Source: a virus
DNA: 35,996 nucleotides
Virus record (IMG/VR): IMGVR_UViG_3300049215_000205
Coordinates: 1-35,996 of that record
Direction: 5' to 3' (one strand)
The translations under genes were made by a program, and so were the position numbers. The number at the start of each line of letters is the position of its first letter. Positions within the stretch are counted from its first letter, which is position 1. Under the pieces are notes generated by a model. It made no database searches, had not been told where the DNA came from, and saw nothing but the letters and a program-made list of their open reading frames with translations. Below, piece after piece: positions 1-35,996 of this stretch.

Positions 1-126
1 TATTAAGATTGAAATGTGCGGTGGACACTGCGAAAAACATATTAAATTGCAAGAAAAAATTACAAATATTATCTATAACTATTGCGATCATAAAAATGTA
101 GTTCCTAGATGGGATCCAAGCACACA
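1..126. repeat. Terminal overlap, copy 1 (circular genome)
   Basis: These bases are identical to 35870-35995. The last base of the window (35996, c) differs from its counterpart at 127 (a). A reading frame opened at 35811 continues across the join and stops at 154, so the ends are contiguous in nature. The simplest reading is an assembly overlap of a circular or circularly permuted genome; a true short terminal repeat is the alternative. Confidence 0.93.
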
Positions 127-154
127 ATGCGCAGATTGTGGGGAAATTGTTTAA
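1..154 (+). CDS. MNDFTKEEL-family mini zinc protein, 3' part (start at 35811)
   Basis: This is the 3' part of a gene whose ATG is at 35811; reading starts at position 2 and stops TAA at 152-154. The joined product is about 66 residues: MNDFTKEEL at the N-terminus, a helical middle, a Y-C-x-H element, then C-A-D-C near the C-terminus. The C-x-H and C-x-x-C pair suggests one bound zinc ion. It belongs to a family with five other members in this window (starts 314, 528, 4264, 4458, 4670). The stop overlaps the next start (TAATG). Function is unknown. Confidence 0.85.
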   Translation, partial: IKIEMCGGHCEKHIKLQEKITNIIYNYCDHKNVVPRWDPSTQCADCGEIV

Positions 155-321
155 TGAATGACCTTGCTAAAAAATATATAAACTCAACTGTAAGATTTTT
201 TATATTAGATGAATTAACAAATCATTGTGGAAAAAAATTGACACCCGAGTTGGTAGAAGAAATTGCAAAAAAAATATTCTTTGACGTTAAAAAATTTATT
301 TCTGGGGATGGCAATGAATGA
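154..321 (+). CDS. Small hypothetical protein (55 aa)
   Basis: Begins MNDLAKKY at the ATG that shares an A with the previous stop (TAATG). A longer version from 109 would overlap the preceding gene by 46 bases and lacks a better ribosome site. It shares only the opening MND with the MNDFTKEEL family and has no C-x-x-C, so it looks like the family's start fused to another helical body. It ends in an 8-base ATGAATGA overlap with the next gene, which suggests coupled translation. Family not recognised. Confidence 0.7.
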   Translation: MNDLAKKYINSTVRFFILDELTNHCGKKLTPELVEEIAKKIFFDVKKFISGDGNE

Positions 322-535
322 CTTTACAAAAGAAGAACTTATTTATTTAAAAGATGGTCTTGCATTACTTGAGCAATGCGGAATGACTAAACTATTGAAA
401 AATAAAATTGAAAACTTATGGGTAAAAACTTCAAAGATGATCGATAACTATTGCGAGCATGAATTTATATGTTACGCATGTATAACAAGCGATTCAATAG
501 ACTGTATTAAATGTGAGAAAAAGATAAATGAATGA
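314..535 (+). CDS. MNDFTKEEL-family mini zinc protein (73 aa)
   Basis: Starts MNDFTKEEL at 314, inside the ATGAATGA overlap with the upstream stop. The upstream alternative start at 263 adds only sequence lying within the previous gene. The order is conserved N-terminal box, variable helix, the MIDNYCEHE element around residues 44-52, then C-x-x-C pairs in the tail. Cysteine and histidine spacing suggests zinc binding. It is a paralogue of the genes at 528, 4264, 4458, 4670 and 35811. No established function is known to me; a protein-protein or anti-host role is only a guess. Confidence 0.82.
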   Translation: MNDFTKEELIYLKDGLALLEQCGMTKLLKNKIENLWVKTSKMIDNYCEHEFICYACITSDSIDCIKCEKKINE

Positions 536-743
536 CTTTACGAAAGAAGAGCTAGAGGATTTGCTGGTATGGTCAGATATATATACAGAATTTAGAACAT
601 GCTGGACTACTAAATTTCATATGCCATTAATAAATAAAATCCAATCTATGATCGACAACTATTGCGATCATGAAAAATATCAAACTGAATTTATCTTTAA
701 AAGCGTTTGTTGCAATTGCGGGGATGTTAAAAATGATAATTAG
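528..743 (+). CDS. MNDFTKEEL-family mini zinc protein (71 aa)
   Basis: Starts at 528 with an 8-base ATGAATGA overlap with the gene before. MNDFTKEELEDLL is followed by a divergent middle, the SMIDNYCDHE element and C-C-N-C-G near the end, so it has the same C-x-H plus C-x-x-C zinc pattern as its siblings. The first 26 bases of the gene are nearly the same as in four sibling genes while the middle is not, which points to duplication and shuffling of a start cassette. Confidence 0.83.
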   Translation: MNDFTKEELEDLLVWSDIYTEFRTCWTTKFHMPLINKIQSMIDNYCDHEKYQTEFIFKSVCCNCGDVKNDN

Positions 744-918
744 TGAACAACAAGTGATGCAATTAATGAGTATTGCAAATCATTACATAGAATTGATTTC
801 ATTAATTTCAATGAATGAGATAAAGATGAATTATCCCCAAGAACACCAAGAAATAGCAGTAAGATTGCTTGCAACAATAAAAAACCAACAGTGTCAAGAA
901 TTAAATGAAATAGAATAA
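733..918 (+). CDS. Small helical protein, MIISEQQVMQL family (61 aa)
   Basis: Start MIISEQQVMQL at 733, 11 bases inside the preceding gene; the longer frame from 670 lies in that gene and lacks support. All-helical, no cysteine pair. The gene at 928 is a clear paralogue with the same first eleven residues and the same ending ELxEIE, so this is a local tandem duplication. Function unknown. Confidence 0.75.
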   Translation: MIISEQQVMQLMSIANHYIELISLISMNEIKMNYPQEHQEIAVRLLATIKNQQCQELNEIE

Positions 919-927
919 GGATATAGA

Positions 928-1095
928 ATGATAATTAGCGAACAACAAGTAATGCAATTAATTATGATTGCTAGAAATTATGCTGATGATTTGCTGCAAA
1001 GAGAAGTACAGTATCAAGTTATGGGGTTTAAAATTACGCAAATTATTAATGAAATTATGTGTCAACAATCAAAAGAACTTAAGGAAATAGAATGA
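928..1095 (+). CDS. Small helical protein, MIISEQQVMQL paralogue (55 aa)
   Basis: Reads MIISEQQVMQLIMIARNY and ends KELKEIE, TGA at 1093-1095. It is the tandem paralogue of the gene at 733, with an AAGGA ribosome site about 9 bases ahead of the ATG. It overlaps the next tiny gene by ATGA. Function unknown. Confidence 0.72.
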   Translation: MIISEQQVMQLIMIARNYADDLLQREVQYQVMGFKITQIINEIMCQQSKELKEIE

Positions 1096-1151
1096 TTAAA
1101 CGCATCATATGCTATTTCAAAGGCCATGAAGACAAAGAAATATATAAATGA
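1092..1151 (+). CDS. 19-residue peptide with C-x-x-x-x-G-H motif
   Basis: ATGA overlaps on both sides (1092-1095 with the gene before, 1148-1151 with the helicase) make this tiny frame, MIKRIICYFKGHEDKEIYK, fit exactly into the operon. The C-Y-F-K-G-H segment resembles the start of DUF1660-type small phage zinc proteins, and of the 45-residue protein at 29397, but the second cysteine pair is missing. It may be a truncated relative or only a coupling peptide for helicase translation. Confidence 0.5.
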   Translation: MIKRIICYFKGHEDKEIYK

Positions 1152-2881
1152 AGATCTTGAGACCCTACCAGCAGGAAGCTGTGAATCAATGTTGGCAAGC
1201 ATTGAAATTAAATAATGAGCCTGTGTTATTAATGGCAAGTGTAGGAGCAGGAAAAAGCCTAATGCTTGCTAATATATTATTAACCATACAAAAAGCCAAT
1301 AAAAAGGCGCTATGCCTTGTAAATAACGCTGAATTAGTAAGAAATAATTGTGAAACCTTTATAGAACAAGGTGGAACTGCATCAATATATTGTGCTGCGC
1401 TGGGAAAAAAAGATACAAATGCATCGGTGATATTTGGAACCCCTCAATCAATATTAAATGGAATTGATAAAAATGGACATATTTCAAGAATTAAATTTAA
1501 TCTTATCGTCGTGGATGAAGCGCATGCTATTAATTATCTTAATCACCGTTCTTGCTTTATGCGTATATTACGGCATTACCGACAAGAGTATCCCGCGTTA
1601 CGTCTCCTTGGAGCTACCGGTACCAACTTTAGATTCAAGGGAACAAGTATAGTAGGTGAAGATTGTCTTTTTAAGACCCAAGTAGGAAATATAACCACTG
1701 AACAGCTTATAAATGATAAGTATTTGATCGAACCAAGCTTTGAAGTTGATAAAGATTTAATTATTGACTTTTCAAATGTAAAAATCAAATCGAATGGCCA
1801 GTTTGACCAAAAACAATTGGAATTAGTGGTAGAAAAAAGTGCAAGATTGACAGAACTTATCTGCAAACAAGTCATTCATATTATGAAAAGTCAAAATAGA
1901 CGTGGCGTTTTTTTCTTTGCAACCACTAAAAAGCATGCGGAAGAGATATTTAGCCATTTGCCTGAAAGTGAATCAGCAATTATTTTAGGAGATACGCCAC
2001 AAAATGAACGTACTCAAATTCTTGACAAAGCCCGTGCTGGGTTCATTAAGTACCTTGTCAATATTGCTATCATTTCTGTTGGCGTGGATGTTCCTGCATA
2101 TGACACAATCGCTTATCTTAGACCTACAGAAAGCCTCGTTCTGCTCGTACAAACAATGGGACGTGTTTTGCGGTTGTCACCAAGCACCAGAAAAACTGAT
2201 GCACTCGTCCTTGATTTTTCAGGAAACATAGAAAGGCATCGTGATTGGGATAATCCAATATTACTTGATGCTGTTAAAAAAACCATTGATAAAGACAAGC
2301 CCTTGGTTATTAGCTGTCCTTCTTGTCTAACCATGAACACCCAAGATGCGAGGCGTTGCATTGGCACGTTGACAAAGGAAGGCGTGAATGTTGACAAAGA
2401 AAAGCCAAAACGTTGTGAATATTATTTTGAATTTAAGGATTGCTTTAATAGCAATTGCAATGCAAAAAATGATATTGCAGCAAGATTATGTCATGCATGT
2501 GGTGAAGAACTGATAGATCCAAATGAAAAATTATCTCTAGCAAAAATACAAAATAATTTAATTACAGTAGATGTTTTAGAAGCAAAATATGCATTATCAG
2601 GCACAAATCATGGGTTTAGGATAAATTGCATGTATAAATTTGCTAATGAATCTGGAAACAAGGGATGCGCTTTTGAGCATTATTCACCCATAAATGAAAA
2701 GGCAAGACGCGTATTTTACGGTAAATTTGTCAAACAACATTGTGTGGATTCCAATAAATGGTACATGCATTTGCAAAATCGCAATAAGGTTGAAGAAATG
2801 TTGCAGGAAGTAAGGACTCCTTTGTCATTGTTAATTTCCAATGAATATGAAGGGGTTAAAATTAAGAAGAAGTTTTTTTAA
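1148..2881 (+). CDS. SF2 DEAH-box helicase with C-terminal zinc region
   Basis: 577 residues. Superfamily 2 helicase motifs in order: Q-type N-terminus with RPYQQEA (about 5-11), Walker A ASVGAGKS (30-37), DEAH (123-126), GATGT motif III (155-159), motif V VGVDVP (311-316) and motif VI QTMGRVLRL (335-343). A cysteine-rich stretch (about 390-451, with C-P-S-C and C-H-A-C) should bind zinc, and an uncharacterised domain follows. Expected to unwind or remodel DNA with ATP during replication or recombination, like phage UvsW/RadD-type helicases. It overlaps the 19-residue peptide by ATGA and ends 12 bases before the next gene. Exact substrate is inferred only from family. Confidence 0.93.
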   Translation: MKILRPYQQEAVNQCWQALKLNNEPVLLMASVGAGKSLMLANILLTIQKANKKALCLVNNAELVRNNCETFIEQGGTASIYCAALGKKDTNASVIFGTPQSILNGIDKNGHISRIKFNLIVVDEAHAINYLNHRSCFMRILRHYRQEYPALRLLGATGTNFRFKGTSIVGEDCLFKTQVGNITTEQLINDKYLIEPSFEVDKDLIIDFSNVKIKSNGQFDQKQLELVVEKSARLTELICKQVIHIMKSQNRRGVFFFATTKKHAEEIFSHLPESESAIILGDTPQNERTQILDKARAGFIKYLVNIAIISVGVDVPAYDTIAYLRPTESLVLLVQTMGRVLRLSPSTRKTDALVLDFSGNIERHRDWDNPILLDAVKKTIDKDKPLVISCPSCLTMNTQDARRCIGTLTKEGVNVDKEKPKRCEYYFEFKDCFNSNCNAKNDIAARLCHACGEELIDPNEKLSLAKIQNNLITVDVLEAKYALSGTNHGFRINCMYKFANESGNKGCAFEHYSPINEKARRVFYGKFVKQHCVDSNKWYMHLQNRNKVEEMLQEVRTPLSLLISNEYEGVKIKKKFF

Positions 2882-2893
2882 ATAGGTGAAATA

Positions 2894-3298
2894 ATGAGCT
2901 TATATAATATGGTGTTTGGATTTAATGATAAATCAAGTTTTTTACTTGATATTTTGGGATTGAAAGCAGAAGACTTGCCAAGATTTAGGGATTGTTTTTA
3001 TGACAACGAAAAAAACTTAATTATTTTGCACACACGAACAGGTGGTGGAAATAGAGAATATTACGAACTTGAACATGAAAAACTTTCTGAACACCCCATG
3101 TACATAAATGATTGTGATGATAGCTACGATTGCACTTATGCAAATTTTTATTTTAAAGTTCCTGATGAACACGTAGAAAATATAAAAAAACTTTTTTCTG
3201 ATGAAACAACAATAGAACCAGGTCAAAAATGGAAAAATTTATTTAATGAAATGGATAAAAACTTAAATAAGGAAAAAATAAATGACAAAATTTATTGA
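2894..3298 (+). CDS. Conserved phage hypothetical protein (134 aa)
   Basis: A weak AGGTGA ribosome site sits 7 bases ahead of ATG. The body has TRTGGGNRE (about 48-56), the acidic D-C-D-D-S-Y-D-C-T-Y-A stretch (about 72-82) and a FYFKVP strand, a pattern I associate with a conserved protein in phage early regions but to which I can give no function. The charged tail looks disordered. It overlaps the next gene by 17 bases. Confidence 0.8.
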   Translation: MSLYNMVFGFNDKSSFLLDILGLKAEDLPRFRDCFYDNEKNLIILHTRTGGGNREYYELEHEKLSEHPMYINDCDDSYDCTYANFYFKVPDEHVENIKKLFSDETTIEPGQKWKNLFNEMDKNLNKEKINDKIY

Positions 3299-3638
3299 TG
3301 CTTTGCAATTAGACAAGGATCTATCGGGTAGATTAAAAGCTAAAATGCCATCATGTTTTAAAAACCCATTTGAAGTTAACGAATACCATATAAACGATGG
3401 TTATCTGCAGGCTTATAGGCTTCAATTAGTATGGAGTGTTCAAATTTGGTTGGATGCAGATAGATCAAGACCTACAGCGCTAGAAGATGCAAAAAAAGAA
3501 GCAGTCAGAAATTTAAAAAGAGAAATTTATAGTGAGATATATCAAAAATTAGCAGAAATTCGATTTATATTAAATAACGGTGATGTTGAAGAAGGATTAA
3601 AACAAATACAGTCCTTAATGCTTTATTTGTTTGAATAA
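3282..3638 (+). CDS. Conserved phage hypothetical protein (118 aa)
   Basis: Starts MTKFIDALQLD with AAGGAAAAAATAA just upstream, which sets the start inside the previous gene's 3' end. The centre, around RLQLVWSVQIWLDAD, is followed by a long amphipathic helix ending VEEGLKQIQSLMLYLFE. No catalytic or metal motif is seen. Probably a small early protein made with its neighbour; function unknown. Confidence 0.8.
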   Translation: MTKFIDALQLDKDLSGRLKAKMPSCFKNPFEVNEYHINDGYLQAYRLQLVWSVQIWLDADRSRPTALEDAKKEAVRNLKREIYSEIYQKLAEIRFILNNGDVEEGLKQIQSLMLYLFE

Positions 3639-3651
3639 AAGGAAAAAATAA

Positions 3652-3909
3652 ATGATTAATTTAAAATTTAATATTGGCGATAACGTGTATTTTTCTATGG
3701 GGATAGTTATAGACAAAACATACATAAAATCAATAACAATTTTTAAAAAACATATTCATTATGATTTATTTTTGGGTGGTTTTGCAAATGAAAATGAAAT
3801 ATATAAAACATTTGAAGAAGCACGTGCATTTTGTATTGGATACGAAAAAGAAAGACATAACGAAAGAATGAAAGAAATAATGAGCTGGAAGGATTCTAAT
3901 AATGAATAA
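3652..3909 (+). CDS. Hypothetical protein (85 aa)
   Basis: AAGGAAAAAATAA precedes the ATG, the same ribosome site as the gene before. The N-terminus (FNIGDNVYFSMGIVIDKTYIKSI) looks like a small beta-barrel, followed by a charged helix (EARAFCIGYEKERHNERMKE). No enzyme motif is visible. The last eight bases overlap the next gene. Confidence 0.72.
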   Translation: MINLKFNIGDNVYFSMGIVIDKTYIKSITIFKKHIHYDLFLGGFANENEIYKTFEEARAFCIGYEKERHNERMKEIMSWKDSNNE

Positions 3910-4102
3910 TTCAACAAAACAAAAACCGCGATTAGAAATTACTCCTAGGCATATATGGCTTAAACAAAGAATTGATGAATGTATAGAAGGTATTAAAAGA
4001 GCACAAGAAATAGAAGATTGGGAAGATTATAAAAAACGCCTTCTGAAATTGACCGATGAATTAAGTTATGCAACTACTGAATGGAGTAAATATTATGAAT
4101 GA
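3902..4102 (+). CDS. Hypothetical helical protein (66 aa)
   Basis: Overlaps the preceding gene by 8 bases (ATG at 3902, TAA at 3907-3909). Highly charged and helical, for example WLKQRIDECIEGIKRAQEIE. It ends in an ATGAATGA overlap with the next gene. Family not recognised. Confidence 0.68.
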   Translation: MNNSTKQKPRLEITPRHIWLKQRIDECIEGIKRAQEIEDWEDYKKRLLKLTDELSYATTEWSKYYE

Positions 4103-4271
4103 CAATACTACACAACCTATTAATTATTCTGAAATAAAAAATGCAGAAGATTATTTTAATCAACAACCCATACAGGTTCCAGAAGGCCATTTTGCGATCA
4201 TAGATCATAATAAATACAAATATACTAACGGTGAATGGGTTCAGGTTGAATGGGACAATGATGATGAATGA
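4095..4271 (+). CDS. Small acidic protein (58 aa)
   Basis: The start MNDNTTQ at 4095 lies in an ATGAATGA overlap; the longer frame from 4068 lies inside the previous gene. The C-terminus IDHNKYKYTNGEWVQVEWDN is an aromatic beta-hairpin-like motif. Like the gene at 154, it shares only the MND start with the mini zinc family. It ends in another ATGAATGA overlap. Confidence 0.68.
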   Translation: MNDNTTQPINYSEIKNAEDYFNQQPIQVPEGHFAIIDHNKYKYTNGEWVQVEWDNDDE

Positions 4272-4461
4272 TTTTACGAAAGAAGAGTTAATATCAATAC
4301 ATGAGGCTTGTCATTATTGGTATGAAGGGCTTGAAACACGTTTAATTGATAAAATACAAGACATGATTGATAAATACTGCGAGCATGAATGGGAAAATAT
4401 TTGTTGCCAATGTACACTTGATAATATTTATTGTCATAAATGCCAAAGGACATTGTTATGA
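4264..4461 (+). CDS. MNDFTKEEL-family mini zinc protein (65 aa)
   Basis: Starts MNDFTKEELISI inside an 8-base ATGAATGA overlap. Contains DMIDKYCEHEW (about 38-48), then C-C-Q-C and C-H-K-C, so three cysteine groups could bind one or two zinc ions. First of a second block of three adjacent family members, over 3.5 kb from the first block. Function unknown. Confidence 0.82.
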   Translation: MNDFTKEELISIHEACHYWYEGLETRLIDKIQDMIDKYCEHEWENICCQCTLDNIYCHKCQRTLL

Positions 4462-4673
4462 ATGAATTTACAAAAGAAGAGCTACAATATTTAATAAAAA
4501 TAATGTTTCCTGCTCCGATTGAAATGAAAATGGAAGAAATACTTTTTAATTATTATTTAGGAATGAAAATCAAATCCATGATTGAAGAAAAAGAAAAGCA
4601 GGAAAAATGTCAACATGAATGGGAATATCATATTAATGACTATTTTTGTGAAAAATGTGGAGTATGTAGATGA
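4458..4673 (+). CDS. MNEFTKEEL-family mini zinc protein (71 aa), diverged
   Basis: Starts MNEFTKEELQYL, ATGA overlap with the gene before. The usual NYC element is replaced by a lysine/glutamate-rich helix leading to KCQHEW, which keeps a C-x-H pair, then C-E-K-C-G at the end. It is the most diverged member and shows that the N-terminal box and zinc ends are kept while the middle varies freely. Confidence 0.8.
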   Translation: MNEFTKEELQYLIKIMFPAPIEMKMEEILFNYYLGMKIKSMIEEKEKQEKCQHEWEYHINDYFCEKCGVCR

Positions 4674-4909
4674 ATGACTTTACGAAGCAAGAGCTAGAAT
4701 GTTTACATAATGCTACTGATTTACAGCTTAAGAAAATTCCAATGTCGGAAAATAATAAATTAAGGCGCCAAGAGCTATTGGGAAAATTACAATCCATGAT
4801 CGATAATTATTGCAAACATAGATACACAAAATTTCTAGTTACAGACAATAGCGCATCATTTATTGATAAATGCGTAAAATGTAATGATTTAAAATTTAAA
4901 ATACAATAA
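4670..4909 (+). CDS. MNDFTKQEL-family mini zinc protein (79 aa)
   Basis: ATGA overlap with its sibling upstream. MNDFTKQELECL, then SMIDNYCKHRY and a C-V-K-C pair near the C-terminus. Last of the three tandem copies, 11 bases before the methyltransferase. C-x-H plus C-x-x-C suggests zinc binding; role unknown. Confidence 0.82.
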   Translation: MNDFTKQELECLHNATDLQLKKIPMSENNKLRRQELLGKLQSMIDNYCKHRYTKFLVTDNSASFIDKCVKCNDLKFKIQ

Positions 4910-4920
4910 ATAGGTAAATA

Positions 4921-5790
4921 ATGAATCATTTAGATTTATTTTCAGGAATTGGCGGTTTTGCGTTAGCGGCGCGATGGTCTGGAATTGTAACCATACAATT
5001 TGTGGAAAAAGATGAATTTTGCATAAAGGTATTGCAAAAAAATTTCCCTAATGTACCTATTTATCATGATATTAAAAAGTTTAATTTTCAAAAAGAAGTA
5101 GATATTTTGACTGGTGGCTTTCCATGCCAACCTTTTAGCGTTGCAGGAAAAAGAAAAGGATTTTCAGATGACAGATATTTATGGCCAGAAATGCTCAGAA
5201 TCATTAAGCAATGTAAACCCAGATATATTATTGCAGAAAATGTACCTGGAATTATTCCCATGCTTGACCCCATCCTTGAAGATTTGGAAAAAGAAGACTA
5301 CACCTGGCAAGCGTATCTTATTTCGGCTAGCTCCTTTGACGCCCCACACAAAAGGGAAAGGTTATGGATTATTGCCAACCGCAACAGCATCGGATGCAAC
5401 AGTAGGATCGATTCTAGGCAAGAACGACAGTTACAAGACGACATCGAACGGCACGTTAAGACGATACAATCAGAATGGACACAATTCAAGCCTTTCTCTT
5501 GGGCGTCTTTTAATGCTCAAAAATGGCTTGGATTTACTTCCGACTCCAACAGTGAGCAGTGCAGTAAAGGAGCAACGCATAAGGATGCCTTCGCCGAGCG
5601 ATCCGAATGGACGAGATCTCCCTCAACGGCTAGGGAAAATTGCTCCATCTTTAATTGGCAAGAAAATGAACCCCCAATTCCTAGAGTGGATGATGGGTTA
5701 CCCAATTGCGTGGACAGAAATAAATCTCTAGGAAATGCTATTGTTCCGCAAATAGCTTATATATTTATGACGGCAATTATTAAATTATGA
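4921..5790 (+). CDS. dcm: DNA (cytosine-5) methyltransferase, Dcm type
   Basis: 289 residues, short for the family. Motif I DLFSGIGGF (5-13), motif IV GGFPCQPFS (65-73, catalytic Cys69), ENV motif (106-108), motif VIII-like APHKRERLW (141-149) and motif X SLGNAIVPQ (269-277). It should transfer methyl from S-adenosylmethionine to C5 of cytosine, probably masking phage DNA from host restriction. The ribosome site is only a weak AGGT. Between residues about 150 and 265 a second frame of the same DNA also reads like family sequence, so the target-recognition part may be frameshifted relative to its ancestor (see the alternative-frame entry). Whether the in-frame product is active is not certain. 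Confidence 0.9.
   Translation: MNHLDLFSGIGGFALAARWSGIVTIQFVEKDEFCIKVLQKNFPNVPIYHDIKKFNFQKEVDILTGGFPCQPFSVAGKRKGFSDDRYLWPEMLRIIKQCKPRYIIAENVPGIIPMLDPILEDLEKEDYTWQAYLISASSFDAPHKRERLWIIANRNSIGCNSRIDSRQERQLQDDIERHVKTIQSEWTQFKPFSWASFNAQKWLGFTSDSNSEQCSKGATHKDAFAERSEWTRSPSTARENCSIFNWQENEPPIPRVDDGLPNCVDRNKSLGNAIVPQIAYIFMTAIIKL
5369..5731 (+). other. Alternative-frame (+1) coding segment inside dcm
   Basis: In the frame one base ahead of dcm, this stretch reads LLPTATASD, later LLPTPTVSS, and ends MNPQFLEWMMGYPIAWTE before a stop at 5729-5731. From established knowledge, PTPTASD-like repeats and an NPxFxEWxMGxPxxWT ending are hallmarks of many phage cytosine methyltransferases after the APHxRER motif. 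The dcm frame over the same bases reads EPPIPRVDDGLPNCVDR, another common ending. A +1 shift near 5369 and a -1 return near 5718 would give a product joined to motif X. Confidence 0.6.
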
Positions 5791-5806
5791 TTAAGGAATA
5801 TAAAAA

Positions 5807-5992
5807 ATGAGTGATTGGGTGGATGTAAGAAATTTTGATGATTTGATGAACGACTATCAAAAAAGCTCTCGGGATAGCACGATTATGCCAGGACTTGGAA
5901 CTTATTTAAAAAAGTTAATTGACCAAAACGAAGAAATTATCAGATTGCTTAAATCTATAGAATACTATGTTGAAAACATTAAGTCTGATTAA
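5807..5992 (+). CDS. Hypothetical protein (61 aa)
   Basis: A ribosome site (AAGGAATATAAAAA) precedes the ATG. The C-terminal half is an amphipathic helix, likely coiled coil (about 35-60). No recognised family. The stop TAA overlaps the start of the next tiny frame, and the 3' end holds the first copy of an 18-base repeat also found at 6246. Confidence 0.68.
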   Translation: MSDWVDVRNFDDLMNDYQKSSRDSTIMPGLGTYLKKLIDQNEEIIRLLKSIEYYVENIKSD

Positions 5993-6069
5993 TGAAATTA
6001 ATAATGCAATCGTATAGTACTAAATGCGAAAAGGATATGGGAAACTTAAAGGAAAGATACAATGAATGA
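5992..6069 (+). CDS. Possible 25-residue peptide
   Basis: Frame MKLIMQSYSTKCEKDMGNLKERYNE starts in a TAATG overlap and ends in an ATGAATGA overlap with the next gene, the same coupling geometry as the genuine genes around it. No Shine-Dalgarno site of its own and no known relatives. It may be a coupling peptide; moderate doubt. Confidence 0.42.
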   Translation: MKLIMQSYSTKCEKDMGNLKERYNE

Positions 6070-6253
6070 AGAATCACCGTTACAACAATTAGAAAAGTTA
6101 TCTAATTTTTTACATGGCGCACACTTAGTTTGTGATCATGAAAATTCAAGTTCAACATTTCATATAGCAAAACATACGCTGGATGAAATTATCGTTCAAA
6201 TAAAATTAAATCATAATAACCACTGGATACGATGCCCGCAAATTAAAGTCTGA
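6062..6253 (+). CDS. Hypothetical protein (63 aa)
   Basis: Ribosome site AAGGAAAGATACA ahead of the ATG. Helical N-terminus (SPLQQLEKLSNFLHGAHLVC) and a C-terminal half with several histidines. Last gene of the rightward operon; its stop lies inside the left arm of a hairpin (6246-6273). Function unknown. Confidence 0.65.
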   Translation: MNEESPLQQLEKLSNFLHGAHLVCDHENSSSTFHIAKHTLDEIIVQIKLNHNNHWIRCPQIKV

Positions 6254-6273
6254 TTAATGAAATAATCAGACTT
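6246..6273 (+). terminator. Hairpin at end of rightward operon
   Basis: Perfect 11-base inverted repeat (6246-6256 with 6263-6273) around a 6-base loop, overlapping the stop codon of the last rightward gene. No T run follows, so it may be a weak or processing-type terminator. The left arm is the second copy of the 18-base repeat seen at 5981-5998. Confidence 0.55.
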
Positions 6274-6345
6274 AAGAATAGCAAAAATATTTAAGTTTAT
6301 GATTTAATTATATTTTTTGTAAAAATTACTTAAGCCAAATTTATC

Positions 6346-6400
6346 AAAAATACACCCCAACAATTTGGTTAAATTAACTACAGTTTTTTGGTGTATTTTT
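6346..6400 (-). terminator. Long-loop inverted repeat at late operon end
   Basis: AAAAATACACC at 6346-6356 is the exact complement of 6390-6400, with 33 bases between. Read leftward it ends in a T-rich arm just past the stop of the VRR-NUC gene, a plausible late-operon terminator although the loop is long. Confidence 0.45.
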
Positions 6401-6769
6401 AAATCTATTAGATATATAAGATTTCAAATAGGTTAAAATCATCTCTTTAGCTGCTTCAAACCCCCAAACGGATATTGAAAGGTATCCTCTTTCAGTTTTT
6501 CGTGCTAAAAATGATATTTGTTCTGGAGTGAGTTTGCCTTTGCCAACTTTTAGTTCTAACCAAAGACCATGATAACCATTTACGGGAAATGCAAGAAAAA
6601 AATCAGCAACTCCTTTTTTAACGCCCATGCGTTTTAATGTTCTTCCTTGTTGTATGGAACATCTTCTTTCATTGGCGAAATGGTGTAAATCATCGGATAA
6701 TTCTGGAAACTGATAATTGAACCAATTAACAATATTGATATGTTCTATTTGTTCTGCTTGTAATGGCAT
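6374..6769 (-). CDS. VRR-NUC family nuclease
   Basis: 131 residues, the length of stand-alone phage VRR-NUC proteins (a PD-(D/E)XK nuclease branch). The signature is GVADFFL with Asp56, then LWLELK (Glu72, Lys74) and GKLTPEQ. Such enzymes cut branched or damaged DNA with a divalent metal, and here could trim junctions before packaging or attack host DNA. ATG abuts the lysozyme stop (TAAATG) with AAGGATTTTAA as ribosome site. It is the last gene of the late operon, an unusual place for a DNA enzyme. Confidence 0.88.
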   Translation of the reverse strand: MPLQAEQIEHINIVNWFNYQFPELSDDLHHFANERRCSIQQGRTLKRMGVKKGVADFFLAFPVNGYHGLWLELKVGKGKLTPEQISFLARKTERGYLSISVWGFEAAKEMILTYLKSYISNRFKNTPKNCS

Positions 6770-7174
6770 TTAAAATCCTTGTCGTATCATAAGAGAAACT
6801 CGTTTTGCTCTATCTCCTACTTGTATAGCCCATTTAGAATCCAAACATTCCATGGCAGCTTTGTTATAATCTTTGCAGGTTAATGCAACAATCATTTTTC
6901 TAAAGCCTAATAATTTAGGAATTCCTAAATTAAAACACATGTTTAATAGGGCTGCTTGCACATTTTCAGGTTGATTTACAAACCAGGGATAAGGCGATAA
7001 CTCTTTTTGACAGCGTGCAAAATCGTTTTCAAACAGAAAGTTTGCCTCTTCCGGTGAAATTCCGTTGTCTTCTATATTTCTGCCAAAACCTATCGTCCAT
7101 TTATCCATATTATCTTTGTATAAATGTGTTTTTAGCTTTTCATCGCTTTTGATCCATTTTTTTACGTCTTCCAT
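6770..7174 (-). CDS. Endolysin, T4-type lysozyme (glycoside hydrolase 24)
   Basis: 134 residues. The segment DEKLKTHLYKD then WTIGFG aligns with the T4 lysozyme active site, giving the catalytic set Glu12, Asp21 and Thr27. It would cleave the N-acetylmuramic acid to N-acetylglucosamine bond of peptidoglycan at lysis. No signal peptide or N-terminal anchor segment is seen, so export should need a holin; none is adjacent. Ribosome site AGGAAATGCC before the ATG. A terminator-like hairpin lies between it and the upstream structural gene. Confidence 0.93.
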   Translation of the reverse strand: MEDVKKWIKSDEKLKTHLYKDNMDKWTIGFGRNIEDNGISPEEANFLFENDFARCQKELSPYPWFVNQPENVQAALLNMCFNLGIPKLLGFRKMIVALTCKDYNKAAMECLDSKWAIQVGDRAKRVSLMIRQGF

Positions 7175-7194
7175 GGCATTTCCTAATATTTAAA

Positions 7195-7222
7195 ATATGC
7201 CCCCAATGAAATGAGGGCATAT
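7195..7222 (-). terminator. Terminator-like hairpin before lysozyme
   Basis: ATATGCCC (7195-7202) pairs with 7215-7222 around a 12-base loop; read leftward it is followed by a TTTTA stretch. It lies just past the stop of the 229-residue virion protein and could reduce read-through into the lysis genes. Confidence 0.6.
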
Positions 7223-7229
7223 ATAATGA

Positions 7230-7919
7230 TTAAGCAGCAGCACGTAACACTTGGTAATTAATGTTAGTAGCGGCACCTGGATCACCCGATAACAACACAG
7301 TAACAGTATTGGTAGTTGCAGTTACTTTTTGAACAGTTACAGCATTTGTAGATGAAGAAATTTGTGCAAAAGGTAAATCCGTTGAAGCGGTTCCTGCAAC
7401 AGTAATAGCTACAGTTGCTGAGCCACCGCCATTTGCTTGTGTGCCGGCAAACTTAACAATGTAAGCAGGAGCAATACCCGTTGCAAGTTTTGCTAAAGTT
7501 ACGGCTGCAGCATTGATTTTAGCAGTAGTAATTGCGTTATTTGCAATTGTAATTGCGCCAGTGTTTGCCATAGTTGCATCGCCAGACATTGCTACACCAG
7601 TTGCAACGTTAGATGCATTCCCTACAAATATGTTGGTGTTTGACAAAGTAGTGGAAAGGCCTGCATTACCAGTCAAAGCCACAAAAGCATTGGTACTAGA
7701 GTTAAAAGTGTAAAATCCAACACCTGTGGCGTAATAAATAAGCCACAAATCAGAATCTTGCATTTGAAAATCGCCATTTTGCAAAGCTTCTACGTCGGCA
7801 ATTGTTGCAGGAAGCGCCCAGAATCCAGCCGTAGTAATAGTCGCTGCACTGCTATCTGTAACCATAGTGACAATATTTGGATCGCCATTAAAATTACGTA
7901 ATAAAGATGAAATAGTCAT
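7230..7919 (-). CDS. Virion-associated protein with tail/decoration-like repeats (229 aa)
   Basis: Start MTISSLL chosen because AAGGAGATAATA precedes it directly. Ser/Thr/Ala/Asn-rich beta protein. The centre carries IFVGNASN, MSGDATMANTG and ITTAKINAAAVTLAKL, a pattern common in phage tail-fibre and host-recognition proteins, where short alanine-threonine segments form beta-helix or trimer stems. The C-terminal 80 residues look like a compact beta domain. Role in the virion surface is inferred; the family is not firmly identified. Confidence 0.75.
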   Translation of the reverse strand: MTISSLLRNFNGDPNIVTMVTDSSAATITTAGFWALPATIADVEALQNGDFQMQDSDLWLIYYATGVGFYTFNSSTNAFVALTGNAGLSTTLSNTNIFVGNASNVATGVAMSGDATMANTGAITIANNAITTAKINAAAVTLAKLATGIAPAYIVKFAGTQANGGGSATVAITVAGTASTDLPFAQISSSTNAVTVQKVTATTNTVTVLLSGDPGAATNINYQVLRAAA

Positions 7920-7957
7920 TATTATCTCCTTATAAATCAATGATTGAATTATTCTAA

Positions 7958-8152
7958 TTACCTTAATTTACGTCTGCGTATTTTATCTAAATCATCAACA
8001 CCTAAATATCCTACGCCTTCGGCTGCTGCATCTGTCCTAACGCCATAATTATTGATTTTTTTACTAGCATCAATAAGGGCGTCATGACTTTTGCAGTAGC
8101 CTTTGCCTTCCCGTACTTCAATAGGCTTTCTTGGTGTATCATCATAAGCCAT
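7958..8152 (-). CDS. Hypothetical protein (64 aa)
   Basis: Ribosome site AGGGGATAATA before the ATG. Basic and hydrophilic, with KGYCKSHDALIDA in the middle and an arginine/lysine tail (KIRRRKLR). One of a run of short basic late genes (7958-8836) that might be minor virion or DNA-associated proteins. No known function. Confidence 0.7.
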   Translation of the reverse strand: MAYDDTPRKPIEVREGKGYCKSHDALIDASKKINNYGVRTDAAAEGVGYLGVDDLDKIRRRKLR

Positions 8153-8165
8153 TATTATCCCCTAA

Positions 8166-8270
8166 TTATTTGCATGCTTTTTTCATATCTTTTTTTACCA
8201 TTTTTTTATCCATGGAACGCATTTTTTTATCACGCATTTCATCTTTTTCTTTAGTCATGGTCTTTTTCAT
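8166..8270 (-). CDS. Very basic 34-residue protein
   Basis: Begins MKKTMTKEKDEMRDKK and is built almost entirely of Lys, Met, Asp and Glu. The AGGAGAAAAAG ribosome site overlaps the end of the gene before, and ATG overlaps that gene's TGA (ATGA). Tiny, but its start signal and placement are convincing. Function unknown; could bind nucleic acid. Confidence 0.6.
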   Translation of the reverse strand: MKKTMTKEKDEMRDKKMRSMDKKMVKKDMKKACK

Positions 8271-8446
8271 TCTTCTTTTTCTCCTGATATATGCGATATT
8301 TTATTATTAACCCACTCCGTAGCTTTGCCTGCGAAAGCCTTAACTTCGTTAACAATCAATGATTGAATTTCACCTGAATGTGCCTGAAATTCTGCTTCAA
8401 TAGCTTTTAATAATTGATTTTGAATAAAAGATGATAATAAACTCAT
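8267..8446 (-). CDS. Hypothetical helical protein (59 aa)
   Basis: Frame MSLLSSFIQNQLLKAIEAEF, then a helical middle and ending SHISGEKEE, with ATGA overlaps at both ends (8443-8446 and 8267-8270). Amphipathic helix, no cysteine. Tight coupling with both neighbours makes it very likely real. Function unknown. Confidence 0.66.
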   Translation of the reverse strand: MSLLSSFIQNQLLKAIEAEFQAHSGEIQSLIVNEVKAFAGKATEWVNNKISHISGEKEE

Positions 8447-8670
8447 TGTGATTTCCCTCCACGTTTTCCGCTATCCAAAACTCTATTGGCTTTAGCATCT
8501 ATTTTAGCCTTCGCAGACTCCGAAAGCTTTCCCTTGTTTACCATTTGTGTTGCGCGTGCTTTGGCATTTTGAGCGTGAGCCTTGTTTTCCATGGGATACT
8601 TTCTTTCTCCAGGAATGCCAAAATCTGATTTAGGCAGGGAGTTCCTGGCTTTGGTTGTCAACTTCGCCAT
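8443..8670 (-). CDS. Conserved small basic phage protein (75 aa)
   Basis: Start MAKLTTKARNSLPKSDFGIP chosen for the GGAGAAAGTA site; a longer frame upstream reads through the neighbouring gene. The layout ARNSLP, F-G-I-P-G-x-R-K-Y-P, HAQNAKARA and KIDAKANRVL matches a small protein frequent in phage late regions and annotated without function. Strongly basic. It overlaps the gene before by 41 bases and the next by ATGA. Confidence 0.78.
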   Translation of the reverse strand: MAKLTTKARNSLPKSDFGIPGERKYPMENKAHAQNAKARATQMVNKGKLSESAKAKIDAKANRVLDSGKRGGKSQ

Positions 8671-8836
8671 TACTTTCTCCTTCCATAGATTCATTATTAT
8701 TTTCATTTTCCATACATTTTTGCATCCAATGCCCACACTCTGCCAGATGTCCTTCCAGCTTAGCATAATGTGCTTTTAAAACTTCCATTTCATTTCTGAT
8801 TTCTATAAGACGTTTTTCAAGAAATTCTTTATTCAT
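8630..8836 (-). CDS. Coiled-coil hypothetical protein (68 aa)
   Basis: GAGGATAACCAA precedes the ATG. Residues about 3-30 form a heptad-like coiled coil; the C-terminal half is acidic and asparagine-rich, probably disordered. Its 3' end overlaps the next gene by 41 bases in another frame. Function unknown. Confidence 0.68.
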   Translation of the reverse strand: MNKEFLEKRLIEIRNEMEVLKAHYAKLEGHLAECGHWMQKCMENENNNESMEGESNGEVDNQSQELPA

Positions 8837-8855
8837 TTGGTTATCCTCATTGTTA

Positions 8856-9902
8856 TTAAACTACAGTCCACCCTAGGTACTGCGTTTGACCTGCATATCC
8901 GAAGTTATCCCAGCGGACTTGCTTACTATCTACAACGATTGTTCCAGCAGCTAAACCAGTTCCTGAAGCACAGAAAGCGATATAGGGGCTATTAGCAGCT
9001 GTTGCACGAACCTTTGCAGAATTTACTCGCACTTGCCCAATATAAGACGGATTGGCGGATAGCCAGATACCATATTGCGCAATGTTTGCATCATTATTGT
9101 AGAGCTGTAACTGGTTAAATTCCATACCAGTAATCCCATAGCATTGGACGCTCATACCCTGATTGTTTTCGAAACAGAGGCTGTTACATAAGATGTTAGA
9201 GCCAAGCCCTGCGCCACCTTCAATGTACAGTCCACGATTTCTATTTAAGACAAAAGCAGAGTTATCGAATTGAAGTACCTGCCCACGCCAATACATCCCC
9301 CCCCCAATTGCGCCAGCAGTTGTGCCACAATTTTCGATGGTAGAGTTGCGAACACCCATAAAGCTTGTCTCGTTGTTACCAGTGCGTAAGTCCAACTTCA
9401 CACCCCACTGAGTACAATTTAAGATGCGTGAATTCTCAAGCACAATGTGGTTACAAGCATCATTGTCCCCAGGGTTTCCCTGATTAACTATATCCCAGCC
9501 TATGGTTAACCCATCCATGATCACATCGAAAATGCCAAAGCTATAATTTCCCTGCGACCGAATGCCTAAAGTATTAGTTTGACCGTTCCCCATAACACTA
9601 ATCCCTGCAATATATCCTCCCATTTGAAAGTTCAGAGGTGCAGGCTGAACGGTGTTGAAGATTACTGTATTAGGATCTTTAGCCAATAATCTGGTGTTGC
9701 CCATCCCATCGCCTTCGATATAATTGCCTCTGCTAAAAGCAACAGGATCAAAAGGCATATTCAATGTGCCTGTCAGGTAATCTGCACCTGGAATGTATAG
9801 CCCAGTTTTTCCTGCAAAGGCTGCATTTATCGCTGCTTGCAATGCTGCTGTGTCATCCGTTATTCCGTCACCAATTGCGCCAAAATCTTTTGCGTTTATC
9901 AT
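8856..9902 (-). CDS. Tailspike, right-handed beta-helix (pectate-lyase-3-like)
   Basis: 348 residues. The N-terminus [20 protein letters not shown] (6-25) is the classic start of pectate-lyase-3/glycosyl hydrolase 28-type beta-helix spikes. It is followed by repeated short beta rungs with many Asn/Gly (for example [15 protein letters not shown]). Trimeric spikes of this type bind or degrade host capsule or O-antigen. Catalytic acids cannot be assigned by eye, so binding-only is possible. Sits in the fibre cluster after the small tail protein. Confidence 0.87.
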
Positions 9903-9911
9903 AATATTTCC

Positions 9912-10340
9912 TTATGGCCAAATTAATATTGGAAGTCCTGCCAAGAATTCTTCAATACTCGGTCGTGACCCTGATTCTTGCGATGCTGCTAAAACTTGTA
10001 ATCCATAAACATAGACTTCATCACGCCATGCTACAAAAGCTTGTGCTTCGGCTTGCCATGTGGCGTTCGTGCTATTCACGTAAGTCGCAATTGATAATGT
10101 GTTATCGTAAGACTTTTCACGCGCTTTATTGTCTGTATAGACTTGAAGTGCGTCTGTATATTCTTTTAACACCTCTTCCATTGTTGGGATTGGAATTGCA
10201 ACTGAAGTAAATTGCACACCATTCCAAGAATCGCCCACTTGAACGCTATTATCGCAATCAATCCAGACGTAATTCGGATGTACGTCAAATGGTACTGGCT
10301 CAATTTGAATAACCTTTTCTTGATACACTAATGCTTTCAT
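9912..10340 (-). CDS. Tail fibre-associated protein (fibre-assembly type)
   Basis: 142 residues. The N-terminus ALVYQEKVIQIEPVPFDVHP with WIDCD and VGDSWNG is the pattern of small proteins encoded beside tail fibres. The C-terminal half (KAREKSYDNTLSIATYVNST, QAFVAWRDEVY) matches the helical domain shared with fibre chaperones and XkdW-like proteins. Probably helps assemble, or sits on, the fibres next door. Ribosome site AAGGACATGCA. Confidence 0.78.
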   Translation of the reverse strand: MKALVYQEKVIQIEPVPFDVHPNYVWIDCDNSVQVGDSWNGVQFTSVAIPIPTMEEVLKEYTDALQVYTDNKAREKSYDNTLSIATYVNSTNATWQAEAQAFVAWRDEVYVYGLQVLAASQESGSRPSIEEFLAGLPILIWP

Positions 10341-10349
10341 TGCATGTCC

Positions 10350-10689
10350 TTATTTGTATTCAACAATGACAACAATACCGCCGCCACCAGTTCCTCCAGC
10401 CCTGTCGGTTGTCGCTGTCGCACTACCACCAGAACCACCGGAGCCATAAACAGATGCGGCGTTTCCGGCCGCCGATGTGCTAACTCCTAATGCGCCACCA
10501 CCCCAAAATGATGCCCCTCCATTACCGGAACACAATATCGTTGAAAGACCATTAGCCACACCAAAACCGCCAGCACCGCCAGGGGTTGTTGAACAATACA
10601 TTTGCCCCTCCAAATAAACCAGCGGTCTTTTCTCCGTTGGATAAGTCTCCACCGCTTGCCATTTCACTAAATTTAATTGTATTTACCAT
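10350..10689 (-). CDS. Glycine-rich tail fibre protein with apparent frameshift
   Basis: From ATG at 10689 (AAGGAATTAGTGAC upstream) the frame reads MVNTIKFSEMASGGDLSNGE and then GGANVLFNNP, a recognisable opening of phage fibre proteins, but stops at 10552. Removing one base from the CCCC run near 10580 joins it to the second frame, PGGAGGFGVANG onward, a glycine-rich tip domain ending GGTGGGGIVVIVEYK at 10350. The joined protein is about 110 residues. It may be a damaged gene, a sequence error or a programmed shift. Reading only from the second-frame ATG at 10667 would give an implausible N-terminus. Confidence 0.65.
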
Positions 10690-10716
10690 GTCACTAATTC
10701 CTTGTGATACTGGTGG

Positions 10717-11055
10717 TTAAGATCCTTGCAATTGCCTTAATGAAACACCAACATATGCAGTTGCGTCTGGAGTAATAAAGTGAATAACATCACCGCCACG
10801 CACATAACGCTTTTTAGGCCTAAATTCATTGTATGGCTCACTACCAACACTTCCAGGGCTGGGAATGGTTGGTGTTCCATTCAAACGCACGTATACGTTA
10901 GAACTTTGATTATATCCAAAATAAGCTTGATATTGAGTAGTAGAAGTGCCAGGAACATTTACCACTTCTTCTACATTTGTCGTACAAGCCACTTGAGAAC
11001 ATGCATCACTAAAAGGTAGTGTTTCTATGTAGTTACTGTTGTAAGAAATTGCCAT
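10717..11055 (-). CDS. Small virion-type beta protein (112 aa)
   Basis: AGGAGTTAATA before the ATG. Begins MAISYNSNYIETLPFSDA; the rest is beta-rich with YQAYFGYNQSSNVYVRLNG and RYVRGGDVIHFITPDATAYVGVSLRQL, a compact sandwich-like domain of a type found next to structural genes in related phages. Probably a minor head or tail protein or a fibre accessory. No function established. Confidence 0.72.
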   Translation of the reverse strand: MAISYNSNYIETLPFSDACSQVACTTNVEEVVNVPGTSTTQYQAYFGYNQSSNVYVRLNGTPTIPSPGSVGSEPYNEFRPKKRYVRGGDVIHFITPDATAYVGVSLRQLQGS

Positions 11056-11071
11056 TATTAACTCCTGTTTA

Positions 11072-13168
11072 TTAAGCCACTAATCCTAATCTGGCATCTT
11101 TTGTGTAATGGTACAAAATATATCCTTCTGGGAATGAATTTGAACCTGCATTTGTTTGTTGCGGTGCCACCGTCGTACAGGCATAAGAAATTCCGGTTGA
11201 ACTTAAAAATAATGGCGTCCAGTTTCCACTTAACGCCAGATTACCATCAGCTACTGATGCGCCATTATTTCTCAAAAAAATACGCACCGCACCGCTTGTT
11301 CCATCTGTTGGGGAATAAAGTTGTACTGTTGGGTTAGTAGTTCTTGCAATTACTTTAAAAGGAAAGCCAAAGCTTCGTGGAGTGACAAGATTATTGCCAC
11401 CACTATTTACACCTAGCATTTCAGCAAATAAACACCCTCCTGCATTACCCATTGCCCCTGGTAAAAATCCCGTTTCATAGCTTTTTTCATAATAAAAAAA
11501 GCATTCTCGTAAAACTTGATCAAAGGTTTGAGGTTGCGTATCTATTGCAAATTCATTAGCTACCAAAGAAATAGCATCAAAATAAACTTTATCCACTGTA
11601 ACTGTAGAATTTAAAGTATTGGTTGTATATAAAACAATTCCTAATACAGCAGTATTTGCAGGCTTGTCTGGTAATTGAAAGCCCTCAAAAACATTATTAG
11701 TTAATGTTGCAGAACTTATGGTAATTACCGGATCGTTTTTTGGAGCAATTGCAGTCCATCCAGCAGTAAAAACTGGATCGGTTGCTGCCCATGAAGAAAT
11801 TGGATCAACAGCAGGTGGCACATCAGAACGGTAAATAATGCGCATTTTTAATTGCAATGCAGTGGAATGGCTAGTAGTAATCCCTGCTTTTACTAATGAT
11901 GATACGATATCATTCCAATAGGCTGCAGCTGTTGAATTATCAAGATATTGAATAAGTGCAAATTTACCTTGTGATGCAGCAGAAACAGGCTGTATACCAA
12001 AATACCCTTCTGTTGTTTGTAAGGACTGCAAACTTGATGCATTTTGTACAGATACAATGGTTTGGTCAGCAGTATAAGCACTTGCAGTAATTGTATTGGC
12101 ACTTGTTGTGGTAAATTGCCAAGGATTTAATCTAAAATTCCAGCCTGTCAAAATAGTAGGCTTAGGCTGAATTAATACTGAATCTTTGTAATAATGCCAA
12201 GTGTGATCGATTTGCCTATCAATAGAATCTTGCTCAAAGCTATGTTCTGTTAAATCCAGCGCATCTTGCACTATCAATTGAATAGATGTTAAATAAATAT
12301 CAGTTGTTGATGGCAATGATAATTTGTATTCAATGTATGCTGCCGGCGGTACGTCGGGATTGCTAGTTGCAGGCAATGTACCATGGCCTGTGTATTCTAC
12401 AAACGATGCATTGACCGTTGGTACATTTAATACTTGCGTTAAAGTAGTTCCATTAGAATCAACTAAATTGCCAGTGATACCTTGAAAGGCACCCGTTATT
12501 TTTGCAGTAATTGCAGCAGAAACCGTTTTATTAGCCCATAGCATACCGTTTTGTTGAAATCGTTGACGTAATATAACACCGTCTGCGTTCCATCCGGTTA
12601 ATTGCAAACGAAGGGCATAAGGTGCATTGGAAGGATTTGCATTAACATTATTTAGGGGAACTTGTGAAATTATCACAGTTCCTGTTCCTGCAAGATCTAG
12701 AAACCAACCTGGTGCAACTTCAACCGAGAGCGGATCGGTGCCTGATAAAGTAAAAGGGGATGAAAAACTTATCAAGGAAAATTGCGGGTTGGTTATTTGA
12801 TTGCCAGTAGCTAGGCTGCTTGATTCATCAGGGTTGACGCCTCCATTGCCTGGCATATAATTATTTACTTCATAAATGAGCGGATCGGCCTGTGAGGGTG
12901 TTAAAACACCATCATTTTGCCTAAATTCCAATCTATAAACCACATTCTGTTCAAAATAAACATCAACAGGCAATGTGCCATTTCCTAAAAAACGAATAGG
13001 ATTTGTCCATGGAGTATTAAGATTTGGATCGTGATATACAGTTGCAGGCAAATAAGGAATTGTATTTTGCAATACATACATGTAAAAGGAATCATCAAAT
13101 AAATTCCCTTGCAAATCATCCAACAACCATATTGGATTAAAACCCCGTATCCCTAAGGTAATTGCCAT
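11072..13168 (-). CDS. Large tail fibre/appendage protein (698 aa)
   Basis: The N-terminal region (about 15-100) reads WLLDDLQGNLFDDSFYMYVL, VYHDPNLNTPW, GTLPVDVYFE, VVYRLEFRQND, a conserved virion-attachment module of phage fibres. The middle carries jelly-roll-like strands. The C-terminal part with CFFYYEKSYETGFLPG and SFGFPFKV resembles fibre domains that face the host. No enzyme motif seen. Probably a receptor-binding or adaptor fibre. The start overlaps the stop of the upstream gene (TAATG). Confidence 0.82.
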   Translation of the reverse strand: MAITLGIRGFNPIWLLDDLQGNLFDDSFYMYVLQNTIPYLPATVYHDPNLNTPWTNPIRFLGNGTLPVDVYFEQNVVYRLEFRQNDGVLTPSQADPLIYEVNNYMPGNGGVNPDESSSLATGNQITNPQFSLISFSSPFTLSGTDPLSVEVAPGWFLDLAGTGTVIISQVPLNNVNANPSNAPYALRLQLTGWNADGVILRQRFQQNGMLWANKTVSAAITAKITGAFQGITGNLVDSNGTTLTQVLNVPTVNASFVEYTGHGTLPATSNPDVPPAAYIEYKLSLPSTTDIYLTSIQLIVQDALDLTEHSFEQDSIDRQIDHTWHYYKDSVLIQPKPTILTGWNFRLNPWQFTTTSANTITASAYTADQTIVSVQNASSLQSLQTTEGYFGIQPVSAASQGKFALIQYLDNSTAAAYWNDIVSSLVKAGITTSHSTALQLKMRIIYRSDVPPAVDPISSWAATDPVFTAGWTAIAPKNDPVITISSATLTNNVFEGFQLPDKPANTAVLGIVLYTTNTLNSTVTVDKVYFDAISLVANEFAIDTQPQTFDQVLRECFFYYEKSYETGFLPGAMGNAGGCLFAEMLGVNSGGNNLVTPRSFGFPFKVIARTTNPTVQLYSPTDGTSGAVRIFLRNNGASVADGNLALSGNWTPLFLSSTGISYACTTVAPQQTNAGSNSFPEGYILYHYTKDARLGLVA

Positions 13169-13326
13169 TAGTAAGAGTCCTTATTTTTTCTTTTTTTATG
13201 TTCGTCAGCCAAAGAGTATGCAATCGCGACCGCTTGGGACTGTTTTTTTCCTTCTTTTATTTCTCTTCGAATATTTTCAGAAAAACCAGAACGTGTTCTT
13301 GCTTTTTCACCTTTTATTAATGGCAT
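13168..13326 (-). CDS. Small basic conserved phage protein (52 aa)
   Basis: Frame MPLIKGEKARTRSGFSENIR, then a lysine-rich stretch and QAVAIAYSLADEHKK, a short basic protein repeatedly found among phage structural genes. Ribosome site AAGGATATTAAA before the ATG. First leftward gene after the gap that holds the opposite-strand peptide. Function unknown; possibly DNA or virion associated. Confidence 0.75.
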   Translation of the reverse strand: MPLIKGEKARTRSGFSENIRREIKEGKKQSQAVAIAYSLADEHKKRKNKDSY

Positions 13327-13351
13327 TTTAATATCCTTATTTCGTTATTTA

Positions 13352-13380
13352 ATAGTACCATGTAACACTATTTAAATTCA
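13352..13380 (-). promoter_or_regulatory. Possible leftward promoter for tail genes
   Basis: Read leftward, TACTAT (13357-13352) is preceded by TGG, an extended -10, with a weak -35 (TGAATT) 17 bases further up. It stands about 26 bases ahead of the 52-residue gene. A 6-base inverted repeat (AATAGT/ACTATT) overlaps it. Suggestive only. Confidence 0.35.
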
Positions 13381-13387
13381 GTATTGC

Positions 13388-13416
13388 TTGCTTTTTATTC
13401 AAAGTTTAACTATGAT
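13388..13416 (+). promoter_or_regulatory. Rightward promoter of the 20-residue peptide gene
   Basis: TTGCTT (13388-13393), a 17-base spacer and TATGAT (13411-13416) form a good sigma-70-type promoter. It points at the small ORF at 13440, whose AGGAAAATTATA site follows directly, and would drive antisense transcription into the ejection-protein gene beyond. Confidence 0.55.
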
Positions 13417-13439
13417 GCATTATTTATAGGAAAATTATA

Positions 13440-13502
13440 ATGCAATTTATTCTTTTAACTGCCGTTATTTTTGGTCTTGGCTGGTATACCTTTTACGGTT
13501 AA
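13440..13502 (+). CDS. 20-residue hydrophobic membrane peptide, opposite strand
   Basis: MQFILLTAVIFGLGWYTFYG is one hydrophobic helix, probably spanning the membrane. It has its own promoter, a ribosome site AGGAAAATTATA and a TAA that directly abuts the stop of the convergent leftward gene. It is the only rightward gene inside the 22-kb leftward late operon, so it looks like an independently expressed moron. Role could be membrane-related (lysis timing, exclusion), but nothing proves it. Confidence 0.55.
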   Translation: MQFILLTAVIFGLGWYTFYG

Positions 13503-14477
13503 TTATTTCGCTGCTGCTTTTAACATTTGCGAAACCCACTTAGGCAGCAAAGCCGCTGTTGCAATACCAGATGCAGCTTTAGAACCTGGGGATATTTTAT
13601 GGTATTTAGCAGTTCTTGCTTTTCCTTGATGCATAAGTTCAGCAGCTTCTGGAGCGCCACGTGCTGCTTGCGCCTCCCCAATTTCTGTATGCATCTTTTC
13701 AGCTAATTGATGTAACTTTTCCCCAAGGGTATTATTAACACCGCCTAATTTACTTAATCTTCTAGCCTCAGAACGAATAGAGGATTGTAAATTAAACCAA
13801 GGTTTGTAATTACCCTCCAGTGTTTGCGCTACAGCTTCATTAACTGCTTCATGCGGTATTTTCATACCTTTAGAGGTAAGGATTCTTGCAGATTCCAAAA
13901 CGTCATTTACATTTGGCTTATAGCCTTCCAATAGCCCTTTTTCTTCAAGTATTTGCATTTGTTTTTTGTAAGGCTTAGAGGCAATTGATTTTAAAATAGG
14001 AAGCTTATCACCTGCTTTATTGGCAAGCTCCGGTGCTTTTTGAAAGGCACGCTCGGCAACTTCTTTCAATGATTTACCAGCAATCTTTGCGCCTTTTGCA
14101 GCAGAACCAAAGGGGGTAACTGATTGAAAAATAGTGTCTCCGGGTTGTGCTTCTCCCAGTCCAAAAATATCCGATTCAGGGTATTGTGGCCAATGCTTGG
14201 CAGCAGCGCTTAAATAAGGAATTTCCTTGCCAGCCAAATACTTCATTGCAGGACCTGCGGGATTTGATAAGAATTCAGCAGTGTTAACAGCACCTTGTCC
14301 AATATTTTTAAGCGAACGCCCAAACGGCATGTGCATTGCACCAGAAACCTCATTGGAAACTTTATCAATTATTCCAGTTTCAGGCTTATAGCCAGGTAAC
14401 AATTCATTCATTTCCTCTTCTGTTGCATCATCGGGGAATGAATGCAGTTTTCCTTCAAACAAAATTTGTTTAGTCAT
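13503..14477 (-). CDS. Internal virion/DNA ejection protein (324 aa)
   Basis: Begins with ILFEGKLHSFPDDATEEEMN, the short domain that opens many injected internal virion proteins of podoviruses. The rest is helical, rich in Ala, Lys and Glu, with a weakly hydrophobic stretch (PLGS-like PFGSAAKGAKIAGKSLKE) and a basic C-terminus. By position (third after the gp10/needle genes) it corresponds to a P22 gp16-type ejection protein. Assignment rests on position and composition. Confidence 0.68.
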   Translation of the reverse strand: MTKQILFEGKLHSFPDDATEEEMNELLPGYKPETGIIDKVSNEVSGAMHMPFGRSLKNIGQGAVNTAEFLSNPAGPAMKYLAGKEIPYLSAAAKHWPQYPESDIFGLGEAQPGDTIFQSVTPFGSAAKGAKIAGKSLKEVAERAFQKAPELANKAGDKLPILKSIASKPYKKQMQILEEKGLLEGYKPNVNDVLESARILTSKGMKIPHEAVNEAVAQTLEGNYKPWFNLQSSIRSEARRLSKLGGVNNTLGEKLHQLAEKMHTEIGEAQAARGAPEAAELMHQGKARTAKYHKISPGSKAASGIATAALLPKWVSQMLKAAAK

Positions 14478-14480
14478 TTT

Positions 14481-15533
14481 CTATCCTTGTACTGGTACAA
14501 GTTTGCCATTAACACGCTTATATTCAACAATGTTTGGTTGTGATTGTTGATTTTCTTGCATCGTGTTTATTTTATTTGGGTGCAAAAATTCATTAGAAGA
14601 TTTTATGCCAGCGCGTAATTCATCTTGATATTCACGCAAACGATTGCGGTAATCATGATCTGTCTCAAATTTACCGCGTTGCAAAATAGATTCTGCTTTT
14701 TCAATACTTCCCGTATTATTAGGCCAACCTTTCGCTTTCGAATAGTTTTCAGCGGCAGCAGTTACCGCTTTATTGTGTGCCGCCTTTTGCCCTGACTTAA
14801 TGAAACCTAAACCCCATGGCTCAAAAGGAGAGGGTTTGTCCATGATATTTTGAATAGCATCAATAGCCTTAGGGGAAAGATGAATGATATTTTCATGCAA
14901 AGTTTTTACTGCGGCAGGCAATTTTTCTTCTTTTTTAGCTTTAATAGCTTCTTTTTGTTTAAATAAGTCAAGTGCAGCTGCATTTTTTTCTTCTGGTGTT
15001 TGCGGTGCTTGTGCTGCTGGATCAAAACCAAAATGCTTTTTAAAATACCCGCGCATAATAGGACTGTTTTTAATAGCGTCCATATTAATGCCATTGCCTA
15101 AAGTTGGCATTTCTTGCGGCATTTGTTGGGGCATAGCTTGTGCTTCCTGCAAACCCTCAGGATTAAACATGCCTAAACCTTCGCCCATCTCTTGTTGGGG
15201 TGATTGTTGTTGCATATTGTTAGCAGGGTTACCACCGCCAAACATTTGCTGCATCATTTGCAATTGTTTAATTTCATGCATGGGATCGTTTCTTTGCTTT
15301 AAGCCCAGCAATTGTTCCTCTAATATCCTTCGTTGGATATCTGAATTAGCCCCAGCACGTGCAAATTGTGCTTTTCGCAAATCCATTTGCTGCTTAAATT
15401 GTTCGGCAGCTTGCCTTTGATGCTCCCTATCAAGCATAGGCTGCATTAAGCGAGAAAACATATTACCGCCTTCATGCATGCTTTTTAAAAAAGCTTCATC
15501 TGGCGCCATGACATTGGGAATATTAAGTGCCAT
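14481..15533 (-). CDS. Internal virion/DNA ejection protein, Gln/Met-rich (350 aa)
   Basis: Start MALNIPNVM at 15533 overlaps the previous stop (TAATG) with GGGGGCAAATA as ribosome site; a longer start seven residues up is less likely. Helical and coiled-coil rich, with long Gln/Met/Asn-rich tracts around residues 90-160. Ejection proteins of P22-like phages show this character. Probably the gp20 counterpart by order; no sequence motif proves it. Confidence 0.68.
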   Translation of the reverse strand: MALNIPNVMAPDEAFLKSMHEGGNMFSRLMQPMLDREHQRQAAEQFKQQMDLRKAQFARAGANSDIQRRILEEQLLGLKQRNDPMHEIKQLQMMQQMFGGGNPANNMQQQSPQQEMGEGLGMFNPEGLQEAQAMPQQMPQEMPTLGNGINMDAIKNSPIMRGYFKKHFGFDPAAQAPQTPEEKNAAALDLFKQKEAIKAKKEEKLPAAVKTLHENIIHLSPKAIDAIQNIMDKPSPFEPWGLGFIKSGQKAAHNKAVTAAAENYSKAKGWPNNTGSIEKAESILQRGKFETDHDYRNRLREYQDELRAGIKSSNEFLHPNKINTMQENQQSQPNIVEYKRVNGKLVPVQG

Positions 15534-16162
15534 TATTTGCCCCCTAAAGACCATGGCATTTGACCACCCATACCACCCATGCCACCCATACCACCCATGG
15601 CAGCTGCAGCGCCCATATTTAACCCTGTATTTAGCCAGTTATTTAGCATATTGCCACCTGCTTGCTGACGGTTAAAAGCCATTTGCGCAGAGTTATTACC
15701 CATATTCATGGCATTATTGCTCATTTGCCCTGCAGCATTTGCACCAGTTCCATAAATACCTTGAGCAAGTCCTGCGCCCGCCAAGTATTTTTGCATCAAA
15801 TCATTAAGGTAATTTTGTTTGTCTTCGGCAGCAATTTGATTAGTTCCTGCTTGCGTTGCATTTAAAGCAGTATTGGAGCCCATGAGTCCCATAGCGGATG
15901 CCGCGTTAAGACCATGCTCTTGTGCCATTTTCTCAGCATTTTTAGCAGATTCTGATTCAGTATAACCCTTCGACCATTTGTCTTGCAAAGCTCCAGGGTT
16001 CATTAAGGCATTAATGTATTCATTTAAATTTCCATACTGGGCTTGCCCTTGTTGGTTATAAGGATTTAAACCACCTTGCGCTTGTTGATAATATTTATCC
16101 AATTGTTCTTGCGCTTTATTATATCCCTTTCCGGGTGACAAAAAACTTGATAACCAACTCAT
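15533..16162 (-). CDS. Internal virion/DNA ejection protein (209 aa)
   Basis: MSWLSSFLSPGKGYNKAQ start, a Gln/Tyr/Asn-rich region, then helices with many Ala, Gly, Asn. The C-terminus is a GGMGGMGG repeat from four 9-base DNA repeats (15564-15599). Resembles the small ejection proteins (P22 gp7 position) carrying glycine/alanine-rich ends that insert in the membrane. Coupled to the next gene by TAATG. Confidence 0.7.
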   Translation of the reverse strand: MSWLSSFLSPGKGYNKAQEQLDKYYQQAQGGLNPYNQQGQAQYGNLNEYINALMNPGALQDKWSKGYTESESAKNAEKMAQEHGLNAASAMGLMGSNTALNATQAGTNQIAAEDKQNYLNDLMQKYLAGAGLAQGIYGTGANAAGQMSNNAMNMGNNSAQMAFNRQQAGGNMLNNWLNTGLNMGAAAAMGGMGGMGGMGGQMPWSLGGK

Positions 16163-16176
16163 TTTTATAACTCCTT

Positions 16177-16470
16177 TTATGGGTAAGCAGCGGTTGTGAA
16201 TTTAACAAGTGTTCCGCTTATTTTCCCTACATATTCATTATTTGTGGTGTCATACAATACAATACCATCTGGCAATATTCCTGCCGTATATAAATTAGAA
16301 ATCTGAGCAGCCGTATAATTAGAAGCAGATAAAACATTCAAAGCATTTTGAATATCAGTTAAATTTTCGTTCAAAGTATCAATAAGCACCCATAACCATT
16401 GTGAAAATTGACTATCAAAATCATTGTTTAAAATGGGTGCTGAATCAATTCTATCCAAAGTAATAGCCAT
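16177..16470 (-). CDS. Small tail-associated protein (97 aa)
   Basis: N-terminal helix (FDSQFSQWLWVLIDTLNENL), then LPDGIVLYDTTNNEYVGKIS and a short ending LVKFTTAAYP, a pattern common in phage tail proteins. It follows the gp10-like gene, where P22 places the tail needle gp26, though it is shorter than P22 gp26 and lacks a long coiled coil. Start overlaps the previous stop (TAATG). Confidence 0.68.
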   Translation of the reverse strand: MAITLDRIDSAPILNNDFDSQFSQWLWVLIDTLNENLTDIQNALNVLSASNYTAAQISNLYTAGILPDGIVLYDTTNNEYVGKISGTLVKFTTAAYP

Positions 16471-18266
16471 TAATTAGCACCTCCGCTTACAGGTCTCGTG
16501 TTTCTTACTGCACCCAAGATTACGATAGGTGCAGAGCTTACACAAACCAGTCTATAGCAGCGATTTCTAGAACAGCCTAGCTCATACCAACGCATACGCC
16601 ATCGGTATTGACCTAATGGGCTGAATTCACGATTATCTGCTGCTAAAAAGGTCTCACCGCCATCATCCGAATAATAAAGCTCAATATGAGGCTTGAACAA
16701 ATCATTGTAATGATTGTCATCAAATTGGGGTGTATCGGAATTTTCGGCAATAATATACTTATCATCCTCTGAAAGCATATAGACAGGAGACTGTGGTGTA
16801 GAACTTTCACCAACAATAAAAACAGTATTAAGAAAGGGAGCAATACTCTTATAGAAAGTCTGATTACCAAAAACAAAATCGATTTCGACGTATTCATCCA
16901 TGAACTCCGAATAATCAGGCAGAAATATCTGCTGGGTTACAAGCTCGTAACGCATTGGATACTTTAAAAAAGCATCCACGGCTTGAATATCGGGCTGACT
17001 TCTATTGCGTAATTCATTGTGATAGATATTGCCTGCCATTTCGTAAATAGCAGGATCTCCTTGCACTGATACCAAATGCTGATTATTAAAATAAACATGC
17101 TCTTCTATGCGATTTCTTTCTCCATTAAGCTCAATACATCGTGACCAAGTTTGCGTCTCAAAATTATATTCCAATGAGTAAGCTTCATCCGTAATGTCCA
17201 ATTGTCCATAATCCACATAGACACCAGCACTAACCCTATAAAATATCGTATTTTCATATTGGTATAAAAATCCATCAACACGTCTTGTTAAAAATGGACT
17301 TAAACCGTCCATACGCAATGAATTTTCAAGCAATACATTGATTGCTTGTGAGGATATGTCTTGGGGAGCTTGTCCATTTGACATCATAAATGAAACCAAG
17401 CCATTACTGTTTTTAGCAAGCCATACCATCATGCCAAAATCAACAGTCAAACTATAAGGATCGGATATCCCAAAATCAAAGTTATAAGAAGAGTTTAATT
17501 TCCAGGGAAATTCGCGCGTGACACTTCCCACAGTAAATTGTGTTGGTATATTTGCCCAAACATCCGTTGTAAAATCATTCAATATATATAACTGCTGATG
17601 AAGAACTGCAAATTGACCGATAACGCCAGTAGCTCTTGCGTTTAGGGCTGCATTTAAAGCAGGATCGGTAAAATAAGTATTCGCGTTCCCCGCAAGGTTG
17701 ATTTGGCTTAAATAAAAATCCGGCGTATTAGCAACACTCACAACAAATCTATTGCCAAAAGATGCAACATAAAGCGGTTTTCCACCTGTAGTAGAACCAC
17801 CAGGCGCATTGGGATCGGTAACAATTTCGGATGTTACCGTTGAGCCATCTTCTTTAATCACAAAGATATTTTGTGTATCGGTCAACATGTTATAAATAAT
17901 GTTTCCAACAGCAAGTGTTGCAAACCAGATAGGTGCATTAAGAGCAACACTGATTGATAACGTTTTTCTGTTATAAAACCTATCAAATTGATATACAGAA
18001 GTACCTTCAATCACATATAAATAATTAATTGACTTGTAAAAAGCGGTAGGTTCAATATTAAAAACCAATTTGTTTTGATTTAAAAAGCTTACATGCTTTC
18101 TACCCATAGCAGGATATAGAGCTTGTTGTTTTTTACCAGATTGTACCTGAATTCCATACCAGTTTGCGCAATCCATGGAACCAAATTGTGTAAATCTTTG
18201 CCTATCGTAATAACAAAATATAGGCATAGTTTCAATTTTGGCTCCAAACTGGTTTTTTGACATCAT
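16470..18266 (-). CDS. P22 gp10-like head-closure/DNA stabilisation protein
   Basis: 598 residues from ATG at 18266, which overlaps the previous stop by ATGA; a start seven residues earlier is possible. Beta-propeller-like repeated strands, with VSFLNQNKLVFN, YVIEGTSVYQFD, FGNRFVVSVANTPDFYLS and QTWSRCIELNGERNRIEEH, as in the P22 packaged-DNA stabilisation protein. It would form the ring below the gp4 layer that closes the portal and takes the needle and spikes. Longer than P22 gp10 (472 residues), with extra C-terminal beta material. Confidence 0.82.
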   Translation of the reverse strand: MMSKNQFGAKIETMPIFCYYDRQRFTQFGSMDCANWYGIQVQSGKKQQALYPAMGRKHVSFLNQNKLVFNIEPTAFYKSINYLYVIEGTSVYQFDRFYNRKTLSISVALNAPIWFATLAVGNIIYNMLTDTQNIFVIKEDGSTVTSEIVTDPNAPGGSTTGGKPLYVASFGNRFVVSVANTPDFYLSQINLAGNANTYFTDPALNAALNARATGVIGQFAVLHQQLYILNDFTTDVWANIPTQFTVGSVTREFPWKLNSSYNFDFGISDPYSLTVDFGMMVWLAKNSNGLVSFMMSNGQAPQDISSQAINVLLENSLRMDGLSPFLTRRVDGFLYQYENTIFYRVSAGVYVDYGQLDITDEAYSLEYNFETQTWSRCIELNGERNRIEEHVYFNNQHLVSVQGDPAIYEMAGNIYHNELRNRSQPDIQAVDAFLKYPMRYELVTQQIFLPDYSEFMDEYVEIDFVFGNQTFYKSIAPFLNTVFIVGESSTPQSPVYMLSEDDKYIIAENSDTPQFDDNHYNDLFKPHIELYYSDDGGETFLAADNREFSPLGQYRWRMRWYELGCSRNRCYRLVCVSSAPIVILGAVRNTRPVSGGAN

Positions 18267-19207
18267 ATGCCAGCCCGTACTCTCCAAGCACCATTTAATA
18301 ATGATTGCTCGTCACCAGTAATGGATAAATTAACCTCACTTGCAGCTTCCATATTATCTTTCAATTCACGGTATTCTGCCTCTAAATCGGGCGTCCATGC
18401 ACTACCACGTCCTTTAAACTTTGACACGTACTTTGCAACCGCATAAAGAAGGTAAAGCTCATAATACAAAGGGTATCCTGCCAAAGTATCATTAATTGTT
18501 AATGCAGGTTGTTGGAATTTACCCCTTGCAAAAAAGGTAAAAAATTGACTAGGTGCAGGAAATAATTGCAAGACAACCTTATCAACATCAGGATAGGTCA
18601 TAACAAACCGAGGCAAACCTTGCAATGGTTCAAACTTCCATGCACCTAAATAAACATCACGGCTTTCTTGAATAAGCGGATAAGTCACACCATTCAATAA
18701 AAGCCAAGCACTGTCTAAATTAGCAAGCCTTCCTTGTCTTATATAAACATAATCAGGATGTGGCAATTCATGCGAGAATGTAAGGATTGATGCGCCATTA
18801 ATGGTTGCATTGTGTGTCATAGTAATGACATTTCCTACAATGCTTGATATGTAGGTAAAGGCAGGAATTCCACCGCCTGAGACCAAATCACCGACGCTAT
18901 AAAGCAGTCCGTTAACCACTGTAAATGAAGGCGAAGCTGCTGTTAATGTGACCGTTTCTGTTTGCGTGCTTACGGGTCCAATATAATCAGGATCTACAAA
19001 ATATATGTATTTTACTGGTAAAAATATGTCCACAGATACTGTTTTAGCAATATCAAGCATTAAACCAGAACTTGCATAAGAAAGTAAAATTTGATTTAAA
19101 ACACGTAGCGCAAGCTGTTCATCATCTCCGTGCAATGGAATTGTTGGGTTTGATGCACTTATCAAACGATACATTTGATAAATAAATTCGCGAACGGTTG
19201 ATGCCAT
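18263..19207 (-). CDS. P22 gp4-like tail accessory/head completion protein (314 aa)
   Basis: The start VREFIYQMYRLI followed by LALRVLNQILLSYASSGLML is the helical fold of the P22 gp4 family, and the C-terminus (YPLYYELYLLYAVAKYVSKF then a helix with EYRELKDNME) completes it. The middle is a beta insertion absent from the 166-residue P22 protein. It should bind the portal and seal packaged DNA. Its order between coat and gp10-like genes matches P22. Confidence 0.8.
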   Translation of the reverse strand: MASTVREFIYQMYRLISASNPTIPLHGDDEQLALRVLNQILLSYASSGLMLDIAKTVSVDIFLPVKYIYFVDPDYIGPVSTQTETVTLTAASPSFTVVNGLLYSVGDLVSGGGIPAFTYISSIVGNVITMTHNATINGASILTFSHELPHPDYVYIRQGRLANLDSAWLLLNGVTYPLIQESRDVYLGAWKFEPLQGLPRFVMTYPDVDKVVLQLFPAPSQFFTFFARGKFQQPALTINDTLAGYPLYYELYLLYAVAKYVSKFKGRGSAWTPDLEAEYRELKDNMEAASEVNLSITGDEQSLLNGAWRVRAGI

Positions 19208-19209
19208 TT

Positions 19210-19488
19210 TTATTCATCCCTAGGCAAAAAATCATCTTGAAATTCAGGTAATTCCTGTTTGGTAGTTTTTTTCTTTGAAACTTTTTCAGTCTGCTTTGCA
19301 TCTTCTAGCGCATTTTTTATCTTCAACGCTTCTTCTTGTGACGAGAGCCAAAGTCCTGACTCCATGCACTTCTCATATTCATCCCAAGATTCAACAAGCT
19401 TTTGCGATCCTTCTGGTGAATAAATAAAGGTGCGAAAATGGTTTTTTGATACAATTTTACCGTTATAAATAGCTGGCATCCCTTCCAT
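19210..19488 (-). CDS. Hypothetical late protein (92 aa)
   Basis: Start MEGMPAIYNGKIVSKNHFRT chosen because GGAGG lies 6 bases ahead; the longer frame would read through a hairpin. Has FIYSPEGSQKLVESWDEYE and a lysine-rich C-terminus (KQTEKVSKKKTTKQ). Between coat and gp4-like genes; a head-associated role is inferred from place only. Confidence 0.74.
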   Translation of the reverse strand: MEGMPAIYNGKIVSKNHFRTFIYSPEGSQKLVESWDEYEKCMESGLWLSSQEEALKIKNALEDAKQTEKVSKKKTTKQELPEFQDDFLPRDE

Positions 19489-19505
19489 AACAACCTCCAA
19501 AGAAC

Positions 19506-19533
19506 ATGGTACCCTCACAAAAGAAGGTACCAT
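19506..19533 (-). terminator. Hairpin after the coat gene
   Basis: An 11-base stem with one mismatch (19506-19516 with 19523-19533) around a 6-base loop, just past the coat stop and ahead of the next ribosome site. Without a T run it probably acts as an attenuator or mRNA 3'-end protector to favour coat expression. Confidence 0.55.
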
Positions 19534-19539
19534 CTAAAC

Positions 19540-20784
19540 TTACGAGCAGATACGAACTGCAAACTCAGGGTTAATAGCAACACCACAAATTACGTCAATA
19601 CGATCTAATTGTTCGTAGTTACGGATGTCAGCACCTAGAGAATAGGTCATAGCAAGCTTATATAAGTCAGAGTAGCGAGTAACTGCTTCAACACCACCAC
19701 GTAATTCTTTGATTGGGGGAGCTGCGAACACAACTGCTTGCGTATGGTATGCCAAGCTTACGTTATGGCTTGCACGAAGAAGCATTTGCGCGCCATTTGG
19801 AATGGCTGCAGAAATGTTTTGACGCGCACCGTCAATAATGATTGTAGGGTTAACTGGGATATTTGCAGTGTTACCGTCAGCAGAAATTACCTGAGCAGTC
19901 ACTACAAATTGCGCACGTTGTTGCAATGCATCGTAAGTTAATGGGTTAACCATGAACACACCAGCAGAATCGTCAACCTCAATAATATCGCCCAAGTTAA
20001 ACACAACCGTATTGGCAGCTTGACCTAAACCTGTAACAGAAATTGTGTTACCGCCAGTAATTGGACCATTGGTAACTGTTCCTGCTAATAGGAAACCTGC
20101 AGGGGGTGTACCGCCCAACTGGCCTGCACCTGCTATTTGCCTGGTTAGGAAATTGGTTTTGAAGAAATCAAAGCCTGACAAATGACCTACAAAGCCATCA
20201 ATTAAAGCGCCAGTATTAACTGTGTCATTGAAGGTATTGTATAGGTCATTAGAAAGGTTAGCTGCAATTCTTGGTCCAACGCCAGAATAGCGTTTACCAT
20301 CTTCTGGAATTGCCAATTCTGTCATATAAGCATCAGCAGATAAGATGGTGTTGAAATCTACGGGAACCCCCGGAGTACCAACTGCTTGATAGGTTTGCTT
20401 TTGGAATGTGGATGCAATGAATTGCTCAACTTTATTTGCAAGACGTTTAGCACGCGATGCATTTGCCATTTCAAGGTAAGGTTCATCACGCGCTCTGTCG
20501 AATGTCAGGTTAAAACCTGTGTAGTCGATCATAGTGTTGAATTGCTTGGTAATGGATAAAGGACGAATTACTTGAACACGGGCTTCAGATACTGCGCTCG
20601 CACCTTCACCACCTAAATACCTTTCTTCTAAACGGTAATCAATGGTTTGACCAGTAGCAAACTTTAAGTTTTTAAAATCGGCTTCAAGGTTTCTGTTAGC
20701 AGTTCTTGCAAAAGATAAACTGTTCCAAAATCTTACAAAGACGTCATCTAGGACGTACTGGGTTTCTCTAAAAATATTAGCCAT
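19540..20784 (-). CDS. Major capsid protein, P22 coat family
   Basis: 414 residues from MANIFRETQYVL (AGGGAGAACAAA upstream), near the 430 of P22 gp5. The N-arm, the RVQVIRPLSITKQFNTMIDY strand and the helix RAKRLANKVEQFIAS resemble the HK97-fold core; the region from TGLGQAANTVVFNLGDIIEV to VNPTIIIDG resembles the extra I-domain. Ends VAINPEFAVRICS. It assembles on the scaffold into the procapsid. Preceded by its own promoter and a leader of about 130 bases. Confidence 0.88.
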   Translation of the reverse strand: MANIFRETQYVLDDVFVRFWNSLSFARTANRNLEADFKNLKFATGQTIDYRLEERYLGGEGASAVSEARVQVIRPLSITKQFNTMIDYTGFNLTFDRARDEPYLEMANASRAKRLANKVEQFIASTFQKQTYQAVGTPGVPVDFNTILSADAYMTELAIPEDGKRYSGVGPRIAANLSNDLYNTFNDTVNTGALIDGFVGHLSGFDFFKTNFLTRQIAGAGQLGGTPPAGFLLAGTVTNGPITGGNTISVTGLGQAANTVVFNLGDIIEVDDSAGVFMVNPLTYDALQQRAQFVVTAQVISADGNTANIPVNPTIIIDGARQNISAAIPNGAQMLLRASHNVSLAYHTQAVVFAAPPIKELRGGVEAVTRYSDLYKLAMTYSLGADIRNYEQLDRIDVICGVAINPEFAVRICS

Positions 20785-20914
20785 TTTGTTCTCCCTGAAC
20801 AAATTAATAAATACCCGAATGGGTGCCTATTTCTTTGTCCGACGGTCGACAATTAATAACTAATACGCGTCTATGTATTTTTTTGGGTGATGGATCCCTT
20901 ACGCATCAACGAGA

Positions 20915-20944
20915 ATTGTAATCATATATTTTTAAAAAAGTCAA
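20915..20944 (-). promoter_or_regulatory. Leftward promoter for coat gene
   Basis: TTGACT (20944-20939), an 18-base spacer and TACAAT (20920-20915) form a good sigma-70 promoter, directly after the scaffold terminator. The transcript would have a leader of about 125 bases with small palindromes before the coat start. Confidence 0.68.
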
Positions 20945-20945
20945 T

Positions 20946-20967
20946 AAAAAGGTGCGCATTACGCACC
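20946..20967 (-). terminator. Rho-independent terminator after scaffold gene
   Basis: GGTGCG (20951-20956) pairs with CGCACC (20962-20967) around a 5-base loop; read leftward it is followed by TTTTT. It sits just past the scaffold stop, so full read-through to coat would be limited. Confidence 0.82.
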
Positions 20968-20973
20968 CTAAAA

Positions 20974-21888
20974 TCACCTACCTCGCATTCTTCCTTTCAT
21001 ACGATTAAGTCTATTTTTATCATTTCTGGCAATTAAATCTTCAATAGTAGGTTCAGTTTGCTTTTTAGGTTGTGCAATAGTTGAGTCGTCATGCACTCTA
21101 CTCAATGGCTTAGGCGCTTTAGTTGTAGGCGTATTTTTACGCATACGCTCTTCAAGCTTGCCCATTTCTGTCATTTGCGCATAAGGGTCACGAATTTTCG
21201 CAATGCGCTCTAGTTCTTGCGGGTTTCTTTTGGCGGCTGCATATAAAAAAGCTGCAGGATTTGCCATGCCGCGTGTGGCCAAAGTCATAGGATTTGTGAT
21301 TTCAAAGGATAAATTTTGAATAGTTTCTGCAAAATCCGTAAAATTTTCCATCCCAGAACGAAATTTATCCTCAAATTCACGTTGCTGTTGTGCTTCATAA
21401 TTACGAATTTGCGTTTCTTCTTGTTCACGTGTCATGGAATTAACAGTTTGCTTCACAAAAGATTTTAACTGTTGTTGCCAGTCGCCTTGTGCTTCTGGAT
21501 CGTATTCAAAATCTTGCACTGCTTGCTGCATGGCAGGGGCTGCATTTTGCTGTGCAAGTTGTGCGCGCAACGCATTGATTTCTGCTTCATGCTTTCTGGC
21601 TTGTCTAGCTAAACGCTCCCTAATAGCTTCATTTTCTGGTTCTTTGGTATTACCATATTCATCGGTTTCTTGCTTAGGTACATTTAAATCCTGCGTATCT
21701 TCGGTGCCCTCAGCTTCATCGTAAAGCGTTCTTTCAGGTTTTGGTTCTTCTTCATGCTCTGGCTCTATAGCATCAAGTTCCATTTCCTCTATTTCAGCAA
21801 CACCCTCTTGATACTGATGCTCAGGTGTTTCTGGATGTTGTGGTGTTTTTGCGCCCATTAATAAATCATCAATACTTGATGTTGGCAT
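20974..21888 (-). CDS. Capsid scaffolding protein
   Basis: 304 residues, equal in size to P22 gp8 (303). Acidic, proline/glutamate-rich N-terminal third, long coiled-coil middle (about 90-200) and a basic C-terminus (NRLNRMKGRMRGR) that fits the helix-turn-helix coat-binding end. It lies between portal and coat genes. It directs procapsid assembly and then leaves. RBS GGGAGAGCAAAAC. Confidence 0.85.
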   Translation of the reverse strand: MPTSSIDDLLMGAKTPQHPETPEHQYQEGVAEIEEMELDAIEPEHEEEPKPERTLYDEAEGTEDTQDLNVPKQETDEYGNTKEPENEAIRERLARQARKHEAEINALRAQLAQQNAAPAMQQAVQDFEYDPEAQGDWQQQLKSFVKQTVNSMTREQEETQIRNYEAQQQREFEDKFRSGMENFTDFAETIQNLSFEITNPMTLATRGMANPAAFLYAAAKRNPQELERIAKIRDPYAQMTEMGKLEERMRKNTPTTKAPKPLSRVHDDSTIAQPKKQTEPTIEDLIARNDKNRLNRMKGRMRGR

Positions 21889-21931
21889 GTTTTGCTCTCC
21901 CTTTTATTTAAAAACTTTTCCTATATTTAAA

Positions 21932-22168
21932 TTAATCTTCACCAAATATTTGCGGGTTTTCTTGGATATGTAATTCTGTACAAATACCTTGAATAACAGC
22001 TTCAATTTTTTCTTTTATATATTTTGCAAAATCAATAGATTGACCCATGGATAAAGACTGACCTATAGAACCATTGCATGCACATATAATTTTTTCTAAT
22101 GCAGTAATTAAAAGGTCTTCATCAATCCTAACCATTCCAGATTTAAATTCACGCGCTTTAATTTCCAT
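21932..22168 (-). CDS. Hypothetical late protein (78 aa)
   Basis: AAGGTAAATTAAA before the ATG. The middle (LLITALEKIICACNGSIGQS) and the C-terminal helix suggest a small alpha protein. It sits between portal and scaffold, one base from the portal stop. No recognised family. Confidence 0.72.
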   Translation of the reverse strand: MEIKAREFKSGMVRIDEDLLITALEKIICACNGSIGQSLSMGQSIDFAKYIKEKIEAVIQGICTELHIQENPQIFGED

Positions 22169-22169
22169 T

Positions 22170-24464
22170 TTAATTTACCTTATTTGTTAATATTTTAACC
22201 AAGTTATTAGCATGCGCAATGGATGCATCACTTTCTGTGCGGTTAGATTCTGCCAGATAGCGCAGTTTTGATTCTTCAATCTCACCCATTACCTGAATCT
22301 TTTCTGCTTGTAACTTTTCATGCTCTATTTCCAAATCAACTTGCATTTGTTGTGCTTTAAGCTCCAACTCTTTTTCTTTAATCTCAATTTGTTTTTGTTT
22401 AAATTGTGCTTCCATCTGCATTTGTTGCTGCTGCATTTGCGCTGCTTGCTGTTCAGGAGTTGGCGCTTGTTGCGACATCTTACCTGTTTTGCCAGCTTCA
22501 ATAATTTCAGGTGGAACCAACGTTTTAAGTCTATTTTTGATTTCAATGGTATTTGCAAGAGGCAAGTTGTCTGCATATAAATCTGCTACAAGCTTAAAGG
22601 TGGTTGGGTCAACTTGTAATATTTCACGCAAAGATAAAAGCGCTTGTTCTTTCTGTCCTTCATAGCTGGGACCAGGTTTAAGCCTTACTTCATAAGTGCC
22701 TTTGCGAATATCATTTTCAATATGTGCACCATATTCATCTTTTTGATGGTTGATAGTAATGTTTTTCATGCCTTCATCTGGCATCATTAAGGCAAGTACA
22801 CGCGTGGTGTCATATACTCGAGGAATCATTTCATTGACAATTTCACCGCCTGTTGCAATGGCTCTGTTGATGGAATTAAAGAATACAAACGTCGTGTACG
22901 ATCCCTGCCTGGTACGGGCATCAATAGCTTTTCCTGACGCCTCGTCTCCATTGTTTCCCATGCGCGCCGGATATAATCCAGTTGACGTATATAAATCTTC
23001 AATTGCAAGCTGATATTGTTGAAATAAAGATGCGGAAAGCTCTGGTGGCCTGACTTGCTCAGGCTTTGCACCAGATGGTGATTCGTCATAAGTAATCATT
23101 CCTTGGGTATTGTTAGGGTCACGCCAGTTTCTTTGGGTATCAAGACTTGCAACATTCTTCTTGGAGCCAATCCACTGGTCGTATCGTGATACTTTAAGGA
23201 TGTAAGCAGATTGCGTTCGTAGATAGTTAATGTAACGCTGGGTATCTTTAGCATCACCGAAGAAGGAGCGGCATATTTGCTTACCTGTTTTGTCGTAATA
23301 ACTGTTGTTGTCAACAAAGACAAGTGGTAATTGTTCGCTAGGGAATTCTGTTTGGTCAAGAATATAATCACCTGCTATCTTGTAATGAATGATTTTATGG
23401 CGCTTTGAAGGCCTTTTATCTTCAATACGCACAATTTCGCCATCCATCCACAAAGTCATGCGCTCAGGGTCTAATTCTTCAAATTCTTCCTCAAAAACCC
23501 CCATGTTAGGAGATGATTCTGCAACTTGCATGCCATTTTCTTGCGGCAATGTATCTTCATTGCCAGACATGCCAAAGCCTTGGTTTGGCATTGGCTCTTG
23601 TTGTTGCTCCATTGAGATTTGTTCAGGAATGCCACCCATAATCTCATTTTTAAAATTAATATCTCTAGACTTTTCAATTAATTCATCCATTTCCTCTTGG
23701 TTTAATACTGAACCATCAGACATCTTGTAAAGCATGTCTTTTTGATACTTTCTTACGTAATGGTCAATAATAGTAATTGCTTCGGTATCTGACCAGTTAA
23801 AAGGGTCGTCTCCTTCATCCGGTTGAACAGCGAGGGCTACTTCTTCTTCGGTAGCTGCAATCTGTGTCTTGCCAATCTTTTCTTCTATGTCTTTGCCGTA
23901 TATTTCACGGAATTTAACGCGGGTCAAACGTGATACATAGCCACATAATGTACCATCCGTTTTGTTTTCAGATTCAGCGCCTAAATCCCAGTAGCAACGC
24001 GTAGCATCTTTAAAGTCACGATATACAATATCCAAATCAAATGATTTTGAGTGTGAATATTCGGTATCAACCAAAAAAGCCCCAAACCCGCCAATAGCAG
24101 CCTGTTTGGCAGCAACTTGGTAAACGGTTGAAGTATTATTACAAAACATAATGTCTTTGGTGATTAGTTCACGAATATGTGCTACTTCTTCGTCGCAATT
24201 AGTCATAGGAACAACTTGCAACTGAGGCGTATTCTGCTGCTGTTCACCAAGCAAAGAATTGGACATAGTGCCAAGCTTATTGGCAGCTAGAGGAGTTTTG
24301 CGAAAGGTTTTAATCATGTCATCTTCTTCGTCATCAGTCCATTGTTGGCCTAAAACGAAACTGTGCATTTCATGGTATTGGTCTATATTTTGTTTGAAAT
24401 AGCCCCGCCATTTTTCACAAGCAATACGTGCACTTTTTGCAATCTTTTCATTGTATTTTGCCAT
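22170..24464 (-). CDS. Portal protein, P22 family
   Basis: 764 residues, in the size range of P22 gp1 (725). N-terminal helices with WRGYFKQNIDQYHEMHSFVL and GQQWTDDE, then a wing and stem with NKLGTMSNSLLGEQ, FVFFNSINRAIATGGEIVNE and RKGTYEVRLKPGPSYEGQ. A long Gln/Glu/Lys-rich coiled coil (about 660-740) forms the barrel. A dodecamer would serve as packaging channel and tail attachment. RBS AAGGATTGGAAA. Confidence 0.9.
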   Translation of the reverse strand: MAKYNEKIAKSARIACEKWRGYFKQNIDQYHEMHSFVLGQQWTDDEEDDMIKTFRKTPLAANKLGTMSNSLLGEQQQNTPQLQVVPMTNCDEEVAHIRELITKDIMFCNNTSTVYQVAAKQAAIGGFGAFLVDTEYSHSKSFDLDIVYRDFKDATRCYWDLGAESENKTDGTLCGYVSRLTRVKFREIYGKDIEEKIGKTQIAATEEEVALAVQPDEGDDPFNWSDTEAITIIDHYVRKYQKDMLYKMSDGSVLNQEEMDELIEKSRDINFKNEIMGGIPEQISMEQQQEPMPNQGFGMSGNEDTLPQENGMQVAESSPNMGVFEEEFEELDPERMTLWMDGEIVRIEDKRPSKRHKIIHYKIAGDYILDQTEFPSEQLPLVFVDNNSYYDKTGKQICRSFFGDAKDTQRYINYLRTQSAYILKVSRYDQWIGSKKNVASLDTQRNWRDPNNTQGMITYDESPSGAKPEQVRPPELSASLFQQYQLAIEDLYTSTGLYPARMGNNGDEASGKAIDARTRQGSYTTFVFFNSINRAIATGGEIVNEMIPRVYDTTRVLALMMPDEGMKNITINHQKDEYGAHIENDIRKGTYEVRLKPGPSYEGQKEQALLSLREILQVDPTTFKLVADLYADNLPLANTIEIKNRLKTLVPPEIIEAGKTGKMSQQAPTPEQQAAQMQQQQMQMEAQFKQKQIEIKEKELELKAQQMQVDLEIEHEKLQAEKIQVMGEIEESKLRYLAESNRTESDASIAHANNLVKILTNKVN

Positions 24465-24500
24465 TTTCCAATCCTTTGTGTGTGCAATGGTTATTTAATT

Positions 24501-24815
24501 TTATTCATCTTCTTTTAAAATTAATGATTTTAATCCTTGTTCCATAGCTAGCAATTGTTGTGGAATAGTATTTATTTGGTCTTGTATACAATCCATACGA
24601 ACTTCTAAATATTTTTTAAGGTAGGTGCTTTTTGTATCGTCTAAATTTTTGGTGTAAGCAAAGGTCATTTCTTGTATTTTCTTTTCAAATTGCTTTGAAT
24701 AATTAGCAACAGCATCATTTAAGACTGTATTTAGTTGATTCATTTCGGAATCTAAAGTTTGAACCCTTTGGATTAACGCATACAATTCTTTAATATTTTT
24801 TATAAATTTAAACAT
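24501..24815 (-). CDS. Coiled-coil protein (104 aa)
   Basis: AAGGATGAATA before the ATG. Nearly all helix: heptads in RVQTLDSEMNQLNTVL and KKYLEVRMDCIQDQ. No membrane segment or enzyme motif. Lies between the terL-linked gene and the portal; could be a packaging or head accessory factor, by position only. Confidence 0.72.
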   Translation of the reverse strand: MFKFIKNIKELYALIQRVQTLDSEMNQLNTVLNDAVANYSKQFEKKIQEMTFAYTKNLDDTKSTYLKKYLEVRMDCIQDQINTIPQQLLAMEQGLKSLILKEDE

Positions 24816-24840
24816 TATTCATCCTTTGCCATTGCCCAAT

Positions 24841-25311
24841 TTATTCAGATATATTTTCAATGTGAATTTCTAAAGCTTCTTTAAAATAATAATCAGAAAG
24901 CCAGCTGCCTGACACATTTCCGCCGTGGTCTGTTATTTTCTTATCATCAAGCATGTACTCAATAATCCACATAACAGCACCACCGGCATTATTTTGTATG
25001 AGGTTTTTGACATCATCTAAATATTGCTTAACAATGCGCATATCTTCACTAAACGACAATTCTTTGTCGGCTCTTGATATTTTATAATTAATTTTTAAAT
25101 TCAATAAATCATTAATAAATTTATAAGAAGAATCATTGTCGCCACAACCACAAAAATCCAATTTTTCAAATAAAAAATCCTCTATTTCGTCTTTATAGTT
25201 GCACGCCCAATCCATATTTTTTTTTGCACAGTCCCAATTAACACACCCGCTTTGGTCTTTTAAAGTATAAAATGTATTTTTATTACATTCCTCGCATAAC
25301 TTTCTAATCAC
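24841..25311 (-). CDS. Hypothetical protein with N-terminal cysteine pairs (156 aa)
   Basis: GTG start overlapping the terL stop (25308-25311). C-E-E-C near residue 7, C at about 22 and 28, and C-G-C-G-D-N-D at about 54 suggest a zinc-binding N-terminal region; the rest is alpha-helical with VMWIIEYMLDDKKITDHGGN. Family not known to me. Translation should be coupled to terL. Confidence 0.72.
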   Translation of the reverse strand: MIRKLCEECNKNTFYTLKDQSGCVNWDCAKKNMDWACNYKDEIEDFLFEKLDFCGCGDNDSSYKFINDLLNLKINYKISRADKELSFSEDMRIVKQYLDDVKNLIQNNAGGAVMWIIEYMLDDKKITDHGGNVSGSWLSDYYFKEALEIHIENISE

Positions 25312-26831
25312 ACTAGCCTCCCAGCCAATCTTTCAGGCAACCTATTTACCTCGAAACCACCATCATTGACGTATTCACCACCATAAAAAGTTAGCATGAG
25401 AGCGTCAGAAGTATCAGGAGACAACAGCCCTCGCTTCTTTGCATCGTCTTTGCTTTCAATTTGCAGTCTGTCACTGGAATCGTATTTATAGCCCAATCCC
25501 GTCAAATCTGTTTGTAATTCATCACTGTCGGGAATTTCTACAGGCATTTCTTGTATTAACCAGTCACGCATCCAATCCCAAAGCTCAGCCCTTAGGTTTT
25601 TGTATTTATCTGGCTCTGTAGCTTTGCGTGCAACATTAACCCCTTCGACAATATAGGTATATCCAAGCTCATGCAATCTATCAACAACGCCTGCTCCTAT
25701 ACCGATAGAATCAATGCACACACGTCTTGGATGCTCTTTTTCAATTAAACGCTTAATAATTCCTGCAAGCTCCATAGTATCAATATTGTAATGGGTTTCT
25801 AAATTATATGCACGTCTTCCGCGCCGTCTTATGATTGCTGTACGGTCATCGCCTTTACGAGCAGGATCTATCCCAATAACAAGATTGGATTGGCTATCAA
25901 CTTTAGCTTTACGTGCCTTGACCACATGGTCAACTTGTATAAAAGTATCAGTAATGGAAGATAGGAATGCTTCATCATCCGTAAATGGATATTCTTGCCT
26001 AAACTTACGACACTTTTGTTCATAATCACCTTTAAAGTCCTGCAGCTTAATACGCCGCCAGTTTAAATGACCAGTCTTTAAACCATTGGCACCGAAGCGT
26101 TCAAGCCACTCAATTTCCTCGTCAACTGGCACAAAGCTTACATCTTCAATGCAATATTCATCCTGCCAGTACCATGGCACAAAAATGGCTTGGTAACGGG
26201 ATTTACCGTTTTTAGCCTCTTGCCAATCCATGTAAAAGTCATTATCAATGCCATTGGCCGTGGATTCTTTGATGATTTCAGTACCAGGCATTTCTGCTAC
26301 TGTCTGCAAAAGACCTAAGCTAATGCGTGCGGCATCCTTATAAAAAGCAAATTCTGATAGATGCAAATATTGGTTGGTCATTGAACGACCAATCTCAGCA
26401 TTACCAGCAGTTCCTACCCGATAACCTGACTCCAAACCATTGTACATTAGGGTATTATCATTGCATTTGTCAGGGCTTGGGAATATTTCAGTAGGAAGGT
26501 TTTCAGTAAAACGCTTGGTCATGCCAAATATTGCACGTGTTGCGTCAGAGGAGTGGGTTAATATAAAAGCCTTTTTACCACGCTTGGTGACAATTTTAGA
26601 GGAAAAACGCCCCTGCACATAGGTAGAAACCCCTTGTTGACGGCCTTTAAGGATTAAAGCACGTATTTTGCCTGTAGCTTGATATTGTGCTTCCAAGCGT
26701 TCATGGATGTATTGTTGGGCACGGTTAAATTCAAAGCTACGGGATGCACCAGATTTGTCGTGAATGACAAGAAAGTTTTTAGCAAATAAAGGAAGGGATT
26801 TTAAGACACGAACAAGCTTATCTTCTGACAT
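25308..26831 (-). CDS. terL: Terminase large subunit
   Basis: 507 residues. ATPase half: Walker A KGRQQGVST (62-70), Walker B YLHLSEF (155-161), coupling motif ESTA (189-192). Nuclease half: GIDPARKGDD (Asp322), VCIDSIGIG (Asp374) and SPDTSDAL (Asp473/476), the three metal-binding acidic positions of an RNase H-like nuclease. It pumps DNA into the procapsid and cuts at headful. Separated from terS by about 1.4 kb holding three small genes and a structured RNA candidate. Confidence 0.94.
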   Translation of the reverse strand: MSEDKLVRVLKSLPLFAKNFLVIHDKSGASRSFEFNRAQQYIHERLEAQYQATGKIRALILKGRQQGVSTYVQGRFSSKIVTKRGKKAFILTHSSDATRAIFGMTKRFTENLPTEIFPSPDKCNDNTLMYNGLESGYRVGTAGNAEIGRSMTNQYLHLSEFAFYKDAARISLGLLQTVAEMPGTEIIKESTANGIDNDFYMDWQEAKNGKSRYQAIFVPWYWQDEYCIEDVSFVPVDEEIEWLERFGANGLKTGHLNWRRIKLQDFKGDYEQKCRKFRQEYPFTDDEAFLSSITDTFIQVDHVVKARKAKVDSQSNLVIGIDPARKGDDRTAIIRRRGRRAYNLETHYNIDTMELAGIIKRLIEKEHPRRVCIDSIGIGAGVVDRLHELGYTYIVEGVNVARKATEPDKYKNLRAELWDWMRDWLIQEMPVEIPDSDELQTDLTGLGYKYDSSDRLQIESKDDAKKRGLLSPDTSDALMLTFYGGEYVNDGGFEVNRLPERLAGRLV

Positions 26832-26860
26832 GCATTATAAATCCTTTTAATCTTAATAGG

Positions 26861-27005
26861 TGACAATCGGTTGGAATTTCACCAACCACCTTACCGCTAA
26901 CCCTCCGTATTTCTACGTTACCACCCAGATCTAGGGTCGAACCTTATCCCATTGGCGTTTTTAGGGAGTAAGTAAAGCATGCAATAGCACACTTCTTGAT
27001 TGTCA
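26861..27005 (-). ncRNA. Candidate structured RNA upstream of terL
   Basis: Read leftward, an 8-base closing stem (27005-26998 with 26868-26861) encloses four hairpins: 26972-26964 with 26950-26943 (8 pairs, one bulge), 26937-26934 with 26926-26923, a CGTA/TACG stem with a GAAA loop (26917-26906), and GGTTGG/CCAACC (26887-26869), which stacks directly on the closing stem. The stretch has no open frame of note and is the only sizeable gap in the terminase region. It may regulate terL, be a trans-acting RNA or take part in packaging. Pairing is seen by eye; covariation is untested. Confidence 0.5.
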
Positions 27006-27266
27006 TTGTTCTTGTATAATTACCATTCCATCCATAAATTCTGCAATTTCTCTTTTTGCTTCTATGTATCCAAGAATAAACTGAGTATCTTTTGTTGATT
27101 TTCTTGTATTCCAATTTTTAATAGCTTCCTCAGGAATTTCTGCACATGCTCCCATTGCTTCACAATGACAGCACACAAATTGATAACTGCCGTAGTCTTT
27201 GGAATATTCTACATTATTTTTGCTATTTTCTGACCCACAAAAAGGACAAGGCAAAATATTGGACAT
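27003..27266 (-). CDS. Lar-like restriction alleviation protein
   Basis: 87 residues. Starts LPCPFCGS (C7, C10), then CCHCEAMGACAEIPEEAIKN (C32/C33, C35) and WNTR, the zinc-ribbon signature of the Lar/restriction alleviation family. In lambdoid phages Lar modulates type I restriction so that unmodified phage DNA survives; that role is carried over by family. The C-terminal helix is extra. It ends at the closing stem of the RNA candidate. Confidence 0.78.
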   Translation of the reverse strand: MSNILPCPFCGSENSKNNVEYSKDYGSYQFVCCHCEAMGACAEIPEEAIKNWNTRKSTKDTQFILGYIEAKREIAEFMDGMVIIQEQ

Positions 27267-27268
27267 AT

Positions 27269-27613
27269 TTATTTCTCATCTAATAATTTATCTAATTTAT
27301 TCAAAAGCTTTTGGGGAATTTTATCAATGCCTTTCAATTCAGACACCATAGAAATGGCTTTTAATTGAACTATTTCTTTTCTGCAAGGAATGAAACAAGC
27401 TATGAACAATAAAATTATAGAAGATATGAATATTTTAATTATTTTTTTGCCATATTGGGAAGCTTCGTTTTTATCTTCAGTGTGATATGCAGAGCTCATT
27501 CTTACAGAATAATCTAGAAAACCAATAAGCGATATAATAAACCCAATAATGCACAATACACCGAAAAAATCAGCTATATTCGGAAGCAAAACAAATAATA
27601 AATAATTTTCCAT
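27269..27613 (-). CDS. Membrane protein with two or more helices
   Basis: Start MENYLLFVLLPNIADF chosen at ATG 27613; a TTG four codons up is an alternative. Hydrophobic segments at about 4-30 (two parts around VLCIIGFIISLIGFL) and about 60-80 (IFISSIILLFIACFIP), charged loop between, and a cytoplasmic C-terminal helix. Could be the missing holin or a moron affecting the host membrane; sequence alone does not decide. Confidence 0.75.
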   Translation of the reverse strand: MENYLLFVLLPNIADFFGVLCIIGFIISLIGFLDYSVRMSSAYHTEDKNEASQYGKKIIKIFISSIILLFIACFIPCRKEIVQLKAISMVSELKGIDKIPQKLLNKLDKLLDEK

Positions 27614-27617
27614 GATT

Positions 27618-27866
27618 TTAATCAACTATTTCCCAGTCATCACACATAATAGCCCAACGCTCAATACCCCAATTGTAGCTACCACCCTCTGCTTTAACTT
27701 CATCATGAAAAGGATTGGTGAACATTTTAGCCAAAGTAGGAAATTTCATGGGGTCATCTTTTCCAAAACCAAGAGTACAACACATCCAAAATTCACCATC
27801 CTTCATTCTGCTGTGCTTGGCTTTTTTGCCTTCACGCATTAAAGGCAGTATTTCTTCAAATTTCAT
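27618..27866 (-). CDS. DUF2829/Tad2-like protein, candidate anti-Thoeris
   Basis: 82 residues from ATG 27866, overlapping the terS stop by one base (TGATG). KFEEILPLMREGKKAKHS at the start, WMCC and KFPTLAKMF in the middle, and the ending RWAIMCDDWEIVD match the DUF2829 layout (short helix, beta core, DWEI/V end). Members called Tad2 bind cyclic-ADP-ribose-type signals and block Thoeris defence. Whether this one does is inferred from family resemblance. Confidence 0.75.
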   Translation of the reverse strand: MKFEEILPLMREGKKAKHSRMKDGEFWMCCTLGFGKDDPMKFPTLAKMFTNPFHDEVKAEGGSYNWGIERWAIMCDDWEIVD

Positions 27867-28225
27867 CAATCAACCAACCTATCAATTAATTTTTCGACCA
27901 AAGTTTCGCTAACAGGCTTAACTTCTTTGTCTTCTTGGTAATCTTCTCGGAAACGATTTTTCATGGTAAAAATCCAAGGAGTGGAATTGAATTTATCAAA
28001 ATTACCCACCATACCTTCAAAACCCAAGTCTTCCCAAAACGCTTGACATTTTTGCATGCCACGATTTACAGCTTCTCTAAACTCAGGATGATTATCACGC
28101 CATTCGTATAAAGTAGAACGACCAATACTGATATGAGCACAAACAGCAGCGAGACTCTTTCCTTTGGATAGAATCTCTTCTGCCTTCTCACAATATTCAC
28201 TTTTATACTTATTTGGTGTTCCCAT
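27866..28225 (-). CDS. terS: Terminase small subunit
   Basis: Start MGTPNKYKSEYCEKAEEIL chosen at 28225 with AAGAGG 11 bases ahead; the frame is open further up but overlaps the preceding gene. Helix-turn-helix at about 22-46 (GKSLAAVCAHISIGRSTLYEWRD), then HPEFREAVNRG. It recognises the packaging start site and hands DNA to TerL. 119 residues, usual for the family. Confidence 0.85.
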   Translation of the reverse strand: MGTPNKYKSEYCEKAEEILSKGKSLAAVCAHISIGRSTLYEWRDNHPEFREAVNRGMQKCQAFWEDLGFEGMVGNFDKFNSTPWIFTMKNRFREDYQEDKEVKPVSETLVEKLIDRLVD

Positions 28226-28253
28226 TTTATACAAACCTCTTAAAGTGTCAGAC

Positions 28254-28445
28254 TTAGGGACCCGCTTGTTCGTTACGTCTTTCACCACGCATTTCACCAC
28301 CAGCCTCGCCAGGCATACAGTATTTAGGCTGCATTCTGTTTTGTTCTTCAACGCGACGACCATATTGACTGGAAACGCCATTGTAATGGGTATTTCCTTC
28401 ACTTACGTCGTTGCTAGTGTAATCCTTAACTCCAGTATTGCTCAT
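28254..28445 (-). CDS. Small hydrophilic late protein (63 aa)
   Basis: Starts MSNTGVKDYTSNDVSEG with GGAGTTGCAA as ribosome site; four more codons upstream are possible. Probably disordered, with GGEMRGERR near the end. First gene of the late operon, 16 bases downstream of a 20-base palindrome. No known family. Confidence 0.65.
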   Translation of the reverse strand: MSNTGVKDYTSNDVSEGNTHYNGVSSQYGRRVEEQNRMQPKYCMPGEAGGEMRGERRNEQAGP

Positions 28446-28460
28446 TTGCAACTCCATGTA

Positions 28461-28480
28461 ATTATTAATCGATTAATAAT
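28461..28480. promoter_or_regulatory. Perfect 20-base palindrome
   Basis: ATTATTAATC at 28461-28470 is followed by its exact reverse complement. It lies just ahead of the first late gene, a fitting place for an operator or activator site. Confidence 0.55.
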
Positions 28481-28485
28481 AGGTG

Positions 28486-28527
28486 TGAGCCATTAGCCCA
28501 AAGAACACAACTATTTTTAATGGCTCA
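28486..28527. repeat. 10-base inverted repeat in control region
   Basis: TGAGCCATTA (28486-28495) is the exact reverse complement of 28518-28527, 22 bases apart. It could form a hairpin in the late leader or bind a dimeric protein. Confidence 0.5.
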
Positions 28528-28572
28528 ACTCCCTAACAATATCATATTATTCAAAATATGCAAATAAAATAG

Positions 28573-28595
28573 TTATCAACACATTCTGTGTATAA
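28573..28595. promoter_or_regulatory. Pair of DnaA-box-like sites
   Basis: TTATCAACA (one mismatch to TTATNCACA) and, on the other strand, TTATACACA (exact) face each other across 5 bases. TATAAC repeats follow. A host DnaA role here is possible but two sites are weak evidence for an origin. Confidence 0.35.
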
Positions 28596-28703
28596 CCCTG
28601 TTAATCCCAGTTATAACCATTTGAAAATAATAACAATATATAAAAAAATAAACATGAAACAGGATGTCTATAAAACCATCATTAAAATATTATCCTTTTA
28701 ACA

Positions 28704-28733
28704 CTTGATATACCTATCAAGACTTGATATACT
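28704..28733 (+). promoter_or_regulatory. Rightward promoter overlapped by operator half-sites
   Basis: TTGATA (28705-28710), a 17-base spacer and TATACT (28728-28733) make a sigma-70 promoter. Three CTTGATA half-sites in alternating orientation (28704-28710, 28715-28721, 28723-28729) cover it, so a dimeric repressor could block it. Confidence 0.62.
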
Positions 28734-28796
28734 TGTTTTGTCAACCAACAATGAGAAACAATAATGAAAATAACAAGCATAAACAAGGATGATAAT

Positions 28797-29024
28797 ATGA
28801 AATCAATAACTGATTTAAGCATGTACGAGTTAATGAGCGAAGGCTATCAGGTATGGCTTAGCAAGAATAAGAAATTCGGCTTTGACTTGATAATTAACAA
28901 TGAAAATGGTGATTTGGTTTCTAATGAAATTGGCTTACATCGTCATGCAATAGCAGGGTTTGCAGAGTTTTGTCGGGATTATTTATATTGCTACGAACGT
29001 GCATTAAAACAGGAAGCTGCGTGA
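28797..29024 (+). CDS. Hypothetical early protein (75 aa)
   Basis: ATG 28797 chosen for AAGGATGATAAT ahead of it; an ATG at 28764 in the same frame adds eleven residues. KSITDLSMYELMSEGY, then FGFDLIINNENGD and FCRDYLYCYERALKQE, a compact alpha/beta pattern of unknown role. First of four overlapping rightward genes behind the repressed promoter. Confidence 0.72.
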   Translation: MKSITDLSMYELMSEGYQVWLSKNKKFGFDLIINNENGDLVSNEIGLHRHAIAGFAEFCRDYLYCYERALKQEAA

Positions 29025-29203
29025 TGAAACAAATTAATTTCACTGAATTTCATACCAAACTTTTTGCCGAGCTTAAAAAAGGTAAAGAAATATTGTTAGA
29101 TAGAAAGGATTATTTTTATAAAGATATTAATACAGGTGATATTTTTGGAAAGCTTGAACCTCAAGTTAATGGGTATGTTTATTTGATAAAGGAAGCTGCA
29201 TAA
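29024..29203 (+). CDS. Hypothetical early protein (59 aa)
   Basis: Start MKQINFTEFHTKLF in a TGATG overlap; the longer frame from 28970 lies inside the previous gene. Beta-rich C-terminal half (KLEPQVNGYVYLIKEAA). The 3' ends of this and the preceding gene both encode KxEAA/EAA, perhaps from duplication. Unknown role. Confidence 0.68.
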   Translation: MKQINFTEFHTKLFAELKKGKEILLDRKDYFYKDINTGDIFGKLEPQVNGYVYLIKEAA

Positions 29204-29400
29204 TGGAACTGGAAAAACATAAAAATTACTTTTTTGAAGTAAGGTTGCACCCACTTGATGAACATAAATGGGATTATGTAATTTACAATGATGAATGTCG
29301 CTTTATTTTTGAATCTCTTGAATGGCATACAAGCAAAGAATCAGCATTTAATTATGCCATATCTAAAATAGAATTTTTAGACAATGGAGGTGAATTTTGA
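29203..29400 (+). CDS. Hypothetical early protein (65 aa)
   Basis: TAATG overlap with the gene before. Aromatic and acidic, for example YFFEVRLHPLDEHKWDYVIY. Small alpha/beta protein with no recognised motif. Ends four bases into a TTG-started zinc protein. Confidence 0.68.
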   Translation: MELEKHKNYFFEVRLHPLDEHKWDYVIYNDECRFIFESLEWHTSKESAFNYAISKIEFLDNGGEF

Positions 29401-29534
29401 TTAACAAACTAAAATGCTGGATAAATGGCCACAAATTCATCATGCAAAAAGATGAAGTATTGCAAATATACACAGCCAAATTAACAGACAAATGTCATTG
29501 CTGTAATAAACAAAGAAATGCGCAAATCCATTAA
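29397..29534 (+). CDS. DUF1660-like small zinc protein, TTG start (45 aa)
   Basis: Frame from TTG at 29397 overlaps the previous stop (TTGA). KCWINGHKF near the start (Cys7, His12) and KCHCC near the end supply the four ligands typical of DUF1660-type phage proteins. The stop lies in the loop of a hairpin. Function of the family is unknown. Confidence 0.62.
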   Translation: MINKLKCWINGHKFIMQKDEVLQIYTAKLTDKCHCCNKQRNAQIH

Positions 29535-29545
29535 GGTTTGCGCAT
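29518..29545 (-). terminator. Hairpin between convergent genes
   Basis: ATGCGCAAA-CC (one bulged base) pairs with GGTTTGCGCAT around a 5-base loop. Leftward it is followed by T-rich sequence, so it probably ends the cold-shock gene transcript; it may also stop rightward transcription. Confidence 0.65.
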
Positions 29546-29550
29546 AGTAA

Positions 29551-29754
29551 TTAGCCAACAATCACACAAACATTTTTTGCAACATCACCTTTGGGGGACT
29601 TATCAGGAACAAATGATACTTTGTCACCCTCAATCAAGGTCTTGAAACCTTCACTTTTAATTTCCTTGAAATGCACAAAATAATCTTTGCCGTCATTTTC
29701 AATAAAACCATACCCTTTTTGTGCATCAAACCACTTCACAACTCCATTAATCAT
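29551..29754 (-). CDS. Cold-shock domain protein (67 aa)
   Basis: [20 protein letters not shown] is the CspA-family signature, with RNP1 KGYGFI and RNP2 DYFVHF. 67 residues from ATG 29754 is the usual length; ATG 29763 and a TTG at 29787 are alternatives. Binds single-stranded RNA/DNA and may unfold mRNA or help replication. Last gene of the left early arm. Confidence 0.93.
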
Positions 29755-29818
29755 GTCATCCATCCGTAAATAGTTATAAAAAATCAAATCCTACCCAAAA
29801 AATTTGCGTTTCTACCCA

Positions 29819-30091
29819 CTAAACACCCTTACCCCTGTACCTTGACATGGGTAACTCGTATTTAGGCACGTATGGCGTTAATTTTGCGTTTGCATAATCT
29901 GGCATTCCGCATTTAACCCAAACTTCAACTGCAGTTAATAGAAAATCAAAATCAATAAGCCCTGCTAACATATCTTGTTTGTCTTCTTCACTCAAGAGCC
30001 TCGTTGCGATAAGTTTAGGTGAGACACCAAGTTTGATGCCGATGTCAAAGAGTTTTTTCTTGCATTGTTGGCTGGTGATTGGTTTTGACAT
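29819..30091 (-). CDS. Conserved phage hypothetical protein (90 aa)
   Basis: SKPITSQQCKKKLFDIGIKL then VSPKLIATRLLSEEDKQDML, a helical module of a kind found next to phage replication initiators, function unknown. Its first 100 bases overlap the 3' end of the initiator gene in another frame. Ends with a short basic loop (YRGKGV). Confidence 0.74.
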   Translation of the reverse strand: MSKPITSQQCKKKLFDIGIKLGVSPKLIATRLLSEEDKQDMLAGLIDFDFLLTAVEVWVKCGMPDYANAKLTPYVPKYELPMSRYRGKGV

Positions 30092-31047
30092 GACTTTGCC
30101 TCCATGGCTTTCATCGTTGCTATAATTTCTACGGCTTTTTCCCTTTTTTCCAAATCAGGCATAAATAAATCAAGCTTATTAAATTTGACGGCATGCTTGT
30201 ATTCGCTAACTAGGGAGAGTTCTTCTTCGGTGAATGGGGATTTTTTAGTCTTGGTGGTTGTGGCTTTTGAATTTTCCTTAGGCGCCAAACCTTTTGCATA
30301 AAAAATCACATTATCATTTTTCAATTTTTTTAACAGTTTTAAAAGGGCTTGTGCTCTTACAAGTCTAGGATGTTGCTTGTCGCTATGATTATCAACATGG
30401 TGCATAGCATGAATCATAAAATCTTCATCGCTTCTTTCATCTCTAAACAACTTAGTGTTCAAAATTTCCAGGTCAATTGTCTCTGAGAAGAAAAAACTAC
30501 TACTACTGCAGTTAGTAGTTTTCTTCTGTAAGTTTTCTTCTGCTATATATAGTACGCGCGCGCGTGAATCGGCCAATTTGGCCGGTTCCAATCGGCCACT
30601 TTGGCCGGTCGGGGCAATATTTGTACAGGTTTTTGGTATAACATTTGACCCATCCGGACAAAGTGGCCGGTCGGGGAAATCTGTGTTCAACATGTTTGAT
30701 ATTGATTCAATTATATGGTCTATGTTGGTGTGGATATGTTTGATGTTAATGCCGCGAACTTTTTTTATTTTTGTGGTTATCCAGCCGTTTTGTTCTAGTC
30801 TATCGAAGCGTCTGCGAAGGGTTCTTTCTGGTATGTGAATTTCATCGAACCATTCTTGATATTCTTTGTAAAACCATCCGTCGCTGCTTTTGGATTTGTT
30901 AGCCCAAAATACACATTGATTTAAAACTGTCGCTAATGTATGGCTACCTGTTAGCTGAATATAGAGTTTTGGGGTTGTTACTATGGATGCTTGGCCTGAA
31001 AATAATGCAAGAATTTCTTTATTGATATTTTTTTTTGCTGTAGACAT
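29992..31047 (-). CDS. Winged-helix replication initiator-like protein (351 aa)
   Basis: Start MSTAKKNINKEI at 31047 (GGAGTAATTATAGC); twelve more residues are open upstream. The N-terminal part (ALFSGQASIVTTPKLYIQLT, then TLRRRFDRLEQNGWITTKI) is a winged-helix fold as in phage replisome organisers. The linker (about 120-170) is basic and low in conservation and its DNA holds iteron-like repeats. The C-terminal part is charged and helical. Likely opens the phage origin and recruits the host helicase; inferred from fold and place. Confidence 0.75.
   Translation of the reverse strand: MSTAKKNINKEILALFSGQASIVTTPKLYIQLTGSHTLATVLNQCVFWANKSKSSDGWFYKEYQEWFDEIHIPERTLRRRFDRLEQNGWITTKIKKVRGINIKHIHTNIDHIIESISNMLNTDFPDRPLCPDGSNVIPKTCTNIAPTGQSGRLEPAKLADSRARVLYIAEENLQKKTTNCSSSSFFFSETIDLEILNTKLFRDERSDEDFMIHAMHHVDNHSDKQHPRLVRAQALLKLLKKLKNDNVIFYAKGLAPKENSKATTTKTKKSPFTEEELSLVSEYKHAVKFNKLDLFMPDLEKREKAVEIIATMKAMEAKSCQNQSPANNARKNSLTSASNLVSHLNLSQRGS
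30493..30680. other. Origin-like repeat block inside initiator gene
   Basis: A 10-base inverted repeat (30493-30502/30513-30522), TATATATA then CGCGCGCG (about 30545-30563), and three copies of a GGCC-centred repeat: TGGCCGG at 30579-30585, TGGCCGGTCGGGG at 30602-30614 and again at 30664-30676. Spacing is 23 and 62 bases. The block is much richer in G+C than its surroundings. Phage lambda has its iterons in gene O in the same way. An origin is inferred. Confidence 0.5.
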
Positions 31048-31101
31048 GCTATAATTACTCCGTAGTTTTTGTGTTGCGAACACATTAAGGATGTACCACT
31101 T

Positions 31102-31142
31102 AAATCAATTTGCGGTTGATTTCGGTTTGGGGCATGATGCCC
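31102..31142. repeat. Two inverted repeats upstream of initiator gene
   Basis: AAATCAA (31102-31108) with 31116-31122, and GGGCAT (31130-31135) with ATGCCC (31137-31142). They lie between the 89-residue gene and the initiator and could be operators or leader hairpins. Confidence 0.4.
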
Positions 31143-31148
31143 TAAATT

Positions 31149-31418
31149 TTATTTTTCCAAAATTCCTAATAATTTTCTAAACATAAATATTGAAGAAGAA
31201 AGATATACTATTAAGTCAATTCTTTGTCGACATGAGCATAATTTATCAAAAAAATCATCAAAATTTAAATCTGAATAATCCATTTTTATATCTTCGGATA
31301 AAGATATTATATGATCTTCCATTAATTTAATCATCTGATCACTAAGTTCTTTACGTGATAAAAGATCTTCAACACTTAAATTAATTGTAATAGAACCATC
31401 TTCGTTGGTTTTTTTCAT
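31149..31418 (-). CDS. Hypothetical helical protein (89 aa)
   Basis: ATG 31418 chosen for AGGATGCGTGCT; an ATG three codons earlier is too close to the ribosome site. KKTNEDGSITINLSVEDLLS followed by helices with FDDFFDKLCSCRQRIDLIVY. No clear motif; possibly regulatory. Transcribed between two hairpins. Confidence 0.7.
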   Translation of the reverse strand: MKKTNEDGSITINLSVEDLLSRKELSDQMIKLMEDHIISLSEDIKMDYSDLNFDDFFDKLCSCRQRIDLIVYLSSSIFMFRKLLGILEK

Positions 31419-31523
31419 AGCACGCATCCTGTTTTATTTAAAAATAAAATTTGCAATCAAACTTTTACCTGTGTTAAATTAATTTGGTTGGTTGATTTTC
31501 ATGTAATATCCTTTTGACAGAAG

Positions 31524-31558
31524 AAAGCCCGCAATGCCTCCTATATTGCGGGCTTTTT
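31524..31558 (-). terminator. Strong bidirectional terminator
   Basis: A perfect 12-base stem (31524-31535 with 31545-31556), GC-rich, around a 9-base loop, with T-rich ends on both strands. It lies just past the stop of the 59-residue gene and would end transcription of the promoter-proximal left arm. Confidence 0.85.
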
Positions 31559-31559
31559 A

Positions 31560-31739
31560 CTATACATTAACATATTCCCTAGTGATTTCTCTGATAAGCT
31601 CATTGATCCATTGTTCGGTTATCTTTACTTCATTTGCAGAAAAGCAAAAAGGGTTGGCATTTTTAACTTCCCTGTCATGAATAGAGTTGGCTATATTATT
31701 TAACAATTCTACCGCTTTAAAATTAACGTTGATTTCCAT
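31560..31739 (-). CDS. Hypothetical protein (59 aa)
   Basis: Start MEINVNFKAVELLNNIANSI with AAAGGAATAGCA upstream; the longer frame runs into the gene before. A helix, a loop with NANPFCFSANEVK, and a second helix ending in INELIREITREYV. Unknown role. Confidence 0.68.
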   Translation of the reverse strand: MEINVNFKAVELLNNIANSIHDREVKNANPFCFSANEVKITEQWINELIREITREYVNV

Positions 31740-31749
31740 TGCTATTCCT

Positions 31750-31941
31750 TTAGTATGCCTTTTCAACCAACCTAAGCGCAGTATTAAGACCATTCTTATA
31801 ACCGAGCCACGTCATATAAACGTCCTGCGCTCCATTAATAAGGCATAAACGCATCTCTTCTTCCGCACGTTTTACCTCATTGTCGTAAAGCTCCCTTAAT
31901 CTTCCCATAAACATAACCTCTTCCATTACATCTTCTTTCAT
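31750..31941 (-). CDS. Conserved small early protein (63 aa)
   Basis: GGGGAAGCA before the ATG. GRLRELYDNEVKRAEEEMRL and MTWLGYKNGLNTALRL form two helices of a pattern found in related phages, function unknown. Overlaps the membrane protein gene by ATGA. Confidence 0.72.
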   Translation of the reverse strand: MKEDVMEEVMFMGRLRELYDNEVKRAEEEMRLCLINGAQDVYMTWLGYKNGLNTALRLVEKAY

Positions 31942-32183
31942 TGCTTCCCCTTTTTATTTAAAACCTTTAATTTATAAACCTCGTTTTGCAAATTGGCAAT
32001 GTCCTGTTCGATATGAACAATCTTGCAATCAATAATAGATAATGAATAATTGGAAAAATTACTCATTTCATGGCTAAAGCAACATTGTTCCAATGGTTTT
32101 GTTTGTTTACTAATAATAAATATCCAAAAACAAATCCATGCGAACGTTACCAAAGAGAGCATAATGCTCGTATTCGCTTCCAT
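31938..32183 (-). CDS. Single-span membrane protein with coiled coil (81 aa)
   Basis: GGGGGCATTAAT before the ATG. A hydrophobic segment at about 7-25 (IMLSLVTFAWICFWIFIIS) and a C-terminal helix (VHIEQDIANLQNEVYKLKVL) likely in a coiled coil. Shape recalls an inner-membrane spanin, but it lies in the early arm, so this is uncertain. Confidence 0.7.
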   Translation of the reverse strand: MEANTSIMLSLVTFAWICFWIFIISKQTKPLEQCCFSHEMSNFSNYSLSIIDCKIVHIEQDIANLQNEVYKLKVLNKKGKQ

Positions 32184-32184
32184 A

Positions 32185-32271
32185 TTAATGCCCCCAGATA
32201 ACCATGCAACACATAAAACAAAAAAAGCTAACTACATAAACACATATTGCTATTCCCAGCCATTTATCCAT
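32185..32271 (-). CDS. 28-residue membrane peptide
   Basis: MDKWLGIAICVYVVSFFCFM and a short C-C-M-V-I-W-G-H end: one transmembrane helix rich in Cys and Phe. GGAG 8 bases before the ATG, an 8-base overlap with the Cro-like gene, and the stop one base ahead of the next start. Placement and ribosome site make it credible. Function unknown. Confidence 0.58.
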   Translation of the reverse strand: MDKWLGIAICVYVVSFFCFMCCMVIWGH

Positions 32272-32449
32272 TATCAAGACTCCACTCCGTTTTTAGCTCA
32301 CCTTTTGTTAGGCGCTCTATTTTATATTGCGATGCTTCTGGAATATAACCCCACTTAAGCCAATTGCAAAGACTTGCCGATGCCATTCCGGTTGATTTAG
32401 CAAACCTATATTGTGAACCATAATATTTTAATACGTCTGTTGGCGTCAT
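32264..32449 (-). CDS. Cro/YdaS-like DNA-binding regulator (61 aa)
   Basis: TPTDVLKYYGSQYRFAKSTG, then SASLCNWLKWGYIPEASQYK: the helix-turn-helix of the Cro/YdaS family (about 10-32), ending in KIERLTKGELKTEWSLD. Would bind the shared operator at 32501-32519 and tune both early promoters. AAAGGAAAAAA before the ATG. No CI partner gene is present. Confidence 0.88.
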   Translation of the reverse strand: MTPTDVLKYYGSQYRFAKSTGMASASLCNWLKWGYIPEASQYKIERLTKGELKTEWSLDNG

Positions 32450-32479
32450 TTTTTTCCTTTCGTCTATTTATTTAAAATA

Positions 32480-32523
32480 ATTATATATTAAAGCTTGACA
32501 TATGTAAAGGCTTTGCATATACT
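32480..32523. promoter_or_regulatory. Overlapping divergent promoters with shared operator
   Basis: Rightward: TTGACA (32495-32500), 17 bases, TATACT (32518-32523). Leftward: TTTACA (32508-32503), 17 bases, TATAAT (32485-32480). The near-perfect 19-base palindrome TATGTAAAG-G-CTTTGCATA (32501-32519, one mismatched pair) lies between the rightward boxes and over the leftward -35, so one bound dimer would affect both. Confidence 0.78.
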
Positions 32524-32573
32524 AGCACTACGTCATTACCGACGCAAACTATATAAAGTAAAGAGGTAATAAA

Positions 32574-32990
32574 ATGCAAGCAATGAATCATAACGAATAT
32601 GAATATTTTTTCAACGAAAGTTTGGTTGAATTAGAATCTGTTAATAAGCAGTTGGCAAAGCTTTCTTTGCGTAAAGAAGAATTAACCCAAGAAATAATTG
32701 GTGCATTACAACACGACCATGAGGGACAAAAAACTTATGAATATGACGTGTGGAAGATAGAAATTAAAACACCTGTTGTCTATTCATTAAACAAGAAACT
32801 ATATGAATCTGGAAAAGTTAACATTCCTGACAATTTTAATCCCATAAAGACTAGTATTTCCTATACTATTGACAAAAAGCTTTGCGAGCAATATATGGAT
32901 AATGCGCCTAAAGTTATTCGCGATGCCTTGATTGAGTTAATTGAGAAAAAGCCTGGGAAAGCAGGAGTAATTTTGAAGGAGCGTATTTAA
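32574..32990 (+). CDS. Conserved early protein, coiled-coil N-terminus (138 aa)
   Basis: AAGAGGTAATAAA before the ATG. A long helix (about 8-45, ELESVNKQLAKLSLRKEEL), then a beta segment (YEYDVWKIEIKTPVVYSLNK) and a helical end with KPGKAGVILKERI. First gene after the rightward promoter and coupled (TAATG) to the Sak4-like gene, so likely a recombination partner. Family function unknown to me. Confidence 0.8.
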   Translation: MQAMNHNEYEYFFNESLVELESVNKQLAKLSLRKEELTQEIIGALQHDHEGQKTYEYDVWKIEIKTPVVYSLNKKLYESGKVNIPDNFNPIKTSISYTIDKKLCEQYMDNAPKVIRDALIELIEKKPGKAGVILKERI

Positions 32991-33655
32991 TGTCTAATTT
33001 AATCGTCATACTTGGTGAAAGTGGAACAGGAAAGTCCACTTCAATGCGTAATTTGAATCCCGATGAAACCGTTGTAATTAATGTATTGTCTAAGCCCCTA
33101 CCATTTAGAGGATACAAAAACGCATACAACAAAGAAAGAAAAAATTACTTGGAATCAGATAACTACGCAATGATTTTAAAATGGTTGGACGCAATAAATA
33201 GAAATGCACCACACATTAAAACTATTGTTATAGATGATTTTAGCTTTCTAATGAACAATGAATTTATGCGCAGATGCAGAGAACGCGGATTTGATAAGTT
33301 TACCGAAATGGGCGTAAACATGTTTGAAATTCTTGAATTGTGTAAGTCATTTCGTCCAGATTTGTATTGTTATGTTATGTGTCATACAGAAAAAGACCAT
33401 GCAGGTATTATAAAACCTAAAACTGTAGGTAAGATGACTGCTGATTACGTGGGGATAGCAGAAAGAGTATCGATAGTACTTCACACACAAATAATTGACA
33501 TGCAGTATAAGTTTTTGACGCAAAATGACGGTATTCATGTTGCAAAAACTCCTATGGATATGTTTCAAGATATCTATATTGATAATGATTTGGCTGCTAT
33601 TAGAAATGTTATAGAAGGCTATTATGGCGATGAATTGGTAAAAAATGTTGCTTAA
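32990..33655 (+). CDS. Sak4-like RecA-fold ATPase (221 aa)
   Basis: Walker A GESGTGKST (9-17), Walker B TIVIDDF (78-84), then YCYVMCHTEKDH and KTVGKMTADYVGIAERVSIV, the layout of AAA_24/Sak4 phage ATPases. Sak4 proteins act with SSB in single-strand annealing. The SSB-like gene follows 25 bases on. Size matches the family. Confidence 0.85.
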   Translation: MSNLIVILGESGTGKSTSMRNLNPDETVVINVLSKPLPFRGYKNAYNKERKNYLESDNYAMILKWLDAINRNAPHIKTIVIDDFSFLMNNEFMRRCRERGFDKFTEMGVNMFEILELCKSFRPDLYCYVMCHTEKDHAGIIKPKTVGKMTADYVGIAERVSIVLHTQIIDMQYKFLTQNDGIHVAKTPMDMFQDIYIDNDLAAIRNVIEGYYGDELVKNVA

Positions 33656-33680
33656 TTAAATTAAACACTGGGAGAATTAA

Positions 33681-34280
33681 ATGAGTTTTTGGGAATCAGA
33701 ATTAGGAGAAATAACAGGAACTGCGGCAGATGCTTTTACAAAAACATTTACGCAAATACCAGATGGCACAATGGCTTTGGCGCGTATTGAGTCTTTTATA
33801 ACACAGGAATACAAAAATACAGGCTTTAAATTCCTTGAGATTTTATGGTCATTAACTGACGGTGATTTTAAAGGCGCTAATGTTAAACAAAAGCTTAAAG
33901 TATTTGGTGGTGATTCAAAAGATAAAGATCCTTTACGTACAAAGCATCGTTCTTTAAACATGCTAAGACTAATTTATCAGTTATTTAATATAAAACCAAA
34001 GCATGCAAACGAGCCAACAGAAGAAGATTTATCGGTTTTTATTGGAAAAGTAGCTGGCATAAAAATACGTGAAACAGAGCCAGACCCAGCTCAAGATGGA
34101 AAGCAATATAATTGGGTGTCAGAAGTTCATGATTCAAAAGGTTTCAAATGTGAAACTGGTATAAGCGTTGTTGTGACACATACAAACAAGCAACAACATA
34201 ATTCTGATTTACATGACAATGCATTTTCAAGGAATCAAAATAAAGTTACTGCTGATGACTTGGATGATATACCGTTTTAA
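33681..34280 (+). CDS. Single-stranded DNA-binding protein, DUF669-like (199 aa)
   Basis: GGGAGAATTAA before the ATG. OB-fold-like body with PDGTMALARIESFI and GFKFLEILWSLTDGDFKGANV, and a C-terminal acidic tail ending DDLDDIPF (192-199), the partner-binding tip known in SSBs. Coats phage ssDNA during replication and recombination, working with the Sak4-like ATPase. Confidence 0.83.
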   Translation: MSFWESELGEITGTAADAFTKTFTQIPDGTMALARIESFITQEYKNTGFKFLEILWSLTDGDFKGANVKQKLKVFGGDSKDKDPLRTKHRSLNMLRLIYQLFNIKPKHANEPTEEDLSVFIGKVAGIKIRETEPDPAQDGKQYNWVSEVHDSKGFKCETGISVVVTHTNKQQHNSDLHDNAFSRNQNKVTADDLDDIPF

Positions 34281-34302
34281 ATATGATAAATTTGAGTATT
34301 AA

Positions 34303-34959
34303 ATGACTAGAGATATATTAACAAAGAAGATAGAGAAAGTGCAAGCGCGTACTGAAGAAAGTGCGCGCAATTACATCGGTGCCTCCGTTATTGGTTCGGA
34401 ATGCTTACGCCAAATTTGGTACGAGCTTCACGAAACCATAGCAGAGGAAGTGCCAACCAAAACACGCCGTACTTGGGCTATTGGCAAGCGCCTTGAAGGT
34501 TTGGTGCTGGATTGGCTTGAAGAGGCAGGCATTAAGATTGCGCGTGTTTGGTATGGCCTGCAATCCAATATTGTCAAGGTGTTTAAAGGACATCTTGATT
34601 CGGTATGGTTTGATAAGAATGGTGAGGCGAAAGCCATCATTGAGGTGAAAACCGCCAAAGATGCCAGTTTTAAGGTATTTGTTAAGAAGGGGGTTAAGCT
34701 TTGGAATCCGCAATATTATGCGCAAATTCAGAGCTATATGGGAATGAGCGGTATATTTAATACATATATACTTGTACTAAACAAGGATAATAGTGATATT
34801 TCCGATGAATTAGTGTCATTTGACGCTAAGTATTACGGAAGTTTGGAAAATAAAGCGTTGATGATAAGCGAAGCAAAAACGATGCCACCTAAAATAAACG
34901 GATCGCCTCTTTGGTATCAATGTAAAATGTGCAAATTCAGAAAAATTTGTCATCAATAA
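34303..34959 (+). CDS. Cas4/RecB-type exonuclease with four-cysteine Fe-S site (218 aa)
   Basis: PD-(D/E)XK core: GHLDS (Asp99), AIIEVKTAK (Glu114, Lys116) and YYAQIQSYMG (Gln141). Cys34 with Cys207, Cys210 and Cys216 has the Cas4/AddB arrangement for an Fe-S cluster. Would resect DNA ends to give single strands for SSB and Sak4. The first 400 bases are richer in G+C than the neighbouring genes, hinting at transfer. Confidence 0.85.
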   Translation: MTRDILTKKIEKVQARTEESARNYIGASVIGSECLRQIWYELHETIAEEVPTKTRRTWAIGKRLEGLVLDWLEEAGIKIARVWYGLQSNIVKVFKGHLDSVWFDKNGEAKAIIEVKTAKDASFKVFVKKGVKLWNPQYYAQIQSYMGMSGIFNTYILVLNKDNSDISDELVSFDAKYYGSLENKALMISEAKTMPPKINGSPLWYQCKMCKFRKICHQ

Positions 34960-34973
34960 GGATAGAATTCAAA

Positions 34974-35183
34974 ATGAAAAATGAAGATATAAAAAAAATA
35001 ATGAATGAATTAAAAACGTCAGTAGATTTTTTAGCAGCACAGCAACAATGCTATGAAAATATTATTGATACTGTTGGTCTAGACTCCATAGCATTATTTT
35101 TTTTTAGTTCAGGATACATGTCTTGTCTTGATTATTTGAAACAAGAAAAAATGTCAAAACCATTTCAATATAAAAAGGATTAA
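34974..35183 (+). CDS. Hypothetical protein (69 aa)
   Basis: Start MKNEDIKKIMNEL with AAGGATAGAATTCAAA upstream; the longer frame from 34929 overlaps the exonuclease gene. Helical with a hydrophobic patch SIALFFFSSGYM. No known family. Confidence 0.7.
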   Translation: MKNEDIKKIMNELKTSVDFLAAQQQCYENIIDTVGLDSIALFFFSSGYMSCLDYLKQEKMSKPFQYKKD

Positions 35184-35185
35184 AA

Positions 35186-35497
35186 ATGGACATTATTGAA
35201 AATAAAATAAACCAAATAAAATCGGCGTCTGGCAAAATATTTAATGCGCATGAATATCTTTACCAATTTCTAGCTGATTTTCATAAAGCCGAAAGAGGCG
35301 GTATTCATGATTTTATAGAGATATCTTTATACAACATGGTTAACTTGGCAATTTCAAATATAAATGATTATTTGAAAACCGGTCATAAGCAAGTAAGTGC
35401 CACTGAGATAATGCATATTGTTGTGGATTCTTATCAAAAAGTGTTGGATGGCATGAAGCGTAATTTGGATGGTATGGATAGGGTGAATTTTAAATGA
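35186..35497 (+). CDS. Hypothetical helical protein (103 aa)
   Basis: AAGGATTAAAA before the ATG. Four or so helices (QIKSASGKIFNAHEYLYQFL, MHIVVDSYQKVLDGMKRNL). No motif of known function. ATGA overlap with the lipoprotein gene. Confidence 0.73.
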   Translation: MDIIENKINQIKSASGKIFNAHEYLYQFLADFHKAERGGIHDFIEISLYNMVNLAISNINDYLKTGHKQVSATEIMHIVVDSYQKVLDGMKRNLDGMDRVNFK

Positions 35498-35751
35498 ATA
35501 AATTTATAAAAATTTCTGCTTTATGTTTATTATTATCAGGTTGCGGTGATAATCCTTTTGGAGATTTTGAAGAAATAAAAGACACAGACTACGCACAAAT
35601 AAGGTTAGAAATGGAAAGATGTTCGCATATAGTAAGCGAAGGAAGTTTATATGCTCGCTTAAGTTGGTCTCCTAAAACAGATTGTTTAAAACATTTAAAA
35701 TATAGGATTATACACACAGGGAATGCGAAATCTGCACCGTTTGATGTCTAA
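35494..35751 (+). CDS. Small lipoprotein (85 aa)
   Basis: Signal peptide KFIKISALCLLL and lipobox LLSGC with Cys17 as the probable lipidated residue; Asp at +3 after a Gly. The mature part has two cysteines (43 and 64) and is acidic at first. Early phage lipoproteins can block superinfection or serve in lysis; here the role is unknown. Confidence 0.8.
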   Translation: MNKFIKISALCLLLSGCGDNPFGDFEEIKDTDYAQIRLEMERCSHIVSEGSLYARLSWSPKTDCLKHLKYRIIHTGNAKSAPFDV

Positions 35752-35765
35752 ATAATTAATAATTT

Positions 35766-35791
35766 TCGACACATTTGTATCTATGTGTCGA
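35766..35791. promoter_or_regulatory. 9-base inverted repeat before mini zinc cassette
   Basis: TCGACACAT (35766-35774) is the exact complement of 35783-35791, 8-base loop. No T run, so more likely an operator or mRNA hairpin than a terminator, 20 bases ahead of the first zinc-protein gene. Confidence 0.5.
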
Positions 35792-35810
35792 TGGAATGGA
35801 TACAAAATAA

Positions 35811-35996
35811 ATGAATGACTTCACGAAAGAAGAACTAGAAATATTACAATGGGAAATTAACACGGCCATTATTAAGATTGAAATGTGCGGTGGACACTGC
35901 GAAAAACATATTAAATTGCAAGAAAAAATTACAAATATTATCTATAACTATTGCGATCATAAAAATGTAGTTCCTAGATGGGATCCAAGCACACAC
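35811..35996 (+). CDS. MNDFTKEEL-family mini zinc protein, 5' part
   Basis: ATG 35811 opens MNDFTKEELEIL; the frame runs off the window end and finishes at 154 across the circular join. The last codon here reads CAC, against CAA at 125-127. Weak ribosome site. It heads the first block of the tandem mini zinc genes. Confidence 0.85.
   Translation, partial: MNDFTKEELEILQWEINTAIIKIEMCGGHCEKHIKLQEKITNIIYNYCDHKNVVPRWDPSTH
35870..35995. repeat. Terminal overlap, copy 2 (circular genome)
   Basis: Identical to 1-126. The join restores a full reading frame, so this is the closing overlap of a circular assembly. Confidence 0.93.

Follow-up and report, generated by a model that had tools for sequence, protein, structure and literature searches.

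Six small genes in a tailed-phage contig encode members of a protein family built from two exchangeable halves, an N-terminal body and a C-terminal tail. Across this family, bodies and tails assort independently of each other, and the exchanged pieces have their limits at the ATG and where a conserved box in the middle of the gene ends. We consider it probable that this is a combinatorial small-protein system, the halves of which are re-paired via conserved boxes by a phage annealing protein.

The window, that is, the whole stretch of 35,996 nucleotides that was analysed (IMG/VR record IMGVR_UViG_3300049215_000205), is complete or nearly so as a phage contig and encodes a P22-like portal, a terminase large subunit, a helicase and a cytosine methyltransferase. 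Its bases 1-126 are a repeat of 35870-35995; hence, the gene starting at 35811 spans the contig ends and is finished by bases 1-154. The relevant features are as follows.

35811 to 35996, then 1 to 154 across the terminal repeat, plus strand: family gene A, 70 aa; start box 35811-35837; mid box 35925-35960 (the same as 56-91); tail ending in QCADCGEIV.
154 to 321, plus strand: small ORF with the MND start alone and without a mid box, terminating within ATGAATGA of the following gene.
314 to 535, plus strand: family gene B; start box 314-340; mid box about 425-460.
528 to 743, plus strand: family gene C; start box 528-554; mid box 636-671.
733 to 918, plus strand: small gene of a second box-flanked family (MIISE...QQxxELxEIE).
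928 to 1095, plus strand: second copy of the MIISE family.
1148 to 2881, plus strand: helicase (phrog_16), between two clusters of family genes.
4095 to 4271, plus strand: small ORF with the MND start alone, terminating within ATGAATGA of the following gene.
4264 to 4461, plus strand: family gene D; start box 4264-4290; mid box 4351-4386.
4458 to 4673, plus strand: family gene E; start box 4458-4484; mid box degenerate, 4566-4601.
4670 to 4909, plus strand: family gene F; start box 4670-4696; mid box 4784-4819.
32990 to 33655, plus strand: Sak4-like ssDNA annealing protein (phrog_2872, E 2.5e-69), a candidate recombinase.
33681 to 34280, plus strand: phage SSB (phrog_9002).
34303 to 34959, plus strand: Cas4-domain / YqaJ-like recombination exonuclease.

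A preliminary description had reported that six genes share their first bases and a zinc pattern around unrelated middles. All six starts (35811, 314, 528, 4264, 4458 and 4670) indeed carry the box with at most three mismatches over 27 nt, while 100 dinucleotide shuffles of the window yield no match to it, and an alignment of the six proteins retains the CxH...CxxC pattern without exception. The genes at 154-321 and 4095-4271 share, as described, the MND start alone; relatives of their bodies were searched for and none were found. The overlap of the box with the upstream stop is also borne out, with ATGAATGA doing so at 314, 528, 4095 and 4264, whereas the genes at 4458 and 4670 have an ATGA overlap with the upstream gene instead. 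The likeness at the start therefore stands; it is, however, not the only one, since a second constant box, K-I-x-x-M-I-D-N-Y-C-x-H, lies in mid-protein. This box (KIQSMIDNYCEH) had been missed and is seen both in the protein alignment and among the DNA repeats (families D4 and D8).

Each protein thus consists, in order, of a start box (consensus ATGAATGACTTCACGAAAGAAGAGCTA; protein MN(D/E)FTKxEL), a variable N-body, a mid box (consensus AAAATCCAATCCATGATTGATAACTATTGCGAGCAT), which divides body from tail, and a variable C-tail that usually completes the zinc site. Defining the family by MNxFTKxEL and KIxxMIDNYCxH with about 18-29 residues between them takes in all six window genes, the mid box of gene E being degenerate. 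A scan of viral contigs gave 124 encoding stretches, and searching with the mid box as a DNA pattern gave 98; repeating the viral scan with a larger alignment returned the identical contig set. Together, the protein scan, the mid-box scan and the phages retrieved with the window's helicase as query supply 258 unique members in IMG/VR contigs, and the mid box is recognisable in 241 of 254 complete members. Searching 50,697 records of cultured phages with two members gave no match, and Pfam, PHROGs, NCBIfam and the PDB gave no consistent match, with 2 of 64 members weakly matching one PHROG each. Judged by sequence, the MNDFTKEEL two-box family is a previously undescribed phage protein family. 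A genome scan for the host returned a single locus, in a MAG labelled Planctomycetota; the locus is a phage contig, and this host assignment was rejected.

The number of copies varies among relatives, all of which are metagenomic contigs or a MAG. Whole related records of about 30-47 kb hold 0 to 6 copies each, and relatives whose helicases are 42-79% identical to that of the window hold 0 to 5 in the part that was retrieved (the window has six) and differ in content, as would be expected of the gain and loss proposed earlier.

To follow the two halves separately, each member was divided into body and tail at its mid box, which left 234 usable proteins with about 166 body types and about 135 tail types. 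Among these, 131 pairs have a common body and 230 a common tail, but only 4 have both, against 1.1 expected under independence, and two of the four are near-identical proteins. The same method finds strong linkage within halves (body, 85 pairs against 0.65 expected; tail, 60 against 1.6); thus, the lack of linkage between body and tail is not due to low power. The commonest body type occurs in 10 members with 10 tail types, and the commonest tail type in 15 members with 15 body types. The window's own genes follow suit: the tail type of gene A is found on different bodies in three relatives (L022, L010, L011), as is that of gene D (L092, L018, L064), while the bodies of genes C (L007, L008, L012) and F (L109, L233) are found with different tails. 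Where body identity is at least 90%, the tail is still common in 3 of 4 pairs, compared to 1 of 21 at 75-90%; most shared bodies are 60-80% identical at the DNA level. With regard to a possible diversity-generating retroelement, the variation is one of block exchange rather than of point substitution. The near-random pairing of body and tail, with the halves assorting independently, is well supported.

To locate the joints, pairs were chosen on the first 12 body residues only and their windowed scores were compared with those of random pairs. Similarity is held through the body in 77% of such pairs and just past the mid box in 3%. The per-codon nucleotide identity, about 0.65-0.84 before, drops to 0.30 at the closing codons of the mid box; on the other side, identity 5' of the ATG equals background right up to the start codon. 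Nucleotide change-point and protein cumulative-score methods were also tried; both gave an uninformative bimodal output, because the boxes and the CxxC are common to all members, and windowed scores were used in their place. Individual genomes give the same picture. Between L265 and L081, which have flanks that are 96-98% identical, the only shared part of the variable locus is the 154 bp between the ATG and the mid-box end, and this junction is also present in L079 and L083, from other metagenomes. L029 and L267 share a 299-bp block of 99% identity that stretches between one mid box and the CEH codons of the gene after it. Finally, in a count made without choosing modules, 22% of alignment (HSP) ends are no more than 5 nt from a box; with the boxes shifted by 150-700 nt, the figure is 6% (maximum 10%). 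Some loci come from the same contigs, however, and the ends are not fully independent. Exchange units therefore end at the ATG and at the mid-box end. The breakpoints at the box that the preliminary description had called for are thus seen in phage-phage alignments, and its proposal of modular shuffling at gene starts holds; what does not hold is the whole gene as the only unit, since the two boxes allow half a gene to be exchanged.

Both boxes are conserved at synonymous sites, counter to codon bias and beyond their meaning as protein. Relative to the variable parts of the same genes, mid-box codons favour TCC for Ser (71% vs 9%) and AAC for Asn (80% vs 20%), and start-box codons favour TTC for Phe (61% vs 18%) and ACG for Thr (59% vs 17%). 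The start-box TTC, ACG, GAC and GAG each reach about 60% against a background of 17-25%, and most box positions are strongly off background codon use (p down to 5e-64). The start-box DNA identity is 0.838 in body-sharing pairs and 0.846 in random pairs; given that the two are equal, the box does not age along with the body. Box codon identity within contigs exceeds that between contigs only slightly (0.65 vs 0.59 and 0.66 vs 0.64), so homogenisation within a genome is weak. The likeness of the boxes possibly stems from homogenisation across the phage pool or from a direct constraint on the box. Relatives thus do not keep the same orthologous genes with a box under ordinary protein selection: the halves are re-assorted and the synonymous sites are conserved.

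The start box has a further property. ATGAATGA holds stops in both alternative frames (A-TGA and AT-GAA-TGA), and an upstream ORF of at least 40 codons closes at these two stops in 158 of 229 family genes (69%), compared to 240 of 1649 controls (15%). Since the other two frames are stopped, any tail may stand before any family gene.

With regard to the recombination engine, an annealing protein is present in nearly all of these phages, the window included, which makes short-homology recombination a likely engine. Among 50 related records, 18 have Sak4 (phrog_2872), 19 of the 32 others have RecT, and 10 of the remaining 13 match phrog_124, a broad and less specific Sak4-like profile that also matches 13 of 14 control genomes; three of the 50 have no annealase match, and no ERF recombinase was found in 32 records tested. 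The annealase and the short homology at the junctions are both present in the family's phages, and from this we infer that re-assortment is probably driven by annealase-mediated recombination at the boxes. The length of the homology counts against it: exact runs between two random boxes have a median of 9-11 nt and reach at least 20 nt in about 6-11% of pairs, which is at or below the optimum documented for phage annealases. For Red-beta the MEPS is 23-27 bp, in a study of relaxed phage recombination (PMC3945230). Nevertheless, Sak4 anneals oligos diverged by up to 20% (PMC5928155), and Red recombines DNA that is 22% diverged (PMC2327257).

Under this mechanism, phage Sak4 or RecT, together with SSB and exonuclease, would join genomes or paralogues through the short boxes during co-infection. 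Such box-guided joining would yield in-frame pairings of halves and prevent the boxes from diverging. Its products would be small zinc proteins folded as helical hairpins, in which the base is constant while tip and tail vary, and this diversification of mini-proteins may be aimed at changing host targets, such as defence proteins. More tentatively, and with rather less confidence than we place in re-pairing as such, the boxes may make up a dedicated intragenic diversity generator: coding boxes would be held at the DNA level as recombination joints, the phage population would have over 100 bodies and over 100 tails to draw on, and the start box would also serve as an all-frame terminator, such that any tail fits before any gene.

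The protein model gives these halves a possible geometry. It is a helical hairpin (helices 6-22 and 26-43; pLDDT 72.7) with a poorly defined tail, and a Foldseek search of the model against the PDB gave nothing significant. The hairpin would place the start of helix 1 beside the end of helix 2, such that the boxes form a constant base; the variable body would sit at the hairpin tip, and the tail would be joined at the putative zinc site. CxH and CxxC are both present in 167 of 234 members, and the CxxC is in the tail in 208 of 234; judging from these motifs, zinc binding is probably usual in the family but not universal.

The same observations could be read in other ways. The boxes might be ordinary protein motifs (a helix cap, and the end of helix 2 with zinc ligands), with recombination falling anywhere and selection retaining those chimeras that are joined at domain boundaries. 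The box residues are strongly conserved as protein, the exact runs between boxes are short, and the modelled helices would put the mid-box end at a natural domain boundary. Nevertheless, synonymous choice in both boxes runs counter to the codon use of the same genes, the start boxes of body-sharing pairs are no more alike in DNA than those of random pairs, and selection on the product does not demand an upstream edge at the ATG; we regard this reading as unlikely. Alternatively, the boxes could be regulatory or translational elements of DNA or RNA, like start-associated sequences, with the shuffling there being incidental. This would suit a start box that lies at the translation start, is coupled to the upstream stop and follows a G-rich, Shine-Dalgarno-like stretch 8-13 nt 5' of the start. 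It does not suit the mid box, which is intragenic, about 36 codons past the start, has synonymous conservation that is at least as strong, and marks the point at which identity is lost. Hence, we hold a regulatory origin to be quite improbable.

A dedicated site-specific recombinase acting on the boxes is very improbable. A serine resolvase is encoded in 6 of 50 records, in several of them near the cassettes, and also in L113; however, the window is without a tyrosine or serine recombinase, a tyrosine integrase occurs in 1 of 50 records, and it is the annealase that is almost universal instead. Lastly, the chimeras might be artefacts of metagenome assembly at short repeats, given that the relatives all come from metagenomic contigs or a MAG and that the boxes are repeated within genomes. 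We find this scarcely credible, as one junction was recovered from three separate metagenomes (L079, L081, L083), the divergence of most shared bodies (60-80% DNA identity) makes the exchange older than the sequences, and the boxes are only 27-36 nt long and have mismatches. Re-pairing of halves through the boxes by an annealing protein thus remains the preferred explanation.

Several known systems resemble this one in part. Work on the PeSL cassettes is reportedly that of Arbiol (2010) and Comeau (2014). In T4-type phages, these cassettes likewise place short repeated DNA between small genes, in gene-dense variable regions where shuffling by recombination has been proposed; they are reported to be intergenic promoter/stem-loop elements that move whole genes, unlike the boxes of the present family, which are coding, one of them mid-gene, and exchange half-genes (PMC4503421). 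Here, the boxes are within coding sequence and the genes overlap by 1-8 nt. The SAS and ESAS repeats of Cluster K mycobacteriophages mark the start of many small non-structural genes and in some cases contain the upstream stop, as here, yet SAS lies upstream of the start codon and resembles a ribosome-binding site, with no mid-gene partner and no re-assortment of body and tail reported (PMC3203893); the conserved DNA of our family begins at the ATG, and identity 5' of it is at background. Ea22 of lambdoid phages also joins a conserved front to dissimilar C-terminal domains, including DUF551 as a portable tail, which is found in L071 and L074 as well (PMC10834534, PMC7093339). Ea22, however, is unrelated in sequence and comprises few variants of a larger protein, for which neither a second DNA box nor tandem copies nor an N x C equilibrium is described; the six window proteins have no Pfam match to the Ead_Ea22 signature. 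Domain shuffling in phage proteins (PMC10684548) and relaxed recombination (PMC3945230, PMC2327257) likewise involve the exchange of fragments within proteins and annealases that join short diverged sequences, as proposed here. The published shuffling, in contrast, concerns core functions tied to host interaction and large modules, whereas ours concerns an unnamed family of small proteins with constant junctions. That linkers mediate phage mosaicism is an old idea; fixed coding joints that bring the halves of small proteins close to linkage equilibrium by re-pairing them have, as far as could be found, not been described before.

Phage mosaicism is usually described between genes, while here it lies inside genes, at fixed joints, and dense sampling of the family reveals near linkage equilibrium between the halves of a 70-residue protein. 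Whether mosaics arise via short shared linkers or by illegitimate joining is an old question that can thereby be tested directly, using boxes and annealases that occur in nature and a clear readout. The tails also reach beyond the family: they match 54 ORFs outside it, compared to only one for the bodies, include the known domains DUF551 (L071, L074) and phage Tail Collar (L214), and in one case (HESDG...KCGEFY) are also present on an Acinetobacter phage protein. A function of these proteins as adaptors in host interaction or anti-defence is hypothetical and compatible with the diversity of the family. The tails form a common pool of portable mini-domains, which may account for many orphan small phage genes and which are candidates for host-interaction or anti-defence roles.

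A second family of small genes, which we call MIISE, is represented by two copies in the window:
733-918, + strand, MIISE-family gene
928-1095, + strand, MIISE-family gene
Across related loci, 42 distinct members were counted, with a constant start (M[IK]ISEKQIMQLI), a constant end (NQQSEELKxIE) and middles that are for the most part unrelated. These genes frequently lie immediately behind a gene of the MNDFTKEEL family, and their start sequence also provides the stop of the gene upstream. An additional modular family, found at several viral loci (e.g. L254, L266 and L124), starts with MIDY(D/E)KL and carries the segments PKYEVGxxVW and LYPSREALIEAQIEYW; its tail is shared with locus L033.

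Serine resolvase genes are present in a minority of the MNDFTKEEL-family phages, several of them near the family genes (G, related records; L, viral loci):
G027:C1:11046-11447, serine resolvase gene
G024:C1:615-1019, serine resolvase gene
G042:C1:27450-27851, serine resolvase gene
L113:10769-11369, serine resolvase gene
L113 (JAHFOW010000001.1), a phage contig binned within a bacterial MAG labelled Planctomycetota, contains three MNDFTKEEL-family genes, a Sak4-like gene and a serine recombinase.

At two loci the start box leads into a body that resembles a membrane protein, with neither a mid box nor a zinc tail:
L009:5857-6130
L011:6275-6515
At L014:6001-6330, the long tail of an MNDFTKEEL-family gene runs out of frame into the apparent start of the downstream helicase gene, which suggests that this junction is a deletion joint. 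Finally, the tail of the MNDFTKEEL-family gene at L062:6001-6309 closes with NQQSEEL, the MIISE-family end motif; this gene is apparently a fusion between the two families.

Follow-up and report, generated by a model that had tools for sequence, protein, structure and literature searches.

Why should the methyltransferase gene of a phage carry two overlapping reading frames that both read as cytosine methyltransferase sequence? The gene in question lies on a 36-kb phage record of 36% G+C (35,996 nucleotides, hereafter the window). The initial annotation had pointed out that the frame named dcm stays open beyond APHKRER while the +1 frame over the same bases also yields sequences typical of phage cytosine methyltransferases, and had proposed that two C-terminal types are frame-shifted readings of one DNA. 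Direct reading of the sequence bears out the first part: the dcm frame is open past APHKRER, through EPPIPRVDDGLPNCVDR and on to motif X, and LLPTATASD, LLPTPTVSS and MNPQFLEWMMGYPIAWTE are all found in the +1 frame where they had been claimed. The observation is confirmed as real and extends further than claimed, since the +1 frame is open over a greater length than had been stated, from 5111 (GTG at 5114, ATG at 5168) to a stop at 5731. We refer to the dcm-frame product as the alpha chain and to the product of the nested +1 frame as the beta chain, the latter consisting of an overprinted N-terminal half, then a predicted target-recognition region with LLPTP units, then motif IX. The features of the locus are as follows.

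4921-5790, plus strand: alpha chain, the dcm-frame ORF of 289 aa, with cytosine-C5 methyltransferase motifs I-VIII and X
5156-5170, plus strand: probable internal start of the beta chain (AAGGA at 5156-5160, 7 nt, ATG at 5168-5170)
5168-5731, plus strand: candidate beta chain, the nested +1-frame ORF of 187 aa counted from its ATG, with a PHROG_1008 match and a conserved layout
5168-5376, plus strand: putative dual-coding stretch, where alpha motifs IV-VIII coincide with the beta N-terminal half
5369-5395, plus strand: LLPTATASD, first LPTP unit, in the +1 frame here and in-frame in single-chain relatives
5377-5730, plus strand: variable region, read as target recognition and motif IX in the +1 frame and as an open, weakly constrained linker in the dcm frame
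5534-5560, plus strand: LLPTPTVSS, second LPTP unit, +1 frame
5666-5719, plus strand: MNPQFLEWMMGYPIAWTE, motif IX, +1 frame
5668-5718, plus strand: EPPIPRVDDGLPNCVDR, dcm-frame reading of the motif IX DNA, on the same bases as MNPQFLEWMMGYPIAWTE
5731-5790, plus strand: motif X (GNAIVPQ) and C-terminal helix, dcm frame only

Database searches of both translations revealed family relatives for each. The dcm frame is matched over its whole length by PHROG_363 (E 3.6e-73) and over about residues 1-186 of 289 by the Pfam cytosine-C5 methyltransferase family PF00145 (E 6.5e-48). The +1 ORF is matched by PHROG_1008 over residues 3-203 (E 4.9e-24; the beta chain, E 4.3e-19), as are 80/80 scanned members of the +1 alignment, and it has no Pfam match. 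Its tail gives tblastn matches down to 1e-15, and the beta chain is 64-70% identical in three related loci (L004-L006). Both PHROG families are called 'DNA methyltransferase' and stand as separate families in the library, whereas here they are two frames of one DNA; the proposal that two C-terminal types are out-of-frame readings of the same sequence thus holds, with homologues for each frame. The alpha chain has motifs I-VIII of PF00145, including PCQ and ENV, as well as a motif X that is conserved across the alignment. It does not contain motif IX and a target recognition domain in the same chain, as members of PF00145 should, because the Pfam match stops at about residue 186, the variable region is predicted to be disordered and motif IX lies in the +1 frame.

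An open second frame could simply be a chance property of a conserved gene, as G+C-rich genes commonly carry out-of-frame ORFs. At only 36% G+C, open frames are not cheap in the window. When the dcm protein was kept and its synonymous codons were shuffled, a mean of 6.8 stops appeared in the +1 frame over 5168-5728 and none of 20,000 trials was free of them, while the actual sequence has none. The reverse shuffle, which keeps the +1 protein, gave a mean of 7.5 stops in the dcm frame (probability of zero, 5e-5), so that each frame is open beyond what the other protein would lead one to expect, as in overprinted overlapping genes. Across 88 loci, 6.7 stops were expected per locus in the +1 frame and none was seen. 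Because this set had partly been chosen by its +1 frame, the test was repeated on an independent sample of 80 viral loci picked by dcm-frame similarity only, over the last 70 codons up to the end of motif VIII. The +1 frame was open there in 80/80 loci, against 8.1 expected. By comparison, in 30 loci of a mycobacteriophage clade of single-chain relatives, where motif IX stands in frame 0 in 26/30, the +1 frame was open in 12/30, with 10.3 expected. The absence of any open shuffle and the 80 open loci refute a chance origin, to which we give practically no credence. The initial annotation had held that the second frame would be chance if only one frame had homologues or purifying selection; both were found for both frames.

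The selection acting on each frame was mapped with substitution rates at dcm codon positions 1/2/3 in 31 independent pairs of homologues, no locus being shared between pairs. Upstream of the nested start the rates were.155/.095/.338; they were.158/.059/.210 where the frames overlap as far as motif VIII,.301/.128/.140 across the variable region and.167/.104/.364 beyond the nested stop, where selection is back on the dcm frame. In the variable region dcm position 1, the wobble position of the +1 codons, is the fastest. From motif VIII to motif X purifying selection is therefore mainly on the +1 frame, and before and after this segment it is on the dcm frame. Very close pairs display the pattern free of alignment doubt; two loci that are 97-98% identical (L019/L020) differ in the variable region by 10/3/0 changes at dcm positions 1/2/3. 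The variable region of the single-chain relatives, used as a control, has an ordinary third-position pattern (.061/.051/.142). Across the variable region the window shares 55-75% identity with four related loci (L004-L007) in the +1 reading and 40-48% in the dcm reading. Together these rates and identities indicate that the +1 protein is maintained there, the constraint on the dcm frame being mainly to stay clear of stops. Four-fold synonymous divergence falls from ~.6 to.2-.3 near the nested start, over motifs IV-VIII, but it also falls from.35 to.24 in single-chain relatives, whose +1 frame is closed, so this drop alone is no proof of dual coding over these motifs.

The initial annotation had offered two origins for the double reading, old compensating indels or living frameshift expression. 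This choice does not stand as the main reading, since both frames are present together and open in nearly all loci examined. In its strong form, the first origin would make the +1 frame a relic, a fading shadow of a target domain moved out of frame by old indels, with only the dcm frame expressed. Frames do switch in relatives (L123, L280, Gudmit, WillSterrel), and compensating indels have a part in the family history there and in mycobacteriophages. A relic, however, would be expected to change at the third positions of dcm codons and to gain stops, while the variable region is under selection in its +1 reading even in the nearly identical pair L019/L020. We consequently hold it very improbable that the +1 frame is a mere remnant.

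How, then, would the +1 protein be made? Programmed +1 ribosomal frameshifting near motif VIII would join motifs I-VIII to the target domain and motif IX in a second, longer form of the enzyme. The +1 segment is colinear with the C-terminal region of single-chain relatives, and a shift after motif VIII would recreate their order. Such a product would nevertheless end at the +1 stop (5731) and so be without motif X. Moreover, a gene expressed by frameshifting should be constrained in its second frame only downstream of the shift site, whereas the +1 frame is open upstream of motif VIII in all 80 dcm-selected loci, where the frameshift product needs no open frame; nor does it need the ATG column that is conserved there. 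We accordingly consider living frameshift expression an unlikely source of the +1 protein. The upstream openness indicates instead a nested gene with a start of its own. At the alignment position of the ATG at 5168, 59/88 loci have ATG, and the Asp codon at this column is GAT in 74/85, against a background of 60%; in several other lineages, AAGGAG stands 7 nt ahead of an earlier ATG. There is no Shine-Dalgarno enrichment before the conserved ATG over a shuffled-codon null of the dcm protein, and the case for a separate start is based on the upstream open frame and the conserved ATG rather than on Shine-Dalgarno sequences or four-fold divergence. From these sequence features we infer that beta translation would begin at the internal ATG at 5168.

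The identity of each chain was approached through the single-chain relatives. In WillSterrel and McProf, motifs I-VIII, LLPTP units, LNPxFxEWMMGWPxxWV and GNGVVPQQ follow one another in that order in one frame. The counterpart segment of another relative (L280) aligns by phmmer to residues 273-314 of M.HhaI, KLHPRECARVMGYPDSY...GNSVV, which are its motifs IX and X; this stretch has a low score alone but is colinear with a significant first stretch. A canonical enzyme from virus Rctr41k (H187), LTPTECERLQGFPDGWT...GNAVAVP, aligns across the same segment. The single-chain order and these two alignments point to the C-terminal half of beta as the target recognition region plus motif IX, with the LLPTP units as repeats inside the target recognition region. 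An AlphaFold model of the 289-aa alpha chain, run with 58 relatives, has pLDDT mostly >80 for residues 1-154 (lower around residues 71-80) and for 271-289, while most of residues 158-268 are <50 and motif X falls in a helix at 266-288. This is what a catalytic domain followed by a disordered linker and motif X would look like.

It could be argued that the nested ORF is a real overprinted gene with some other job, for example that of an anti-restriction or regulatory protein. The N-terminal half of beta, over motifs IV-VIII, has no Pfam match and no recognised relatives outside the nested-methyltransferase family, and beta alone gives no confident fold (AlphaFold pTM 0.30, no structural match by Foldseek against the PDB, and chance matches only with a beta profile against PDB sequences). 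Its C-terminal half is nonetheless homologous to the in-frame variable region and motif IX of methyltransferases, which are exactly the parts that alpha lacks, and a separate job is on these grounds quite improbable.

We therefore propose, with a probability of roughly 0.8, that the nested gene encodes the beta subunit, carrying the target recognition domain and motif IX, of a two-chain cytosine-C5 methyltransferase. The proposal draws on the conserved open frames, the selection map, the homology of the +1 frame to the single-chain variable region and motif IX, and the predicted disorder of the linker. The dcm frame would yield alpha, with catalytic motifs I-VIII, a long unconstrained linker and motif X. 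Ribosomes starting inside the alpha gene at the ATG at 5168 would read the +1 frame to yield beta, whose N-terminal half would be overprinted on alpha motifs IV-VIII and whose C-terminal half would supply the target recognition domain and motif IX missing from alpha. The two chains would assemble into the enzyme, beta would set the DNA sequence that is methylated, and the presumable role would be to protect phage DNA from host restriction.

The nested arrangement was found in nearly all of about 250 phage and bacterial loci, where annotation usually overlooks it. A nested +1 ORF accompanied by motif X in the dcm ORF occurs in 94/96 loci (93 plus one cut by a contig end), the exceptions (L015, L083) being broken by an indel, and in 76/80 bacterial or prophage loci spanning Bacillota, Bacteroidota, Pseudomonadota, Verrucomicrobiota and others. 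Among the 77 loci of the dcm-selected sample that have a motif-IX-like match, motif IX lies in the +1 frame in 76 and, in 74 of these, is enclosed by the dcm ORF. There is slight overlap among these three sets (96, 80 and the dcm-selected 80), as some contigs appear again with new locus numbers. In Escherichia phage K1ind1 (ORF29/ORF28) and Paenibacillus phage Jacopo (gp56/gp57), nested pairs are annotated as two CDS, the smaller 'DNA methyltransferase' CDS being wholly inside the larger as in the window; their records leave the second frame without explanation.

Other relatives divide the gene differently. L123 (1631-2620), L280 (1492-2370), L281 and L282 have LPTP units in the +1 frame and motifs IX and X in the dcm frame; L280 and L123 represent a third architecture. 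LPTP units stand in both frames in Gordonia phage Gudmit (L180:1384-2769) and in WillSterrel (L179:1193-2368), as though the place where the frames switch had shifted inside the target region. Such exceptions imply that paired indels shift the frame boundary in the course of evolution, and this is the core of the compensating-indel idea. In two Bacteroides loci, L115 (1616-2732) and L116, a stop interrupts the dcm frame beyond motif VIII and the +1 frame is open for ~350 aa; their alpha chain may be broken or shortened, and a dcm stop beside an intact +1 frame counts against the two-chain model. A tree of motifs I-VIII does not settle the age order of nested and single-chain forms, although the mycobacteriophage single-chain clade adjoins nested rows, a placement that hints at re-fusion in this clade. 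Separately, the +1 ORF of Bacteroides phage BS-TP4 (L002:765-2087) is 379 aa long with five or so LPTP units, which suggests that the number of target units varies, perhaps as in multispecific phage methyltransferases.

Two-chain cytosine-C5 methyltransferases are already known, M.AquI and M.EcoHK31I among them, and the principle would be the same here; M.EaeI is also a two-polypeptide enzyme like M.EcoHK31I. The nearest known case is M.EcoHK31I, which was compared by description rather than by sequence. Lee and colleagues reportedly found in 1995 that its small chain comes from another reading frame within the large-chain gene, as the nested +1 ORF does in the 94/96, 76/80 and 74/77 loci above, and its chains, said to be of about 309 and 176 aa, are similar in length to those of this locus (289 and 187 aa). 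The M.EcoHK31I large chain contains motifs I-VIII and X and the small chain motif IX (PMC3404938), a division that matches the one seen here. Its predicted target recognition domain was, however, placed in the large chain (PMC3404938), whereas we place that of the present enzyme in the nested chain, given the +1 selection, the disorder prediction and the in-frame LPTP units and motif IX of single-chain relatives. M.AquI is likewise divided in the variable region, but its small chain carries motifs IX and X rather than IX alone (PMC3404938). The single-chain WillSterrel gp71 and McProf gp6 share with this locus the order of motifs I-VIII, LLPTP units, an NPxFxEWMMGxP motif IX and motif X, but hold them in one frame; in their clade the upstream +1 frame is open no more than expected and selection is single-frame. 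Out-of-frame HNH endonuclease insertions in phage methylases, as in ShiLan (PMC11855218), also hide a second protein in another frame of a phage methylase gene, although they are mobile homing insertions with an HNH domain and not the variable region of the enzyme itself. An insertion of this type was considered for the nested ORF and rejected, as 0/80 +1 members had a Pfam HNH match.

No description of the nested arrangement in phages was found in the literature searched. What is new is the proposed target domain in the nested chain, the wide occurrence of the arrangement in phages and the direct evidence, segment by segment, of the frame under selection. We think it reasonably probable, less so than for the locus itself, that a large class of phage cytosine methyltransferases is two-chain, with the sequence-reading part nested, a specificity region that evolves, gains repeats and moves between frames, and an annotated frame that contributes only a linker there. 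If so, an unannotated protein would hold the specificity of many annotated phage 'Dcm' proteins, and the assignment of the M.EcoHK31I target domain to the large chain, as published, would need revision. Usually only one frame of a phage methyltransferase gene is annotated, and that frame would be cloned; were the target part in the other, constructs made from the annotated protein alone would be without it, specificity predictions from that protein would mean nothing and codon optimisation of a synthetic gene would destroy the enzyme. The family also provides a large natural set for the study of same-strand gene overlap, with single-chain relatives as controls, in which selection acts on one frame, on both and on the other in consecutive segments of the same gene.

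Two further observations concern the surroundings and composition of the gene. G+C is ~46% in the variable region (5377-5730), against 36% window-wide, a rise that is expected if the sequence is constrained by two frames. Just upstream of the methyltransferase gene, four small plus-strand ORFs (263-535, 4231-4461, 4440-4673 and 4670-4909) share the opening MN[DE]FTK[EQ]EL and have the appearance of a tandem paralogous family.
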